Assembly: GCA_903924855.1 (NCBI GenBank)
Contig: CAIYCW010000107.1
Location: 49,531-113,530, forward strand
Length of the DNA: 64,000 bases
Source: an uncultured Rhodospirillales bacterium
GTDB lineage: Bacteria; Pseudomonadota; Alphaproteobacteria; Acetobacterales; Acetobacteraceae
Reading direction: 5' to 3'
In this document: positions 1-64,000 of the stretch, one piece after another
How positions within the stretch are numbered: the first letter of the stretch is position 1
Layout of the letters: every line of letters starts with the position of its first letter
The notes under the pieces: model-generated
The model's database searches: none
What the model was told of the DNA's origin: nothing
Seen by the model: only the letters and a program-made list of their open reading frames with translations
Position numbers and translations under genes: made by a program

Positions 1-5
1 ATGCG

Positions 6-1625
6 GTGCTGGCGCTGCTGCGCGCGGGGCAGGCGGCGGATGCGCCGTTTCGGCGGATGCCGATCGGGATTTCCGACTCACGGCTGCTGGGCGGCATTGA
101 CCTTGGCGCCACGTTGCGCGCCGGCACGCGGGTGGCTGAGCGCGGCCTGCTGGCGGAGGCGGATGGCGGGCTGGTGATTGTGGCGATGGCCGAGCGGCTG
201 GCGCCGATGGTGGCAGCACAGCTGTGCCTGGTGCTGGATTCGCATCTGGTGCGGGTGGCGCGTGACGGGGTGGAGATGCAGCACCAGGCGCGCATCGCCT
301 GTGTGGCGCTGGATGAGAGTGTGGGCGCGGATGAGGCGGTGCCTGCGACATTGCGCGACCGGCTGGCCTTCACCGTCTCGGCCGAGGCCGGCGTGGATGA
401 GGGAGCGGCGTTCGAGGCCGGGGCGATTGCCCGCGCGCGTGCCGCCTTGCCTTCGGTGGAGACGCCGGAGGAGATGGTGACGGCGATCACCGCCACGGCG
501 CTGGCGTTGGGCGTATGGTCGTTGCGGCCTTCGTTGCTGGCGCTGCGGGCGGCGCGGGCGATGGCGGCGTTGCGTGGGGCGGATGCGGTCGGGGCCGAGG
601 ATGCGGCGCTGGCGGCGCGGCTGGTGCTGGCGCCACGGGCCACGCGGCTGCCGGAGGCGGAGCCGGAGGTGACGCCGGAGCAGGAGGCATCGCCGCCGCC
701 GGAGGATCAGCCGGAGGAGGCGGCGCAGACCGAGCCGCGCGACGGGCCGATGCAGGACCGGGTTCTGGATGCCGCCCGGGCCGCCATTCCCGCCGATCTG
801 CTGGCGCAGCTTGCGGCCGGTGCGGCGCGGGCGGCGCGGGCGCGTGGGGCCGGCAAATCGGGGGCGATGCAGAAATCCGCCTCGCGCGGCCGGCCGGGGC
901 CGGTGCGGCGGGGCATGCCGGGGCCGCGGGCGCGGCTCAATCTGATCGAGACGTTGCGGGCCGCGTCTCCCTGGCAGCGTCTGCGCGGCAACGCGCCGGG
1001 CTCGGGCGAACGGTTGCAGCTGCGGCCGGATGATTTTCAGGTGACGCGGTTCAAGCAGCGGCGTGAGACGACGACGATCTTTGTGGTGGATGCCTCGGGC
1101 TCGCTGGCGGCCAACCGGTTGCCGGAGGCGAAGGGGGCGGTCGAGCTGTTGCTGGCGGAATGCTATGTGCGGCGCGATCAGGTGGCGTTGATCGCGTTTC
1201 GCGGGGCGCGGGCCGATCTGCTGTTGCCGCCGACACGCTCGCTGGTGCGGGCCAAGCGCAGCCTGCGCCAGCTGCCGGGCGGGGGTGGCACGCCGCTGGC
1301 GGCGGGGCTGATGGCGGCGGCGGATCTGGCTTCGGCGATCGCGCGGCGTGGCGGCACGCCGGCGGTGGTGGTGCTGACCGATGGCAGCGCCAATGTGGCG
1401 CTGGATGGCAGCCAGGGGCGCGCCCGGGCCGGGGAGGATGCGCGGCTGGCGGCACGGGTGCTGGCGGCCACCGGCACGCGGGTGCTGCTGGTCGATACGT
1501 CGCAGCGGCCGCAGGCGGCGGCGCGGGCGGTTGCCGATGCGATGGCGGCGGCCTATCTCGCATTGCCGGTGGCGGATGCAACACGGCTGTCGCGCGCGGT
1601 GCAACAGGCGTTGCCCGCCGCATGA
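6..1625 (+). CDS. bchD: Magnesium chelatase subunit D (5' end truncated by window edge)
   Basis: Protein has a C-terminal VWA/integrin-I region (TTIFVVDASGSLAANRL, GGTPLAAGL, VVVLTDGSANV) and an acidic/proline-rich linker. Followed by bchO, crtI and crtB. The frame is open to the window edge. Confidence 0.9.
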   Translation: MLALLRAGQAADAPFRRMPIGISDSRLLGGIDLGATLRAGTRVAERGLLAEADGGLVIVAMAERLAPMVAAQLCLVLDSHLVRVARDGVEMQHQARIACVALDESVGADEAVPATLRDRLAFTVSAEAGVDEGAAFEAGAIARARAALPSVETPEEMVTAITATALALGVWSLRPSLLALRAARAMAALRGADAVGAEDAALAARLVLAPRATRLPEAEPEVTPEQEASPPPEDQPEEAAQTEPRDGPMQDRVLDAARAAIPADLLAQLAAGAARAARARGAGKSGAMQKSASRGRPGPVRRGMPGPRARLNLIETLRAASPWQRLRGNAPGSGERLQLRPDDFQVTRFKQRRETTTIFVVDASGSLAANRLPEAKGAVELLLAECYVRRDQVALIAFRGARADLLLPPTRSLVRAKRSLRQLPGGGGTPLAAGLMAAADLASAIARRGGTPAVVVLTDGSANVALDGSQGRARAGEDARLAARVLAATGTRVLLVDTSQRPQAAARAVADAMAAAYLALPVADATRLSRAVQQALPAA

Positions 1626-1635
1626 TCGGGGGCGC

Positions 1636-2511
1636 ATGTCGATGAGCAACGCCTTGGACTGGGCACGGGACGGGGCGGATTGGCCGAACCGGACGGCGAG
1701 CCGATTTGTGCAGGCGGGCGGGTTTTCCTGGCACGTGCAGGTGGCGGGGCAGGGGCCGGTGCTGCTGCTGCTGCATGGCACGGGGGCGTCCACCCATTCC
1801 TGGCGGGATGTGCTGGGGCTGCTGGCGCGGGATTTCACCGTGGTGGCGCCGGATCTGCCGGGCCATGGCTTCACCGCGACGCCGGGTGGTTCGATGATGT
1901 CGCTGCCCGGGATGGCGCGGGGTGTGGCCGCCCTGGTGCGGGCGTTGGGGATGGTGCCGGAGATTGCGGTGGGCCATTCGGCGGGGGCTGCGATTCTGGC
2001 GCGGATGGTGATTGACGGCTTGATCGCGCCGCGCCTGCTGGTGAGCCTGAACGGCGCCATTCTGCCGCTGCCGAGCATGCCGGCGGAGATCTTCTCGCCG
2101 CTGGCGCGTGCCCTGGTGTCGCTGCCGTTGCTGCCGCGGCTGGCGGCGTGGCAGGCGGGGCGGGAGAATGCGGTGGAGCGGCTGCTGCAGGGCACCGGAT
2201 CGACACTCGATGCGCGGGGCGTGGCGCTTTATCGCCGTCTGGTGTCGAGCCCGGGGCATGTGGCGGGGGCGCTTGCGATGATGGCGCAGTGGAATCTGCG
2301 CGAGCTGGCGCGCGACCTGCCGCGGCTGGTGCTGCCGGTGGTGCAGATTGTGGGCAGTGGCGATCGGACGATTCCGCCGGCCGATGCGCAGCGCCTGTGC
2401 CGGATGCTGCCGGATGCGCGGGTGATCAGCCTGTCGGGACTTGGGCATCTGGCGCATGAGGAGGCGCCGGCGGAGACGGTGCGGCTGATCCGCGAGGCGG
2501 CATTGGGATGA
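1636..2511 (+). CDS. bchO: Alpha/beta hydrolase, BchO-type Mg-chelatase accessory protein
   Basis: Start taken as MSMSNALDWARDGADWPNRTASRFV. Contains LLLLHGTGAST and VGHSAGAAI nucleophile elbow. Immediately downstream of bchD. Confidence 0.85.
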   Translation: MSMSNALDWARDGADWPNRTASRFVQAGGFSWHVQVAGQGPVLLLLHGTGASTHSWRDVLGLLARDFTVVAPDLPGHGFTATPGGSMMSLPGMARGVAALVRALGMVPEIAVGHSAGAAILARMVIDGLIAPRLLVSLNGAILPLPSMPAEIFSPLARALVSLPLLPRLAAWQAGRENAVERLLQGTGSTLDARGVALYRRLVSSPGHVAGALAMMAQWNLRELARDLPRLVLPVVQIVGSGDRTIPPADAQRLCRMLPDARVISLSGLGHLAHEEAPAETVRLIREAALG

Positions 2512-2774
2512 GCGCCTGGTTTGGCGATGGGACGATGTTTGCGCTGATCCTGGCGCTGACGGTGATCGAAGGTGGGGCGCTGGTGCTCTGGCATCGGCGC
2601 ACCGGGCGGGGGTTGGCGGCGCTGGATGTGGTGTTTCATCTGGCGGCGGGGGGGTTTTTGCTGCTGGCGGCGATTCTGGCGCTGCGCGGGGCGTGGTACG
2701 GGCTGACCGGGCTGGCACTTGCGGCAGCGGGGCTGTCGCATGCGGTGGATCTGTGGCGGCGGCTGAAAAAGTGA
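2508..2774 (+). CDS. Small multi-TM membrane protein in photosynthesis cluster
   Basis: 88 aa, about 3 hydrophobic segments; overlaps bchO stop (ATGA). Confidence 0.6.
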   Translation: MSAWFGDGTMFALILALTVIEGGALVLWHRRTGRGLAALDVVFHLAAGGFLLLAAILALRGAWYGLTGLALAAAGLSHAVDLWRRLKK

Positions 2775-2775
2775 C

Positions 2776-2793
2776 TGTCAACACAATCGGACA
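2776..2793. promoter_or_regulatory. PpsR/CrtJ-type site 1 (TGT-N12-ACA)
   Basis: TGTCAACACAATCGGACA, exact TGT-N12-ACA, upstream of crtI. Confidence 0.75.
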
Positions 2794-2828
2794 ATCTTGC
2801 GGGTTTTGCGTTTGAGGCTGGCGTGGGC

Positions 2829-2846
2829 TGTCAGGCTGTGTTTACA
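2829..2846. promoter_or_regulatory. PpsR/CrtJ-type site 2 (TGT-N12-ACA)
   Basis: TGTCAGGCTGTGTTTACA, exact TGT-N12-ACA, 53 bp downstream of site 1 and just before the crtI ATG. Confidence 0.75.
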
Positions 2847-2854
2847 GTTGGGCC

Positions 2855-4384
2855 ATGAACACGATGCCGACACGGCCGCTTGCGGTCGACCGCGATGCTC
2901 CTTCCCGCCCGCATGCCGTGGTGATCGGCAGCGGCTTTGGCGGGCTGGCGGCGGCGATCCGGCTGGGGGCGCGCGGCTATCGGGTGACGGTGCTGGAGCG
3001 CTGCGATCAGCCGGGCGGGCGGGCGCGGGTGTTTCGCCAGGACGGGTTCACCTTCGATGCCGGCCCCACCATCATCACCGTGCCCTATCTGTTCGAGGAG
3101 CTGTGGGCGCTGTGCGGGCGCAGCCTGGCTGATGATGTGGATCTGCGGCCGATCGACCCGTTCTACCGGATCCGCTTCGATGACGGGTCGGTGTTCAACT
3201 ACAGCGGCGATCTGGCGGCGATGAAGGCCGAGATCGCGCGGTTCGAGCCGCGCGATGTGGCGAAATATGACCGGTTTCTGGAGATGAGCCGCCAGGCGTG
3301 CCGGCTGGGCTTTGAGGAGCGCGGCCATGTGAGCTTCGCGCGCTGGCAGACCATGGCCGAGATGATTCCGGAGATGCTGGATCAGCAGGCGTATCGCAGC
3401 GTCGCTGGCGTGGTGGGCTCCCACTTCCGCAACGAGAAGCTGCGCACCGTGTTCAGCTTTCATCCGCTGCTGATCGGCGGCAATCCGTATTCGGTGTCCT
3501 CGATCTATTGCCTGGTGAACCATCTGGAGCGGCATTGGGGCGTGCATTTCGCGATGGGCGGCACGGGGTCGTTGATCGCGGGGATGGTGGGGCTGATCGC
3601 GGGGCAGGGCAATGCGATCCGGCTGAACAGCGATGTGGCGGAGATCACGGTGCAGGGCCGGCGCGCCACCGGGGTGCGGCTGGTGGATGGCAGCGTGATC
3701 AAGGCGGATCTGGTGGTGTCCAACGCGGACAGCACTTACACCTATCGGCGGCTGCTGCCCGGGCTTGCGCGCAAGCGCTGGACGGATCGGAAGATCGATC
3801 GGGCGCGCCAGTCGATGAGCCTGTTTGTCTGGTATTTCGGCACCAACCGGCGCTACGAGGATGTGGCGCATCACACGATGCTGCTGGGTGAGCGGTACAA
3901 GACGCTGCTCGACGATATCTTCCATCGCCACAAGCTGGCGGATGATTTCAGCCTGTATCTGCATCGGCCGACCGCCACCGATCCGTCTCTGGCGCCTGCG
4001 GGGTGTGATGCGTTCTATGTGCTCTCGCCGGTGCCGCATCTGGACAGCGGGACGGATTGGGCGGCGCAGGCCGAGCCGTATCGCAAGGCGATCGAGCGCT
4101 ATCTGGAGGACAGCATCCTGCCGGGGCTGAGCCACAGCGTGATCAGCTCACGCGTGATGACGCCGGCGGAGTTCCAGAGCGAGTTGCTGGCGACCAAGGG
4201 GGCGGCGTTCGGGCTTGAGCCGCTGATCACCCAGACCGGGTATTTCCGGCCGCACAACAAGAGCGAAGAGCTCGACAATCTGTATCTGGTGGGTGCTGGC
4301 ACGCATCCGGGGGCGGGTGTGCCGGGTGTGTTGTCGTCCGCCCGGGTGCTCGATGAGGTGGTGCCGCATGCCGCGACTGTTTAA
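2855..4384 (+). CDS. crtI: Phytoene desaturase
   Basis: N-terminal FAD-binding VVIGSGFGGLAAAIRL; C-terminal YLVGAGTHPGAGVPGVL typical of CrtI. Confidence 0.95.
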   Translation: MNTMPTRPLAVDRDAPSRPHAVVIGSGFGGLAAAIRLGARGYRVTVLERCDQPGGRARVFRQDGFTFDAGPTIITVPYLFEELWALCGRSLADDVDLRPIDPFYRIRFDDGSVFNYSGDLAAMKAEIARFEPRDVAKYDRFLEMSRQACRLGFEERGHVSFARWQTMAEMIPEMLDQQAYRSVAGVVGSHFRNEKLRTVFSFHPLLIGGNPYSVSSIYCLVNHLERHWGVHFAMGGTGSLIAGMVGLIAGQGNAIRLNSDVAEITVQGRRATGVRLVDGSVIKADLVVSNADSTYTYRRLLPGLARKRWTDRKIDRARQSMSLFVWYFGTNRRYEDVAHHTMLLGERYKTLLDDIFHRHKLADDFSLYLHRPTATDPSLAPAGCDAFYVLSPVPHLDSGTDWAAQAEPYRKAIERYLEDSILPGLSHSVISSRVMTPAEFQSELLATKGAAFGLEPLITQTGYFRPHNKSEELDNLYLVGAGTHPGAGVPGVLSSARVLDEVVPHAATV

Positions 4385-5444
4385 CGCGCGCCACGCCGAT
4401 GCGGCGGATCTGGCGCAGTGCAAGGCGCTGCTGAAGGGCGGCTCGCGCAGCTTTCATGCGGCCTCGCGCATTCTGCCGGCCTCGCTGCATCAGCCGGCCG
4501 GTGCGGTCTATGCGTTCTGCCGGCTGGCGGATGATGAGATCGACAACGCGATCGACAATGACGCGGCACCGGGCAGCGGGGCGCATGGCGATGCGAAGGC
4601 GGCGCTGGAGCGGCTGCGGCGGAGGCTGGAACTGGCCTATGCGGGCAGCCCGTCCGCTCATCCGGTGGATCGGGCGTTTGCCGATGTGGTCAAGCGCCAT
4701 GACGTGCCGCGGGCGCTGCCGGAGGCGCTGCTGGAGGGGTTTGCCTGGGATGCCGAGGGGCGGCGCTATGAGACGCTGTCGGATGTGATGGCCTATGCCG
4801 CGCGGGTGGCGGGGGCGGTGGGGGCCATCATGGCGGTGCTGATGGACAGGCGCGAGAGTGTGACGCTGGCGCGGGCCTGCGATCTGGGCTGTGCGATGCA
4901 GCTGTCCAACATCGCGCGCGATGTGGGCGAGGATGCGCGTGCCGGGCGGCTGTATCTGCCGCGGGACTGGATGCGCGCGGAGGGGCTTGATCCGGAGGCG
5001 TTCCTGGCCGATCCGGTGTTCTCGCCTGCGCTTGCGCGGGTGGTGCTGCGGCTGCTGGATGAGGCGGAGGCGCTGTACCGCCGGGCGGATGCCGGGATCG
5101 CGGCGCTGCCTTTGGCGTGCCGGCCTGGGATTTTCGCGGCACGGCGGATGTATGCCGAGATCGGCCATACGGTGCGGTTGAAGGGCGGCAATTCGGTGGA
5201 GAGCCGGGCGGTGGTGTCCGGCCGGCGGAAACTGGCCTTGCTTGCGCAAAGTGTGGCGCTGTCCGTGGTACCGCATCGGCGGGTGACGGCGCAGGCCCTG
5301 CCGGAGACGCAGTTTCTGGTGGATGCGGTGCAGGACGCGCTGCCGCCGCATGCGGCGCTTGGGCGGGTGGGCTTCACGCTGTCCTTGTTTGCGCGGCTGG
5401 ATCAGCGCGATCACGAGATCGGGCTGCGGGCGGCGCGGGGATGA
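4368..5444 (+). CDS. crtB: Phytoene/squalene synthase
   Basis: Start MPRLFNARHADAADL. Motifs GSRSFHAASRILP, YAFCRLADDEID, LSNIARDVGEDARAGRLYLP. Confidence 0.95.
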   Translation: MPRLFNARHADAADLAQCKALLKGGSRSFHAASRILPASLHQPAGAVYAFCRLADDEIDNAIDNDAAPGSGAHGDAKAALERLRRRLELAYAGSPSAHPVDRAFADVVKRHDVPRALPEALLEGFAWDAEGRRYETLSDVMAYAARVAGAVGAIMAVLMDRRESVTLARACDLGCAMQLSNIARDVGEDARAGRLYLPRDWMRAEGLDPEAFLADPVFSPALARVVLRLLDEAEALYRRADAGIAALPLACRPGIFAARRMYAEIGHTVRLKGGNSVESRAVVSGRRKLALLAQSVALSVVPHRRVTAQALPETQFLVDAVQDALPPHAALGRVGFTLSLFARLDQRDHEIGLRAARG

Positions 5445-5578
5445 GCTGGTTCCTGAACTCCGAGCTGATTGTGATGTTCGTGGTGCTGGGCGGGCTGATC
5501 TACAATCTGGTTTCGACCAAACGCGAGATAAGGCGCGATCGGGAGAAGGCGGCGCGGGGGGACGAGGGGAAGGAGTAG
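5441..5578 (+). CDS. 45-aa single-TM protein after crtB
   Basis: MSWFLNSELIVMFVVLGGLIYNLVSTKREIRRDREKAARGDEGKE; ATGA overlap with crtB stop; one TM plus a charged tail. Confidence 0.6.
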   Translation: MSWFLNSELIVMFVVLGGLIYNLVSTKREIRRDREKAARGDEGKE

Positions 5579-5684
5579 GGTGTTCTTTTTGTGAAGAAGA
5601 GGACGCGCTTATTCTGTTCGGTCCTCGGCGGAGGTGCTTCGCACTTCCGCCCTACGGGGGGGATTGGTGGGTCTTGGGCCCGCC

Positions 5685-6461
5685 CTATGGCATTTGCCAT
5701 TTGGTGGACCAGAGGGCCGGGTCGCGCAGTTCCTTGGAGGCGTGGGCCACGATGGCGTCGAACAGGCGTTGGCCCTTGGCGGCGGATGCGGCGTGGGGGT
5801 TGCCGATGACGCCGGAACGGGCGCGGCTGCCGATGGCGCGCCAGCGATACACACCATCCGGCATCGGCTCGTCGGAATCCTCGTTGTTGCGGGCGGCGAG
5901 CGGGATGCGGTCGACCGCGACCTTTTCGGGGCGCACCGCCATCATCATCGAGGTCTCGGCCTCACAGGCGTGCAGCAGCTTGTCCTGCGTGTCGAGGATC
6001 TCGGCGATCGGGCGGGCGGCGGCATACCAGTAGGTGAACTGGATGATCGGCACGCCGAGGCGCGGCGAGAGGTCGTCGGTCAGGCTGCGCATGGCGTTGT
6101 CGTTGCCGCCATGGGAGTTGAGCAGGACGATGCGCTTGAAGCCGTGGCGGACGATGGCGGTGCAGATGCCGGTGACCACGGAACAGAAGGTGGCGAGGTC
6201 GAGGCTGATCGTGCCGCCGAAGCTCATGTGATGTTCGGAGATGCCGGTCCAGAGCATGGGCAAGGTAAGGGCCGGCTCGCCATGGGCCACGAGATCGGCG
6301 GCCAGCCTGGTTGCGATGGTCTCGCCCAGAAGACTGTCGGTCTCGACCGGCAGATGCGGGCCGTGCTGTTCGAGCGAGCCGATCGGCAGGATGACGATGG
6401 CGTTGGCCTGCGCGCGTTCGCGCAGCTCATCGGCCCGCAGCTTGCGCCATTCGCTTTCCAT
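5685..6461 (-). CDS. Creatininase family protein
   Basis: IVILPIGSLEQHGPHLPVETDSLLGE, LLNSHGGNDNAMRSL, EAETSMMMAVRPEKV. Confidence 0.9.
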   Translation of the reverse strand: MESEWRKLRADELRERAQANAIVILPIGSLEQHGPHLPVETDSLLGETIATRLAADLVAHGEPALTLPMLWTGISEHHMSFGGTISLDLATFCSVVTGICTAIVRHGFKRIVLLNSHGGNDNAMRSLTDDLSPRLGVPIIQFTYWYAAARPIAEILDTQDKLLHACEAETSMMMAVRPEKVAVDRIPLAARNNEDSDEPMPDGVYRWRAIGSRARSGVIGNPHAASAAKGQRLFDAIVAHASKELRDPALWSTKWQMP

Positions 6462-6483
6462 GATGGGTCCTGCCTGGTTGGGG

Positions 6484-6507
6484 GTGGGACGCCTTGTGGC
6501 GTCCCAC
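6484..6507. repeat. GTGGGACGCC hairpin repeat, copy 1
   Basis: GTGGGACGCC-TTGT-GGCGTCCCAC, perfect 10-bp stem. Confidence 0.7.
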
Positions 6508-6529
6508 GCTTGGGGTGGAAAGAAATCTT

Positions 6530-6565
6530 CTTCTTTTTGTGAACAAAAAGAAGCAAAAAAACTTT
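6530..6565 (+). repeat. A/T-rich hairpin repeat family, copy a
   Basis: CTTCTTTTTGT-GA-ACAAAAAGAAG + CAAAAAAACTTT; 36 nt is an exact reverse complement of 43776..43811. Confidence 0.8.
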
Positions 6566-6667
6566 GCCACTTTGCCTTTGTTAGGCTCGCTTTTGTTCTG
6601 CGAGGGCTCGAACGTCATGCGGGGTTGGTGGACAGGATTTTTGCTTCTCTTTCATAAAGAAGGGCTG

Positions 6668-6913
6668 TTACGAGCCGACTGCGTCGGAGACGCATTTCTT
6701 GGTGAAGCTGGTCTTGGCGGCGCCGAACAGCTTCTTGGCGGCGGCCTGGTCGTCGCAGCTCTTGGCGGCGTCGTTCTGGCATTTGGTCATGAAGCTGGTC
6801 TTGGCGGCGCCGGCGAGTTTCTTGTCGGCGGCGGTGGTGGTGCAGCTTGCGCCATCGGCCAGGGCAGGCAGGGCGGCAAGGCAGAGCAGGGCGGCGAGAA
6901 GGGCGGATTTCAT
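6668..6913 (-). CDS. Secreted PsiF-repeat protein
   Basis: Signal peptide MKSALLAALLCLAALPALADG followed by two repeats KKLAGAAKTSFMTKC / KKLFGAAKTSFTKKC. Confidence 0.8.
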   Translation of the reverse strand: MKSALLAALLCLAALPALADGASCTTTAADKKLAGAAKTSFMTKCQNDAAKSCDDQAAAKKLFGAAKTSFTKKCVSDAVGS

Positions 6914-7127
6914 GGCGGCACGTCCCGTGATGCGCGGCGGGCTTAATTGCCCCGACCGTCCTGGCGAGGCTATCGCGTTGTTGCGAGTCCGGCCAGTTTC
7001 GTCTCCGTGACCGCGACCGGAAATGGGCTGATATGTCGGCCTGATCGGCATCGGCGTCTTGACGCGGGCGGGCGGATCGCCCAGATGCTGGAAACAGGAC
7101 CGGTTGGGTCCGGTTAGGGTCAGAGCC

Positions 7128-7592
7128 ATGCTGCGGGTGTCCAAACTTGCTGATTATGCTGTGGTGGTGATGGTGCGCCTGGCGGGCGTGGCAGCACTGG
7201 CCTCCAGCTGTGAGGCTGCGGTGCAGACCTCGCCTGCGATCGCGTCCGCCACCGGGGTGCCGGAGCCCACGGTTGCCAAGGTGCTGAAGGCGCTGAGCCT
7301 TGCGGGCCTGGTGATCTCGCAGCGCGGCGCGCGGGGCGGGTATCGGCTGCAGCGGCCGCTGGAGGCGGTCTCGATCGCCGAGGTGATCGCCGCCATCGAT
7401 GGGCCGATCGCGTTGACCGCCTGCGTGGATGGCTCGGCCGGCGGCTGTGAGGTGCGCGGCATGTGCGCCGTGCAGGGGCGGTGGGATCTGGTGAACGATG
7501 CCATCCGCCAGGCTTTGTCCAATATCACCTTGGCCGATATGCGCGAGGCCGGCATTCCGGCCTTCCTGCGCGATCTTGCGGCTGCCGAATAG
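7128..7592 (+). CDS. Rrf2-family SUF operon regulator
   Basis: MLRVSKLADYAVVVMVRLA; HTH; Cys cluster ACVDGSAGGCEVRGMC; directly upstream of sufB. Confidence 0.9.
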   Translation: MLRVSKLADYAVVVMVRLAGVAALASSCEAAVQTSPAIASATGVPEPTVAKVLKALSLAGLVISQRGARGGYRLQRPLEAVSIAEVIAAIDGPIALTACVDGSAGGCEVRGMCAVQGRWDLVNDAIRQALSNITLADMREAGIPAFLRDLAAAE

Positions 7593-7601
7593 GAATTTTT
7601 G

Positions 7602-9092
7602 ATGTCCGACAGCATCACCACCGAGACGATCGACACCGTGGCGGCCCTGGCTGAGGGCGGCTACAAATGGGGATTCTCGACCGATATCGAGATGGACATG
7701 GCCCCCAAGGGGCTGAACGAGGACATCATCCGGCTGATCTCGGCGCGCAAGAACGAGCCGGAGTGGCTGCTGGAATGGCGGCTGAAGGCCTATGCGGCGT
7801 GGCTGAAGATGGAAGAGCCGGATTGGGCGATGCTGCGCCACGAGCCGATCGACTATCAGGATCTGCATTACTACGCAGCGCCGAAGAAGAAGGCGGGGCC
7901 GAAGAGCCTCGATGAGGTCGATCCCGAGCTGCTGAAGACCTATGCCAAGCTGGGCATTCCGCTGAAGGAGCAGGCCTATCTGGCCGGCGTGGAGCCCGAA
8001 GAGGGTGCCCGCCCGCAGGTTGCGGTGGATGCGGTGTTCGATAGCGTGTCGGTTGCGACCACCTTCCGCTCCACCTTGGAGAAGGCGGGCGTGATCTTCT
8101 GCCCGATTTCCGAGGCGGTGCTGTCGCATCCGGAGTTGGTGCAGAAATATCTGGGCTCGGTGGTGCCGGCGGGGGACAATTACTTCGCGGCGCTGAACTC
8201 GGCCGTGTTCACCGATGGCAGCTTCGTGTTCATCCCCAAGGGGGTGCGCTGCCCGATGGAGCTTTCCACCTATTTCCGCATCAATGCGCGCAACACGGGG
8301 CAGTTCGAGCGAACGCTGATCGTGGTGGAGGATGGCGGGCACGTCTCGTATCTGGAGGGTTGCACGGCGCCGCAGCGCGATGAGAACCAGCTGCATGCGG
8401 CGGTGGTGGAGCTGGTTGCGATGGAGGATGCCTCCATCAAATATTCGACCGTGCAGAACTGGTATCCGGGCGATGCCAACGGTCTGGGCGGGATCTACAA
8501 TTTCGTGACCAAGCGCGGCGCCTGCCGCGGTGCGCGCAGCAAGATCAGCTGGACACAGGTGGAGACCGGCTCGGCGATCACCTGGAAATACCCGTCCTGC
8601 ATTCTGCAGGGTGATGGCAGCGTGGGTGAGTTCTATTCGGTGGCGGTGACCACCAACCACCAGCAGGCCGATACCGGCACCAAGATGATCCATATCGGCA
8701 AGAACACGTCGAGCACGATCGTCTCGAAGGGGATTTCGGCCGGCCAGTCCAACAACACCTATCGCGGGCTGGTGAAGGTGCTGCCGAAGGCGGAGGGCGC
8801 GCGCAACTTCACGCAGTGTGATTCGCTGCTGATCGGCGATCGCTGCGGGGCGCACACCGTGCCGTATATCGAAAGCCGCAACCCGACCGCCAAGCTTGAG
8901 CATGAGGCGACGACGAGCAAGATCAGCGATGACCAGCTGTTCTATTGCCGCTCCCGCGGGCTGAGCCAGGAGGATGCGGTGGGCATGATCGTGAACGGGT
9001 TCTGCCGCGACGTGCTGAAGGAACTGCCGATGGAGTTCGCGGTCGAGGCGCAGAAGCTGCTGGCGATCTCGCTGGAAGGCTCGGTTGGGTAG
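7602..9092 (+). CDS. sufB: Fe-S cluster assembly protein SufB
   Basis: [38 protein letters not shown]-type region [46 protein letters not shown]. Confidence 0.97.
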
Positions 9093-9129
9093 GCTGGGCC
9101 GCTTGGCGCGGGTGAACGTGCCGGGATGC

Positions 9130-9165
9130 GGTTCGATGGATTGCTTCGCTGCGCTCGCAATGACG
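9130..9165. repeat. Dispersed 'CERSEAIHR' repeat, copy 1 (sufB-sufC spacer)
   Basis: ggttcgatggattgcttcgctgcgctcgcaatgacg; near-identical to 32178..32213. Confidence 0.85.
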
Positions 9166-9200
9166 CATTGATATGATGATAGAAGAACAGGGACAGCGTG

Positions 9201-9950
9201 ATGCTTGAAATTCAGAACCTCGCCGCTGCGATCGGGGACAAGCCGATTTTGCGGGGCATTGATCTGGTGGTGCCGAAGGGCGAGGTGCACGCCATCATGG
9301 GGCCGAACGGGTCGGGCAAGTCGACGCTGTCCTATGTGCTGTCGGGGCGGCCTGGTTATGACGTGACCGGCGGGTCTGCCACGTTTGATGGCCAGGATCT
9401 GCTGGAGATGGAGCCTGAGGAGCGCGCGGCGCTGGGGGTGTTTCTGGCGTTTCAGTATCCGGTGGAACTGCCGGGTGTTGGCAATGCGAATTTCCTGCGC
9501 ACCGCGCTGAATGCGCAGCGCCGGGCGCGCGGTGAGGCGGAGCTGGATGCGCCGGCGTTTCTGAAGCTGGCGCGCGCCGAGATGAAGCGTCTGTCGATGC
9601 CGGATGACATGCTGAAGCGCAACGTGAATGTGGGCTTCTCGGGCGGTGAGAAGAAGCGCAACGAGGTGCTGCAGATGGCCATTCTGAAGCCGCGCATCGC
9701 CATTCTGGACGAGACCGATTCGGGGCTGGACATCGACGCGCTGAAGATCGTGGCCGAGGGCGTGAACGCGCAGCGCGGGCCGGATTTCTCGGCGCTGGTG
9801 ATCACGCATTATCAGCGTCTGCTGGATTACATCGTGCCGGATCGGGTGCATGTGCTGGCTGGCGGGCGGATCATCCGCTCCGGCGGGCCGGAGCTGGCGC
9901 TGGAGCTGGAAGCCAATGGCTATGGCGCCATCGTGGACGCCGCCGCATGA
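9201..9950 (+). CDS. sufC: Fe-S cluster assembly ATPase SufC
   Basis: Walker A GPNGSGKSTLS, FSGGEKKRNEVLQM, ILDETDSGLDIDAL. Confidence 0.97.
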   Translation: MLEIQNLAAAIGDKPILRGIDLVVPKGEVHAIMGPNGSGKSTLSYVLSGRPGYDVTGGSATFDGQDLLEMEPEERAALGVFLAFQYPVELPGVGNANFLRTALNAQRRARGEAELDAPAFLKLARAEMKRLSMPDDMLKRNVNVGFSGGEKKRNEVLQMAILKPRIAILDETDSGLDIDALKIVAEGVNAQRGPDFSALVITHYQRLLDYIVPDRVHVLAGGRIIRSGGPELALELEANGYGAIVDAAA

Positions 9951-11218
9951 GTGCGGCGCTGAAGACCGGTGTGCTGGATCTGGCGGCGGAGGCGTTCCTT
10001 GCCCGCTATGAGGGGCTGCGGGCGCGGCTGACCGGCGACGCCGCGCTGCGCGAGCAGGCGGCCGGGCTGTTTCGGTCGGCGGGTCTGCCGGGGCCACGCG
10101 AGGAGGCCTGGCGCTACACCGCGCTGCGCCCGCTGGCCGAGGTGCGCTTTGCCGAGCCGCTGACGCCGGTTGAGGATTGCGCCGATCTGCTGGCGCGGCT
10201 GCCCGCGATCTCGGCGCCGCGGCTGGTGTTCGTCGATGGGCGGTTTCGCGAGGATCTGTCCCGCGTGCCGGAGTGTGTGGCGGTGCGGGTGGGCGGGCCT
10301 GCGTTTGGCGGGCTGGCCGATCCGGCGCGCGAGGCGCTGGTGGCGCTGAACACGATGCTGGCCGAGGACGGCGCTGAGATTGCGGTGGCGGACGGGGTGG
10401 ATGCCGGCACCTTGATGATTGCAAGCCTTGGCACTTCGGGTGCCGGGCGGATCGGGGCGTTTCATCCGCGCCATGCGATCACGCTGGGGCGGGGGGCGAA
10501 GCTCACGCTGGTGGATGTGGCGATCGGCGAGGGTGTGTATCTGAACAACGCGGTGACATCGGTGCGTGTGGCCGAGGATGCGGCGCTCACCCATCTGCGG
10601 CTGCAGATGGAGAGCGAGGCGGCGTTCTCGATTGCCACGATCTATGCCGAGGTGGCGGCGCGCGGCACCTATGACAGCTTCACGCTGACGCTGGGGGCGC
10701 GGCTGTCGCGCGCGGAGATCCATGCGCGGCTGGCGGGGCCGGAGGCGATCGCGCATCTGAACGCGGCACGGCTGCTGCGCGGGGTGCAGCATGGCGATTT
10801 CACCACGGTGGTGCGCCATGACGCGCCGAACTGTGCCTCGCGCCAGACGGTGAAGACGGTGCTGGCCGGCAAGTCCCGCGGGGTGTTCCAGGGCAAGATC
10901 GAGGTGGCGCGGATTGCCCAGAAGACCGACGGCTATCAGATGAACCAGGCGATGCTGCTGAGTCCGGATGCCGAGATGGACAGCAAGCCGCAGCTGGAAA
11001 TCTATGCCGATGACGTGAAGTGCAGCCATGGTGCGACGGTTGGCGAGATCGACCCGGAGCAGCTGTTCTATCTGCGCAGCCGCGGTGTGCCGCAGGAGAT
11101 GGCGCGGATGATGCTGATCCGCGCGTTTCTGGCCGAGGCGATCGACGGGGTGGCGCATGATGAGGGGCGGGCCGCGATGGAGGCTGCGATCGAGGCGTGG
11201 TGGGAGCAGGGCCTATGA
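9947..11218 (+). CDS. sufD: Fe-S cluster assembly protein SufD
   Basis: KCSHGATVGEIDPEQLFYLRSRGV; position between sufC and sufS. Confidence 0.95.
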   Translation: MSAALKTGVLDLAAEAFLARYEGLRARLTGDAALREQAAGLFRSAGLPGPREEAWRYTALRPLAEVRFAEPLTPVEDCADLLARLPAISAPRLVFVDGRFREDLSRVPECVAVRVGGPAFGGLADPAREALVALNTMLAEDGAEIAVADGVDAGTLMIASLGTSGAGRIGAFHPRHAITLGRGAKLTLVDVAIGEGVYLNNAVTSVRVAEDAALTHLRLQMESEAAFSIATIYAEVAARGTYDSFTLTLGARLSRAEIHARLAGPEAIAHLNAARLLRGVQHGDFTTVVRHDAPNCASRQTVKTVLAGKSRGVFQGKIEVARIAQKTDGYQMNQAMLLSPDAEMDSKPQLEIYADDVKCSHGATVGEIDPEQLFYLRSRGVPQEMARMMLIRAFLAEAIDGVAHDEGRAAMEAAIEAWWEQGL

Positions 11219-12456
11219 ACGCGATCGGCAAGCCGGGCTTTGATGTGGCGCGCATCCGGGCGGATTTTCCGATCCTGGCGGAGAAGGTGCGCGGGCGCGA
11301 TCTGGTGTTTCTGGACAGTGCGGCCTCGGCGCAGAAGCCGCGCGTGGTGATCGATGCGATGGTGCATGCGATGGAGCACCAATACGCCAATGTGCATCGC
11401 GGCCTGCATTGGATGAGCGAGCGCACCACGGAGGCCTATGAGGCGGTGCGCGATGCCACGGCCGAGCTGCTGAACGCGCCGGATCGCTCGCATATCATCA
11501 TCACCTACAGCTCGACCGCTGCGATCAATCTGGTGGCGCAATCCTATGGCCGGGGCATTCTGAAGCCGGGCCAGGCGGTGGTGATCTCCGAGATGGAGCA
11601 TCACGCCAATCTGGTGCCGTGGCAGATGCTGCGCGATGCGCATGGCATCGAGCTGCGGATTGCGCCGATCACCGATGCCGGTGAGCTGGACATGGCGGGG
11701 TTCGAGGCGCTGCTGGTGGATGGCAAGGTGGGGTTGGTGTCGATCACCCATATGTCCAATGTGTTGGGCACCTACACGCCGGCGGAGCGGATTGTGCAGC
11801 TGGCGCATCAATATGGCGCCAAGGCGATGCTGGACGGGTCGCAATCGGTGGTGCATCGCCGGATCGACGTGCAGGCGCTGGATGTGGATTTCTTCGCCTT
11901 CACCGGCCACAAGCTGTACGGCCCGACCGGCATCGGCATTCTGTATGCCAAGCGGGAGCTGCAGGATGCGATGCCGCCGCTGTTCGGTGGTGGCGACATG
12001 ATCCGGTCGGTGAGTTTTGAGCGCTCGACCTGGAATGATGCGCCGTACAAATTCGAGGCGGGGACGCCGGCGATTCTGGAGGGGATCGGGCTGAAGGCTG
12101 CGATCGACTATGTGCAGGCGGTGGGGTTTGACGCGATCGCGGCGCATGAGCGGGCGCTCACCGAACACGCGCTGAGCAAGCTGTCGGCGATCGAGGGTGT
12201 GCGGGTGATCGGCCGGGCGCAGGATCGTGGCGGTGTGCTGTCCTTCACGGTGGAGGGGGCGCATGCGCATGACGTGGCGACGCTGCTCGACCGGCAGGGG
12301 ATTGCGGTGCGCGCGGGGCATCATTGTGCGGAGCCGCTGATGCGCAGGCTTGGGCTGGACAGCACGTCCCGCGCGAGTTTTGGCATCTACACCACGATGG
12401 CGGAGGTGGACGCGCTGGCGGATGCGCTGGTGCGGATCAAGGGGTTCTTCTCGTGA
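11215..12456 (+). CDS. sufS: Cysteine desulfurase
   Basis: VFLDSAASAQKPRVVIDAM, FTGHKLYGPTGIGILYAK, RAGHHCAEPLM. Confidence 0.96.
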   Translation: MNAIGKPGFDVARIRADFPILAEKVRGRDLVFLDSAASAQKPRVVIDAMVHAMEHQYANVHRGLHWMSERTTEAYEAVRDATAELLNAPDRSHIIITYSSTAAINLVAQSYGRGILKPGQAVVISEMEHHANLVPWQMLRDAHGIELRIAPITDAGELDMAGFEALLVDGKVGLVSITHMSNVLGTYTPAERIVQLAHQYGAKAMLDGSQSVVHRRIDVQALDVDFFAFTGHKLYGPTGIGILYAKRELQDAMPPLFGGGDMIRSVSFERSTWNDAPYKFEAGTPAILEGIGLKAAIDYVQAVGFDAIAAHERALTEHALSKLSAIEGVRVIGRAQDRGGVLSFTVEGAHAHDVATLLDRQGIAVRAGHHCAEPLMRRLGLDSTSRASFGIYTTMAEVDALADALVRIKGFFS

Positions 12457-12469
12457 GGGCCTGGGGCTG

Positions 12470-12904
12470 ATGTTCGACGATCTGCGCGATCTGTATCAGG
12501 ACGCCATCATGCAGCGCGGGCGTGCGCCGAGGCACGGCACGCGGCTGGCGGCCTATGATGCCGAGGCGCGGGGCGACAATCCGATGTGCGGGGATCGGGT
12601 GCATGTGTTTGTCCGCCATGAGGGGGATGTGGTGGCGGAGCTGGGGTTCGAGGCGCGGGGCTGTGCGATCAGCATCGCCTCCGCCGATCTGATGGCGGAG
12701 GCGGTGGCGGGGCAGAGCCATGCGCGGATTGCCGAGATTGCGGAGGCGGTGGAGCGCGCGGTGCGGACTGGGGTGTTGGATGATCCGGCGCTGGAGGGCC
12801 TGCGGCCGCTGGCTGCGGTGCATGCCGCGAAATCCCGCCTGAAATGCGCGACCCTGCCATGGGGTGCTTTGAAATCTGCTCTCGAAGGGAGTGTACGGTC
12901 GTGA
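12470..12904 (+). CDS. sufU: SufU-type Fe-S scaffold/sulfur transfer protein
   Basis: DLYQDAIMQRGRAPRHG, NPMCGD, GCAISIASADLM, RLKCATLPW. Confidence 0.9.
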   Translation: MFDDLRDLYQDAIMQRGRAPRHGTRLAAYDAEARGDNPMCGDRVHVFVRHEGDVVAELGFEARGCAISIASADLMAEAVAGQSHARIAEIAEAVERAVRTGVLDDPALEGLRPLAAVHAAKSRLKCATLPWGALKSALEGSVRS

Positions 12905-13254
12905 ATGATGTCTCCGTCAGCACCTGGTCGCCGGATGGCGAGCAGGTTCGGCCACCCAGCGAGGACATGCTGATCGCCGCCTGTGCCACGGTGTATGATC
13001 CGGAGATTCCGGTGAACATCTATGAGCTGGGGCTGATCTACGCGATCGAGACCAGCGAGGATGGGCGGGTGAAGGTGGAGATGTCGCTGACCGCGCCGGG
13101 CTGTCCGTCGGCGCAGGAATTGCCGGTGCAGGTGCGCGAGGCGATCATCGGGTTGCCGGGTGTGACATCCTGCGATGTGGAGGTGGTGTGGGAGCCGGCC
13201 TGGGATCCCAGCCGGATGACCGAAGATGCGCGGCTTGCGCTGAACATGTTTTAA
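12901..13254 (+). CDS. sufT: SufT / MIP18-family (DUF59) protein
   Basis: TVYDPEIPVNIYELGLIY, MSLTAPGCPSAQELP; GTG start overlapping sufU stop. Confidence 0.9.
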   Translation: MNDVSVSTWSPDGEQVRPPSEDMLIAACATVYDPEIPVNIYELGLIYAIETSEDGRVKVEMSLTAPGCPSAQELPVQVREAIIGLPGVTSCDVEVVWEPAWDPSRMTEDARLALNMF

Positions 13255-13267
13255 GGAGGCTTGTTTC

Positions 13268-13636
13268 ATGGCCACCGCGATCACGGAAAAACCCGCACGG
13301 CGCGCGCTGCCGCCGTTGATGCAGCTGTCGGACGCGGCGGCGGAGCGGCTGCGCCAGCTTTATGCCAAGGGGCAGGAGGGCAAGCTGTTGCGCATCTCGG
13401 TTTCGACCAAGGGGTGCTCCGGCATGTCCTATGATCTGGGCTGGGTGGATGCCGCGAGCCCTTCGGATGAGGTGGTGGTGGATCAGGGGGTGACGGTGCT
13501 GGTGGACCGCAAGGCCACGCTGTTCCTGATCGGCACCACGATGGATTACGAGGTGAAGGCGCTGTCGGCCGGGTTCACCTTTATCAACCCGAACGAGAAG
13601 GGCCGCTGCGGCTGCGGCGAGAGCTTTCACGTCTGA
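13268..13636 (+). CDS. sufA: A-type Fe-S carrier (HesB/IscA family)
   Basis: LLRISVSTKGCSGMSYDLGW, FINPNEKGRCGCGESFHV conserved Cys. Confidence 0.93.
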   Translation: MATAITEKPARRALPPLMQLSDAAAERLRQLYAKGQEGKLLRISVSTKGCSGMSYDLGWVDAASPSDEVVVDQGVTVLVDRKATLFLIGTTMDYEVKALSAGFTFINPNEKGRCGCGESFHV

Positions 13637-13714
13637 GGGATTGTAACCCTGGGTTCATGGACGGCGGGCTGCGATCTGTGCGAGCCTTTCGCATCACCAA
13701 CGAGGAGTGGACCG

Positions 13715-13906
13715 ATGGGCCTGTTGAACGAGATCATTGGCGCTGTTGTGGCTGAGGAAGCGCTGAAGAAGGTTGATCCGGATGCCGGGTTGATCAAGGA
13801 AGGCCTGGCGATCATCGCGGGCGCCGAGGGTGAGAAGATGCTGGAGGAGAAGCTGAGCGAGACTCCGGCGGCTCCTGCGGCGGATGCGGACACGACCCAG
13901 TCCTGA
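13715..13906 (+). CDS. Small acidic hypothetical protein
   Basis: 63 aa with a plausible RBS (gaggagtgg); no family recognised. Confidence 0.5.
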   Translation: MGLLNEIIGAVVAEEALKKVDPDAGLIKEGLAIIAGAEGEKMLEEKLSETPAAPAADADTTQS

Positions 13907-13927
13907 GCGGATTGGGTGTGAGTGATG

Positions 13928-13951
13928 GTGGGACGCCTTGCGGCGTTCCAC
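13928..13951. repeat. GTGGGACGCC hairpin repeat, copy 2
   Basis: GTGGGACGCC-TTGC-GGCGTTCCAC. Confidence 0.65.
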
Positions 13952-13972
13952 CCTACGGGGGCGTGGCCCGGT

Positions 13973-14821
13973 TCAGAGGGCCTGATTCAGCGTGAGGCTG
14001 AAGCGTGCACCGTTTTTGGTGTTGGCGGCTTCGATTGTGCCGCCCATGGCGGTCATCAGACGTCGGCAGAGCGGCAGGCCGAGGCCGGTGCCGCGTTCGG
14101 GGCCCTTGCTGGTGACATAGGGCAGAAACATCCGTGCCAATATGGCTTGCGGGATGCCGGTTCCGGAATCCTGGATCTGCAAGGTGACGCGGCCTTCCGG
14201 GGTGGGCTCGGCGGTGATGTCGATGCTGCGGCGGGTGTCGGCGGCATTTTCGTTGATGGCGTCGCGCGCGTTGATCAGCAGATTGATCAGCACCTGTTCC
14301 AAGGCGGTGGGCATGGCCAGCACGGTGAGGTCAGGGCAGGTGGAGAGGTTGATCCCGAGGCGGATGTTTTCGTGATGCAGCGAGGGCCGCAACAGGAAGG
14401 CCACGCCTGAGAGGGCGCTGGCGAGGCTGACGGGTGAATTTGTGCCGATATCCGGCTCGCGGACGGCAAAGTGGTGCAGGTTTTCCACCAGGGATGCCGC
14501 GCGTTCGGCGGCGTGGGCGATGCGGGTCAGGCGGTCTGTGTGCCATGCGGCACTTTTGACGTCGGCCCGGGTCTGCAGTTGTTCGACTGCCAGGATGATG
14601 ATGGACAGAGGCTGGCGCAGTTCGTGGGCGACATCCTGGGAGACCTCACCCAAGGCGGCCAGGCGGGCCTTGGTGAGGGAGGAAGCGATGATCTGTGAGT
14701 CGACGACGCCGTGGCGGCCGTACTGGGTCCGCAGCGCGCTGACCTCGTCTTCCAGGAGCGCCAGTCGCGCGGTGATGGCGGTGATCTGCAGCGCCTGATG
14801 CGGGTGCAGGTGCGATGTCAT
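13973..14821 (-). CDS. Soluble sensor histidine kinase with N-terminal coiled coil
   Basis: H-box DVAHELRQPLSII; N-box LINLLINARDAI; G-boxes DSGTGIP and GTGLGLPLCRRLM; no TM segment. Confidence 0.88.
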   Translation of the reverse strand: MTSHLHPHQALQITAITARLALLEDEVSALRTQYGRHGVVDSQIIASSLTKARLAALGEVSQDVAHELRQPLSIIILAVEQLQTRADVKSAAWHTDRLTRIAHAAERAASLVENLHHFAVREPDIGTNSPVSLASALSGVAFLLRPSLHHENIRLGINLSTCPDLTVLAMPTALEQVLINLLINARDAINENAADTRRSIDITAEPTPEGRVTLQIQDSGTGIPQAILARMFLPYVTSKGPERGTGLGLPLCRRLMTAMGGTIEAANTKNGARFSLTLNQAL

Positions 14822-15336
14822 CAGCCGCGCCGCATGCCGTGCAGATGGGAGGCGGCCTGGGAGGCCATGCGGGATGCCTCGGCGGCTGCCTTGGCTGCTT
14901 TCTGGGTGGCGTTCGCAGCACGGGCGGCGGCCTGGAGCGAGGCGGCCTCGGCATGGGTTGCGGCGGCGTTGGCGGTGGCGGCGGCTGCCGCGGCGGCAGC
15001 GGAGGCTGCGTCCGCCGCGGCGTGGGCGGCTTCGGCGGCGGCCATGGCGGCGGCTTCGGCGACCTCGATGATGTCGTGGGCGGCGGCTGCTTTGGCGGCC
15101 AAGGCTGCGTTTCTGCTGGCGGATGCGGAACGTTCGGCGGAGCCCATGGCGAGCAGTGCGGCCTCCAGCGTGTTGGCGGTGAGCCCTTCCAGCGATTTGA
15201 TGGTGTCGCGGTAGCGCTGGTCGAGCACGGCGTAGCTTTCGCGCAGGTCGTGGACCTCCTCTCCCAGCTCGGCCAGGCGGATCATGATCTTTTGGATGGT
15301 GGGGTCTGCTGGATCCGTCTCAGGGAAGGCTGGCAT
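14821..15336 (-). CDS. Alanine-rich coiled-coil protein, translationally coupled to histidine kinase
   Basis: 172-codon ORF starting MPAFPETDPADPT; long Ala-rich helical tract; TGATG overlap with the kinase gene. Confidence 0.7.
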   Translation of the reverse strand: MPAFPETDPADPTIQKIMIRLAELGEEVHDLRESYAVLDQRYRDTIKSLEGLTANTLEAALLAMGSAERSASASRNAALAAKAAAAHDIIEVAEAAAMAAAEAAHAAADAASAAAAAAAATANAAATHAEAASLQAAARAANATQKAAKAAAEASRMASQAASHLHGMRRG

Positions 15337-15453
15337 GGCGCACCTATTCAGGCGGTTGGGAGCATCCCGTTCTGTTTTGATACTTCGCGTTATTGGAATG
15401 TTCGGTAAAGCTAAATTTCGAGATGAGCCAAAATATTTAAAGTGCAATGTTTT

Positions 15454-15472
15454 GCATTTCGGTCCGAAATGC
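15454..15472. promoter_or_regulatory. 9-1-9 perfect inverted repeat (operator candidate)
   Basis: GCATTTCGG-T-CCGAAATGC in the AT-rich region upstream of 15336. Confidence 0.4.
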
Positions 15473-15492
15473 GTGCGGGCGTATCCGCCTGA

Positions 15493-15514
15493 TGGGGCGC
15501 CAATCGGCGCCCCA
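15493..15514 (-). terminator. GC hairpin after ABC permease gene
   Basis: TGGGGCGCC-AATC-GGCGCCCCA, perfect 9-bp stem just past the 15523 stop. Confidence 0.5.
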
Positions 15515-15522
15515 TGCGTGGT

Positions 15523-16383
15523 TCAGGCTTCGGTGCGGCCGCTGATTTCGGCCTGCCAGGGGGCGACCTTCTTTTCGACCCAGCCGATCAGCGAGGTGAG
15601 GCCGATGGCCATGACGACCAGCAGCAGGATGGGCACGAACATCGTCGCCGTGTCGAAGTTGTTGGCGGAGTTGATGATGATGGCGCCGAGGCCTGCGATG
15701 GAGGTGAAGAACTCGGCGATGATCATGGCCACCACGGCGCGGCCGACGGCGAGTTTCATGCCGGCGACGATATAGGGCAGGGTGGCCGGCAGCACGATGC
15801 GGCGCAGGATGACGCTGTCGGGGGCCACCAGGGCGCGGCCGACATCGATCAGGCTTTTCGGCACGGCGCGCACGCCGAGCCAGGTGTTGATGGTGACCGG
15901 GAAGATCGCCATCAGGAAGATGATGGCCACCTTCACGGCAAAGCCCAGGCCGAGCCACAGCGTGAGCAGCGGCACGAGGGCGACCAGCGGCATGGCGTAG
16001 CCGGCGGTGACGTAGATGCCGAACAGCGCCTCGAACAGGCGGTAGCGGCCGAGCAGCAGGCCCAGCGGCGCGCCGATGATGATGGCGGCGCCATAGCCCA
16101 GGATGAAGGGCTGCACGCTTTCCAGCAGCGCCTTGAACAGGGCGCCGGTGCGGATCAGCTCCCAGGCGGCGGCGGCGATGGCGAAGGGATGCGAGCTGAA
16201 GATCGGATCGACGTTGCGGCCGAAGATCTCCCACAGCGCCATGGCCGAGATCAGCGAAATGGCGGTCAGCACGGAGCGGGGCAGACGGTCCACGATGGGG
16301 GCGCGTCGGACCTGTGGGATGTCCACCACGGGGACGTCTTCCAGGGTCAGATCAGCCGGCTTGGTGTTGATGTTCATGGCCAT
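15523..16383 (-). CDS. ABC transporter permease (nitrate/sulfonate/taurine type)
   Basis: BPD-transport signature region LGLGFAVKVAIIFLMAIFPVTINTWLGVRAVPKSLIDVGRAL. Confidence 0.9.
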   Translation of the reverse strand: MAMNINTKPADLTLEDVPVVDIPQVRRAPIVDRLPRSVLTAISLISAMALWEIFGRNVDPIFSSHPFAIAAAAWELIRTGALFKALLESVQPFILGYGAAIIIGAPLGLLLGRYRLFEALFGIYVTAGYAMPLVALVPLLTLWLGLGFAVKVAIIFLMAIFPVTINTWLGVRAVPKSLIDVGRALVAPDSVILRRIVLPATLPYIVAGMKLAVGRAVVAMIIAEFFTSIAGLGAIIINSANNFDTATMFVPILLLVVMAIGLTSLIGWVEKKVAPWQAEISGRTEA

Positions 16384-16390
16384 GTTCCCC

Positions 16391-17182
16391 TCAATGTCCC
16401 ACGCCGATCGGCGCCGGCTCGTGCAGGGCCTTCCACAGATGATAGCGCAGATCGGCATAGTCCTGCGAGCCGCGCAGATCGGCGCCGTCCTTGCGGGGGC
16501 GGGGCAGGTTGACGGTCATGATCTCCGCCACGTGGCCCTGGCGCATGATGACGACACGGTCGGCGAGCAGGATCGCCTCGTCGAGGTCGTGGGTGACGAA
16601 GAGGACGGTCTTGCCGGTGCGGGCCTGGATGTCGAGCAGTTCGGATTGCATGGTCTCGCGCGTCTGGGCGTCCAGTGCTCCGAAGGGCTCGTCCATCAGC
16701 AGGACCTTGGGGTCGATGGCGAGCGCGCGGGCGATGCCGACGCGCTGCTGCATGCCGCCGGAGAGCTGGTAGGGCCTGCGGCGCAGACTGTCCTTCAGGC
16801 CGACCAGTTCGAGGTAGCGCATCGCGGTGTCGCGCAGTTCGGCGCCCTTGATGCCTTTCATCTCGAGCGCGAAGGCGACGTTCTCATAGGCGGTGAGCCA
16901 GGGCAGCAGTTCCGCGTGCTGGAAGACGATGCCGCGGTCATAGCCGCAGCCCTTGATCGCGACACCGTCCACCGCGACGCGGCCGGAGCTTGGGGTCTGC
17001 AGGCCCATGACGATGCGCAGGGCGGTGGTCTTGCCACAGCCGGACGGGCCGATGAGGGCCACCATCTCGCCGTCCCGCACGGTGAAGCTGACATCCTTCA
17101 GCGCCTGGACTTTCTGTTCCTGGCCATCCACCCGGATGGTGAACTGCTTTGAGACGGCCTCGAGGCTGACCTCACCCATCAC
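16391..17182 (-). CDS. ABC transporter ATP-binding protein (SsuB/TauB-like)
   Basis: GPSGCGKTTALRI, LSGGMQQRVGIARALA, LLMDEPFGALDAQTRE. Confidence 0.95.
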   Translation of the reverse strand: MMGEVSLEAVSKQFTIRVDGQEQKVQALKDVSFTVRDGEMVALIGPSGCGKTTALRIVMGLQTPSSGRVAVDGVAIKGCGYDRGIVFQHAELLPWLTAYENVAFALEMKGIKGAELRDTAMRYLELVGLKDSLRRRPYQLSGGMQQRVGIARALAIDPKVLLMDEPFGALDAQTRETMQSELLDIQARTGKTVLFVTHDLDEAILLADRVVIMRQGHVAEIMTVNLPRPRKDGADLRGSQDYADLRYHLWKALHEPAPIGVGH

Positions 17183-17192
17183 GCTGCTCCTG

Positions 17193-18176
17193 TCATTTGC
17201 CGAGAAGGCTGAGGGCCTTCTCGCGCGGCTTGGGGTCGTACATCTTGTTGACGTCGATCGGGGTCGACGATCCGCCGAAGCGGGCGAGGGTGACCTGCAT
17301 GGCGTCCAGCTTGTCGACCGGGATCGGCAGGGTCCAGTCGATCATGTTGGCCTTGATCGCGAGGTCGTAGATGAAGGCGGGGCGCGGGTCGTCCGGCTTC
17401 TGGCCGGCGGCCTTCTGGGCCAGCGCCACGGCTTCGGCCTTGTGGCTCATGGCGTAGCGGAAACCGTCCATCTCGGCTGCGAGGAAGATCGCCACGTCAT
17501 CCGGACGGGAGGCGATCTCCTTGGAGGTGACGGTGTAGCAGGTGCGGATATATTCCGGTGCCGCCTCGCTGCCCTTGGCGATCTCGTGCACCTTGGTGAG
17601 GTCCATGATGGGGATGTATTCGGCCGAGATCACGGCGGCGTCCACCACGCCGCCGATCAGCGAGCGGTAGCGGTCGGTGTCGCCGCCGACATTGGCGGTC
17701 TTGACGCTGGCCTGGTCGAGGCCTGCCTTTTCGATGGCGAGGTGGCCGATGATGTCCGGCATCGAGCCGGGGGCGGAGGTGGCGATGGTCTTGCCGGCCA
17801 GCCCCTTCACGTCCTTCACATCGGCGCGGGCGAAGATGAGATGCGGCACCAGGCTCCAGGAGCAACCGATCGCCTTGACGTCGGCGCCGCGCGTCATGGC
17901 GGCGACCGGGGGGGAGCCCTCATAGCTGTCCAGCTCGCCGGAGAGGATGCCGCGCAGGCCGAGATTTTCGTTTTTCAGCGAGACGATCTCGATATCGAGC
18001 CCGTGCTGCTTGGCGAAGTCGCGCTCGGAGGACATCAGGATGAAGCCGGCATCGCTTTTCGGCTCGATCACGCCGTGACGCCAGGGCCGGGCATCCGCCT
18101 GGATGGCCAGCAGCGCGGTGGAGAGCAGGGCGGTGGCCGCGAGGACCAGGCGGCGTGAGCGAAGTGGGGTCGGCAT
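17193..18176 (-). CDS. ABC transporter substrate-binding protein (NitT/TauT family)
   Basis: Signal peptide, then periplasmic binding protein; operonic with ATPase and permease. Confidence 0.88.
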   Translation of the reverse strand: MPTPLRSRRLVLAATALLSTALLAIQADARPWRHGVIEPKSDAGFILMSSERDFAKQHGLDIEIVSLKNENLGLRGILSGELDSYEGSPPVAAMTRGADVKAIGCSWSLVPHLIFARADVKDVKGLAGKTIATSAPGSMPDIIGHLAIEKAGLDQASVKTANVGGDTDRYRSLIGGVVDAAVISAEYIPIMDLTKVHEIAKGSEAAPEYIRTCYTVTSKEIASRPDDVAIFLAAEMDGFRYAMSHKAEAVALAQKAAGQKPDDPRPAFIYDLAIKANMIDWTLPIPVDKLDAMQVTLARFGGSSTPIDVNKMYDPKPREKALSLLGK

Positions 18177-18226
18177 CTTGCGTTTCCTGTCTCGTTGGAC
18201 CGGTGGGACGTTTCGTTGAGCGCCTT

Positions 18227-18241
18227 GTCATATTGTATGAC
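18227..18241. promoter_or_regulatory. 6-3-6 inverted repeat, operator candidate
   Basis: GTCATA-TTG-TATGAC in the divergent intergenic region between the ABC operon and cytochrome b561. Confidence 0.4.
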
Positions 18242-18524
18242 GGCACCAGGGTCGCAGTGTAGTCAGTGTGTTCAGTTGACGCCAGTCCTGCTGCATCGGA
18301 CAAGGGGTGCAAAGCGGCAAATTGCGCGCGGTTTCGCGCGGCGGGGGGAAAATCGATGTCCGTTGCGGTCAGTGCCGGCACGGATCGTTGTCGTATTTGA
18401 TCGCTGTTTGCTGATCCTGCACGTCTGGCGGTGTCCAATGCGGCGATGGGCTGGACATATTCAAACTCCATCCGAATTGAACCGTTGATTGTGTATGCTG
18501 AACACATCTGTCCGGGAGCCAGCC

Positions 18525-19079
18525 ATGTCCGCCACCGCCGAACACTCTGCCCGCTACACACGCCTGGCCGTCTGGCTGCATTGGATCGTGGCGGCGCTGA
18601 TCATTGTGAATCTGCTGATCGCCAATCTGGTCGATTTCCTGCCGGACCCGCAGCAGGACCCGGTGGTGGATGTGCACAAATCCATTGGCCTGACCGTGTT
18701 GGGGCTGGTAGTGGTGCGCCTGCTGTGGCGCCTGGCCAACAGGCCGCCGGCCTTGCCGGGCGCGATCTCGCGGTTGGAGCGTATCGCCTCGCAGGTGAGC
18801 CATGGCGTGCTCTACGCATTGATGCTGGCCCTGCCGCTGACCGGCTGGGCGCAGGAATCAACCTACAAGGACACGATCCGCGACGGGCTGTATCTGTTCG
18901 GCGTGGTGCGGGTGCCGTTGCTGAGCTTTCTGGACCCGGCGCGTCATGATCAGCTGTTCGACCTGCACAGCCTGTTCGGCAATCTGCTGTATGTGCTGTT
19001 CGCGCTGCATCTGGCGGCAGCCCTGAAGCATCAGTTCATCGACAAGCAGAAGCTGTTGCAGCGTATGGCGGTGAGGTGA
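18525..19079 (+). CDS. Cytochrome b561 family protein
   Basis: RYTRLAVWLHWIVAALIIVNL, VHKSIGLTVLGLVVVRLLWR, conserved His. Confidence 0.92.
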   Translation: MSATAEHSARYTRLAVWLHWIVAALIIVNLLIANLVDFLPDPQQDPVVDVHKSIGLTVLGLVVVRLLWRLANRPPALPGAISRLERIASQVSHGVLYALMLALPLTGWAQESTYKDTIRDGLYLFGVVRVPLLSFLDPARHDQLFDLHSLFGNLLYVLFALHLAAALKHQFIDKQKLLQRMAVR

Positions 19080-19120
19080 GGGTTGCCGCCGGGCGCCGTC
19101 GGCAGGCGGTGCCTTGAGGG

Positions 19121-19426
19121 TCAGAGCCCGTGGAGGAGCAGATCCAAGGCGCGGGTGATGGCGTCGTGGAATGCATCCAACGAGCCGATCGCCGCGCGCA
19201 ATTCTCTGCGGTCGATGGCCGCGAGCAGCTGGGTCGCCATGATGTGGTCGACCCCATTGACCGCAAACACCGGATTGAGCTCGGCCAATGGTGGCGGTGC
19301 CGTGCTGACGGGCAAGAGCGGGATGACGGCGCGCGTGTGCAGCCCGTCCAGGAAGTTGCTCTGCACGTCCACCACCAGCTGCTCCGGTCCGGGGCGGCGC
19401 AGCGGATGAATGTCCAGGCGTGCCAT
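19121..19426 (-). CDS. ccdB: CcdB-family toxin
   Basis: MARLDIHPLRRPGPEQLVVDVQSNFLDGLHTRAVIPLLP...NPVFAVNGVDHIMATQLLAAI resembles CcdB; paired with CcdA. Confidence 0.85.
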   Translation of the reverse strand: MARLDIHPLRRPGPEQLVVDVQSNFLDGLHTRAVIPLLPVSTAPPPLAELNPVFAVNGVDHIMATQLLAAIDRRELRAAIGSLDAFHDAITRALDLLLHGL

Positions 19427-19656
19427 CAGAACTGCCGCAGATTTGCCAATGGCAGTCCGTTCTGGTCCGTATGCGCGTTCCACTGCGCGATCCGTTCGGC
19501 GTTCGCCTCTCGCCAACGCTGCGCCTTCCGCTCCGCGATCTCGGCGGCGATGCCACGCGCACTGGCCTGGGACAGGTTCACGCCAAGGTCCTTCGCCTCG
19601 ACAAGAAGAGCCGCCGGCAGCGTGACGTTGGTGGCCCGCTTTGCGGATACCGGCAT
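19426..19656 (-). CDS. ccdA: CcdA-family antitoxin
   Basis: KRATNVTLPAALLVEAKDLGVNLSQASARGIAAEI...WREANAERIAQWNAHTDQNGLPLANLRQF; TGATG overlap with toxin. A longer start at 19686 is possible. Confidence 0.85.
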   Translation of the reverse strand: MPVSAKRATNVTLPAALLVEAKDLGVNLSQASARGIAAEIAERKAQRWREANAERIAQWNAHTDQNGLPLANLRQF

Positions 19657-19916
19657 GGTTGGATCGCTGACACTGTGTCTGGGCATGGGGGCGTCCGGAT
19701 GTGGCCATCTTATGCGCATGTGCCATGCGCAGTGCGAGGCAAGCATGTCTTTTTCACCAAAAGAAGCAAAAAAGGGCTGGCCTGGATAGAAAGGCCTTGC
19801 GGCTCATACGCCATTGAGATTCGAGCATTTATCCGATGGTTGCGGTGTCTGCCCGATTTCAAGGCTGACATCGGATCACTGCCCAGGTGAATGCTGATCC
19901 GGGGCAGCCCAAAAAT

Positions 19917-22900
19917 TCACTCTCCGGGCTGCGTTGCCGGCGCTGCCGGGATTGAGACGGTTTCGTGCATCCGGCTGCGCGGGACCCGGGACCAGGCGGC
20001 GTAGAGGGCCGGCACGAAGCAGAACGTGAGCAGGGTCGCGGAGATCAGCCCGCCCATGATGGCGATCGCCATCGGGCCCCAGAACACCGAGAAGGCCAGC
20101 GGCACCAGGGCCAGGATGGCGGCAAGGGCCGTCAGCACGATGGGCCGGGACCGGCGCACGGTGGCCTCCACGATCGCCTCGAACCGGGTGTGGCCGGCGG
20201 CGATGTCCTGCTCGATCTGATCGACCAGGATGACCGAGTTGCGCATGATGATGCCGGCAAGGGCGATGAAGCCCAGCATGGCGACGAAGCCGAACGGGGC
20301 GCCGGTGGCCAGCAGGGCGGCGCTGACGCCGATCAGGCCGAGCGGGGCGGTGAGCAGGACCATCGCCATGCGGCTGAAGCTTTGCAGCTGCAGCATCAGC
20401 AAGGTGAGCATGGCGAAGATCATGACCGGCATCTGCGCGTTGATGCTGACCTGGCCCTTGGCACTTTCATAGACGGCGCCGGCGGTGTCGATGCGATAGC
20501 CCTGCGGCAGGCGGGCCTTGATCGGATCGAGCAGGGGCAGCACCTGGGCGGTGGCGACGGGGGCCTGGATGCCGGGCTGGGTGTCGCCGCGGACCAGCAG
20601 CATTGGTGTGCGGTTGCGGCGATAGACGATGGGCTGTTCCAGCCCCGCGGTGATGGTGGCGATCTGGCCCAGCGGCACCGTGCCGCCGGCCAGGACCGGG
20701 ATCGGCACATCGGCGATGGCGGCCAGGTCGCGCCGCTCGGCGGGGATGGCGCGGCCGATCACCGGGATGAGGTCGGTGCCTTCGCGGTAGGTGGTGATCA
20801 CGCTGCCCTGCTGCAGTGTGGCGAGCGTGGTTGCGATGTCCGCCGAGGCGATGCCGAGCAGGCGGGCCTTGTCCTGATCGACGTCGATCTGCACGCGTTT
20901 GGCAAGCGCGCCCCAGCTGGTGGAGATGTTGCGCAGATCGGGTGCGGTGGCCATGGCGGCTGCGATCTCGGCACCGATCTGGCGCAGGCGCAGCGCATCC
21001 GGCCCCACGACGCGGAACTGCACCGGGTAGCCGACCGGCGGGCCGAGTTCGAGGCGCGAGGCGCGCAGGCGGATATCGGGGAAGGCGCCGGTGATGCCGC
21101 GGTCGATCTCGGTGTTGAGCCGGGCCAGCAGGCGCTCACGATCCGGGATGGTTTTCATGTTGATGACGAACTGCGCGTAGTTCGGCTGATCGAGCTCCGG
21201 CGAGAAGGCGAGGAAGAAGCGCGGCGTGCCGGTGCCGGTGTAGGCGGCGAAGCTGTCGATGCCGGGCTCGGTCTGCAGCATTTTCTCCAGGCGGGAGACG
21301 GCGTCCTGGGTGGCGGCGAAGCTGGCGCCTTCGGGCAGGCGGACATCGATGAGGATCTCCAGCCGGTCTGACGCGGGGAAGAACTGGTTGGGCACGCGGG
21401 TGAAGCCGATGCCGGTGGTGATGAAGGCCAGGATGGTGGCGGCGATCACCACGAAGCGGCGCTGCACGCACCAGGCGACCACGGCGCGGAAGCGGCGGTA
21501 GAGGGGGGAGTGATACATGCCGGCGCCCATCTCGCCTTCTGAGGCGTGGTGTTTGGGCTCCGGCAGGAGGGCTGCGCCGAGATAGGGGACGAAGAAGACC
21601 GCGACCAGCCAGCTGAGCACCAAGGCGAGCCCCACGACGCGGAAGATGTCGCGCGTGTATTCGCCGGTGCTGGACTGGGCGAGGCCCACGGGCAGGTAGC
21701 CCGCGGCGGTGACGAGGGTGCCGGTGAGCATGGGAAAGGCGGTGGAGGTGTAGGCGAAACTGCCGGCGCGGATGCGGTCCCAGCCTTGCTCGAGCTTCAC
21801 CGTCATGGTCTCAACCGCGATGATCGCATCGTCCACCAGCAGGCCGAGGGCGATGATCATGGCGCCGAGCGAGATGCGCTGCAGGTCGATGCCGAGCAGT
21901 TTCATGCCGATGAAGACGCCGGCGATGACGAGCGGGACCGAGATGGCGACGACGAGGCCGGTGCGCCAGCCGAGTGAGACGAAGCTGACCAGCAGGACGA
22001 TGGCCAGCGCCTCGATGAAGCTTTCCTGGAAATCGGCGATGTCGTTTGCGACCACGCGGGACTGGTCGTTGAGGCGGGTGAGCTGGATGCCGAGCGGCAG
22101 GCTGGGGCGGATGGCATCGAGGCGGGTGGCGATGGCCTGGCCGAGATCGAGTACGTTGCCGCCTTCGGCCATGGAGATGCCGATGCCAAGGGCTGGTTTG
22201 CCGCCGACGCGCATGGTGGAGCTGGGTGGGTCGGCGGTGATGCGGCGGATGGTTGCGAAATCGCCCAGGCGCAGCAGGCGGCCCTGGGCCGGGATGGGCA
22301 GGGCCATCAGCGCCTGCGGGCCGTCCACGCTGGGGCTGGTGCGCACCCGGATGCGGTCCTGCGCGGTGTCGACGAAGCCGCTGTCCACCACGGCGTTCTC
22401 GCGCTGCACGACGGCGTAGAGCTGGGGCAGGGTGAGGCCGAGCTCGGCGAGTTTGCGGGCGGAGACCTCGATGCTGATGCGCTCGTCCTGCTGGCCGATG
22501 AGGATGACCTTGCCCACGCCTGGCAGGCCCACCAGCTGCTCGCGCACATCCTCGGCCACGTGTTTCAGCTCGGGCAGGGTGAAGCCCTCGCCGGTGAGGG
22601 CGTAGACGAGGGAATAGGTGTCCCCGAACTCGTCGTTGAAATAGGGGCCCTGGATGCCCTGGGGCAGGGATGGCTGGAGATCGGCGATCTTCTTGCGGAC
22701 CTGGTACCACAGGCCCTGGACCAGGGCGGGCGGTGTGTCGTCGCGCAGGGTGATGGTGATGGTGGCGTGGCCGGCCTGGGTCTGGCTTTCGGTGGTGTCC
22801 AGATGGGCGAGGTCTTCGAGTTTGCGCTCGATCGGATCGACGACGAGGCGGGCCATCTCGTCCGGGGCGGCGCCGGGCCAGTCCACCAGGATGACCATGT

Positions 22901-23042
22901 TCTTGATGGTGAAGTTGGGGTCTTCGGCGCGGCCGAGCTGGAGATAGGCCATGATGCCGCCGGCTGCGACGGCGATCATGGCAAACAGGGTGAGGGCGCG
23001 GTGGCGCAGCGCCAGGGCGGAGAGGTTGAGGCCGCCGCTCAT
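19917..23042 (-). CDS. RND-family efflux transporter permease (AcrB/MdtB-like)
   Basis: 1041 aa; multiple TM; SLGAMIIALGLLVDDAIIAVETM; GFIALAGIIMRNSVILVDQI. Confidence 0.95.
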   Translation of the reverse strand: MSGGLNLSALALRHRALTLFAMIAVAAGGIMAYLQLGRAEDPNFTIKNMVILVDWPGAAPDEMARLVVDPIERKLEDLAHLDTTESQTQAGHATITITLRDDTPPALVQGLWYQVRKKIADLQPSLPQGIQGPYFNDEFGDTYSLVYALTGEGFTLPELKHVAEDVREQLVGLPGVGKVILIGQQDERISIEVSARKLAELGLTLPQLYAVVQRENAVVDSGFVDTAQDRIRVRTSPSVDGPQALMALPIPAQGRLLRLGDFATIRRITADPPSSTMRVGGKPALGIGISMAEGGNVLDLGQAIATRLDAIRPSLPLGIQLTRLNDQSRVVANDIADFQESFIEALAIVLLVSFVSLGWRTGLVVAISVPLVIAGVFIGMKLLGIDLQRISLGAMIIALGLLVDDAIIAVETMTVKLEQGWDRIRAGSFAYTSTAFPMLTGTLVTAAGYLPVGLAQSSTGEYTRDIFRVVGLALVLSWLVAVFFVPYLGAALLPEPKHHASEGEMGAGMYHSPLYRRFRAVVAWCVQRRFVVIAATILAFITTGIGFTRVPNQFFPASDRLEILIDVRLPEGASFAATQDAVSRLEKMLQTEPGIDSFAAYTGTGTPRFFLAFSPELDQPNYAQFVINMKTIPDRERLLARLNTEIDRGITGAFPDIRLRASRLELGPPVGYPVQFRVVGPDALRLRQIGAEIAAAMATAPDLRNISTSWGALAKRVQIDVDQDKARLLGIASADIATTLATLQQGSVITTYREGTDLIPVIGRAIPAERRDLAAIADVPIPVLAGGTVPLGQIATITAGLEQPIVYRRNRTPMLLVRGDTQPGIQAPVATAQVLPLLDPIKARLPQGYRIDTAGAVYESAKGQVSINAQMPVMIFAMLTLLMLQLQSFSRMAMVLLTAPLGLIGVSAALLATGAPFGFVAMLGFIALAGIIMRNSVILVDQIEQDIAAGHTRFEAIVEATVRRSRPIVLTALAAILALVPLAFSVFWGPMAIAIMGGLISATLLTFCFVPALYAAWSRVPRSRMHETVSIPAAPATQPGE

Positions 23043-24115
23043 CGTGTGGCGCCCGCCCAGGCGGTGAGGGTCATGGTGGGGGTGATGGCGGAGACGCCGG
23101 CGGTGATGACGCTGTCGCCGGCGTTCAGGCCCGCGGCGATGATGACGTGGCCGTCCTGATCATAGGCGGCGATGGCAACTTGGCGTGCGGTTGCGTGATG
23201 GGTGGCTGGGTCGAGCAGCCAGATGGCCGGGGTGCCGTTCTGGTCGGTGATGGCGGAGGCGGGGAGGATGGCGACCGGGGTGCCGTCGCGCTGCACGTCC
23301 ACCATCGCGGTCATGCCGAGGGCGAGGCGGTTGGGCGGGACATCGGACAAGGTGAGTTTGGCGGCGTAGGTGCGGCTGGCGGGATCGGCGAGGCCGCCGA
23401 GTTCGCGCAGCGTGGCGGTGAGGGTGAGGTCGGGCAGGGCCCAGAGTCGGACCTTGATGACGCCTGCGTGGCGCAGATCGTCCAGCCGGTTTTCCGGCAC
23501 GTCCGCCACGATCTCGATGGTGTCGGTGTGGGCGAGGCTGGCCACGGTCTGGCCTGCGGTGACGACCTGGCCGATTTGGGCGGGCAGGGCGGTGATGATG
23601 CCGTCCGCATCGGCGGTGAGCGTGCCGTAGCTGCGCTGGTCGGAGGCGAGGTCGCGGGCGCGTTGGGCCTGGGTGACAGCGGCCTCGGCGATCCGGGCGG
23701 CGGCGAGGCGGTGGTCGTAGTCGGACGGCAGGAAGGCGGGGGAGGTGCGGCCGAGCTGTTCGTAGCGGCGCAGATCGGCTGTGGCCTGGGTGGCGTTGGC
23801 CTGGGCGGAGGCGAGGGCTGCCTCGGCACTTTCGAGGGCGTGCTGGAGATCGGCGGGGTCCAGCTCGGCGAGGATCTGGCCTTTGGTGACGCGATCGCCC
23901 GGGTCGGCGGCGCGGCGGATGATCTTGCCGCCGACGCGAAAGGCGAGGTCGGCCTGGATGCGGGCCTGGACGGTGCCGGACAGGATGAGCGGCAGGCGCT
24001 GGGGGGTGAGCACCACGGTCTGGGTGCGCACAGGCTGGGGTGCCTCATCCGCGATGGCGGCGATGGGGGTGGCGAGAGCCAGCACCAGGGTGAAAACGGC
24101 CATGCGGCGTGACAT
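23039..24115 (-). CDS. RND efflux periplasmic adaptor (MFP)
   Basis: Signal peptide; lipoyl-like GGKIIRRAADPGDRVTKGQILAELDPADLQHALE; ATGA overlap with permease. Confidence 0.93.
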   Translation of the reverse strand: MSRRMAVFTLVLALATPIAAIADEAPQPVRTQTVVLTPQRLPLILSGTVQARIQADLAFRVGGKIIRRAADPGDRVTKGQILAELDPADLQHALESAEAALASAQANATQATADLRRYEQLGRTSPAFLPSDYDHRLAAARIAEAAVTQAQRARDLASDQRSYGTLTADADGIITALPAQIGQVVTAGQTVASLAHTDTIEIVADVPENRLDDLRHAGVIKVRLWALPDLTLTATLRELGGLADPASRTYAAKLTLSDVPPNRLALGMTAMVDVQRDGTPVAILPASAITDQNGTPAIWLLDPATHHATARQVAIAAYDQDGHVIIAAGLNAGDSVITAGVSAITPTMTLTAWAGATR

Positions 24116-24198
24116 GAGGGCCTCCGATCAGCGTTGCGGAGGATATATGCACGCTGTTCAGTTTACAACGTCCAGTTAGGAGAAATTCGGCGTGTGGA

Positions 24199-24828
24199 TC
24201 AGGGTTTCATGCCGCGCATGATCATCTCGATGGCGGTGTCGACCAGGTGGGGCTGGGGGGTGACCAGGTGGTCGCACTGGTCGATCAGCAGGGAGGTGAC
24301 GCCGTGCATGCAGGCCCAGATCGCCTCGGCGGCGGGGACGGAGGGGCCCGGGCGGAACAGGCCTGCCTGCATCATGCCTTCGACGCCCTGTTGCAGGATG
24401 GCGAAGGAGTGGTCGGCGGCGGCGATGCCTTCGCAGGCGGCCGGTGCCATCTGCTTGGCGCCGGGGGAGAGGAAGGTGAGGCGGTAGCCATCCGGATGGG
24501 AGAGGCCGAATTCGACATAGGTGCGGATGCCGGCCTCGAATTTTTCGGCGAGGGTTTTGCCGCTCTGCTGGCTTTGCGCCAGCGCCTCGAGCAATTCGGC
24601 AAACCAGGCCTCGGCGATGGCGCGCAGGATGGAGTCCTTGTCCGGGAAATAGACGTAGAGGGCGGCTGGCGAGACGCCGACGGCGGCTGCGATGCGGCGC
24701 ATGGTGGCGTGGGCGACGCCTTCCTCCAGGAAGATGCGGGTGGCGGCCGCCAGGATCTCGTCGCGCCGTGCCGGCCCCTGGCCACGGGGTTTGCGGTTGC
24801 GCGGAAGGGGCACGGCAAGTGTGGTCAT
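24199..24828 (-). CDS. TetR-family transcriptional regulator
   Basis: RRDEILAAATRIFLEEGVAHATMRRIAAAVGVSPAALYVYFPDKDSIL. Confidence 0.93.
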   Translation of the reverse strand: MTTLAVPLPRNRKPRGQGPARRDEILAAATRIFLEEGVAHATMRRIAAAVGVSPAALYVYFPDKDSILRAIAEAWFAELLEALAQSQQSGKTLAEKFEAGIRTYVEFGLSHPDGYRLTFLSPGAKQMAPAACEGIAAADHSFAILQQGVEGMMQAGLFRPGPSVPAAEAIWACMHGVTSLLIDQCDHLVTPQPHLVDTAIEMIMRGMKP

Positions 24829-25027
24829 GATTTCCGATCTTTGGCAGAGACGGCGTGCGAATGGTGAGAGGTCGGGACCGGACGGGCTTGCGCAAGAATG
24901 CATCGCACGCGGCCCTGGCTTGCGCAACGCATGGTGGTTGCTTGCCGATTTGAAAAGATGAGATCGGGCGGTCCGTCGGCCGGACGACGCCGCCTTTGAG
25001 CGGGATGTCACGTTTGCGTGTGGGGGA

Positions 25028-25102
25028 TGGTGCCGGGTGAGGGGATTGAACCCCCGACCTTCGGTTTACAAAACCGCTGCACTACCGCTGTGCTAACCCG
25101 GC
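25028..25102 (-). tRNA. tRNA-Thr (UGU), CCA encoded
   Basis: Reverse complement GCCGGGTTAGCACAGCGGTAGTGCAGCGGTTTTGTAAACCGAAGGTCGGGGGTTCAATCCCCTCACCCGGCACCA; anticodon TGT. Confidence 0.93.
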
Positions 25103-25353
25103 CCGCGCCATGATGCGACGCTGTGTATTTCTCATGAAGGCGGGCGGTTCGCAACCATGGCGGCGTGGGATGGCTGCGTGAATGAACCAGGGCTTCCCGT
25201 CTCGTTTCGTGTTGGACATGTGACAGCCGTTTCACCGGATTGCCACCGCCGCGTTGGGTGATGGGACGCATTGATCCGGTCATGGGCATGTCGCCGCGAT
25301 GCCGCGCATGCGGCGCCAGGTGCCCGAAACATTCGCATCGAAGGACCAGACAC

Positions 25354-26868
25354 ATGCTCGATCGTTTTCGTCCGCTTCCGGCCCCGCGTGCCGCGCGCCT
25401 GGGCCGCCCGCTGATCATGCTGCTGCTGGCCGGTTCCATGCTGGCCGGGCTGCCGATGGCGGGCCATGCCGACACGGCGCTGAACAGCCAGGCCGCGGGT
25501 CCTGCTTCCTCCCACGTGCCGGATTTTGCCGATCTGGTGAATCGGGTGCGCCCGGCGGTGGTGTCCATCACCACCAAGATGGATGTGACCGATGCCGCCG
25601 ATGAGGAGGGCAATGCCGGTCCTGGGCTGCCGCATGGCATGCCGTTCGGGCTGCCCTTCGGCATGCCGGGGGCGCGGCCGCATGGCAGCGTACAGGCGCG
25701 CGGTTCGGGCTTCATCATCGATGCCTCGGGCACGGTGGTGACCAACAACCATGTGGTCAAGAACGCGAAGTCGATCAGTGTTCTGCTGTCCGATGGCACC
25801 GAACTGCCGGCGAAGCTGGTGGGCACTGATCCGCGCACCGATATCGCGGTGCTGAAGGTGAAGGCGGGTCATGCGCTGCCCTTCGTGGCGCTGGGCGATT
25901 CGGGCTCGGTGCGGCCGGGGCAGTGGGTGGTTGCGATGGGCAACCCGTTTGGCCTGGGCGGGTCGGTGACCGCCGGTATCGTCTCGGCGCTGGGCCGGGA
26001 TATCGGCTCCGGCCCGTATGACGATTTCATTCAGGTGGATGCGCCGATCAACCAGGGCAATTCCGGCGGCCCGCTGTTCACCCAGGATGGTGAGGTGGTG
26101 GGGATCAACACGGCCATCCTGTCGCCAAGTGGCGGGTCGGTTGGGATCGGCTTTGCCATTCCGTCCGCCATGGTGCGTGAGGTGACGCAGCAATTGCTGG
26201 CCAAGGGCAGTGTGACGCGCGGCTATCTGGGGGTTGAGTCGCAGAAGATCACGCCGTCGATGGCAGCGGCGCTGCATCTGCCGAAATCGGCGGCCGCAGG
26301 GGCTCTGGTGGCCAGCGTGGAGGCGGATTCGCCGGCGGCGCAGGCTGGTGTGCAGCCGGGGGATGTGATCTTGCAGGTTGGCGAGGCGCATGTGTCGCAG
26401 CCAAGGGATCTGGCGTTGGCGGTGGCGAGTGCGAAGCCTGGCAGCAGCGTGAAGCTGTCTGTGCTGCGGGACGGCACGCCGAAGGATCTGGATGTGACGC
26501 TGGCGAGCCTGAAGCCGGAGCAGACGGCGCGGGCCGATGAGGGCGGTGACGCCACGCCGCATGGCATTGGCGTGGCGCTGGGGGCGATCACGCCGGATGT
26601 GCGCGATCAGCTGGATCTGCCGAAGACCACCAAGGGTGTTGTGGTGGCCGGCGTGCGCAGCGGCTCGGCCGCCGAGCAGGCCGGTCTGCGCGCGGGGGAC
26701 GTGATCCAGGGTGTGGGCAACCATGAGGTGACCACGCCGGAGGACGCGGCCAAGGCGATCCGCCGGGCGCTGGAGAACGGCCACGGCACGGGCAGCGTGG
26801 CGCTGCGCGTGCTGCGCGACGGGCAGAGCGCGTTCGTGGCGATCAACCCGGGCGATGCGGAAGGCTGA
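25354..26868 (+). CDS. Do/DegP-type periplasmic serine protease with two PDZ domains
   Basis: GSGFIIDASGTVVTNNHVV, DIAVLKVK, QGNSGGPLF; two PDZ regions. Confidence 0.95.
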   Translation: MLDRFRPLPAPRAARLGRPLIMLLLAGSMLAGLPMAGHADTALNSQAAGPASSHVPDFADLVNRVRPAVVSITTKMDVTDAADEEGNAGPGLPHGMPFGLPFGMPGARPHGSVQARGSGFIIDASGTVVTNNHVVKNAKSISVLLSDGTELPAKLVGTDPRTDIAVLKVKAGHALPFVALGDSGSVRPGQWVVAMGNPFGLGGSVTAGIVSALGRDIGSGPYDDFIQVDAPINQGNSGGPLFTQDGEVVGINTAILSPSGGSVGIGFAIPSAMVREVTQQLLAKGSVTRGYLGVESQKITPSMAAALHLPKSAAAGALVASVEADSPAAQAGVQPGDVILQVGEAHVSQPRDLALAVASAKPGSSVKLSVLRDGTPKDLDVTLASLKPEQTARADEGGDATPHGIGVALGAITPDVRDQLDLPKTTKGVVVAGVRSGSAAEQAGLRAGDVIQGVGNHEVTTPEDAAKAIRRALENGHGTGSVALRVLRDGQSAFVAINPGDAEG

Positions 26869-26909
26869 TCGGCCAGGGGGTTGGACAGGGGCTGGGACAA
26901 GGTGAAGGG

Positions 26910-26933
26910 CCGGCCGGGGGATGACCCGGCCGG
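26910..26933 (+). terminator. GC hairpin downstream of protease gene
   Basis: CCGGCCGGG-GGATGA-CCCGGCCGG. Confidence 0.5.
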
Positions 26934-26961
26934 TCCTGCTCGTTCTGGCGAAGGAGCTGCA

Positions 26962-27213
26962 TCAGGCGTGGCCTGCCATCCTGCCGGTGAGGGCGGGGTG
27001 GGGGGTGGCTGTCTGGTCGCAGCCGGTGACGCGGACCACAGCTGCGAGCAGGCGCAGCGCCTCCGCCCCGCCATGGTCGCGCAGATGGCCGAGATCCATC
27101 TCATGGGCCAGCAGCTCGGCCTGTTGCGCGATGGTTTCGGAGGCGCGCAACAGGGCCTGCTGGGTGAGATGGATTTGAATGTCGTCCGGCAGGACGTTCC
27201 AGTCTTGCAACAT
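26962..27213 (-). CDS. Hypothetical protein
   Basis: 83 aa with protein-like composition (MLQDWNVLPDDIQIHLTQQALLRASETIAQQAELLAHEMD...). Confidence 0.45.
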   Translation of the reverse strand: MLQDWNVLPDDIQIHLTQQALLRASETIAQQAELLAHEMDLGHLRDHGGAEALRLLAAVVRVTGCDQTATPHPALTGRMAGHA

Positions 27214-27323
27214 CGGGGCGATGTCCCGTTGAAGCCATTCTGGCAGGATGAGCCGCGACCTGCGCGTGCGTTGGAGGGAGTTTCGCGGGGATGGGTTAAA
27301 AGAAGGTTGTTCGGGTGCGGTTT

Positions 27324-28391
27324 TCAGCGCCTGGTGAGTTCGTAGAGGGCAACGGTTGCCGCGGCTGAGACGTTGAGGCTGTCCACCGCGGAGCCGGCAG
27401 AGCCTGCCATCGGGATGCCGGCCAGTTCGTCGCAGGTTTCGCGGGTGAGGCGACGCATGCCTTCGCCTTCGCTGCCGAGCACCAGGGCCACGCGGCGCTG
27501 GGCGAGGTCTTTGCCGGAGAGCGGGCGGCCGGCGGCATCCAGCCCCACGGTCCAGCAGCCGGCGGCCTTCAGCGCCACCAGGGTGCGGGCGATGTTGACC
27601 GCGCGCAGCAGGGGGATGCGCTCCAACGCGCCGGAGGCGGCCTTGGCGAGGGCGCCGGTTTCATCGGGGGCGTTGCGGTCCTGGGTGATGACGCAGCAGG
27701 CGCCGAAGGCGAGGGCCGAGCGCATGATGGCGCCGATGTTGCGCGGGTCGCTGATCTGATCGAGCACGATGACGGGCCCTGGGCGTTCCATGGCCTGCAC
27801 CAGCGAGGGCGAGGCGAGCGGGTCGGCCAGGAGGGCGATGTTCTGGTGCACGACGTCGCGGCCGAGCAGCTGGTCGATGCGGGCGCGGTCGGTGTGGTCG
27901 ACCACGATGGGCCAGGGCTTGGGGGCGAGGGCGGCGAGGGCCTGTTCCGATTCCTCGGTGAGCACCAGGCGGCGCAGGCGGCGCTGCGGGTTTTGCAGGG
28001 CAGCCGCGACGGCGTGCAGGCCGTAGAGCCAGACCGTGCCGCGGGGCGTGTCCACATCGGGGCGGGGTTGTTCGGGGCGTGGCTCGCGCGCGGGCCTGCG
28101 GCCCTTGCCGAACGGGCGGTGGCCTTCGGGGGCGGGGCTGCGCGTCTCCGGGCTGCGCTCGGGCCGTGCGGCGAGGGAGAGCACCGGCCGCTCTGGTGTG
28201 CGCTCGGCCGGGGTTTCGGCCGCTGGGGCGGCTGGTTTGGCCGGCCTGCGGTCTTCGCGGGCGCGTTCGTCCCGCTTGTCCTGGGGCGGGCGGGGGGTGG
28301 ACGGGCGGGGGCCGCCGGCGCGGAAGGGTTTGCGGCCGGAGGGGGTCTTGCCGGGCGGGCGGCCGCCGGGCGGGGGAGAGGAGGAGCGCAT
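27324..28391 (-). CDS. rlmB: SpoU/TrmH-family 23S rRNA 2'-O-methyltransferase (RlmB-like) with long N-terminal low-complexity extension
   Basis: WLYGLHAVAAALQNPQRRLRRLVLT, LDQISDPRNIGAIMRSALAFGA, LVLGSEGEGMRRLTRETCDE, DSLNVSAAATVALYEL. Confidence 0.92.
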   Translation of the reverse strand: MRSSSPPPGGRPPGKTPSGRKPFRAGGPRPSTPRPPQDKRDERAREDRRPAKPAAPAAETPAERTPERPVLSLAARPERSPETRSPAPEGHRPFGKGRRPAREPRPEQPRPDVDTPRGTVWLYGLHAVAAALQNPQRRLRRLVLTEESEQALAALAPKPWPIVVDHTDRARIDQLLGRDVVHQNIALLADPLASPSLVQAMERPGPVIVLDQISDPRNIGAIMRSALAFGACCVITQDRNAPDETGALAKAASGALERIPLLRAVNIARTLVALKAAGCWTVGLDAAGRPLSGKDLAQRRVALVLGSEGEGMRRLTRETCDELAGIPMAGSAGSAVDSLNVSAAATVALYELTRR

Positions 28392-28484
28392 CGCCCTCCT
28401 ATACGCGTGTGGGGCGCGCCCCACAAATCCTCGGGCTGCTTCGTTGACAGCGCCCCCCGGATCAGACTACCACCGCGCCCTGCC

Positions 28485-28570
28485 GGAAGGGTGCCCGAGT
28501 GGCTAAAGGGGGCGGACTGTAAATCCGCTGGCGTACGCCTACGTTGGTTCGAATCCAACCCCTTCCACCA
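28485..28570 (+). tRNA. tRNA-Tyr (GUA), CCA encoded
   Basis: ggaagggtgcccgagtggctaaagggggcggactgtaaatccgct...ccttccacca; class II variable arm; anticodon GTA. Confidence 0.96.
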
Positions 28571-28618
28571 TTTCCTGTCGCAGCCACCGAAATTCCAGGC
28601 TAGCGTGCGCCGCGCTGA

Positions 28619-28692
28619 GCGGGTGTAGCTCAATGGTAGAGTCCCAGCCTTCCAAGCTGGCTGTGCGGGTTCGATTCCCGTCACCCGCTCCA
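28619..28692 (+). tRNA. tRNA-Gly (UCC), CCA-type end (CTCCA)
   Basis: gcgggtgtagctcaatggtagagtcccagccttccaagctggctgtgcgggttcgattcccgtcacccgctcca; anticodon TCC. Confidence 0.96.
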
Positions 28693-28723
28693 AAGCGCGC
28701 CCTGGCGTTTTGAAGGTTTTTTG

Positions 28724-28745
28724 GTTCTTTTTTTCAAAAAAGAAC
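28724..28745. repeat. A/T-rich hairpin repeat family, copy d
   Basis: GTTCTTTTTT-TC-AAAAAAGAAC with upstream gaaggttttttg flank. Confidence 0.65.
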
Positions 28746-28866
28746 ATTCCTGCTTTTTTGCAGAGTGTGGCCGTCGCCCCGTGGCCCGCATCATGCTTGG
28801 CTCCATCCCAGACATCACGACGGATTGACGCGTTTTTGCGGCGGTCCGCAGATCCGGAGCCAGACC

Positions 28867-30234
28867 ATGAACGCCAATTCGCCGCATGCCAGGGACATTG
28901 CCTATCTGGTGCATCAGCAGACCGATCTTGCGACCTATCAGCAGGAGGGCGGCGTGCTGATGGCCAAGGGCGATGGCGTGTATGTGACGGATGAGCACGG
29001 GCGACGCTATCTGGAGGCGATGGCGGGGCTGTGGTGTGCTTCGCTCGGGTTTTCCGAGAAGCGGCTGGCGGATGCGGCGTATAAGCAGCTGCTGGAGCTG
29101 CCGTATTACCACACGTTCTTTGCCAAGGGGCATCTGCCGAGCGTGGATCTGGCGGAGCAGCTGATCAGGCTGGCGCCGGTTCCGATGTCCAAGGTGTTGT
29201 TCCAGTGCTCGGGCTCCGAGGCGAACGACACCGCGATCAAGCTGGTTTGGTATTACCACAACGCGATCGGCAAGCCTGAGAAGCGCAAGATCATCGGCCG
29301 GGTGCGCGGCTATCACGGCAACACGGTGGCGTCGGTGAGTGTGTCCGGCCAGCCGCATATGGTGGCGGATTTCAACCTGCCGCTGCCGGGGTTCTTTCAC
29401 ACCGAGAACCCGAATTATTACCGGTTTTCCGAGCCGGGTGAGAGCGAGGCGGATTTTGCCACCCGCATGGCGCAGGCGCTGGAGGATCTGATCCTGCGTG
29501 AGGGGCCGGAGACGGTGGGGGCGTTCTTTGCCGAGCCGGTGCAGGGCGGGGGTGGGGCGATCACGCCGCCTGAGACGTATTGGGAGAAGATTCAGGCGGT
29601 TTTGCGCAAATATGACGTGTTGTTCGTGGCCGATGAGGTGATCTGCGGGTTTGGCCGCACCGGGCATATGTGGGGCTGCCAGACCTATAATCTGAAGCCG
29701 GACATGATCTCCTGCGCGAAGGCGTTGTCGGCGGCGTATCAGCCGATTTCGGCGCTGCTGATCGGCGAGAAGGTGCACCAGGCGATGCTGGATGAGAGCC
29801 GCAAGCTGGGCATTTTCGGCCATGGCTACACCTATGGGGCCCATCCGGTGGCCTGTGCGGTGGCGTTGGAGACGCTTGCGATCTATGCCGAGCGCGACAT
29901 TGTGGGGCATGTGCAGCGCGTGTCGCCGGCGTTTCTGAATGGGCTGGCGGCGCTGGAATCGCATCCGCTGGTGGGCAATGCGCGCGGCGTGGGGCTGATT
30001 GCCGGTGTGGAGCTGATGGCGGACAAGGCGAGCCGCACCCCGTTTGATCCGAAGCAGAAGGTGGGGGTGCTGGTGCAGGACAAATGCCTGGAGCAGGGGC
30101 TGATCGTGCGCGCGATCGGCGACCGCATTGCGTTCACGCCGCCGTTGATCATCACCGAGGCGCAGATCGGCGAGATGCTGGGGATGTTCCATGCGGGGCT
30201 GGATGCGGCCTGGGCGGCGTTGCAGGGCGCGTGA
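28867..30234 (+). CDS. Class III (omega-amino acid:pyruvate type) aminotransferase
   Basis: CSGSEANDTAIKLVWYY, FVADEVICGFGRTG, SCAKALSAAYQPISALLI (PLP Lys). Confidence 0.93.
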   Translation: MNANSPHARDIAYLVHQQTDLATYQQEGGVLMAKGDGVYVTDEHGRRYLEAMAGLWCASLGFSEKRLADAAYKQLLELPYYHTFFAKGHLPSVDLAEQLIRLAPVPMSKVLFQCSGSEANDTAIKLVWYYHNAIGKPEKRKIIGRVRGYHGNTVASVSVSGQPHMVADFNLPLPGFFHTENPNYYRFSEPGESEADFATRMAQALEDLILREGPETVGAFFAEPVQGGGGAITPPETYWEKIQAVLRKYDVLFVADEVICGFGRTGHMWGCQTYNLKPDMISCAKALSAAYQPISALLIGEKVHQAMLDESRKLGIFGHGYTYGAHPVACAVALETLAIYAERDIVGHVQRVSPAFLNGLAALESHPLVGNARGVGLIAGVELMADKASRTPFDPKQKVGVLVQDKCLEQGLIVRAIGDRIAFTPPLIITEAQIGEMLGMFHAGLDAAWAALQGA

Positions 30235-30319
30235 GGCGTGGGGGTGCGCGCTTGGGTTTGCGATGATTTGACGGGTTATTACGTTGCGGCGGGCCGGGCG
30301 CTGTGTTCTTGCTTCGTTC

Positions 30320-30985
30320 ATGGTTGTGCCGCAGAACATCGGGAGCGCCGGGCGCTTTTTTGAGATTGCCGAGGCCTTGTGCGCGGCGATTGGCAAGGCG
30401 GTGGGTGCTGGGTTCATTGCGGCCGTGCTGGCGGTGATGGTGGTGCGGCGCATTCAGCGCGTGCGGCGCGTGTTGCTGGTGCTGGAGGCGCGTTATCTGG
30501 CGGGGCGTGTGTTGCGCCGGCAGGTGACGCCGGTGGCGGTGGCGGCGCCGGTGGAGGCGGGATTGGCGGAGGCGGCTGAGGCCGCGCCGCCTGCACGCCA
30601 GGTGCCGGTGCGAAGGATGCCATTGCGGTTTGGCTGGCTGTGTCCGCTGGTGCCGGGGGAGGCTGCCTGTTTTGCCGGGCAGATGCGCGTGGTGCTGGCG
30701 GAGCCTGGCATGCAGGATCTGCTGGCGGCCTGCCCGCAGGCGGTGCGGCTGCTGCGGCCGCTGTGCCGGATGCTGGGCATTGAGCGTGCGGCCTATGTGC
30801 CGCCTTCTGCCTGGGCTGATGAGGAGGGCTGCGCTGAGCTGCGACCTCGGCGGAGGCTGCGCGTGCGGCGGCCGCGGATGCGCCGGGTGCCCCGGGAGAT
30901 CGAGGTGGATCTGGAGGCTGAGGATGCGCATTTCGCGTTCTCTGGTGTGCCACGACGGTTTCGGCTGCGGCCAAGGCCTGGATGA
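30320..30985 (+). CDS. Uncharacterised N-terminally TM-anchored basic protein (paralogue of 41662..42315)
   Basis: Shares FGWL...EAA..A.Q...VL..P.M..LL.A.PQA.RLL.PLCR.L.IE with the ORF at 41662..42315. Confidence 0.65.
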   Translation: MVVPQNIGSAGRFFEIAEALCAAIGKAVGAGFIAAVLAVMVVRRIQRVRRVLLVLEARYLAGRVLRRQVTPVAVAAPVEAGLAEAAEAAPPARQVPVRRMPLRFGWLCPLVPGEAACFAGQMRVVLAEPGMQDLLAACPQAVRLLRPLCRMLGIERAAYVPPSAWADEEGCAELRPRRRLRVRRPRMRRVPREIEVDLEAEDAHFAFSGVPRRFRLRPRPG

Positions 30986-31159
30986 GCGTGGGGATGAGTG
31001 CGGGGATGAGTGCGCGCTGAATGTTCCGGTGTGTGTTCGTTTTGATGTGGGCTTCCTGCAGGGCGTGTGGCAAAGGGCCTTGACTTCCGGGTCTCAACAT
31101 CCTTTTTTGCGCGTCCTGACGGTTCGCCGGTGGCTTCTGCCGCCAGGGGCGAGCGGGAT

Positions 31160-31236
31160 AGGGGCGTAGCTCAATTGGCTAGAGCGCCGGTCTCCAAAAC
31201 CGGAGGTTGCGGGTTCGAGACCCTCCGCCCCTGCCA
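31160..31236 (+). tRNA. tRNA-Trp (CCA), CCA encoded
   Basis: aggggcgtagctcaattggctagagcgccggtctccaaaaccggaggttgcgggttcgagaccctccgcccctgcca; anticodon CCA; upstream of secE. Confidence 0.97.
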
Positions 31237-31355
31237 GCCCGTGACGGGTCCGATTGGACCTTGCTCCGGGCGCCCGCATGGCCTTCCCATGGCGGAGCCT
31301 TGTCTTTCGCACTCTTCTCTTTCTCTTCTTCCAGCTGCCAAAGGACTCCAGACCC

Positions 31356-31559
31356 ATGAGTGGCGCGCTTACGGCTCCGTTCAAATTCTTCCGCGAAGTG
31401 CGGGCTGAGGTGGCGAAGGTCACGTGGCCGTCGCGCAAGGAGACGCTGGTCACCACCGGTCTGGTGCTGGCGATGGCGGCTTTGGCCGCGATCTTCTTTT
31501 TCGTGGCGGACCAGGTTGTGGGCATTGGCGTTCGCCTGCTTTTCGGCGTTGGCCAGTAA
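31356..31559 (+). CDS. secE: Preprotein translocase subunit SecE
   Basis: FFREVRAEVAKVTWPSRKETLVTTGLVL; followed by nusG. Confidence 0.96.
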   Translation: MSGALTAPFKFFREVRAEVAKVTWPSRKETLVTTGLVLAMAALAAIFFFVADQVVGIGVRLLFGVGQ

Positions 31560-31571
31560 GGAGCTCGGATC

Positions 31572-32102
31572 ATGGCAAAGCGTTGGTATGTGGTGCATGT
31601 CTATTCCGGCTTCGAGAAGAAGATCGCCCAGCAGATCAAGGAGCAGGCTGCCCAGAAGGGGTTGGCCGATCAAATCGATGAGGTGCTGGTGCCGTCCGAG
31701 AACGTGGTGGAGCTGCGCCGCGGGCAGAAGGTGAATGCCGAGCACAAATTCTTCCCCGGCTATGTGCTGGTGAAGATGGAGCTGTCTGACGATGCCTGGC
31801 ATCTGGTGAAGGACACGCCCAAGGTGACCGGCTTCCTGGGCACCAAGACGCGGCCGAGCCCGATCACCGAGGCGGAGGCGGACCGGATTCTGAAGCAGAG
31901 CACCGAGGGTGTGGAGCGCTCGCGCCCGGCGATTCTGTTCGAGATTGGCGAGCAGATCCGCGTGGCGGATGGCCCGTTCACCAGCTTCAACGGCACGGTG
32001 GAAGAGGTGGACGAGGAGAAGGGCCGCGTGAAGGTGAGTGTTTCGATCTTCGGGCGTTCGACGCCGGTGGAGCTGGAATACAGCCAGGTCGAGAAGGTTT
32101 GA
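31572..32102 (+). CDS. nusG: Transcription termination/antitermination protein NusG
   Basis: KRWYVVHVYSGFEKKIAQQIKEQA, KFFPGYVLVKMELSDDAWHLVKDTPKVTGFLG; C-terminal KOW domain. Confidence 0.98.
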   Translation: MAKRWYVVHVYSGFEKKIAQQIKEQAAQKGLADQIDEVLVPSENVVELRRGQKVNAEHKFFPGYVLVKMELSDDAWHLVKDTPKVTGFLGTKTRPSPITEAEADRILKQSTEGVERSRPAILFEIGEQIRVADGPFTSFNGTVEEVDEEKGRVKVSVSIFGRSTPVELEYSQVEKV

Positions 32103-32177
32103 GTGTTGTGGCGGGATACCGATCGGTGTCCCGCCCAACGAGCTGCGCGATCCGCTCAACTCGGAGAGCCAGGTCGT

Positions 32178-32213
32178 GGTTCGATGGATTGCTTCGCTTC
32201 GCTCGCAATGACG
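32178..32213. repeat. Dispersed 'CERSEAIHR' repeat, copy 2 (downstream of nusG)
   Basis: ggttcgatggattgcttcgcttcgctcgcaatgacg. Confidence 0.85.
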
Positions 32214-32358
32214 GTGGGTCATGGCATTTCTGGCGGTTGGATGCGCCCGCAGATCGTCATGGCAGGGACATTTTGGGTGGAGCTGCGGTCGGGTGGAGCG
32301 CGCGGCTCTGCTTGCCATGATGGGCTGGCTGGGCGGGGGTTATCCCATCCAGGCGCGC

Positions 32359-33792
32359 TCAGACGCTGATGACCCTGCCGCCCCAGGTGGGTAGCAGGTC
32401 GGCGCCTTTCTGGTTGGATGGGCCGATCAGCAGGTCTGGCCGCAGGCCGTAGAGCAGTTCGGCCGGGTTGTTGCTGTCGACCAGCACCACGAGGTCGATG
32501 GCCTCAAGCGAGGCGAGTTGGGCGGCGCGCACGGCTTCGGGCGGGCCCTGATGGCCGGCGCCGTCGCGTTCGAGGGCGACGATCAGGCGGTCGCAGGCGG
32601 CGCGGCTGCGTTGCAGCGTGTCGCTGGTGGCGGGATCGATGGTGGCGAAGCGGCCGACGGTGACGGCGGTCTGCCAGCCATCGCGGCGCCAGTTTTCGAC
32701 GCGGGCGGAGGCGGCTTCGAGGGTGACGACCTTGCGCAGGGCGCTGCCCTGCGGGGTGATGGCGGCCAGCAGATCGCCTTCGCGGGCGACGGCGATGCCG
32801 TTGCGGCTGAGCACGACGCCGCTTGCGATGCTGGCGATGCGGGCGGCCAGCGGCAGGTCGAGGCCGGCTGCGAGGCCTGCGCTGAGATTGGCGACCGTGG
32901 TGTCTCCGGTGCCGGAGACGTCGCAGATTTCGCCGGGCTCCACAGGCAGATGCATGACGCCGTGGCGGTCGACCAAGGTGAGTCCGTCTTCGGCGCGTTG
33001 CACGAGCACGGCGCCGAAGCCGTGCTGGCGGCGCATGCGTTCGGCGGCGCCGGCCACCAGGCCGTCTGTGCCGAGCTTGCGGCCGGCGAAGCGGGCGAGC
33101 TCCTCGGTGCTGGGGGTGATGACGTCGGCACCGGCATAGCGGGCATAGTCGCCGCTGCGGGTGTCGACGATGACGCGGCGGCCGGTGCTGCGGGCGATGG
33201 TGATGATGTCGGCGGGCAGGGTGCCGGCGAGCAGGCCTTTGTCATAGTCGGACATCACCGTGACGGTGGTGGCGGCCATGGCGTCGCGCAGGATGCGGAG
33301 CATGCGCTCGGCGAGTTTGGGGTGGATGGGGGAGACATCCTCGCGGTCGGTGCGAAGAAGTTGCTGGCCTTGCGCCATGTAGCGGGTTTTGCGCGTGGTG
33401 GCGCGGCTGCCCTGGACGAGAAGCCAGGGTTCGACGCCGGGCTGGCTGCCGATCAGGCCGGTGAGGTCGGAGCCGGCCTGGTCGTCGCCGACGACGGAGA
33501 CGAAGGCGACGGCGACACCGAGGGCGCCGAGATTGCGCACGACGTTGCCGGCGCCGCCGGGGACGGCGACCTCACGGTCCACGGTGAGGACGGGGACCGG
33601 GGCTTCGCGGCTGATGCGATCGACGGTGCCGTAGATGTAGCGGTCGAGCATGGCATCGCCCACGACCAGCACGGAGCTGCGTGCCAGCTTGCGGATGGCG
33701 AGCGCGAGTTCGGCGTGCCCCGGGTCGCGATGGGTGGAGGCGGGCGGGGAGGGGAGGTCGTCCGCGCCGTCGCGGAACTGCAATTCGTCCAT
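32359..33792 (-). CDS. hldE: HldE/RfaE-like heptose-7-phosphate kinase with degenerate C-terminal nucleotidyltransferase domain
   Basis: PfkB-type kinase with DVSGTGDTTVANLSAGLAAG; the C-terminal domain aligns with the HldE adenylyltransferase but lacks HxGH. Confidence 0.85.
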   Translation of the reverse strand: MDELQFRDGADDLPSPPASTHRDPGHAELALAIRKLARSSVLVVGDAMLDRYIYGTVDRISREAPVPVLTVDREVAVPGGAGNVVRNLGALGVAVAFVSVVGDDQAGSDLTGLIGSQPGVEPWLLVQGSRATTRKTRYMAQGQQLLRTDREDVSPIHPKLAERMLRILRDAMAATTVTVMSDYDKGLLAGTLPADIITIARSTGRRVIVDTRSGDYARYAGADVITPSTEELARFAGRKLGTDGLVAGAAERMRRQHGFGAVLVQRAEDGLTLVDRHGVMHLPVEPGEICDVSGTGDTTVANLSAGLAAGLDLPLAARIASIASGVVLSRNGIAVAREGDLLAAITPQGSALRKVVTLEAASARVENWRRDGWQTAVTVGRFATIDPATSDTLQRSRAACDRLIVALERDGAGHQGPPEAVRAAQLASLEAIDLVVLVDSNNPAELLYGLRPDLLIGPSNQKGADLLPTWGGRVISV

Positions 33793-33939
33793 GTCGTATC
33801 GCTAGCGCCAGTGCTGCGGCGGTGCAAGCACACCATGTGCGGGGGATCGGTGATCTGCAAACCACTTCTTAAGAATGTGGGGTCAGAGTGGGGGCACTCT
33901 CGTCATTTGCGGGGCCAGGATGGTCCGATCAGGCAGGTC

Positions 33940-35517
33940 ATGAACCAGTTCGACACGCAGCTCGCCTGGCGCTCCGCGGCCGAGCGGTTGCTGCAGGATG
34001 CGAGGCGGCTTGCGGGGCGGGGGGCGCAGGGGCGGGTTGCGGTGGTGCTGCATCTGTCCCGGCTGGTGGAACCGCGGCCGCATCATCGGCGGGTTGCCCG
34101 GGCGCTGATGCAGGAGGCGGCTTCGTGGCATGAGGGGCAGCTGTTTTTGCTGCCGGATGGCGATATGGCGTTGCTGTGTCGGGATTCGCAGTCGGTGGTG
34201 CCCCGGTCGGCTGAGTTGCCGCGTGTGGCTGATCCGCAGGCGCTGCCGGGTATGCTGGCGCGGCTGCTGGCGGTGGATGCGCCGGTGGGGTGCCAAATTG
34301 TGTCGGTTTGGCATCTGCCCCAGCAGATTGACGCGCTGCTTGACTATGCCACGCGCCAGCTTGCCGTGGCGCCGCGTTCAACTGCATTGCCGCCTCCCAA
34401 CCGCGTATCTGAGAGTCAGGGGCGTTCCATGTCTGCACCGTTTTCATCGGCGGGCTCGCCGACCAATCGTGTGACCAGTGTGGCTTGCAATCCAGCACTT
34501 CATGAGGAGGGGGGTGTTGGTCGGAGCGGTGGGGTTGGGTGGCTCGACGGTCTGGCTGAAACGGCAGGGATTGGCGATCTGCTCCAGCGCCAGACTGCGA
34601 TTGCGCTTGGGGCGGGAGGCCAGGGCCATTCGGGATTGCGCCCGCTTTACCATGAGGTGAGTTTTTCCATTGCTGGTCTGGAGGCGCGCATCACGCCGCC
34701 AGCCAATGTGAGCTCGGATCCTTATCTGTTTCGGCATCTCGCATCGAAGCTGGATCTGCGGATGCTGGAGATGTTGTTGCAGGACGTGGGATCGGGCAGC
34801 CCGCTCGATGTTCGTCAGTATGAGCGGGCTGCGCTGCATCTCAATCTCACTGTGCCGGGTGTTCTGTCGGCGGCTTTTGATCGTTTTGCTGCGGCTGCCA
34901 GTTCGCGTTCCGTGCGGGTTGGCGTGGAGGTGAGCCTGATCGAGGCGGTGGCGGATGGGCCGTTGTTTGCCCGGATGCGAGATCGGGTGCGGGAGCGTGG
35001 ATTCACCTTGGTGCTGGATAGTGTGTCGCATCTTGCTCTGTTGATGAGCCGTCCAGGTTTGTTGGGTGCAGATCTGATCAAGTTGGACTGGTCGCCGCGA
35101 TTGCCGGAACTGCCTGACAGTGAGCAGGCGGCTGTTGATCGGGCGCTGCATGACATCGATCTGGCGCGGGTGGTGCTGCATCGTGCGGAGACCGAGCAGG
35201 CGCTGCGTTGGGGTGTGGCGCATGGGATCCGCCGATTTCAGGGGCGGCATGTGGACGCGATGCTGGGCGCGTCGCGGATGGTGGGCTGTGAGTTTGCTTC
35301 CGGCTGCCGGCTGCAGCATTGCATGGAGCGTGCGGCCGCTGCCGACCTGGTCGGACGAGCCGGTTGCCACAACCAATCCCTGCTTGATGCTGGGGCGCCG
35401 GACAGCACGGATGCCATGTTTGCGATGTCGCGTGCCAATTGGCCTGCGGCCATATCGGCTGATGTCGTTGCAGGCCATGGGGCCCGGCATGCGTTGGCTG
35501 GAGGGGAGGCTGCATGA
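33940..35517 (+). CDS. Degenerate EAL-like domain protein 1
   Basis: Start MNQFDTQLAWRS. LRPLYHEVSFSIAGLEARI, LHLNLTVPGVLS, VGVEVSLIEA, GADLIKLDWS, IRRFQGRHVD fit a diverged EAL fold. The upstream part of the 32518 ORF is antisense shadow. Confidence 0.65.
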   Translation: MNQFDTQLAWRSAAERLLQDARRLAGRGAQGRVAVVLHLSRLVEPRPHHRRVARALMQEAASWHEGQLFLLPDGDMALLCRDSQSVVPRSAELPRVADPQALPGMLARLLAVDAPVGCQIVSVWHLPQQIDALLDYATRQLAVAPRSTALPPPNRVSESQGRSMSAPFSSAGSPTNRVTSVACNPALHEEGGVGRSGGVGWLDGLAETAGIGDLLQRQTAIALGAGGQGHSGLRPLYHEVSFSIAGLEARITPPANVSSDPYLFRHLASKLDLRMLEMLLQDVGSGSPLDVRQYERAALHLNLTVPGVLSAAFDRFAAAASSRSVRVGVEVSLIEAVADGPLFARMRDRVRERGFTLVLDSVSHLALLMSRPGLLGADLIKLDWSPRLPELPDSEQAAVDRALHDIDLARVVLHRAETEQALRWGVAHGIRRFQGRHVDAMLGASRMVGCEFASGCRLQHCMERAAAADLVGRAGCHNQSLLDAGAPDSTDAMFAMSRANWPAAISADVVAGHGARHALAGGEAA

Positions 35518-36704
35518 TATCTGCTGCTCGCCGCCGCCCCTCCAGAGACACGAAAGCGCAGCATCGCGAGGAGACGGCGCTGCTGGTGAGCCTCATCCGG
35601 GAGTGCCAACGTGCCGACATCCCGCGTCAGGCCGTGATCGTGCGTCTTTCGCGGCTGCCCCCGGAGCGGCTGAAGCCGCATCATCTCAGGCTTGCTCGCG
35701 CGGCGCTTGAACCGCTGGCCCATGCAGATCGTGCCCGCATGTTCGTGTTGCCAACGCTGGATATTGTCACAGTCTGGCGAGGCGCCGCAGAGGCTGCCCG
35801 GAGTGTCAGCCGGACTGCGGTGCTGCATCTGTTTGACGGAGACGATTTCGTTCCACCCATGCCAGACGACCTGTGGGAGGAATTGCAGCTGCCGCGGGAT
35901 GCGGAGCGTCTGCTGAGCCTGTCGCGCGGGCCGGAGGAGGAGGCTCCAGCTCCGGTCTCGGATCACGTGATGATGCCGCTTGATCCTGCGATGCTCGGCA
36001 GGCTGGAGGCGCAACTGGCGCAGGCCGATGTGGCCCGGTTTTCTCGCCGCCATCCGATCGCACGCGTGGCGCTGGATGGCAGCGTCCGGCTTGCTTGGGA
36101 AAAACGTGTGTTGTGCACCGCCGAACTGGCCGACAGCATGGTGCCGGGTCGCGACGTGGAGGCTGATCCTTGGCTGTTTCGCAGGCTGACCCGAACGATT
36201 GATCGCCGTGTGCTTGCGCTGTTGGCAGCCCCGGGTGAGCTGACTGATGCGGGGCCATTTGCCATCAATCTCAACGTGGCGTCGGTGCTTGCGCCGGAGT
36301 TTCTTCGATTTGACACTGCTTTGCCCAATGGGCTTCGAGGCAAGGTCACCATTGATTTCATGCCGGAAGACATACTGGCCGATCCTGCGGCGTTTCTGTT
36401 TGCCCGAGATTTCGCCAGAGCCCGAGGATATCGCCTGGCGCTTCAGGGTGTGGGGGCGGATCTGCTTGGTGTCCTGCCCCATCGCCGGCTGGGGCTGGAC
36501 TTGGTTCATCTGCGTTGGTCGGCGGGCATGCCTAGGTTGGACCTTGCGCCCACGCAGACGGAACCGCAGCGCATCGTATTGGGACAGGTTGCAACCCAGT
36601 GGGCGCTCGATTGGGGCACAGGCTGTGGCATCATCCATTTTGCAGGTCCACTGATCACCGAAAGGCTGAAGCAGCATGCCGACACGGCCCTCCTGATCGG
36701 ATGA
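35514..36704 (+). CDS. Degenerate EAL-like domain protein 2
   Basis: Paralogous to the preceding gene (DPWLFRRLTRTIDRRVL vs DPYLFRHLASKLDLRML; shared N-terminal LSRL..PHH..ARAL module); ATGA overlap. Confidence 0.6.
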   Translation: MISAARRRPSRDTKAQHREETALLVSLIRECQRADIPRQAVIVRLSRLPPERLKPHHLRLARAALEPLAHADRARMFVLPTLDIVTVWRGAAEAARSVSRTAVLHLFDGDDFVPPMPDDLWEELQLPRDAERLLSLSRGPEEEAPAPVSDHVMMPLDPAMLGRLEAQLAQADVARFSRRHPIARVALDGSVRLAWEKRVLCTAELADSMVPGRDVEADPWLFRRLTRTIDRRVLALLAAPGELTDAGPFAINLNVASVLAPEFLRFDTALPNGLRGKVTIDFMPEDILADPAAFLFARDFARARGYRLALQGVGADLLGVLPHRRLGLDLVHLRWSAGMPRLDLAPTQTEPQRIVLGQVATQWALDWGTGCGIIHFAGPLITERLKQHADTALLIG

Positions 36705-36767
36705 ATCGCCAGCAGCGACATCAAAACGTGCCTTGGCGGAACAGGCGGCCGGCTCTAATGGCAGCGC

Positions 36768-37511
36768 ATGAATGTCATCACGGTCGAAAATCTCAGCAAG
36801 CGCTACGGCGATGCGCTCGCGGTGGACAATGTCAGCTTCCACGTCCCGCGTGGCGGAACGCTGGGGCTGCTGGGCGGCAACGGTGCCGGCAAGACCACCA
36901 CCATTGCGATGCTGCTCGGCCTGTTGATCCCAACCAGCGGCCGGATCAGCATCCTTGGCCACGACATGGCCAAGGACCGGTTTGCCGCTCTGGCCAGGAT
37001 GAATTTCTCCTCGCCCTATGTCGCCCTTCCCGGCCGGCTGACGGTGCGCGACAACCTGGTGGTCTACGGTCATCTCTACAACGTGGCCCAGATCCACATC
37101 CGCATCCAGGAGTTGGCGGCGGAGCTCGATCTCGGCGCCCTGCTCGACCGACCGGCCGGCGAGCTCTCCGCCGGACAGAAAACCCGCGTTGCGCTGGCCA
37201 AATCGCTGATCAACCGGCCGGATGTACTGCTGCTGGACGAACCCACCGCCAGCCTCGATCCGGACACCGGAGATCTCGTCCGCTCCTGGCTCGAGCGATA
37301 CCGCGCAACATCCGGCTGCACGATGCTGCTCGCCAGCCACAACATGGCCGAGGTCGAGCGCCTCTGCTCGGACGTGGTGATGCTCAAGAACGGGCGCATC
37401 GTCGATCACGCAACACCCGCCCAACTGCTCGAACGATATGGGCGAGACGATCTTGAGCAGGTCTTCCTCGACATTGCCCGCAACCGCGCCAGCGCGGAGG
37501 CAGACGCATGA
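36768..37511 (+). CDS. ABC transporter ATP-binding protein (ABC-2 exporter)
   Basis: GGNGAGKTTTIAMLLGLL, LSAGQKTRVALAKSLI, LLLDEPTASLDPDTGD. Confidence 0.93.
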   Translation: MNVITVENLSKRYGDALAVDNVSFHVPRGGTLGLLGGNGAGKTTTIAMLLGLLIPTSGRISILGHDMAKDRFAALARMNFSSPYVALPGRLTVRDNLVVYGHLYNVAQIHIRIQELAAELDLGALLDRPAGELSAGQKTRVALAKSLINRPDVLLLDEPTASLDPDTGDLVRSWLERYRATSGCTMLLASHNMAEVERLCSDVVMLKNGRIVDHATPAQLLERYGRDDLEQVFLDIARNRASAEADA

Positions 37512-38320
37512 GCGCCGCCATGGCCGCCTCCGCACGAAGGGTGTGGGGTTTGATGTACCGCCACATGGCGCTCTTCAAGCATTCCTGGCCCCGCTTGCTG
37601 GAATTGCTCTACTGGCCTGTGCTGCAGATGACGATCTGGGGTTTCACCTCCACTTTTCTGGCCAGAAACAGTGGAAGCACTGCCGCCCTGGCCGGCGGCG
37701 CGTTGCTCGGTGGCGTTCTGCTGTGGGAGGTGGCGCTGCGCAGCCAGATGGGCATGTCTATCACCTTCCTGGAGGAGATCTGGTCGCGCAACCTTGGCCA
37801 TGTGTTTGTCAGCCCGTTGCGCCCCATCGAGATGGTGGCGGCGCTGATCGGCATGTCGATGCTGCGCATGCTGACGGGTGTCATCCCGGCCACCCTGTTG
37901 GCCTGGGCCCTCTACGCGTTCAACCTTTTCGCGATCGGCCCGGTGCTGCTGTTGTTCTTCGTCAATCTGATGGTGATGGGCTGGGCGGTGGCGCTGGCCG
38001 TGATCAGCCTGATCCTGCGCCACGGCGCGGGTGCCGAGGCCCTCGCGTGGTCCGTGCTGTTCGGCCTCACGCCGTTCTCTGCGGTGTTCTACCCGGTCTC
38101 TATCCTGCCGCATGGCGCGCGCGAGATCGCGTTTCTGGTGCCGGCCAGCCACGTTTTCGAAGGCATGCGTGCCGCTCTGCTCACCGGCCACATCGTCTGG
38201 GCCGAACTTGGCTGGGCCGTCCTGCTGAACGTGATCTGGCTGGTGGGCGCCACCGCCATCTTCACCCGGCAATTCCAGGTGGCTCGCACCCGCGGCGCGC
38301 TGATATCGATCGGGGAATAA
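37508..38320 (+). CDS. ABC-2 type transporter permease
   Basis: ATGA overlap with ATPase; about 6 TM; FGLTPFSAVFYPVSILP. Confidence 0.88.
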   Translation: MSAAMAASARRVWGLMYRHMALFKHSWPRLLELLYWPVLQMTIWGFTSTFLARNSGSTAALAGGALLGGVLLWEVALRSQMGMSITFLEEIWSRNLGHVFVSPLRPIEMVAALIGMSMLRMLTGVIPATLLAWALYAFNLFAIGPVLLLFFVNLMVMGWAVALAVISLILRHGAGAEALAWSVLFGLTPFSAVFYPVSILPHGAREIAFLVPASHVFEGMRAALLTGHIVWAELGWAVLLNVIWLVGATAIFTRQFQVARTRGALISIGE

Positions 38321-38323
38321 CCA

Positions 38324-38947
38324 ATGTCGGCAACCCACACCAATTTCTGGCTGATCCGCCACGCACTCGTCGAGCAGAACGCCCGCGCCACGCTCTACGG
38401 TGTGCTGGATGTGGAAATCTGCCCCCACACACTCGAATCCCAACGCCCGAACTACGCAGCCCTCGCCCGCACCCTGCCGGCCAATGCCATCTGGTATGTC
38501 ACCCCGCTCTCGCGCACCCGCCGCACGGCCGAGGCCATCCTCCACGCCGGATACGCCCCCACCGAACTTCACGTCGAGCCGGACCTCATCGAACAGCATC
38601 TCGGCGCATTCCAAGGCCTGCCCCACGCCGATCTGCCCGATCAACTGACCCAACCAGCCCACCCGTTCTGGCCGCTCTCCGGCACCGAGCGCCCCCCTGG
38701 CGGCGAAAGCATGCAAGACGTCATCACCCGCGTCGGTGCCGCGATGGAGCGTCTGGCCCTGCGCCACCCGGATCGCGACATTGTCATCGTCAGCCATGGC
38801 GGTGCCATCCGTGCCGCCATCGCCCACGCACTCGCCATCGCAGCCGACAACGCGCTGCATCTCTCGGTGGAAAACATCTCGCTCTCCCGCCTGCAACGCC
38901 AGGATGCCGGCTGGCGGGTGATCTCGGTGAACACCCATCCCACCTAG
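38324..38947 (+). CDS. Histidine phosphatase family protein
   Basis: FWLIRHALVEQNARATLYG; VSHGGAIRAAIAHAL. Confidence 0.9.
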   Translation: MSATHTNFWLIRHALVEQNARATLYGVLDVEICPHTLESQRPNYAALARTLPANAIWYVTPLSRTRRTAEAILHAGYAPTELHVEPDLIEQHLGAFQGLPHADLPDQLTQPAHPFWPLSGTERPPGGESMQDVITRVGAAMERLALRHPDRDIVIVSHGGAIRAAIAHALAIAADNALHLSVENISLSRLQRQDAGWRVISVNTHPT

Positions 38948-39127
38948 CCGCACCCCACCCGCACCCCACCCCCAATACACTTCGTAGCAGGGCGCATCGC
39001 AGCCGGCACTTGCGGCGGCGCGGTGCGAAATGCCACATGAACGCCGAAATCTGTCACCATGATCCGGCACCGCCGCATCTGCTGGCCACACCCCGCGCCA
39101 GCGCCGCCGCCACCTGGGAGAGAGTGC

Positions 39128-39799
39128 ATGTTGCGCGTCATCACCGCCGTCCTGTTCGCCCTGCTGCTGCTCCCCATCGCAGCCCAAGCGCAGACCGAAC
39201 AGCAGACGCTGGTCGACCGGGCCACCCTCTCCGTGCAGGAGATGCTCGGCGACAAGCAGGCCTCCGAGGCACGCAACCTGATGCGCAAATCCAAGGGCGT
39301 CATGGTCTGCCCGCGCATCTTCAAGGCCGGCTTCATCCTCGGCGGCCAGGGTGGCGGCTGCGTCATGTCCGGCCGCACCGCGAATGGGTGGACCAACCCG
39401 GCCTTCTACGGCATGGGCAGCGGCAGCATCGGCTTCCAGATCGGCATTCAGGACGCACAGATCATCTTCATCGTCCTCACCCAGAAAGGCCTCCAGGCCC
39501 TGCTGGACAGCCAGTTCAAGATCGGCGCCGATGCCTCGGTCGCCGTCGCCACCATCGGCGCCGGCATCCAGGGCTCCACCACCGCCGCCTTCAACGCCGA
39601 TATCGTGGCCTTCTCCACCACGCGCGGCCTGTTCGCCGGCATCTCCATCGACGGCAGCCTGATCAGCGTCCGCAGCGACTGGAACGCCGAATATTACGGC
39701 AAGCCCATCGGCGCCCAGGAACTCGTCATCTCCAACGGCGGCAACAACCCCGGCGCCGATCCGCTGCGTGAAATGCTGGCCCGCTTCTCCGGCAATTGA
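39128..39799 (+). CDS. SYLF/Ysc84-domain lipid-binding protein, secreted
   Basis: Signal peptide; SKGVMVCPRIFKAGFILGGQGGGCVM; GFQIGIQDAQIIFIV. Confidence 0.9.
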   Translation: MLRVITAVLFALLLLPIAAQAQTEQQTLVDRATLSVQEMLGDKQASEARNLMRKSKGVMVCPRIFKAGFILGGQGGGCVMSGRTANGWTNPAFYGMGSGSIGFQIGIQDAQIIFIVLTQKGLQALLDSQFKIGADASVAVATIGAGIQGSTTAAFNADIVAFSTTRGLFAGISIDGSLISVRSDWNAEYYGKPIGAQELVISNGGNNPGADPLREMLARFSGN

Positions 39800-40281
39800 A
39801 CCAGGTGCCCAAACACCCCAAAGCGTTTTGGCACACCAAATCACTGGCCGAGATGTCCGCCGAGGAATGGGAAAGCCTGTGCGACGGCTGCGGCCGCTGC
39901 TGCCTGCACAAGCTGCGCGATGAAGACACCGAGGAACTCGCCTTCACCAACGTCGCCTGCCGCCTGCTCGACCTCGGCACCTGCCAATGCCGCAGCTACC
40001 ACACCCGCACCGACCACGTGCCGGACTGTGTCACCCTCACCCCCAAAACCCTCGCCGATATCGACTGGCTGCCCCCCTCCTGCGCCTATGTCCGCATCAG
40101 CCAGGGCCGGCCACTCGCTTGGTGGCACCCCCTCGTCTCCGGCTCCCGCCAAACCGTGCACGCAGCCGGGGTCTCCGTTGCCGGCCGCGCGGTGGACGAG
40201 CGCTATGCGGGCCCGCTCGAACATCATATCGTCGACTGGCCCAACCGCGCCCCCCGCGCGCGCAAACCTGCCCAGGACTGA
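39796..40281 (+). CDS. YcgN/UPF0260 cysteine-cluster protein
   Basis: LCDGCGRCCLHKLRDEDT, NVACRLLDLGTCQCRSY; possible GTG start at 39805. Confidence 0.88.
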   Translation: MNQVPKHPKAFWHTKSLAEMSAEEWESLCDGCGRCCLHKLRDEDTEELAFTNVACRLLDLGTCQCRSYHTRTDHVPDCVTLTPKTLADIDWLPPSCAYVRISQGRPLAWWHPLVSGSRQTVHAAGVSVAGRAVDERYAGPLEHHIVDWPNRAPRARKPAQD

Positions 40282-40293
40282 AGGATCGTCACG

Positions 40294-41208
40294 ATGAACC
40301 AGGCCCTTTACGGTGGCGTCAACGCCGCCGTGCTCACCGCCATGCACGACGATCTCTCGGTCGACCTGCCCCGCATGATCGCCCACGGCCAATGGCTGCT
40401 GGCCAATGGCTGCAACGGCCTCGGCATCCTCGGCACCACCGGTGAAGCCAATTCCCTCGGCATCGCCGAGCGCATCGCCATCATGGAAGGCTTCGTCGAG
40501 GCCGGCATCCCAGGCGCCCAACTCCTCCCCGGCACCGGCACCACCGCCATCCCGGACACCGTCATGCTCACCCGCAAGGCAGAGGAACTCGGCTGCAAGG
40601 GCGCCCTGTTGCTGCCCCCCTTCTTCTACAAAAACCCCTCGCAGGACGGGCTCTTCGCCTATTTCTCCGAAGTCATCGAGCGCGTCGGCGGCGACATCGC
40701 CTTCTACCTCTACCACTTCCCCGCCCAATCCGCGGTGCCCTTCACGGTAGACTTCATCGCCCGCCTGCTGCGCGCCTACCCCGGCAAGATCCGCGGCATC
40801 AAGGACAGCAGCGGCGATTTCGCCAACACCAAATCCTACGCCGATGCCTTCGCGGCCGACGGGTTCGAAGTCTATTGCGGCGATGACGGCGCCCTGCACG
40901 CCCTCCTCCAGGCCGGCGGCGCCGGCTGCATCACCGCCGCCGCCAATGTCGGCTGCGCCATCTCCGCCCAGGTCTACGCCGCACGCGGGGGTGCCGCGGG
41001 CGAAGCCCCGCAGGCAATCCTGTCCAAGGTCCGCGCCGCCGTCACCTCCGCCCCGCTGATCCCGGGCCTGAAATCCCTCATCTCCCGCCACCACAGCAAC
41101 CCGGCCTGGTTGAACATCCGCCCGCCGCACACAAAATTGAGTGCCGAGGCGGAACAGGCCCTGTTCAGCGCCTTCGATGCGACCGGCGTGGTGCTGGAAG
41201 CCGCCTGA
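40294..41208 (+). CDS. Dihydrodipicolinate synthase/N-acetylneuraminate lyase family protein
   Basis: GCNGLGILGTTGEANSL, FYLYHFPAQSAVPF, IRGIKDSSGDF. Confidence 0.9.
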   Translation: MNQALYGGVNAAVLTAMHDDLSVDLPRMIAHGQWLLANGCNGLGILGTTGEANSLGIAERIAIMEGFVEAGIPGAQLLPGTGTTAIPDTVMLTRKAEELGCKGALLLPPFFYKNPSQDGLFAYFSEVIERVGGDIAFYLYHFPAQSAVPFTVDFIARLLRAYPGKIRGIKDSSGDFANTKSYADAFAADGFEVYCGDDGALHALLQAGGAGCITAAANVGCAISAQVYAARGGAAGEAPQAILSKVRAAVTSAPLIPGLKSLISRHHSNPAWLNIRPPHTKLSAEAEQALFSAFDATGVVLEAA

Positions 41209-41223
41209 ACCCAGGAGCCTGAG

Positions 41224-41367
41224 ATGCGTCTGCTCACCCTCATCGTTGTGCTCAGCATCCCCTTGCTGCTATCCGCCTGCAACACCGCCAAGGGCATTGG
41301 CGAGGACATCAACGGCGCCGGTCGCGCCATCACCAACGGCGCGCAGGACGTGCAGAAAAAGCTCTGA
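41224..41367 (+). CDS. Entericidin A/B family lipoprotein
   Basis: MRLLTLIVVLSIPLLLSACNTAKGIGEDINGAGRAITNGAQDVQKKL; lipobox LSAC. Confidence 0.85.
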   Translation: MRLLTLIVVLSIPLLLSACNTAKGIGEDINGAGRAITNGAQDVQKKL

Positions 41368-41399
41368 TCGCAGCCGAACCATCCGGGAACAGATTTCAG

Positions 41400-41534
41400 A
41401 TGAACGCCTCCGCCTCCAACAAAACCATCGCCGTTCTGCTGATCGCCGTCATCATGGGCGTCGGCTCCTTCGTCCTCGAAGCCCCGCTGCTCTCCGGCCT
41501 CGTCTCCCTGCTGGTGTTCATGCTCAACTTCTGA
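41400..41534 (+). CDS. 44-aa small membrane protein
   Basis: MNASASNKTIAVLLIAVIMGVGSFVLEAPLLSGLVSLLVFMLNF; two hydrophobic stretches. Confidence 0.5.
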   Translation: MNASASNKTIAVLLIAVIMGVGSFVLEAPLLSGLVSLLVFMLNF

Positions 41535-41543
41535 CGCAACGAG

Positions 41544-41567
41544 GTGGGGCGCCGCCTGGCGTCCCAC
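41544..41567. repeat. GTGGGACGCC hairpin repeat, copy 3
   Basis: GTGGGGCGCC-GCCT-GGCGTCCCAC. Confidence 0.6.
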
Positions 41568-41661
41568 CACGCCCGCCTTCAGCAATCTCAAACCATTGCC
41601 ATAAGTCGCGGTTTAATTAACAAATCGCAATAAAACCCACGCGCCTTCCCAACATCTCCCC

Positions 41662-42315
41662 TCACCACAATTTGCCATAGCCCTGCCGCCGTGCCGCCGA
41701 AAGCATGCCGCGCGGCAACGGAATCCGCCCCAGATCCAACTTCGCACGCTTCCTGCGCACGCGCGGCTTCCGCTCCTTCGGCTCAGGGCGGGGCCTCGCC
41801 GCCGCACCTGGCCGCAACACCGCGCTCTCAATCGCCAAGGCCCGGCACAGCGGCAACAGCAGCCGCCCGGCCTGGGGCGACGCCTGCAGCAGCGCCACCA
41901 TCTCCGGCTGCTCCAGCACATGGCGAAGCTGCGCCCCAAGCCCCGCCGCCTCATGCGCGCCGATCCGCACCAGCCACCCAAACTTGGTCGGCCAAAGGCG
42001 CTTCGCCCGCACACCCGGACGGCGCACCGCGCTGTCACCCGCCGCCACGGCCGGCGCCGCGGTCAGGTCAGTGGCGCAAGCCGCCTCGCCAGACGTTGAA
42101 ATCCCCCGCGCCGCGCGCGGCACAAGCCGCCCGGCCCGAAACCGCACCAGCAGACCATCCACAAGCCGCCCGATCTCGCCCAGCCTGCGATGCAGCAGTA
42201 GCACCAGCAAGGTCGGCAGAATCCGCTGTCCACCCCACGCCGCCACGCGCTCGCGCAGCGCATGGATCACGTAGGTCAGGCTCAACCCTTCCGGTGCGGC
42301 GGCTTCAATCTCCAT
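41662..42315 (-). CDS. Uncharacterised N-terminally hydrophobic basic protein (paralogue of 30320..30985)
   Basis: KFGWLVRIGAHEAAGLGAQLRHVLEQPEMVALLQASPQAGRLLLPLCRALAIE matches the 30.3-kb ORF. Confidence 0.65.
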   Translation of the reverse strand: MEIEAAAPEGLSLTYVIHALRERVAAWGGQRILPTLLVLLLHRRLGEIGRLVDGLLVRFRAGRLVPRAARGISTSGEAACATDLTAAPAVAAGDSAVRRPGVRAKRLWPTKFGWLVRIGAHEAAGLGAQLRHVLEQPEMVALLQASPQAGRLLLPLCRALAIESAVLRPGAAARPRPEPKERKPRVRRKRAKLDLGRIPLPRGMLSAARRQGYGKLW

Positions 42316-42478
42316 CCACCAGTGTCTTTCATGCGCCCTGGCTGACTGCAAGACATTTCCGCCCCACCCCGCCCACCCTGTTTGACGCAGTGCAGCATCC
42401 CCCCTAAACACACCGCATTCCAAACAAGCCAAGCCCAACCAGGCGCACCCCACTCAGCGCCGGAGGCGCCGCTTTCCC

Positions 42479-43759
42479 ATGTCCATCACCTTCGCCGATC
42501 TCGCCCTCATCGCCCCGCTGCAAAGCGCGCTGGACGAGCTTGGCTACACCACCCCCACCCCGATTCAGGCCCAATCCATCCCGCTGCTGCTGCAAGGCCA
42601 GGACGTGCTGGGCATGGCACAGACCGGCACCGGCAAAACCGCGGCCTTCGTGCTGCCCCTGCTCCACCGCCTCGCAACCTTGCCCCGCCCGGCGCCCAAA
42701 GCCGGCGCCCGCGTGCTGGTCCTGGCCCCCACCCGCGAACTCGTCTCCCAGATCGCCGATGGCTTCGAGACATTCGGCCGCCATCTGCCGCTCACCGTCA
42801 CCACCATCTTTGGCGGCGTCAGCCAGGTCCATCAGGTCCGCGCCCTCAACACCGGGGTGGACATCATCGTCGCCGCCCCCGGCCGCCTGCTCGATCTGAT
42901 CTCCCAGGGCCTGTGCGATCTGTCACAGCTGGAAGCCCTCGTCCTCGACGAAGCCGACCAGATGCTCGACATGGGCTTTGCCAAGCCGATCGAGCGCATC
43001 GTGGCAACACTGCCGACCGATCGCCATACGCTGCTGTTCTCCGCCACCATGCCGAAATCCATCGCGGCCCTGGCCGACACCCTTTTGCGCAACCCCGCCC
43101 ATGTCGAGATCGCACCGCCCTCCACCACGGTTGCGCGCATCGCGCAGTCGGTGATGTTCGTCGATGCCGCCAACAAGAAGGACGCTCTGCTCGCTCTGCT
43201 GCAAACCCCGGGCATCGGCCAGGCCGTGGTGTTCACCCTGCAAAAGAACATCGCCAACGATGTCTGCGCCTTCATCACCGAAGCCGGCATCCCCGCCGAG
43301 GCGCTGCACGGCAACAAATCGCAAGGCCAGCGTGAACGCGCGCTGGACGCCTTCCGCACCGGCGCCGTGAAGGTCCTGGTTGCCACCGACATCGCCGCCC
43401 GCGGCATCGATGTCGACACCGTCACCCATGTTTTCAACCACGACCTGCCGAGCCTGCCCGAAAGCTATGTCCACCGCATCGGCCGCACCGGAAGGGCCGG
43501 CCGCGGCGGCCACGCCATCACCCTGTGCGACGCCGAACAGCGCGCCTGGCTGCGCGATGTCGAGCGTGAGATCGGCACCAGCCTTGAGGTGCATGCCGAC
43601 CATCCATGGCATTCGACCGAAGCGCAGAACTCCACCAAGCGCCCGCCCGTGCTCGGCGGCGGTCCCGTCAAGCAGATCAAGGAGCAGGTGCAGCGCGAGC
43701 GCAAGATCTGGACCGAAGAGGAAAAACGCGCCGCGCGGGAGGCCGCCAAGGCGGCCTGA
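42479..43759 (+). CDS. DEAD-box RNA helicase (RhlE-like)
   Basis: AQTGTGKTAAFVLPLL, APTRELVSQI, VLDEADQMLDMGF, FSATMPKSI, HRIGRTGRAGRGG. Confidence 0.96.
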   Translation: MSITFADLALIAPLQSALDELGYTTPTPIQAQSIPLLLQGQDVLGMAQTGTGKTAAFVLPLLHRLATLPRPAPKAGARVLVLAPTRELVSQIADGFETFGRHLPLTVTTIFGGVSQVHQVRALNTGVDIIVAAPGRLLDLISQGLCDLSQLEALVLDEADQMLDMGFAKPIERIVATLPTDRHTLLFSATMPKSIAALADTLLRNPAHVEIAPPSTTVARIAQSVMFVDAANKKDALLALLQTPGIGQAVVFTLQKNIANDVCAFITEAGIPAEALHGNKSQGQRERALDAFRTGAVKVLVATDIAARGIDVDTVTHVFNHDLPSLPESYVHRIGRTGRAGRGGHAITLCDAEQRAWLRDVEREIGTSLEVHADHPWHSTEAQNSTKRPPVLGGGPVKQIKEQVQRERKIWTEEEKRAAREAAKAA

Positions 43760-43775
43760 CCGCAGCCAAACGAAA

Positions 43776-43811
43776 AAAGTTTTTTTGCTTCTTTTTGTTC
43801 ACAAAAAGAAG
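43776..43811 (-). repeat. A/T-rich hairpin repeat family, copy b
   Basis: AAAGTTTTTTTG + CTTCTTTTTGT-TC-ACAAAAAGAAG; exact reverse complement of 6530..6565. Confidence 0.8.
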
Positions 43812-43825
43812 ATTCTTGCTGTTCC

Positions 43826-44713
43826 CTAAGCCCCAGTCATCGCCGCCACAAACAGCGCCGTGTTGTGCCGCAGCATCTCCAGATAGGTCGCAGCCGGCCC
43901 CCCTGCCGCGGACAGCGCATCGGAATACACCGCCCCGCCCAGCACCGCCCCCGCCTCCCGCGCCACGGTTGCCGCCAGGCGCGGATCGGTCATGTTCTCC
44001 ACAAACACCGCCCGCACGTGCTCGCGTTTGATCTGCCCGATCAGCGCCGCCAGATCGGCGGCCGAGGGCTCACCCTCCGTGCTGATCCCCTGCACGAAGC
44101 GCAGCGTCACACCGTAGCGCGCCCCGTAATAGCCGAACGCGTCATGGCTCGTCAGAATCACCCGCTTCTCGCGTGGCACGCCGGCAAGCTGCGACGAGAT
44201 CCAGCGATCCGTCGCCTCGATCTCCGCGATATAGGCGCCGGCCCGCGCCGCGATCGCCGTCGCCTGATCAGGCAGCGCCTTGGCCAGTCCGGCCGCGATC
44301 GCCCGCACATACAGAATTGCGTTGGTCGGGTCCTGCCAGGCATGCGGGTCGGTGATGCTGCGGCCATCCTCCTCCATCTGGCGCGGCGTCACCGCCGCCC
44401 CCGCCACAATCCGCACGCCCTTGAACCCCGCCGCCTGCGGCAGCCGCGCCATCCAGCCCTCCAGCCCCAGCCCGTTCTCCACCAGCGCCACGGCCGCATG
44501 GATCGAAGTCAGGTCAGACGGTGTCGGCTGATATTGATGCGCATCGCCGTCCACCGGCACCAGCGATGCCACCGTCACCGCCTCACCGCCCACCACCTGC
44601 GTCATGTCCGCCAGAATGGAAAAACTCGCCACCACCTTCACGGTCTCGGCGGCTGCAAGGTGCCGCGCAACTCCAAGCCAGGGCAGGGCGGCCAGCAGGG
44701 TGCGGCGGTTCAT
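43826..44713 (-). CDS. znuA: Metal (Zn/Mn) ABC transporter substrate-binding protein
   Basis: VVASFSILADMTQVVGGEAVTVASLVPVDGDAHQYQPTPSD; DPHAWQDPTNAILYVRAI; VFVENMTDPRLAATVARE. Confidence 0.9.
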   Translation of the reverse strand: MNRRTLLAALPWLGVARHLAAAETVKVVASFSILADMTQVVGGEAVTVASLVPVDGDAHQYQPTPSDLTSIHAAVALVENGLGLEGWMARLPQAAGFKGVRIVAGAAVTPRQMEEDGRSITDPHAWQDPTNAILYVRAIAAGLAKALPDQATAIAARAGAYIAEIEATDRWISSQLAGVPREKRVILTSHDAFGYYGARYGVTLRFVQGISTEGEPSAADLAALIGQIKREHVRAVFVENMTDPRLAATVAREAGAVLGGAVYSDALSAAGGPAATYLEMLRHNTALFVAAMTGA

Positions 44714-44727
44714 CGGGCAACTCTGTA

Positions 44728-44742
44728 TGTTATACTATAACA
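44728..44742. promoter_or_regulatory. Zur-box-like palindrome
   Basis: TGTTATA-C-TATAACA, perfect 7-1-7, 15 bp upstream of the substrate-binding protein ATG. Confidence 0.7.
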
Positions 44743-44811
44743 AATAAGCCCGCCGACAAATCCCGGCAAGCCCCGCGTTGCGGCGTGCCCGAATCCCGTT
44801 ACTCTTGGCCT

Positions 44812-45513
44812 ATGTCAGACGATCTGCAGGAAACCGTGCCCCTCGATGGCGCCCCCACTTTGGTGCGCTGGCGCCGCTCGCAGCGTGCCCGCCGCGTCTC
44901 CCTGCGCATCGACCCGCGCGGCGGCGCCGTTGTCGTCACCCTGCCGCCCCGAGCCACCCGCGCGCTCGGCCTGCGCCTGCTCACCTCCCATGCCGGCTGG
45001 GTGCAGAACCGGCTCTCCGCCCTGCCAGGCCGCATCCCCTTCACCCACGGCGCCAGCATCCCGTTCTGCGGCACGCCGCACCGCATTGCCCACACCCCGG
45101 ATCACACCGGCGCCGTGCTCTGCGCCGATGGCGTGCTGCACGTCTCCGGCCACCAGGATTTCCTGCCCAGCCGCGTCGCCGACTATCTGCGCGCCGAGGC
45201 CAAACGCCGTCTGGCGGCGCAGGCCATCGCCAAATCAGCCCTGCTCGGCCGCAAGCCCAGCCGCATCACCGTCAAGGACACCACCAGCCGCTGGGGCAGC
45301 TGCACCGCCAAGGGCGCGCTGGCCTTCAGCTGGCGCCTGATCCTGGCACCGCCCTTCGTGCAGGATTACGTGGTGGCACATGAGGTGGCGCATCTGCGCC
45401 ACATGAACCACAGCCAGGCCTTCTGGAGCACGGTCGCCGACCTCACCCCCCACACCGACGCCGCCACCACCTGGCTGCGCACCCACGGCGTGGAGCTCCT
45501 GCGCATCGGCTAA
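44812..45513 (+). CDS. YgjP/DUF45 (SprT-like) metallopeptidase
   Basis: TTSRWGSCTAKGALAFSWRLILAPPFVQDYVVAHEVAHLRHMNHSQAFW. Confidence 0.92.
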   Translation: MSDDLQETVPLDGAPTLVRWRRSQRARRVSLRIDPRGGAVVVTLPPRATRALGLRLLTSHAGWVQNRLSALPGRIPFTHGASIPFCGTPHRIAHTPDHTGAVLCADGVLHVSGHQDFLPSRVADYLRAEAKRRLAAQAIAKSALLGRKPSRITVKDTTSRWGSCTAKGALAFSWRLILAPPFVQDYVVAHEVAHLRHMNHSQAFWSTVADLTPHTDAATTWLRTHGVELLRIG

Positions 45514-45530
45514 CGCGGATCCAAGGTGAT

Positions 45531-45602
45531 AAAAGTTTTTTGGTCCTTTTTTCAAAAAAAGGACTTCTTCTTTTTTTGAAAAAAAGAAGCAAAAAAACTT
45601 TT
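45531..45602. repeat. Composite A/T hairpin repeat, copy c (two hairpins bracketed by inverted arms)
   Basis: AAAAGTTTTTT ... GTCCTTTTTT-CA-AAAAAAGGAC ... CTTCTTTTTTT-G-AAAAAAAGAAG ... AAAAAACTTTT. Confidence 0.75.
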
Positions 45603-46419
45603 ATACCTTTTGACCCGGGCCAATCGCGCGGGAGAGGCGCTGGTTGATCGTGTCGATCACGGGGGGCAGATCGGCCAGGCTGTCGATCACGAAATCCGCC
45701 CCGCACGCCTCGAAGGCCCGTGTTGCCGTCTCGCGGATCTCCGCCTTCGCGGCCGGCGCCAGCGAGGCCAGCTCCGCTTCGGACAGGCCGCACATATTCC
45801 CGCTCAGCGCCAGGCCCACTGTCCAGGTGCCGGCCTCGCGCCCCTCGCCGATGCCGGGCTCGGTGTCATCCACCTTCACCACGCAACGCGCCGGCCACAC
45901 GCCCATCTGCGCCATCGCATGCCACATCATCAACGGCGAAGGCCGCCCCGCCGGCAGATCGCCGGCACACACGCTCAGCTCCGGCTCATACCCGCCACGC
46001 GCCGCGATCGGCGCCAGCACATCCATGATCGGCCGCGTGTAGCCGGTGGTCGCACCAATGCGGATGCCGCGCGCCCGCAAAATGCCCAGCGCGTCGAGGG
46101 CGCCGGGAATGAACCCGGCATGCGCCTCCACCGAGGCCACGTTCATCGGCTCGAACACCGCCATCACCGCGTCGATCTCGGCCTCGGTCATCGCATGCCC
46201 ATGCCGCGCCCGCCACGCCGCATCCACTGACGGCGTGCGCCCCACCTCACGGATATGGTCGCGCTTGGCCATCCCCATCGGCCCGCGCGCATCGGCAATG
46301 GTGATCACCACGCCGAATTCGGCAAATGCCCGCACAAACGCCCCCATCGGCGCGCGCGAGCCATGATCCACCACCGTGCCGGCCCAATCCAGAATCACGG
46401 CCTTGATGCTCTGCGTCAT
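45601..46419 (-). CDS. phnX: Phosphonoacetaldehyde hydrolase
   Basis: IKAVILDWAGTVVDHGSRAP, GPMGMAKRDHIREV, GATTGYTRPIMDVL, VKVDDTEPGIGEGREAGTWTVG. Confidence 0.93.
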   Translation of the reverse strand: MTQSIKAVILDWAGTVVDHGSRAPMGAFVRAFAEFGVVITIADARGPMGMAKRDHIREVGRTPSVDAAWRARHGHAMTEAEIDAVMAVFEPMNVASVEAHAGFIPGALDALGILRARGIRIGATTGYTRPIMDVLAPIAARGGYEPELSVCAGDLPAGRPSPLMMWHAMAQMGVWPARCVVKVDDTEPGIGEGREAGTWTVGLALSGNMCGLSEAELASLAPAAKAEIRETATRAFEACGADFVIDSLADLPPVIDTINQRLSRAIGPGQKV

Positions 46420-46432
46420 GCGAAATCTCCGG

Positions 46433-47566
46433 TCAGGCGTGTGGCGGCGGCGCCAGGTTCAGCAGATCGGCAAGCGTCTCCTCCGCCAGCGCGAAGGACG
46501 TGCTGGCCCCGGTGCCCGACGTCACCATCACCAGCCGCACGCCGGGGGCAGGGGCCTCCATGAACGCCACATCCGGGCCGGACGGATAAACCCCGATCCA
46601 GCGCTCGGTCACCTCCGGCGCATCGATGGCAAGGGTCGCCGACAATTCGGCCAGGATCCGGTCATCCACCGCGCGCGGCTGAAACGGGTCATGCGTGTCG
46701 GCGTAATGATGGCTGTCCCCCACCACCAGCGAGCCATCGGCCCCCTGCACGGCGATCAGATGAATGCCATCGGCCAGCCACTCGCTCTGCTCATCCTCCA
46801 GCACCGCCCGCAGCGCCGGCAGAGACGGGCAGTTCGCATAGCCCAGATACCGCACCAGCCCCAGATCGCTCATGATCGCGGCATTCAACGTGAATCCCGG
46901 ATCGGCCACCCGCAGCATGTGCAGCTTGCACAACGTCACCTGCCGCCTGGCGATCACCTCGGGATACAGCGTCACCAGATCGGTGCCCGGGCACACCACC
47001 ACATGATCCGCGCGCAGCACGCCGGAGGCGGTGGTCACCCGTCCACTCTCCACGCCAAGCACCACGGTGCGCGGCAGAAACCGCACGCCCTGCGCCGCCA
47101 GCCACTGCGTCAGCTGCCCCACCGCATAGCGGCTTTCCACCCGCAGCTCATGCGGGCTCCACAACGCCCCGGCCAGACCCTGGCGAAACCCCTCGCCATG
47201 CTCCGCCAGTTCCGCCCCGCGCAGCACCCGGCAGCCATCGCCCATCGCACTGTCGGCAAACTCCTCCAGCACCGCCAGGGCCTCAGGCCTGCGCGCCACC
47301 ATGGAAAGTCCGCGCTGATGAATGGCAATCCCGGCTGGCCCCGCCAGCTCCGCCCACACATCACGCGACCGCCGCGCCCGCCGCCAGGTGATGCCTTCCT
47401 GCTGACCGGTCACGGTCACAAAGCCGAAATTGCGGATCGAAGCCCCCGCCGCCCGCGCATCGCGGTCCAGCACGGCGGTGCGCAACCCGGCGCGGTGGGC
47501 GGCCAAAGCATGGGCCAGCCCGACAATGCCGGCGCCAACCACGATACAGTCAAAGGAATCCGTCAT
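46433..47566 (-). CDS. FAD-dependent oxidoreductase (DAO/TIGR03364-like, phosphonate-associated)
   Basis: CIVVGAGIVGLAHALAAHRAG; DAO fold; adjacent to phnX. Confidence 0.85.
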   Translation of the reverse strand: MTDSFDCIVVGAGIVGLAHALAAHRAGLRTAVLDRDARAAGASIRNFGFVTVTGQQEGITWRRARRSRDVWAELAGPAGIAIHQRGLSMVARRPEALAVLEEFADSAMGDGCRVLRGAELAEHGEGFRQGLAGALWSPHELRVESRYAVGQLTQWLAAQGVRFLPRTVVLGVESGRVTTASGVLRADHVVVCPGTDLVTLYPEVIARRQVTLCKLHMLRVADPGFTLNAAIMSDLGLVRYLGYANCPSLPALRAVLEDEQSEWLADGIHLIAVQGADGSLVVGDSHHYADTHDPFQPRAVDDRILAELSATLAIDAPEVTERWIGVYPSGPDVAFMEAPAPGVRLVMVTSGTGASTSFALAEETLADLLNLAPPPHA

Positions 47567-47615
47567 GATGGGTCCGCACTAGCCGCTTCCGCCAGCGCGA
47601 ACAAGCGCGGGACGA

Positions 47616-48992
47616 TTACACCTGCGCGCCGAGATCCCACCACAGACCCACATACCCCATCAGCCCCTCACGCGCCGTGGCCGCCAGCACATGCTCGTTC
47701 GGCCCGTGCTGCTTGCACCCGTTATAGCTGAGCGGAATCCACACGAGCGGCACGCCCAGGTGATCAACGAAGATATCGCCGGGCAGCCCGCCGCCGCCAT
47801 TGGGCACGATCTGCACCTTCTTGCCGGTGGTGCGCGCAAGGCTCGCCTGGGTCCGCCGCACCCACTCATTGTCCGGCGAGGTCCGGCTCGCCGCCATCCG
47901 CCCATGCGCCTGCTCGATCGCCACACTCTGAAACCCGTGCGCGTCCAGATGCCCGCGCAGCGCATCGGCAAACCCGTCCACATCCGCATCCACCGTGTAG
48001 CGCAGCTGGCACCACGCCTTGGCATCCGGCGCCACCGCGTTCACCGGCGCCGCCGGATTGCCGGACAGCATCGCCAGCACGATGAAGCTGGTCCAGCCAT
48101 AGACTTTCTCAGCCGATGTCAGCCCCGGCTCGCCCCAGTTCGGGTTGATCGTGGCACTCTCCTCGCTCTGCAGCTCGCAGCCCTCCAGCGCCCGGCGCAC
48201 ATCGGCGGGAATGCCGCCCTTCGGCAGAAACCCCGGCACCAGAATCCGCCCGTTGCGATCGGCGATGCAGGCCAGCGCATGCGTCAGCACAATCGCGGGG
48301 TCGGTCGTCATCCCACCCCAGTTGCCGCTGTGCACGCCCCCCTCGCGCTCGCGCACCACCAGGGTGAAATTGAAATTCCCGCGCGATCCGGTGGTGATCG
48401 TCGGCACATCCGGCCGCATCCGGGGCCCGTCACTGGCAATCAGCACATCGGCCGCCAGCATCTCGGCATTGGCCGCCACAAACGGCTTCAACCCCACCGA
48501 GCCCCGCTCCTCGCTCATCTCCAAAATGAGCTTCACGTTGAACCCAAGCCGGCCGCGCACCGAAAGCACCGTCTCCAGCGCCGTGATCACGGTGGCATGC
48601 TGCCCCTTGTTGTCCGCCGAACCGCGGCCGAACCACACATCCCCCCGCGGCGTCAGCACCCACGGGTTCAGCCCCGCATCCCACTGCTCCTCCAGCCCGC
48701 GCACCGTGTCGCCATGGCCATAGGTCAGAATCGTCGGAAGTGCCGGGTCCTCGATGCGGATCCCCACCAGAATCGGCCCGAAGCCGGCCACCGGGTTCGG
48801 ATGGATCTCCACCGAAAACCCAAGCCGCTCCAGCCAGGGCTGGATCGTCGCCGCCAGGTAGCGGTCCACATCCGCCGCAAACGCCGGGTCCTGCGAGGTG
48901 GACGGAATCGCCACCAGCTCCGCCAACCGGTCGCGAAACCCGTTGCTGTCAAAATGCCGTGCGGCCTGATCCAATGCGGCTTCGCGGGTCAT
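47616..48992 (-). CDS. M20-family peptidase/dipeptidase
   Basis: LTYGHGDTVRG, GRGSADNKGQHATVI, EMSEERGSVGL. Confidence 0.9.
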   Translation of the reverse strand: MTREAALDQAARHFDSNGFRDRLAELVAIPSTSQDPAFAADVDRYLAATIQPWLERLGFSVEIHPNPVAGFGPILVGIRIEDPALPTILTYGHGDTVRGLEEQWDAGLNPWVLTPRGDVWFGRGSADNKGQHATVITALETVLSVRGRLGFNVKLILEMSEERGSVGLKPFVAANAEMLAADVLIASDGPRMRPDVPTITTGSRGNFNFTLVVREREGGVHSGNWGGMTTDPAIVLTHALACIADRNGRILVPGFLPKGGIPADVRRALEGCELQSEESATINPNWGEPGLTSAEKVYGWTSFIVLAMLSGNPAAPVNAVAPDAKAWCQLRYTVDADVDGFADALRGHLDAHGFQSVAIEQAHGRMAASRTSPDNEWVRRTQASLARTTGKKVQIVPNGGGGLPGDIFVDHLGVPLVWIPLSYNGCKQHGPNEHVLAATAREGLMGYVGLWWDLGAQV

Positions 48993-49044
48993 CCATGCTC
49001 TCCAATCATCAACACCATCACTCTGCGCCCGCGCACCGCCCACC

Positions 49045-50343
49045 TCAATGCCCGGCATCCACCGGCAGAAACCGCCGGCTCAGCGCATGGTAGATGCCCT
49101 CCCGGCACACCAGGCGCGACGCGCTGTGCCCGATCATCGCCGTCAGCATCACCGGCACCAGCAACGCATGATCCCCGGTCATCTCGGTGACAATCACAAA
49201 CGCGGTGATCGGCGCCTGCACCACGCCCGCGAAATAACCCACCATGCCCAGCACCACCATCGCCGGCATCGGCGCAATCGCGAACACATCGAACAGATTG
49301 CGCCCGATCCCGGCCCCCACCGAAAGCGACGGCGAAAAGATACCCCCCGGAATGCCGCTGATCGCGGACAGCAAGGTGGCGGCGAACTTCAACACCCCAA
49401 AATCCGCAGGCGGCGCATCCTGCCCGGACAGCAGATGCAGCACGCTGGCATAGCCGGTGCCATAGATCTGATTGGCCGAGGCCAGACCGCACAGTGCCAC
49501 CCCAAGCCCGCACACACCGGCGAACAGCGCCGGATGGCGCTGCATCCAGCCCCCCACCCGCAAATGCCCGATCTCGCCGGCCAGCAGCATCAACCGGCTG
49601 AACACGCCGCCCAGCAGCCCGCCAACGCCGCCACACACCGGCACCGCCAGCCACACCGGTGCGCCATGCAGCGCCACGCTGCTCATGCCGAAATAGGTGT
49701 AGTCACCAAGCCAGGCCAAGGACACCAGCCCGCCACAGATCACCGTGCCGATCACCAGCCCGCTCGTCCTCGCCTCGAACGCCCGGCTCATCTCCTCGAT
49801 GGCGAACACAATCCCGGCCAACGGCGCATTGAACGCCGCCGCCACCCCGGCCGCCGCCCCGGCCAGCACCAGCCCGCGCTGATGGCGCTTCGAGATATGC
49901 CCCACCGCATACATCACCGAAGCCCCCACCTGCACCGTCGGCCCCTCCCGCCCGATCGAGGCGCCGCACAGCAGCCCAAGCCCGGTCAGCATCACCTTGC
50001 CGAACGCCACACGCAGCGACACCAGCCGATGCCGCGCCGTCTCATCCTGCAGCGCGCGGGCGGCGATCACCTGTGGAATCCCGCTGCCCTGGCTGTTGGG
50101 AAACAGATGCCGCGCCGCCAGATTGGCAACAACAAACCCAAGCGGCGTCACCACCAACGGCGCCAGGGGCTGCCAGGCCAGCAGATCCTGAAACAGCGCC
50201 CCCATCGCATCGGCCAACAGGGCAAAGCCCACAGCGGCCACCCCCACCGCAAGCCCGCCGGCAACAAAGATCAACCGGATCTGACCGCGCCGTGACAGGG
50301 CAAGAACACGGCGCCGGATGCTGAAGGATGGACTAAAAATCAC
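49045..50343 (-). CDS. clcA: ClC-type chloride channel/antiporter
   Basis: NSQGSGIPQVI, GREGPTVQVGASV, SGIPGGIFSPSLSVGAGIG; start codon uncertain (GTG 50343 chosen). Confidence 0.9.
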   Translation of the reverse strand: MIFSPSFSIRRRVLALSRRGQIRLIFVAGGLAVGVAAVGFALLADAMGALFQDLLAWQPLAPLVVTPLGFVVANLAARHLFPNSQGSGIPQVIAARALQDETARHRLVSLRVAFGKVMLTGLGLLCGASIGREGPTVQVGASVMYAVGHISKRHQRGLVLAGAAAGVAAAFNAPLAGIVFAIEEMSRAFEARTSGLVIGTVICGGLVSLAWLGDYTYFGMSSVALHGAPVWLAVPVCGGVGGLLGGVFSRLMLLAGEIGHLRVGGWMQRHPALFAGVCGLGVALCGLASANQIYGTGYASVLHLLSGQDAPPADFGVLKFAATLLSAISGIPGGIFSPSLSVGAGIGRNLFDVFAIAPMPAMVVLGMVGYFAGVVQAPITAFVIVTEMTGDHALLVPVMLTAMIGHSASRLVCREGIYHALSRRFLPVDAGH

Positions 50344-50357
50344 AAGAACAGTTCGAT

Positions 50358-51590
50358 TTACCTGGAGACCGCCGGAGAAGCCGAAGGCGGTTTTGCACGA
50401 TGCGTGCCACCCAGCACCGCCTGCGCCGCAAGCCCCAGCACCAGCCCCCATAACGGTGCCCCCAGCCCGAACAGACTCATGCCGGACGCCGTGCAGAGAA
50501 ACGTGATCATCGCCGCATCGCGCGACGATGGCTCGGCAATCGCCGCCGAAAGCCCACCCAGGATCGCCCCCAGCAAGGCCAGCCCCGCAATCGCCGCAAT
50601 CAACTCCGCAGGCAGTGCCGCAAACACCGCGGCCAGCGTCGCGCCAAACAGCGCGATCAGCAGATACAGCACCCCCATCGCCACACCCGCCCGCCAGCGC
50701 TGGCCCGGATCGTCATGCCCCTCCGGCCCCGCGATCTGCGCCGCCGTGAACGCAGCCGTGGTGATCCCATGGCAGCCAAACGGCGCCAGCAGGGTGGAAA
50801 CCCCGGAGATCGCCCCCACCACCAGCCGCTGATTGACGCTGTATCCGGCAGCCCGGATCACCGCGAGACCCGGCAGAAACTGCCCGGTGATCGCAACCAG
50901 ACACAAAGGCAGCGCCAGGTTGAGCGCCGAGCCGAAGGTGAACACCGGCATCGTCCACACCGGCACCGCAAGCGCCAGATGCACATCGGCGAAATGCGTC
51001 TGCCCGCGCAGCCCCGCCAGCGTCACCCCCACCACCAGCACGATCGTGATGGCGAATTTCGGCAGGATCCGCCGCCCCAGCAGAAACGCCACCACCATCA
51101 CCCCCACCAGCAACGGCGCCCGCCCCAGCGACACCCAGGTCTGCGCGCCAAACCGGAACAGAATGCCCGCCAGCATCGCCGCCGCGATCGCAGGCGGCAC
51201 CAACCGCATCACCCGCTCGAACATCCCGCTGATCGCAAGGGCAAAGATCGCGGCACTCGCCAGCACGAACGCCCCCACCGCCTCCGCCCAGGGCAGGCCC
51301 GGCAGCGACACCACCAGCAACGCCGCCCCCGGTGTGGACCACGCCACCGACACCGGCGCGCGCAGCCGCAGGCTCAGCACGATGCCGGACACGCCGCAGC
51401 CCAGCGAGATCGCCCAGATCCAGGAGGACAGCAGCGTATCCGGCAGATGCGCCGCCTGCGCCGCCTGGAAGATGATCACCACCGAGCCGGAATACCCGGC
51501 CAGAATCGCAACCAGCGCCGCCGCAACCGGCTGCACCCCCCACCCAGATCGCACGCCAGACCGCAGGCTCATCACATCCCCATCACACAT
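50358..51590 (-). CDS. benE: Benzoate/H+ symporter BenE family
   Basis: About 12 TM; WSTPGAALLV; FGCHGITTAAFTAAQIAGPEGHDDPGQRW. Confidence 0.9.
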   Translation of the reverse strand: MCDGDVMSLRSGVRSGWGVQPVAAALVAILAGYSGSVVIIFQAAQAAHLPDTLLSSWIWAISLGCGVSGIVLSLRLRAPVSVAWSTPGAALLVVSLPGLPWAEAVGAFVLASAAIFALAISGMFERVMRLVPPAIAAAMLAGILFRFGAQTWVSLGRAPLLVGVMVVAFLLGRRILPKFAITIVLVVGVTLAGLRGQTHFADVHLALAVPVWTMPVFTFGSALNLALPLCLVAITGQFLPGLAVIRAAGYSVNQRLVVGAISGVSTLLAPFGCHGITTAAFTAAQIAGPEGHDDPGQRWRAGVAMGVLYLLIALFGATLAAVFAALPAELIAAIAGLALLGAILGGLSAAIAEPSSRDAAMITFLCTASGMSLFGLGAPLWGLVLGLAAQAVLGGTHRAKPPSASPAVSR

Positions 51591-53655
51591 TCAGAGACGC
51601 GAAATCGCGCCCCTCCGCCACCATCCGCTCCAGCAGCGCCGCAGGCTCCCATCCCACCCCGCATTCGGCGTGAATTTCGCGCATCGTCGCCAGAATCCCG
51701 GCAAGCCCCGCCTCATCGCCCGCCTGCATCGGCCCGCCGCGCCAGGCCGGATACCCGTAGCCATGCACCAGCACCACATCAATGTCCGATGGCCGCAATG
51801 CTACGCCCTCGGCCAGAATCTTCGCCCCCTCGTTGACCATCGCGGCCAGCACCCGCGCCTCGATCCTGGCGGCCGGCACGGCCCTGCGCACAATCCCGCG
51901 CGCGGCGGAGGCCTGCTCCACCAACGCTGTCACGGCTTGGTCGATCTCACGCTTTCCGCCCTCATGGCGATACCAGCCAAGCCCGGTCTTCTGCCCGAAC
52001 CGCCCCGCCTCACACAGCCAATCCGCGATCGGCACATAGCGCGAAGCCGGATCGCGCTCGGGCGCCCGGCGCTTGCGCATCGCCCAGCCGATATCCAGCC
52101 CCGCCATGTCCGCCACCGCATAGGGCCCCATCGCCATGCCGAAGCCTTCCAGCGCCGCATCCACCTCATGCGGCAGGGCGCCATCCTCCAGCGCGAAATC
52201 ACAGATCTGCCGCCATTTCGCCAGCATCCGGTTGCCGATGAAACCATCGCACACGCCAGCGATCACCGGCTGCTTGCGCAGGCGCCGGCCCACGGCAAGC
52301 GCCGTTGCCAGCACCGCATCCGACACACGCCGGGGGCGGACAATCTCCAGCAGCCGCATCACATGCGCCGGCGAGAAGAAATGCAGCCCCAGCACCCGCT
52401 CCGGATTGTCCACCGCATCGGCCAGCACATCGATATCCAGATAGGAGGTGTTGGAGGCCAGAATCGCATCCCGCCGTGTCACGGCGGACAGCGCCCTGAA
52501 CACATCCTGCTTGGCCGCCAGATCCTCGATGATCGCCTCGATCACCAGGTCCGCCCCGGCCAGCGCCGCAAGCTCGGTGGCATAGCCGATCCGGGCCAGG
52601 CGCGCCTGCTGCTCCGTCCCGGACAGCCGCCCCGATGCCACCTGCCGCGTATACACGGCCTCGATCCGCCCCCGCGCCGCCGCCACCGCCGGCTCGGACA
52701 CCTCGACCAGCGTCACCGCGAACCCGGCATCGGCCAGCGCCACGGCGATGCCAGCACCCATCGTCCCGCCCCCCACCACGCCGGTCTGCGCCACCGGCCA
52801 GGGCTCGGCCGCCACCGGCGATTTCGCCGCCAGACGCTCCGCCATGAACAGATGGCGCAACGCCCGGGACTGCGCGCCCGCGCGCAAACTCTGAAACGCC
52901 GCACCCTCGCGCGCCAGCGCGTCGTCGAACGCCAGATCCAGCGCCCAGCCCACCGCCTCGGCTGCCACCACCGGCGCCTGTGCCCCGCGCGCCCGGCGCT
53001 GGACCGCCTGCACCGCGGTCTCGAACGCCGCCCGGTCGAAATCCGGCACCGCCCGATCCCGCGCCCGCGGCAACGCGCCCGACCGCGCCATCGCCCGCGC
53101 CCGTTCAACGGCAAGGGCCAGCACATCCGTTCCGATCTCATCCACCACGCCCAGGGCCAGCGCCTCGGCGGCCGGCACATGACGGCCGGAGGTGATCATC
53201 TCCAACGCAGCCGCAGCCCCCGCCAGCCGCGGCAGGCGCTGCGTGCCGCCAGCCCCCGGCAGCAGCCCCAGCTTCACCTCCGGCAGCCCCACCACGCCGC
53301 CCGGCGTGATCACCCGGCCATGACAGGCCATCGCCACCTCCAGCCCGCCGCCCAGAGTGGTGCCGAACAAAGCCGCCACCACCGGCTTCGGGCAGTGATC
53401 CAACGCGCGGCACACATCATTGGTGCTCGCGGCCCCGGCGCGCGGCGCGTTGAACTCGCGAATATCGGCCCCCGCCACAAAGGTCCGCCCCGCGCAGGAC
53501 AGCACCCCCGCCACCAGCCCCGGATCGGCGGCAAGCAGCCCCACCGCCGCGATCACCCCCTCGCGCACCGCGATCGACAGCGCATTCACCGGCGGATGAT
53601 CGATCACGATCACCCCCACATCGCCATGGCGTTCCAGCCGCACCAGATCGGTCAT
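51583..53655 (-). CDS. fadJ: Bifunctional enoyl-CoA hydratase / 3-hydroxyacyl-CoA dehydrogenase
   Basis: GADIREFN, VVGGGTMGAGIAVALADAGFAVTLVE, GLHFFSPAHVMRLLEIV. Confidence 0.93.
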   Translation of the reverse strand: MTDLVRLERHGDVGVIVIDHPPVNALSIAVREGVIAAVGLLAADPGLVAGVLSCAGRTFVAGADIREFNAPRAGAASTNDVCRALDHCPKPVVAALFGTTLGGGLEVAMACHGRVITPGGVVGLPEVKLGLLPGAGGTQRLPRLAGAAAALEMITSGRHVPAAEALALGVVDEIGTDVLALAVERARAMARSGALPRARDRAVPDFDRAAFETAVQAVQRRARGAQAPVVAAEAVGWALDLAFDDALAREGAAFQSLRAGAQSRALRHLFMAERLAAKSPVAAEPWPVAQTGVVGGGTMGAGIAVALADAGFAVTLVEVSEPAVAAARGRIEAVYTRQVASGRLSGTEQQARLARIGYATELAALAGADLVIEAIIEDLAAKQDVFRALSAVTRRDAILASNTSYLDIDVLADAVDNPERVLGLHFFSPAHVMRLLEIVRPRRVSDAVLATALAVGRRLRKQPVIAGVCDGFIGNRMLAKWRQICDFALEDGALPHEVDAALEGFGMAMGPYAVADMAGLDIGWAMRKRRAPERDPASRYVPIADWLCEAGRFGQKTGLGWYRHEGGKREIDQAVTALVEQASAARGIVRRAVPAARIEARVLAAMVNEGAKILAEGVALRPSDIDVVLVHGYGYPAWRGGPMQAGDEAGLAGILATMREIHAECGVGWEPAALLERMVAEGRDFASLNV

Positions 53656-53750
53656 GTGTTCCTCCCTTTTGTAGGGCGGAAGAGCGCAGCGTCATCCGCC
53701 GTTTCATTTGCAACACCGGCCCAATGACGACCGGAGCCGACCGTCTGACC

Positions 53751-54911
53751 TTACTGCGCCAAGTCCCGCATCACCTGCGCCAGATCGCTCTTGCCCTCAA
53801 AGCCGATCCCCGGCAGCTCCGGCATGGTGATCACGCTGTCCTCCACCCGCACCCCGTCGGGAAACCCGCCATAGGGCTGGAACAGATCCGGATAGCTCTC
53901 ATTGCCGCCCAACCCCAGCCCCGCCGCGATGTTCAGCGACATCTGATGCCCACCATGCGGGATGCAGCGCGACCACGACCAGCCGGCATCCTTCAGAACG
54001 CCCAGCGTGCGCTGATATTCGCACAACCCGTAGGACAGCGCGCAGTCGAACTGCAGCCAGTCCCGGTCCGGCCGCATCCCGCCATGGCGGATCAGGTTGC
54101 GCGCATCCTGGTGGCTGAACAGGTTCTCCCCCGTGGCCATCGCCCCCGGATAGAACTCCGCCAACGCCGCCTGCAGCTGATAATCCAGCGGATCACCCGC
54201 CTCCTCGTACCAGAACAGCGGATAATCCCGCAGCATCTTCGCATAGGCGATCGCGGTCTCCAGATCGAAGCGCCCATTGGCATCCACCGCAAGCCGCGCC
54301 GGGCCGATCTCGCCCAGTACCGCCTCGATCCGCCGCCGGTCCTCGTCGATCGACGCCCCGCCGATCTTCATCTTCACCACCGAATAGCCGCGGTCGAGAT
54401 AGGAACGCATCTCGGCGCAGAGCTGCGCGTCATCCTTGCCCGGGTAGTAATAGCCCCCCGCCGCATAGACGAACACGCGTGGATCGGCCTCTCGCCCATG
54501 CCGCTCCGCCAGCAGCCGGAACAGCGGCCGCTCGGCGATCTTGGCCACCGCATCCCACACCGCCATGTCCAGCGTGCCCACCGCCACCGAGCGCTCGCCA
54601 TGCCCGCCCGGCTTCTCGTTCCTCATCATGCAGGCCCAGACCCGGTCCGGGTCGAGATTCTCCCCCGAAGCATCCACCAGGCTCTCCGGATCGGCCTCCA
54701 GCAGCCGCGGCGCGAACCGCTCGCGGATCAGCCCGCCCTGGCCATAGCGGCCGTTCGAGTTGAACCCATACCCCACCACACGCCGCGACCCCGCCTGCAC
54801 CACCACCGCCACCAGGCTGGTCGTCATCTTGCTGAAATCGATATAGGCGTTGCGGATCGGCGATGAGATCGGCTGGGTGATCTCGCGAACATCAATAATA
54901 CGAACAGACAT
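53751..54911 (-). CDS. tarD: D(-)-tartrate dehydratase-like enolase superfamily member
   Basis: VVKMKIGG, LAVDANGRFDLETAIAYA, ATGENLFSHQDARNL, IPHGGHQMSLNIAAGLGLGGNESYPDLFQPYGG. Confidence 0.82.
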   Translation of the reverse strand: MSVRIIDVREITQPISSPIRNAYIDFSKMTTSLVAVVVQAGSRRVVGYGFNSNGRYGQGGLIRERFAPRLLEADPESLVDASGENLDPDRVWACMMRNEKPGGHGERSVAVGTLDMAVWDAVAKIAERPLFRLLAERHGREADPRVFVYAAGGYYYPGKDDAQLCAEMRSYLDRGYSVVKMKIGGASIDEDRRRIEAVLGEIGPARLAVDANGRFDLETAIAYAKMLRDYPLFWYEEAGDPLDYQLQAALAEFYPGAMATGENLFSHQDARNLIRHGGMRPDRDWLQFDCALSYGLCEYQRTLGVLKDAGWSWSRCIPHGGHQMSLNIAAGLGLGGNESYPDLFQPYGGFPDGVRVEDSVITMPELPGIGFEGKSDLAQVMRDLAQ

Positions 54912-55110
54912 CGAAGTCTCACCTGTCGAACGGTTGCGTCAGCGCCGCACTCTGGCCCCGGATCACGCCGCCCGCCAGCCCCGGCACCACCGTCCATCAC
55001 CGCACCGAAGCACGACATCGCGGTAATTATGGGCTGCAAACGATTGTGGCGGCGCCGGGCATCGCCTATCTCTCAATCACGCTGCTTGTGGGCCGGAGAG
55101 TGTTTCTGCG

Positions 55111-55758
55111 ATGACCAGTAAAAAGAACGTGGCCGGCATCCTTGTGGCGGCCGTCGTGATCGCGTTTGCCACCTATCGCCTGGTGCAGCAGGCCGATGCC
55201 GGCCGCGACGTGGGCATCCCGCTCGGCAGCACCCCGGCCGCACAGCTCAAATTCCGCCTCTCCCTCAACGCGGTGGGCGATCGCATCATGCTCTCCGCCC
55301 CCGTGCAGATCGAAAGCACCCCCCAGCCCTCCGGCCCGGATCGCGTCCGCCTGCTCACCAATATCAACCAGCCCAATGGCGGCTTCATGTGGACCGCCAT
55401 CCCCAGCCGTGGCTCCGACCAGCGGCTGATCGGTGAGATCTCCATCGGCTCCAAGGTCTACAAGATGTGCGAGATGTTCCACGGCGGCAGCAACAGCATC
55501 GGCACCATCAGTCAGCGCTTCGACCCGGTGAACAATGGCGGCGAACGCGCCCGCCTGCCCACCGGCATGGCGTCCGAGCCGATGCTGACCCTCTACGCCG
55601 CCCTGAACGACGCCGGCCTGCCCGCCAAGGCCGTCACCTCGACCGACAATGTCACGCTGGAAAAGGCCACCAGCCACGTCAACTCCGTCGACCAGCCGGC
55701 CCCCGATCCGCTTAACGCGCTCGCCAACCGCGTCGCCCTGACCTGCCTCGGCGAATAG
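55111..55758 (+). CDS. Hypothetical membrane-anchored protein
   Basis: 215 aa, single N-terminal TM, two Cys in the C-terminal domain. Confidence 0.6.
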   Translation: MTSKKNVAGILVAAVVIAFATYRLVQQADAGRDVGIPLGSTPAAQLKFRLSLNAVGDRIMLSAPVQIESTPQPSGPDRVRLLTNINQPNGGFMWTAIPSRGSDQRLIGEISIGSKVYKMCEMFHGGSNSIGTISQRFDPVNNGGERARLPTGMASEPMLTLYAALNDAGLPAKAVTSTDNVTLEKATSHVNSVDQPAPDPLNALANRVALTCLGE

Positions 55759-56067
55759 CCGCCCCCATCGCCCGGATCGGCCCGGCATGGCCCACGCATG
55801 GCCCGCCTGCGTGGCCATGACGCATGATTTTGTTGACTTCCCCCACCGCCCCCCCTATCCGGCACAGGCGCCCCTTGATGTGGTCTTGCGCGCTGCCAGC
55901 CGGGCAGAGTTTCAGCTCCGGTGCCAACGCTCCCAGGTAGCCCTTTTCACGCAGCAGTTTGCGCCGGTTTGCGGTCCTGTTGACCGCTCTCGCCCACCAA
56001 GCGGCTCCCCGCCCGGCATGTCCCGGGGTGGAACGCCTGGACACGGGCGCTTATTTGAAAGAGTGCA

Positions 56068-57219
56068 ATGACATTCCAGGAATTGGGGCTCGCCCCCAAG
56101 CTGCTGAAGGCCCTTGAGGCCGTCGGCTACACCACCCCCACGCCGATCCAGCAGCAGGCCATCCCGCATGTGATGGCCGGCCGGGACGTGCAGGGCATCG
56201 CCCAGACCGGCACCGGCAAGACCGCGGCCTTCGCCCTGCCCATCCTGCACCGCCTCGCAGCCAGCCCGAAGCGCCCCGGCCCCGGCGGCTGCCGTGTGCT
56301 CGTGCTCTCCCCCACCCGCGAACTCGCCAGCCAGATCGCCGAAAGCTTCCAGGACTACGGCAAGTTCATGGATCTGCGCAGCACCGTCATGTTCGGCGGC
56401 GTGCCGAAAGGCCGCCAGGCCCGCGCCATGCAGATGGGCGTGGACGTGCTCGTCGCCACACCCGGCCGCCTGATGGACCACATGGCCGATCGCACCGTCA
56501 GGCTCGACAGCGTGGAGATCCTCGTCCTCGACGAGGCCGACCACATGCTCGATCTCGGCTTCATCGTCCCCATCCGCCGCATCGTCCAGCACATCCCGGC
56601 CCAGCGCCAGACCCTGTTCTTCTCGGCCACCATGCCCAAGGAGATCGGCACCCTCGCCGGCCAGATGCTGAAAAACCCGGCCCAGGTCGCCGTCACCCCG
56701 GTCGCCACCACCGCCGAGCGCATCGAGCAGCGCGTCATCCATCTGGAAACCTCGCGCAAGCGCGCCGTTCTGTTCGACCTGCTGATGAGCGACGTGAAGG
56801 GCCGCACCCTGGTCTTCACCCGCACCAAGCATGGCGCGGACCGCGTGGTGCGCCATCTCAGCGAACAGGGCCTGGCCTCGGCCGCCATCCACGGCAACAA
56901 AAGCCAGGGCCAGCGCGAGCGCGCCTTGGCCGAGTTCCGCTCCGGCAAATGCCGCGTGCTGGTGGCAACCGACATCGCCGCCCGCGGCATCGATGTTGAC
57001 GGCGTCTCCCACGTCATCAACTTCGACCTGCCCAACGTGCCCGAGACCTATGTCCACCGCATCGGCCGCACCGCGCGCGCCGGCGCCGACGGCATCGCCA
57101 TCAGCCTGTGCGACGGCGAGGAGCGCGCCTTCCTGCGCGGTATCGAGAAATTGATCGGCCAGAAAGTGCCGGTCATGCAGGCCCCTGGCGCACCTGCCCC
57201 CCAGCAGCGCGCCGCCTGA
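56068..57219 (+). CDS. DEAD-box RNA helicase (RhlE-like)
   Basis: AQTGTGKTAAFALPIL, SPTRELASQI, VLDEADHMLDLGF, FSATMPKEI, HRIGRTARAG. Confidence 0.96.
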   Translation: MTFQELGLAPKLLKALEAVGYTTPTPIQQQAIPHVMAGRDVQGIAQTGTGKTAAFALPILHRLAASPKRPGPGGCRVLVLSPTRELASQIAESFQDYGKFMDLRSTVMFGGVPKGRQARAMQMGVDVLVATPGRLMDHMADRTVRLDSVEILVLDEADHMLDLGFIVPIRRIVQHIPAQRQTLFFSATMPKEIGTLAGQMLKNPAQVAVTPVATTAERIEQRVIHLETSRKRAVLFDLLMSDVKGRTLVFTRTKHGADRVVRHLSEQGLASAAIHGNKSQGQRERALAEFRSGKCRVLVATDIAARGIDVDGVSHVINFDLPNVPETYVHRIGRTARAGADGIAISLCDGEERAFLRGIEKLIGQKVPVMQAPGAPAPQQRAA

Positions 57220-57286
57220 GGCTTTACTTGCGTTGACGCAGGCGGGAATTCGCCGCATCCAAAGACAACACGTTCCGGATGCGCCG

Positions 57287-58441
57287 ATGCCCCCGCCTGC
57301 CGAGACACGCCTCGCGCGTCGAAACCTGATCGCCAGCACCCTGGCCCTGCCGCTCGCCTCCCTTCTGGAAGGTCCGGCCTCGGCTCAGGCACCGGCCAAA
57401 CCCGCACCGCCACAGCCGGCCCCGATCTCCGGCCTGAACACCCGCGCCCGCCGCAAGGGCCTGTTCTACGGCAGCGCCATCAACTCCACAGCGCTTTCCA
57501 ACGACATCGCGTTGATGGACCAGGTCCGCAGTGAATGCGGCATCCTGGTCAGCGAGGATGCGTTCAAATGGAACGCCATCCACCCGAAGGACAAAACCTA
57601 CGACTTCGCCGCCGCCGACGCGCTGGTCGACTACGCCTCGCATCACGCCATGGCGGTGCGCGGCCACACGCTGGCCTGGCACGAAGCCAATCCGGACTGG
57701 CTGGAACCGGCACTCACCCGCACCACCGCCGAGAAGATCCTGCGCGACCACATCCACACCGTGGTCTCACGCTACGCCGGCAAGCTCGTCCATTGGGACG
57801 TGGTGAACGAACCCCTGCAGGAGGACGACCACCAGCCCCGCGCCCTGCGCGACACGCTGTGGCTGCGCGCCCTCGGCCCCGCCTATCTCGACATCGCCTT
57901 CCAGGCCGCCCACGCCGCCGATCCGAAGGCGCTGCTGGTGCTGAACGAATACGCCGTCGAATACGGGCTGGATTGGCAGTTGCGCAAACGCGGCGCCCTG
58001 CTCGACCTGCTGGCGGACATGGTGCACCGCAAGATCCCGGTCCACGCCGTCGGCATCCAGGCGCATCTGGACGCAGCCGAGATCGCCATCGACCAGACCG
58101 GCCTATACCGCTTCGTCAACGACATCGCATCGCTCGGCCTGAAGGTGATCATCACCGAGCTGGACGTCCGCGATCAGCGCCTGCCGGCCGATATCGCCTC
58201 GCGCGACACCTCCATCGCAGCCCACGCCCGCGCCTGGCTGGACGTCGTCCTGCCGCATCCCGCCGTGCTCGGCGTGCTGAGCTGGGGCCTGTCAGACCGC
58301 TCCACCTGGCTCAACGACAAATTCCCCCGCGCCGACGGCCTGCCGCAACGCCCGCTGCCGCTCGACCTCGATCTGCGCCGCAAGAAACTCTGGGCCGCCA
58401 TCGCCGCCAGCCTCGACGCCACCGCCGCCCATCCGGTTTAG
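57287..58441 (+). CDS. Secreted GH10 endo-1,4-beta-xylanase
   Basis: RGHTLAWHEANPDWL, LVHWDVVNEPLQED, VIITELDVRDQRLP (acid/base and nucleophile Glu); RR-containing signal peptide. Confidence 0.93.
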   Translation: MPPPAETRLARRNLIASTLALPLASLLEGPASAQAPAKPAPPQPAPISGLNTRARRKGLFYGSAINSTALSNDIALMDQVRSECGILVSEDAFKWNAIHPKDKTYDFAAADALVDYASHHAMAVRGHTLAWHEANPDWLEPALTRTTAEKILRDHIHTVVSRYAGKLVHWDVVNEPLQEDDHQPRALRDTLWLRALGPAYLDIAFQAAHAADPKALLVLNEYAVEYGLDWQLRKRGALLDLLADMVHRKIPVHAVGIQAHLDAAEIAIDQTGLYRFVNDIASLGLKVIITELDVRDQRLPADIASRDTSIAAHARAWLDVVLPHPAVLGVLSWGLSDRSTWLNDKFPRADGLPQRPLPLDLDLRRKKLWAAIAASLDATAAHPV

Positions 58442-58501
58442 GCGGAACGTCGCACCTGTCCCGTCAGTGCGAGGAGCGCTGCGGGATCAGACCGCCAACC
58501 C

Positions 58502-60490
58502 CTAAACGTCCAGATCCTCGACCAGCTGAGCATTCTCCTGAATGAACTGAAACCGCAGCTCCGGCTTGCGCCCCATCAGGCTCTCCACCCGATCGGCCGT
58601 CGCCGCAAACGCCAGCGTGTCGCTCATCTCCGGCACCACCACCTTCAGCAGCGTGCGCCGCTTCGGATCCATCGTGGTCTCCTTCAGCGCCGCCGGCGGC
58701 ATCTCGCCCAACCCCTTGAACCGGCTCACCTCAACCTTGCTGCCCTGCTTGAACAGCAACATCTTCGCCTCGCGGTCGGCGTCATCCATCGCATAGACCG
58801 ACTTCGCCCCCTGGGTCAGCCGATACAGCGGCGGCTGCGCCAGATACAGATGCCCCGCCTGCACCAGCTGCGGCAACTCCCGGTAAAAGAACGTCATCAG
58901 CAGTGATGCGATATGCGCGCCGTCCACATCGGCATCCGTCATGATGATCACCCGCCCGTAGCGCAGCCGGCTGCGCTCGAACCGATCACCCACCCCGCAG
59001 CCCAGCGCCTCGATCAGATCCTTGAGCTCCTGATTCTGCCGCAGCTTCTCTGTGGTCGCACTCGCCACGTTCAAGATCTTGCCGCGCAACGGCAGCACCG
59101 CCTGCGTCGCCCGATCCCGCGCCTGCTTGGCCGAGCCACCGGCCGAATCACCCTCCACCAGGAACAGCTCGGTGCGCGCCGCATCCTCCAGCGTGCAATC
59201 GGCAAGCTTGCCCGGCAACCGCAGCCGCCGTGTGGCGGATTTGCGCGGCGCGTCCTTCAGCTCCTTCCGACGCAGCCGCTCCTCCGCCCGCTCGATCACA
59301 AAGGCCAGCAACGCATCCGCCTGGCTCGGGCTCGCCGCCAGAAAATGATCGAACCGATCGCGCAGCGCAGCCTCCGTCAGGCGCTGCGCCTCCGGATTGG
59401 TTAGCTTCTCCTTGGTCTGGCCCTGAAACTGCGGCTCGCGGATGAACAGCGACAGTTTCGCCGCCATCCCCGCCAGCAGATCCTCCGCCGTCACCGCTGC
59501 CGCCCGCTTGTTGCCGCGCTGCTCGCCCCAGCCGCGCAACCCCTTCAGCAAAGCCGCCCGAAACCCCGCCTCATGCGTCCCGCCCTGCGGCGTCGGCACC
59601 GTGTTGCAGTAGCTGGCAAGCGATCCCTCACCCTCCTCAAGCCAGGCGATTGCCCATTCCACCCGCCCGCTGCGATCGCCATTGGCCGCATTCGGCAAGG
59701 TCGCATCCCCCGCCCACAGCGGCACCACCGTGGTGCTGCCGGCCAGGTCATCCTCCAGCGAATCGCGCAACCCTCCGGGAAAATGCAGCTCCGCCTCAGC
59801 CGGCACCTCCGGCGAGCGGATCAGCGCCGGATCACACACCCAGCGGATCCGCACACCGCGGAACAGATACGCCTTCGACCGGCACAGCCGGAACAGCCTT
59901 GCCGCCTGGAACGACAGCTCACCGAAAATCTCCGGGTCCGGCTGAAACCGCACCTGCGTCCCGCGCCGGTTCTGCACAGAACCCGCATTCAGCAGCGCCG
60001 TCTGCGGCACGCCGCGCGCATAATTCTGCCGCCACAACACCCGATCGCGTGCCACCTCCACCTCAAGCGCCGCCGACAGCGCATTGACCACCGAACTGCC
60101 CACGCCGTGCAGACCGCCCGAGGTCTCATACGCCTTGCCCGAGAACTTGCCGCCCGAATGCAGCGTGGTGAAAATCACCTCAAGGGCCGACAACGCGGGG
60201 AATTTCGGATGCTTGTCGGTGGGAATGCCGCGCCCGTTGTCGCGCACCGTCAGCCAGTTGTCGGGTGCCAGCGTCACCTCGATCAGGCTGGCATGCCCCG
60301 CCACCGCCTCATCCATCGCATTGTCGATGATCTCGGAGGCCAGATGATGCAGCGCCGTCTCATCGGTGCCGCCGATATACATCCCAGGCCGGCGCCGCAC
60401 CGGCTCCAACCCCTCCAGAACCTCGATATGCTCGGCGCCATAGGCGGTGTCTGGCTTGCCATCGGCGCCGGATTTGAACAGGTCGTTCAT
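58502..60490 (-). CDS. parE: DNA topoisomerase IV subunit B
   Basis: IEVLEGLEPVRRRPGMYIGGTDETALHHLASEIIDNAMDEAVAG; ELFLVEGDSAGGSAKQARDR; MTDADVDGAHIASLL. Confidence 0.96.
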   Translation of the reverse strand: MNDLFKSGADGKPDTAYGAEHIEVLEGLEPVRRRPGMYIGGTDETALHHLASEIIDNAMDEAVAGHASLIEVTLAPDNWLTVRDNGRGIPTDKHPKFPALSALEVIFTTLHSGGKFSGKAYETSGGLHGVGSSVVNALSAALEVEVARDRVLWRQNYARGVPQTALLNAGSVQNRRGTQVRFQPDPEIFGELSFQAARLFRLCRSKAYLFRGVRIRWVCDPALIRSPEVPAEAELHFPGGLRDSLEDDLAGSTTVVPLWAGDATLPNAANGDRSGRVEWAIAWLEEGEGSLASYCNTVPTPQGGTHEAGFRAALLKGLRGWGEQRGNKRAAAVTAEDLLAGMAAKLSLFIREPQFQGQTKEKLTNPEAQRLTEAALRDRFDHFLAASPSQADALLAFVIERAEERLRRKELKDAPRKSATRRLRLPGKLADCTLEDAARTELFLVEGDSAGGSAKQARDRATQAVLPLRGKILNVASATTEKLRQNQELKDLIEALGCGVGDRFERSRLRYGRVIIMTDADVDGAHIASLLMTFFYRELPQLVQAGHLYLAQPPLYRLTQGAKSVYAMDDADREAKMLLFKQGSKVEVSRFKGLGEMPPAALKETTMDPKRRTLLKVVVPEMSDTLAFAATADRVESLMGRKPELRFQFIQENAQLVEDLDV

Positions 60491-60588
60491 GCTGTGTTCC
60501 CAATCAGGAACCGACCATACAAAAGCCGCCCCGCTCCGGGCAAGCCGATCGGTCAACCCAGACACGCGGCGAAAATTTCAGAACAGAT

Positions 60589-60612
60589 GTTCTTTCTTTG
60601 AAAAGAAAGAAC
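60589..60612. repeat. A/T-rich hairpin repeat family, copy e
   Basis: GTTCTTTCTTT-GA-AAAGAAAGAAC followed by CAAAGAAACTT. Confidence 0.65.
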
Positions 60613-60626
60613 CAAAGAAACTTCTT

Positions 60627-62246
60627 TCAGTTTGCCGGGGCGTGGCTGCGCTGTGGTGTCACCGTCAGAAAGCGCCGTGTCGGGGGCAGGGGAGTCCCCA
60701 CATGAAAGGACAGCGCCGCCGTCAGAATCGCCTTGTCCGTCTCAGACATCCGCCCCGCCTCGCGCAGATGGTCGCCCCAGGTCTCCAGCCACCACAGCTC
60801 CACCCAATGCTCGGGGTTGGAGATATCCTCCCCCAACTGCCACTGCACCGCCCCACTGCGCCCGCGCACCTCGCGCAGATCGGCCATCACCGCCAGAAAC
60901 GCCTCCTTGCGCTCGGCCGCGATCTGATAATGCTGGCTCTCCATCACCCGCCCGCGCTGCAGCGTCAGCTCCGGCGCCAGCACCGGCGCGATCGTCTCCG
61001 CCTGCGGCACGATCGCAGGGATCGGCGTGCCCGCAATCCCATCCGTGCGGTCGATGTCAAAGAACCGCGCCCCCACCGCCAGCACAACCCCACTCACCCC
61101 CGCCGCCAGCAACGTGCTGGACAGCCCGATCTGCGTGCCAAGCCAGCCCCAGAAGAAGGTGCCGATCACCAAAGCCAGGTTGAACGACAGCTGATAGATC
61201 GAAAGTGCCCGAGACCGCACCCAGGGCGGAGAGGCGATCTGCGCCGAGGCCTGCGCGACAGACGCCGCCGACACCCAGCCCAGCCCAAAGATCACCATCG
61301 CAAACGACGCCGGCAGCCAATGCCGCGAGACGGACATCACCAGCATCCCCGCACAGGACAGCAGCGAGGCAAAGAACACGATCTGCCCGCGCCGAAACCG
61401 CGCCCGCAGATTGGGCAGGATCAGCCCCGCCGTCACCCCGCCCACCCCCATCAGGCCGAGCAACAGCCCGAACGCCCCTGAATCGAGGCGCAATTGCTGG
61501 CGCACCACCAGCGGCAGCATCGCCCAAAGTGCTGCGCACGGCATGAAATACAGCGCCGCCCGCGCCATCGCCGCCTGCACCGAATAGGTGTGGCGCACAA
61601 ACCGCACCCCGCTTTTGATCGCCCCCATCAGCCGCTCCGGCGGCAGGGCGGAGCTGACCACCGGCCGCCGCCACGCCAGCAGGGCCGCGATCACCGCCAG
61701 ATACGAGACCGCGTTGATCCCAAACGTCACCTCCGGCCCGCTGAAGATCAGCAGAAACCCGGCCAAGGCCGGCCCCACCGCGCGCGCGATGTTGAAGCCA
61801 ACCCCGTTCAGCGCCACCGCCTGCACCAGATCCGCCCGCGGCACCGATTCCGCCATCACCGTGCCCCAGGCCGGCCCGTTCATCGCAATCCCGGCCCCGA
61901 TCGCGAAGGTCAGCGCCAACAGACTCCACGCCGTGGTGGCATGTGCCACCGTCATCAGCGTCAGCACCGTCGCAGCCGTCAGCATCCACAGCTGCGTGCC
62001 CAGCAGCATCCGCCTGCGATCGATGATGTCGGCCAACGCGCCGGAGGGCAGCACCAGCAGAAACACCGGCAACACGGTCGCCGCCTGCACCAGGCTCACC
62101 ATCAAAGCGTTGGGCGACAGCGAGGTCATCAGCCAGCCGGCCGAGGTGCTCTGCATCCACACGCCCAGCGAGACGGTCACATTGGCGAGCCACAACGAAC
62201 GGAACAGGCTGTGCCGCAACGGCGCAAGGGCGGCAGGCAACGGCAT
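60627..62246 (-). CDS. MFS transporter (MFS_3/EntS-like) with C-terminal cytosolic extension
   Basis: About 12 TM then about 110 aa soluble region (RVMESQHYQIAAERKEAFLAVMADLREVRGRSGAVQWQLGEDISNPEHWVELWW...). Confidence 0.85.
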   Translation of the reverse strand: MPLPAALAPLRHSLFRSLWLANVTVSLGVWMQSTSAGWLMTSLSPNALMVSLVQAATVLPVFLLVLPSGALADIIDRRRMLLGTQLWMLTAATVLTLMTVAHATTAWSLLALTFAIGAGIAMNGPAWGTVMAESVPRADLVQAVALNGVGFNIARAVGPALAGFLLIFSGPEVTFGINAVSYLAVIAALLAWRRPVVSSALPPERLMGAIKSGVRFVRHTYSVQAAMARAALYFMPCAALWAMLPLVVRQQLRLDSGAFGLLLGLMGVGGVTAGLILPNLRARFRRGQIVFFASLLSCAGMLVMSVSRHWLPASFAMVIFGLGWVSAASVAQASAQIASPPWVRSRALSIYQLSFNLALVIGTFFWGWLGTQIGLSSTLLAAGVSGVVLAVGARFFDIDRTDGIAGTPIPAIVPQAETIAPVLAPELTLQRGRVMESQHYQIAAERKEAFLAVMADLREVRGRSGAVQWQLGEDISNPEHWVELWWLETWGDHLREAGRMSETDKAILTAALSFHVGTPLPPTRRFLTVTPQRSHAPAN

Positions 62247-62261
62247 GGACAGGCTCCCGGT

Positions 62262-63599
62262 TCAGGCGTCGGCCAAAGCTCCTGACGACGTCCCGATATC
62301 CCGCAACGCAATGCCGCGGGCCACCGATGCGCCGATCAGAACCAATGTCGGCCCAGATTGCGACCAGGATGCGGCCTGCGCCACCAACGTATCAAGTGTA
62401 CCTCGCAATTCGCGCTGCCTTGGCGACCCGCCGCGCTCGATCAACATGGCGGGCATCGCCCGGTCCATGCCATGGGCGAACAGCCCATCGCGCAGCTGCG
62501 GCAGCGAGACAATACCCATATACACCGCAAGCGTGCCGCCGATCGCCACCAGCGTTTCGAAGTCAACATCAAGCCGGCCTTCCTTGGTATGTCCGGTGAT
62601 GAAGGTGACGCTGCGTCCCGCCTCGCGATGGGTCAGCGGAATCTTCGCCTGCGCCGCACAGGCCAAGGCCGCCGTCACCCCCGGCACCACCTCGAAGGCG
62701 ATTCCCGCCGCATGCAGCGCCTCCGCCTCCTCACCGCCGCGGCCGAACACGAACGGATCGCCGCCCTTCAGCCGCACCACCTTGCGCCCCTCCTGCGCCA
62801 GGCGCACCAGCAGGCCGTTGATATCCTCCTGCACCACACAGTGATGCGCGCGCACCTTGCCCACATAGATGCGGTCCGCATCGCGCCTGGCCATGTCGAG
62901 CACCGCATCACCGATCAAACGGTCATGCACGATCACATCCGCCTCGCCGAGCAGGCGCTGGGCCCGCATCGTCATCAGATCGGCAGCCCCGGGGCCGGCC
63001 CCCACCAGATAGACCATGCCGCCACTGGGCACGTGCCCGGCCAAGGCCTGCTCGAACACCGCCTCGGCCGCCTGCTCCTGGCCGGCAAACACCAGATCGG
63101 CGGCAGTCCCGGTGAACAAATCCTCCAAAACCCGCCGGCGCTGCGCCAGATCGGGCAGGCGCTCGCGGATCCTCGCCTTGAACCGCTCCGCCATGGCGGC
63201 CAGCCTGCCAAAGGCCGGCGGGATCACCGCCTCGATCTTCGCCCGCAGCAGCCGCGCCAGCACCGGAGCCGCCCCACCGGAGGAGATCGCGATGGTCAAA
63301 GGATCACGGTCAATCATGGCTGGCGTGATGAAGCTGCAAAGCTGGGGCTTGTCCACCACGTTCACCGGGATGCCGCGCGCCTGTGCCGCGTCACTCAGCG
63401 CCTGCAGATCCGCGATCGGCGCATCGGCCCCGATCGCGATCGCACAGCCCTCCAGATCGGCCGGATCGAAGCGTGCGCGCAGCCTTATTTCCGCGTGAGA
63501 CTCCCGCAAAGCCAAGGCTTTCCGCTCGGCGATCGGCCCATCGCCCACCACCAGTGCGACGCGTCCGGCGAGGTCGAGGAAGATCGGAAAATGCCGCAT
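62262..63599 (-). CDS. cysG: Siroheme synthase (trifunctional CysG)
   Basis: N-terminal FPIFLDLAGRVALVVGDGPIAERKALAL (shorter than usual Rossmann), C-terminal VYLVGAGPGAADLMTMRAQRLLGEADVIVHDRLI, VVRLKGGDPFVFGRGGEEAEAL. Confidence 0.94.
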   Translation of the reverse strand: MRHFPIFLDLAGRVALVVGDGPIAERKALALRESHAEIRLRARFDPADLEGCAIAIGADAPIADLQALSDAAQARGIPVNVVDKPQLCSFITPAMIDRDPLTIAISSGGAAPVLARLLRAKIEAVIPPAFGRLAAMAERFKARIRERLPDLAQRRRVLEDLFTGTAADLVFAGQEQAAEAVFEQALAGHVPSGGMVYLVGAGPGAADLMTMRAQRLLGEADVIVHDRLIGDAVLDMARRDADRIYVGKVRAHHCVVQEDINGLLVRLAQEGRKVVRLKGGDPFVFGRGGEEAEALHAAGIAFEVVPGVTAALACAAQAKIPLTHREAGRSVTFITGHTKEGRLDVDFETLVAIGGTLAVYMGIVSLPQLRDGLFAHGMDRAMPAMLIERGGSPRQRELRGTLDTLVAQAASWSQSGPTLVLIGASVARGIALRDIGTSSGALADA

Positions 63600-63716
63600 C
63601 GATGGTCTCCAGAATGGGGGCGGGCAGGGCCCGCGTCAGATGTTCGCAGCATTCATGAATTCACTGGACAGCGCGAAGCTGCGAATCGTGGCTGACACAT
63701 CTTTGCAAGATTCAGG

Positions 63717-63745
63717 TTGACGGCCCCAGGCCTCAGGCATATTAG
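63717..63745 (+). promoter_or_regulatory. Putative rRNA operon promoter
   Basis: TTGACG-N17-TATTAG (-35/-10). Confidence 0.65.
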
Positions 63746-63860
63746 TCTGCCTCACCGGGACGCCGATCGGCTTCACGCCTGATCGTTCCTCCGGTTCCCA
63801 ATCGGCAGGCTACAGTCGCTGAAAGTGACGTAAGGTCACTCAGGTAACTGCTTTCTGTTT

Positions 63861-63872
63861 TGCTCTTTGACA
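63861..63872 (+). promoter_or_regulatory. boxA-like rRNA antitermination element
   Basis: TGCTCTTTGACA, matches boxA TGCTCTTTAACA at 11/12; leader sequence resembles 16S pre-rRNA leaders. Confidence 0.75.
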
Positions 63873-64000
63873 GTTGCATAAGAATGGAAGGGATACGTTG
63901 GCGGCGCTTGGCCGTTGGTATTTCTTGGAGCGATCTGAGGGGTATTGGCGGGTTGGTTTAGGTGGACTGGTTTCTAGCCGGTTTGCTTTAGACTGGGTGC

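Follow-up and report, generated by a model that had tools for sequence, protein, structure and literature searches.

The window, by which we mean the whole 64,000-nucleotide stretch of DNA analysed here, comes from a draft genome of 3.9 Mb, in 154 contigs and 84.5% complete, which its relatives place with the Acetobacteraceae/Rhodospirillales. It carries two consecutive genes, A and B, the first of which runs from an ATG at 33940 to a TGA at 35515-35517. The stop of A and the start of B share an ATGA, with the coordinates and overlap that the preliminary description of this DNA had claimed, and the peptides quoted in that description are found in the two translations. The features on which our argument draws are the following.

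32359..33792, minus strand: hldE, heptose kinase/adenylyltransferase, the divergent upstream neighbour
33940..35517, plus strand: gene A, 525 aa, a predicted degenerate GGDEF-EAL protein with a four-cysteine C-terminal tail (translation, homologues, fold)
33973..34368, plus strand: N-terminal module of A, residues about 12-143 (model secondary structure, Foldseek matches to tandem GGDEF-EAL chains)
34519..35259, plus strand: EAL-like barrel of A, residues about 194-440 (residue columns, weak EAL profile matches)
35287..35367, plus strand: four-cysteine tail of A, C450-x5-C456-x4-C461-x14-C476 (conserved cysteines, absent from second genes)
35514..35517, plus strand: ATGA in which the stop of A overlaps the start of B (sequence)
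35514..36704, plus strand: gene B, 396 aa, a predicted degenerate GGDEF-EAL protein with no cysteine tail (translation, homologues, fold)
35544..35927, plus strand: GGDEF-like N-terminal module of B, residues about 11-138 (model secondary structure, Foldseek)
35985..36653, plus strand: EAL-like barrel of B, residues about 158-380 (residue columns; Pfam EAL)
36768..38320, plus strand: ABC-2 exporter pair, a possible operon partner (Pfam; ATPase 36768-37511, permease 37508-38320)

A and B are about 30% identical from end to end, and whole-genome searches with either one recover the other. Identity of this extent together with mutual recovery places their paralogy beyond chance, which bears out the earlier proposal that the pair arose by duplication. 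Decay into pseudogenes is ruled out for the intact loci by their open frames, conserved overlap and strictly kept residues. The frame of A is also open upstream, running antisense through hldE to give a mechanical open reading frame of 999 aa (32518-35517, plus strand), and an automatic annotation could begin A much too far upstream; comparison with homologues supports a start near 33940.

Predicted fold and domain architecture

AlphaFold models of the two proteins, built on six sequences, have mean pLDDT values of 65 and 77 and pTM of 0.54-0.55. Both match tandem GGDEF-EAL structures over their full length (RbdA/PA0861, MorA, LapD). The top PDB match by Foldseek is 5xgb for A (PA0861/RbdA, E 8e-10, 489 columns) and 4rnf for B (MorA, E 5e-12, 430 columns), and chains of LapD, PA0575 and FimX lie nearby among the structural matches. 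Structure prediction had been put forward as the test of an EAL TIM barrel, and both models match many EAL structures with a Foldseek probability of 1.00; on these models, each protein has a degenerate EAL barrel as its C-terminal domain. Full-chain TM scores against the tandem structures are only 0.35-0.40, which, with models resting on six sequences, makes the predicted orientation of the domains unreliable.

By sequence, window A has no match to Pfam EAL (PF00563), with weak EAL profile matches in its barrel region, and window B reaches 15.9 bits, under the curated cut-off of 31.3. Among the class-wide relatives described below, 20 of 23 match PF00563 at E <= 1 (best 1.2e-10), some of them above the curated cut-off (e.g. 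41.6 bits), and the best PDB profile match of the single-copy relatives is the EAL domain of RbdA (8pps, E 2.6e-5).

The full-length matches and the order of secondary structure elements also place a GGDEF-type fold ahead of the barrel, in models of moderate confidence. In A the module has the GGDEF-like topology helix-b1-helix-b2-b3-helix-b4-helix in model secondary structure, and the b2-b3 hairpin, at the position of the GGDEF hairpin, reads PDGDM in A and PTLDI in B. This module, previously described as novel, is most likely a degenerate GGDEF domain, to judge from the fold matches. The assignment is made by predicted fold only, since no sequence search detects GGDEF: PF00990 matches none of 36 A, 52 B and 23 class-wide members, a profile of the module finds no GGDEF chain in the PDB, and hhalign does not detect GGDEF when the module is compared with the GGDEF domains of the host genome. 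A PDB-wide match of the module to aldehyde dehydrogenases (E 0.26) was set aside as chance.

Active-site residues and the cysteine tail

In RocR, the residues of catalysis, metal and substrate binding are E175, N233, E265, D295, D296, E352, Q161 and R179, with D296 and E352 serving as metal ligands (PMC7911125). We read the equivalent columns from a joint alignment, in which divergent A proteins may be misaligned. K316 and Q372 (RocR numbering), which we take to be further site positions, were counted with them. Window A keeps seven of these residues, Q218, E239, N302, E330, D360, K381 and Q434 (equivalent to Q161, E175, N233, E265, D295, K316 and Q372), and has replaced the other three: R179 by S243, D296 by S361 and E352 by R415. 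At the same seven positions window B has H180, K197, N252, D281, Q311, H332 and A377, keeping only N252 (N233); the strings are QENEDKQ in A and HKNDQHA in B. Neither protein has the residue set of an active EAL phosphodiesterase, and canonical two-metal hydrolysis is not expected with D296, E352 and R179 replaced. The ExLxR motif of the FimX/LapD type is missing from both as well, its arginine column being S243 in A and C201 in B.

The preliminary description regarded the canonical motifs as eroded throughout. This is correct for B, whose pocket is lost, and incorrect for A, in which a conserved half-site is kept. Its reading of EAL as EAR in A was mistaken, the motif position being HEVSFS (E239); in B the motif column is K197 of WEKR, a placement uncertain by one residue.

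Outside the host's taxonomic family the seven residues are all intact in 52 of 53 sequences, comprising 12 of 12 first genes of tandem pairs, 12 of 12 second genes and 28 of 29 single copies. E175, N233, E265, K316 and Q372 are present in 53/53 and D295 in 52/53; R179 has given way to S or A in 53/53, D296 mostly to G, and E352 mostly to an R that is nearly constant. Within the host's family, all seven are kept by 16 of 32 tailed A proteins and by 1 of 59 B proteins. This residue pattern argues for a pocket that has been retained but altered, as opposed to c-di-GMP binding of the ExLxR type. The role proposed for A below is not universal, because a divergent subset of the host's family has lost the pocket of A too.

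The tail of A is conserved as well. Of 35 aligned A proteins from the host's family 32 have the tail, with cysteines 450, 456, 461 and 476 present in 32/32 of these, and outside that family the four cysteines occur in 12/12 first genes of tandem pairs and in 0 second genes. Adjacent same-strand genes with a Cys4 tail in the first only, as seen in all 12 of these pairs, mark a conserved two-gene module.

Distribution, history and co-occurrence

Single-sequence searches of 150 genomes from the host's family found matches to B in 75 and to A in 63, and the neighbourhoods fetched are nearly all A then B on the same strand. A start codon lies at -4 of the A stop in 52 of 58 of these pairs, most commonly as ATGA, a count that is somewhat generous because any TGA stop after A, G or T qualifies. 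Relatives at E <= 1e-3 are present in 92 of 289 alphaproteobacterial genomes, or 87 once the five weakest are removed, and a 200-genome draw of the phylum yielded four genomes with relatives, all Alphaproteobacteria. Conservation beyond the strain had been named as a test of the proposed system, and the pair passes well outside it. Most class-wide relatives are single genes of about 420 aa; outside the host's family, two tandem copies occur in 12 genomes from seven taxonomic families.

In a tree of 83 sequences the first genes fall on one side, with most second and single genes on the other. Deep support is weak (45/94) and branches are long, with all first genes forming one clade in 52% of bootstrap trees. 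A tree with the duplication confined to the host's family scores 19 log units lower, and the AU test does not reject it (p 0.084). The cysteine tail common to first genes inside and outside that family speaks for a single old duplication, after which many lineages lost the first gene. Two loci, L126 (G064:C134:22725-23201) and G139:C42:4079-4504, hold only fragments of the A N-terminal module with in-frame stops; both genomes, from one genus, are missing from the flagellin-positive set, which would fit decay of the gene where flagella were lost. Separately, contig L008, titled Asaia bogorensis, has the same gene content as G103:C166, and its species label may merit checking.

GGDEF proteins are encoded in 87/87 genomes with the protein family and in 121/202 without it (p 7e-16), and flagellin in 80/87 and 93/202, respectively (p 1e-14). 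The flagellin association persists with one genome per taxonomic family (46/51 versus 41/87, p 2e-7), within GGDEF-positive genomes (80/87 versus 78/121, p 3e-6) and in the host's family alone (71/74 versus 50/76, p 2e-6). These p-values treat related genomes as independent, ignoring shared ancestry, and genome size may be a confounder, as flagellated genomes may tend to be larger. The protein family is absent from about half of flagellated genomes, and most of the seven flagellin-negative genomes that carry it in the class sample are incomplete. Three small complete genomes (G194, G319 and G413; loci L188, L202 and L203) have 3-4 GGDEF matches each, and their sole EAL matches are two members of the A/B family, counting EAL-type proteins only. 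The preliminary description mentioned neither the cysteine tail nor the spread of the family across the class, nor its association with GGDEF proteins and flagella.

A candidate c-di-GMP signalling module

The earlier view of A and B as a tandem, coupled pair of EAL-fold pseudo-phosphodiesterases is supported by the fold models, the homologues and the conservation of the pair. Beyond this, the reading that we prefer, with confidence falling just short of even, is that A and B form a complex that signals without hydrolysis within the c-di-GMP network of flagellated alphaproteobacteria. As co-translated sisters, the two proteins would pair as an A-B complex in which A is the ligand side, its half-site offering one metal-ligand set and the substrate glutamine while lacking the second-metal residues and the phosphate-binding arginine. 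Such a pocket could accommodate a single metal, perhaps also a nucleotide, and the tail may form a Cys4 knuckle of zinc, iron-sulphur or redox type. In the host's family B, having lost its site, would be a structural or output subunit. Arrival of a c-di-GMP-related ligand or a metal on A would then change the complex, which would act on a motility or envelope/cell-surface target. A bolder version, which we find possible but distinctly less probable, would make the pair an undescribed and ancient module of two proteins in motile alphaproteobacteria, whose half-preserved EAL site, with one metal set, no phosphate arginine and an arginine where the second-metal glutamate would be, reads or processes a c-di-GMP-related ligand, gated by the metal or redox state of the Cys4 knuckle of the first subunit, and hence a receptor class distinct from FimX/LapD.

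If the preferred reading of a non-hydrolytic A-B complex is right, the half-kept site would be a defined alternative to ExLxR binding. The pair is also a natural experiment in subunit specialisation, since both sites are kept elsewhere and one has been lost here. A family present in 87 of 289 sampled genomes, always together with GGDEF proteins, is in any case a candidate link between c-di-GMP and flagellar life.

The best-placed alternative, though we consider it unlikely, is an ordinary receptor of the LapD/FimX type, with c-di-GMP bound conventionally by the degenerate EAL domain of A and the signal passed on through a change of conformation. The tandem degenerate GGDEF-EAL architecture is the same by fold, the protein family is always accompanied by GGDEF proteins, and the Q161 equivalent is kept outside the host's family. 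However, FimX and LapD bind through ExLxR (PMC12564702), and the absence of its arginine from all 53 relatives outside the host's family, as from A itself, argues against it; in window B the pocket is lost altogether.

A somewhat smaller likelihood attaches to the idea that the proteins are ligand-free adaptors, comparable to the EAL-like YdiV/STM1697, which bind the flagellar regulator FlhD. The link with flagellin fits this well, as does the persistence of B in the host's family as an intact, coupled gene when only 1 of 59 copies keeps the pocket, and there is precedent for two EAL-like proteins jointly controlling flagella (PMC10100727). Against it, the strict conservation of the seven residues outside the host's family suggests that a ligand is bound.

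We doubt still more that the half-site is a one-metal active site of a non-canonical enzyme, with pGpG, some other cyclic dinucleotide or another type of phosphodiester as its substrate. Outside the host's family, near-invariant site residues and the arginine in the E352 column go beyond the constraint expected of a mere scaffold, and in the three small genomes described above GGDEF proteins coexist with EAL matches that all belong to the A/B family. Yet D296 and E352, metal ligands in RocR (PMC7911125), are gone, and the genes persist in the host's family where B and many A proteins have lost the site.

Least probable is a role apart from motility, in which A and B would be accessory regulators serving the neighbouring ABC exporter or heptose/envelope synthesis. 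In its favour, hldE stands divergently next to the pair in 40 of 62 host-family loci and lies near 8 of 35 loci outside, and the ABC-2 pair is found within 12 kb in 37 of 64 genomes of the host's family. Against it, the exporter is present in 30 genomes without the A-B pair and missing from 9 with it; outside the host's family it does not appear among the neighbours identified, and many loci there have unrelated neighbours.

The 30 genomes that have the permease without the pair rule out an obligate ABC-exporter partner, and a role confined to the heptose locus is not supported, as hldE is not nearby at most loci outside the host's family. The occurrence of hldE near these loci both inside and outside that family suggests a common ancestral position. 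Other neighbours outside include a histidine kinase with a response regulator, cobalamin genes, polysaccharide export, dapA, UvrA and RNase E. On an Azospirillum lipoferum plasmid, the relative (L168, 5587-8798) is annotated as a hypothetical protein; the genes immediately after it encode a MotA/TolQ/ExbB channel and an OmpA-family protein. At many host-family loci a Ysc84-like gene (39059-39799, plus strand, in the window) accompanies the ABC exporter and a histidine-phosphatase (CobC-like) gene, both names being read from sequence.

Degenerate GGDEF-EAL proteins are known c-di-GMP effectors. FimX and LapD, like A and B, have a tandem GGDEF-EAL fold with both active sites altered, and use the ExLxR arginine for c-di-GMP binding (PMC12564702); A and B lack that arginine, are encoded by paired genes, carry a Cys4 tail on the first protein, have a GGDEF domain undetectable by sequence, and show no PAS or REC domain. 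RbdA/PA0861 and MorA, the GGDEF-EAL enzymes that are the best structural matches of A and B, differ from the A/B family in that the latter has D296, E352 and R179 replaced. YdiV/STM1344 and STM1697 of enteric bacteria are EAL-like, tied to flagella and present as two per genome in Salmonella (PMC10100727), a likeness that we draw by description; they act on FlhD, whereas the A/B family adds a GGDEF-like module, a half-site and a tail. Pfam EAL matches most class-wide relatives, with window B below the cut-off and window A unmatched. No model of its own for the family appears among the Pfam and NCBIfam matches, and searches of open-access full text turned up nothing specific on it, so that the family is apparently undescribed and unnamed. 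What is known here is the degenerate GGDEF-EAL architecture; what is new is the residue signature, the tail and the pairing.
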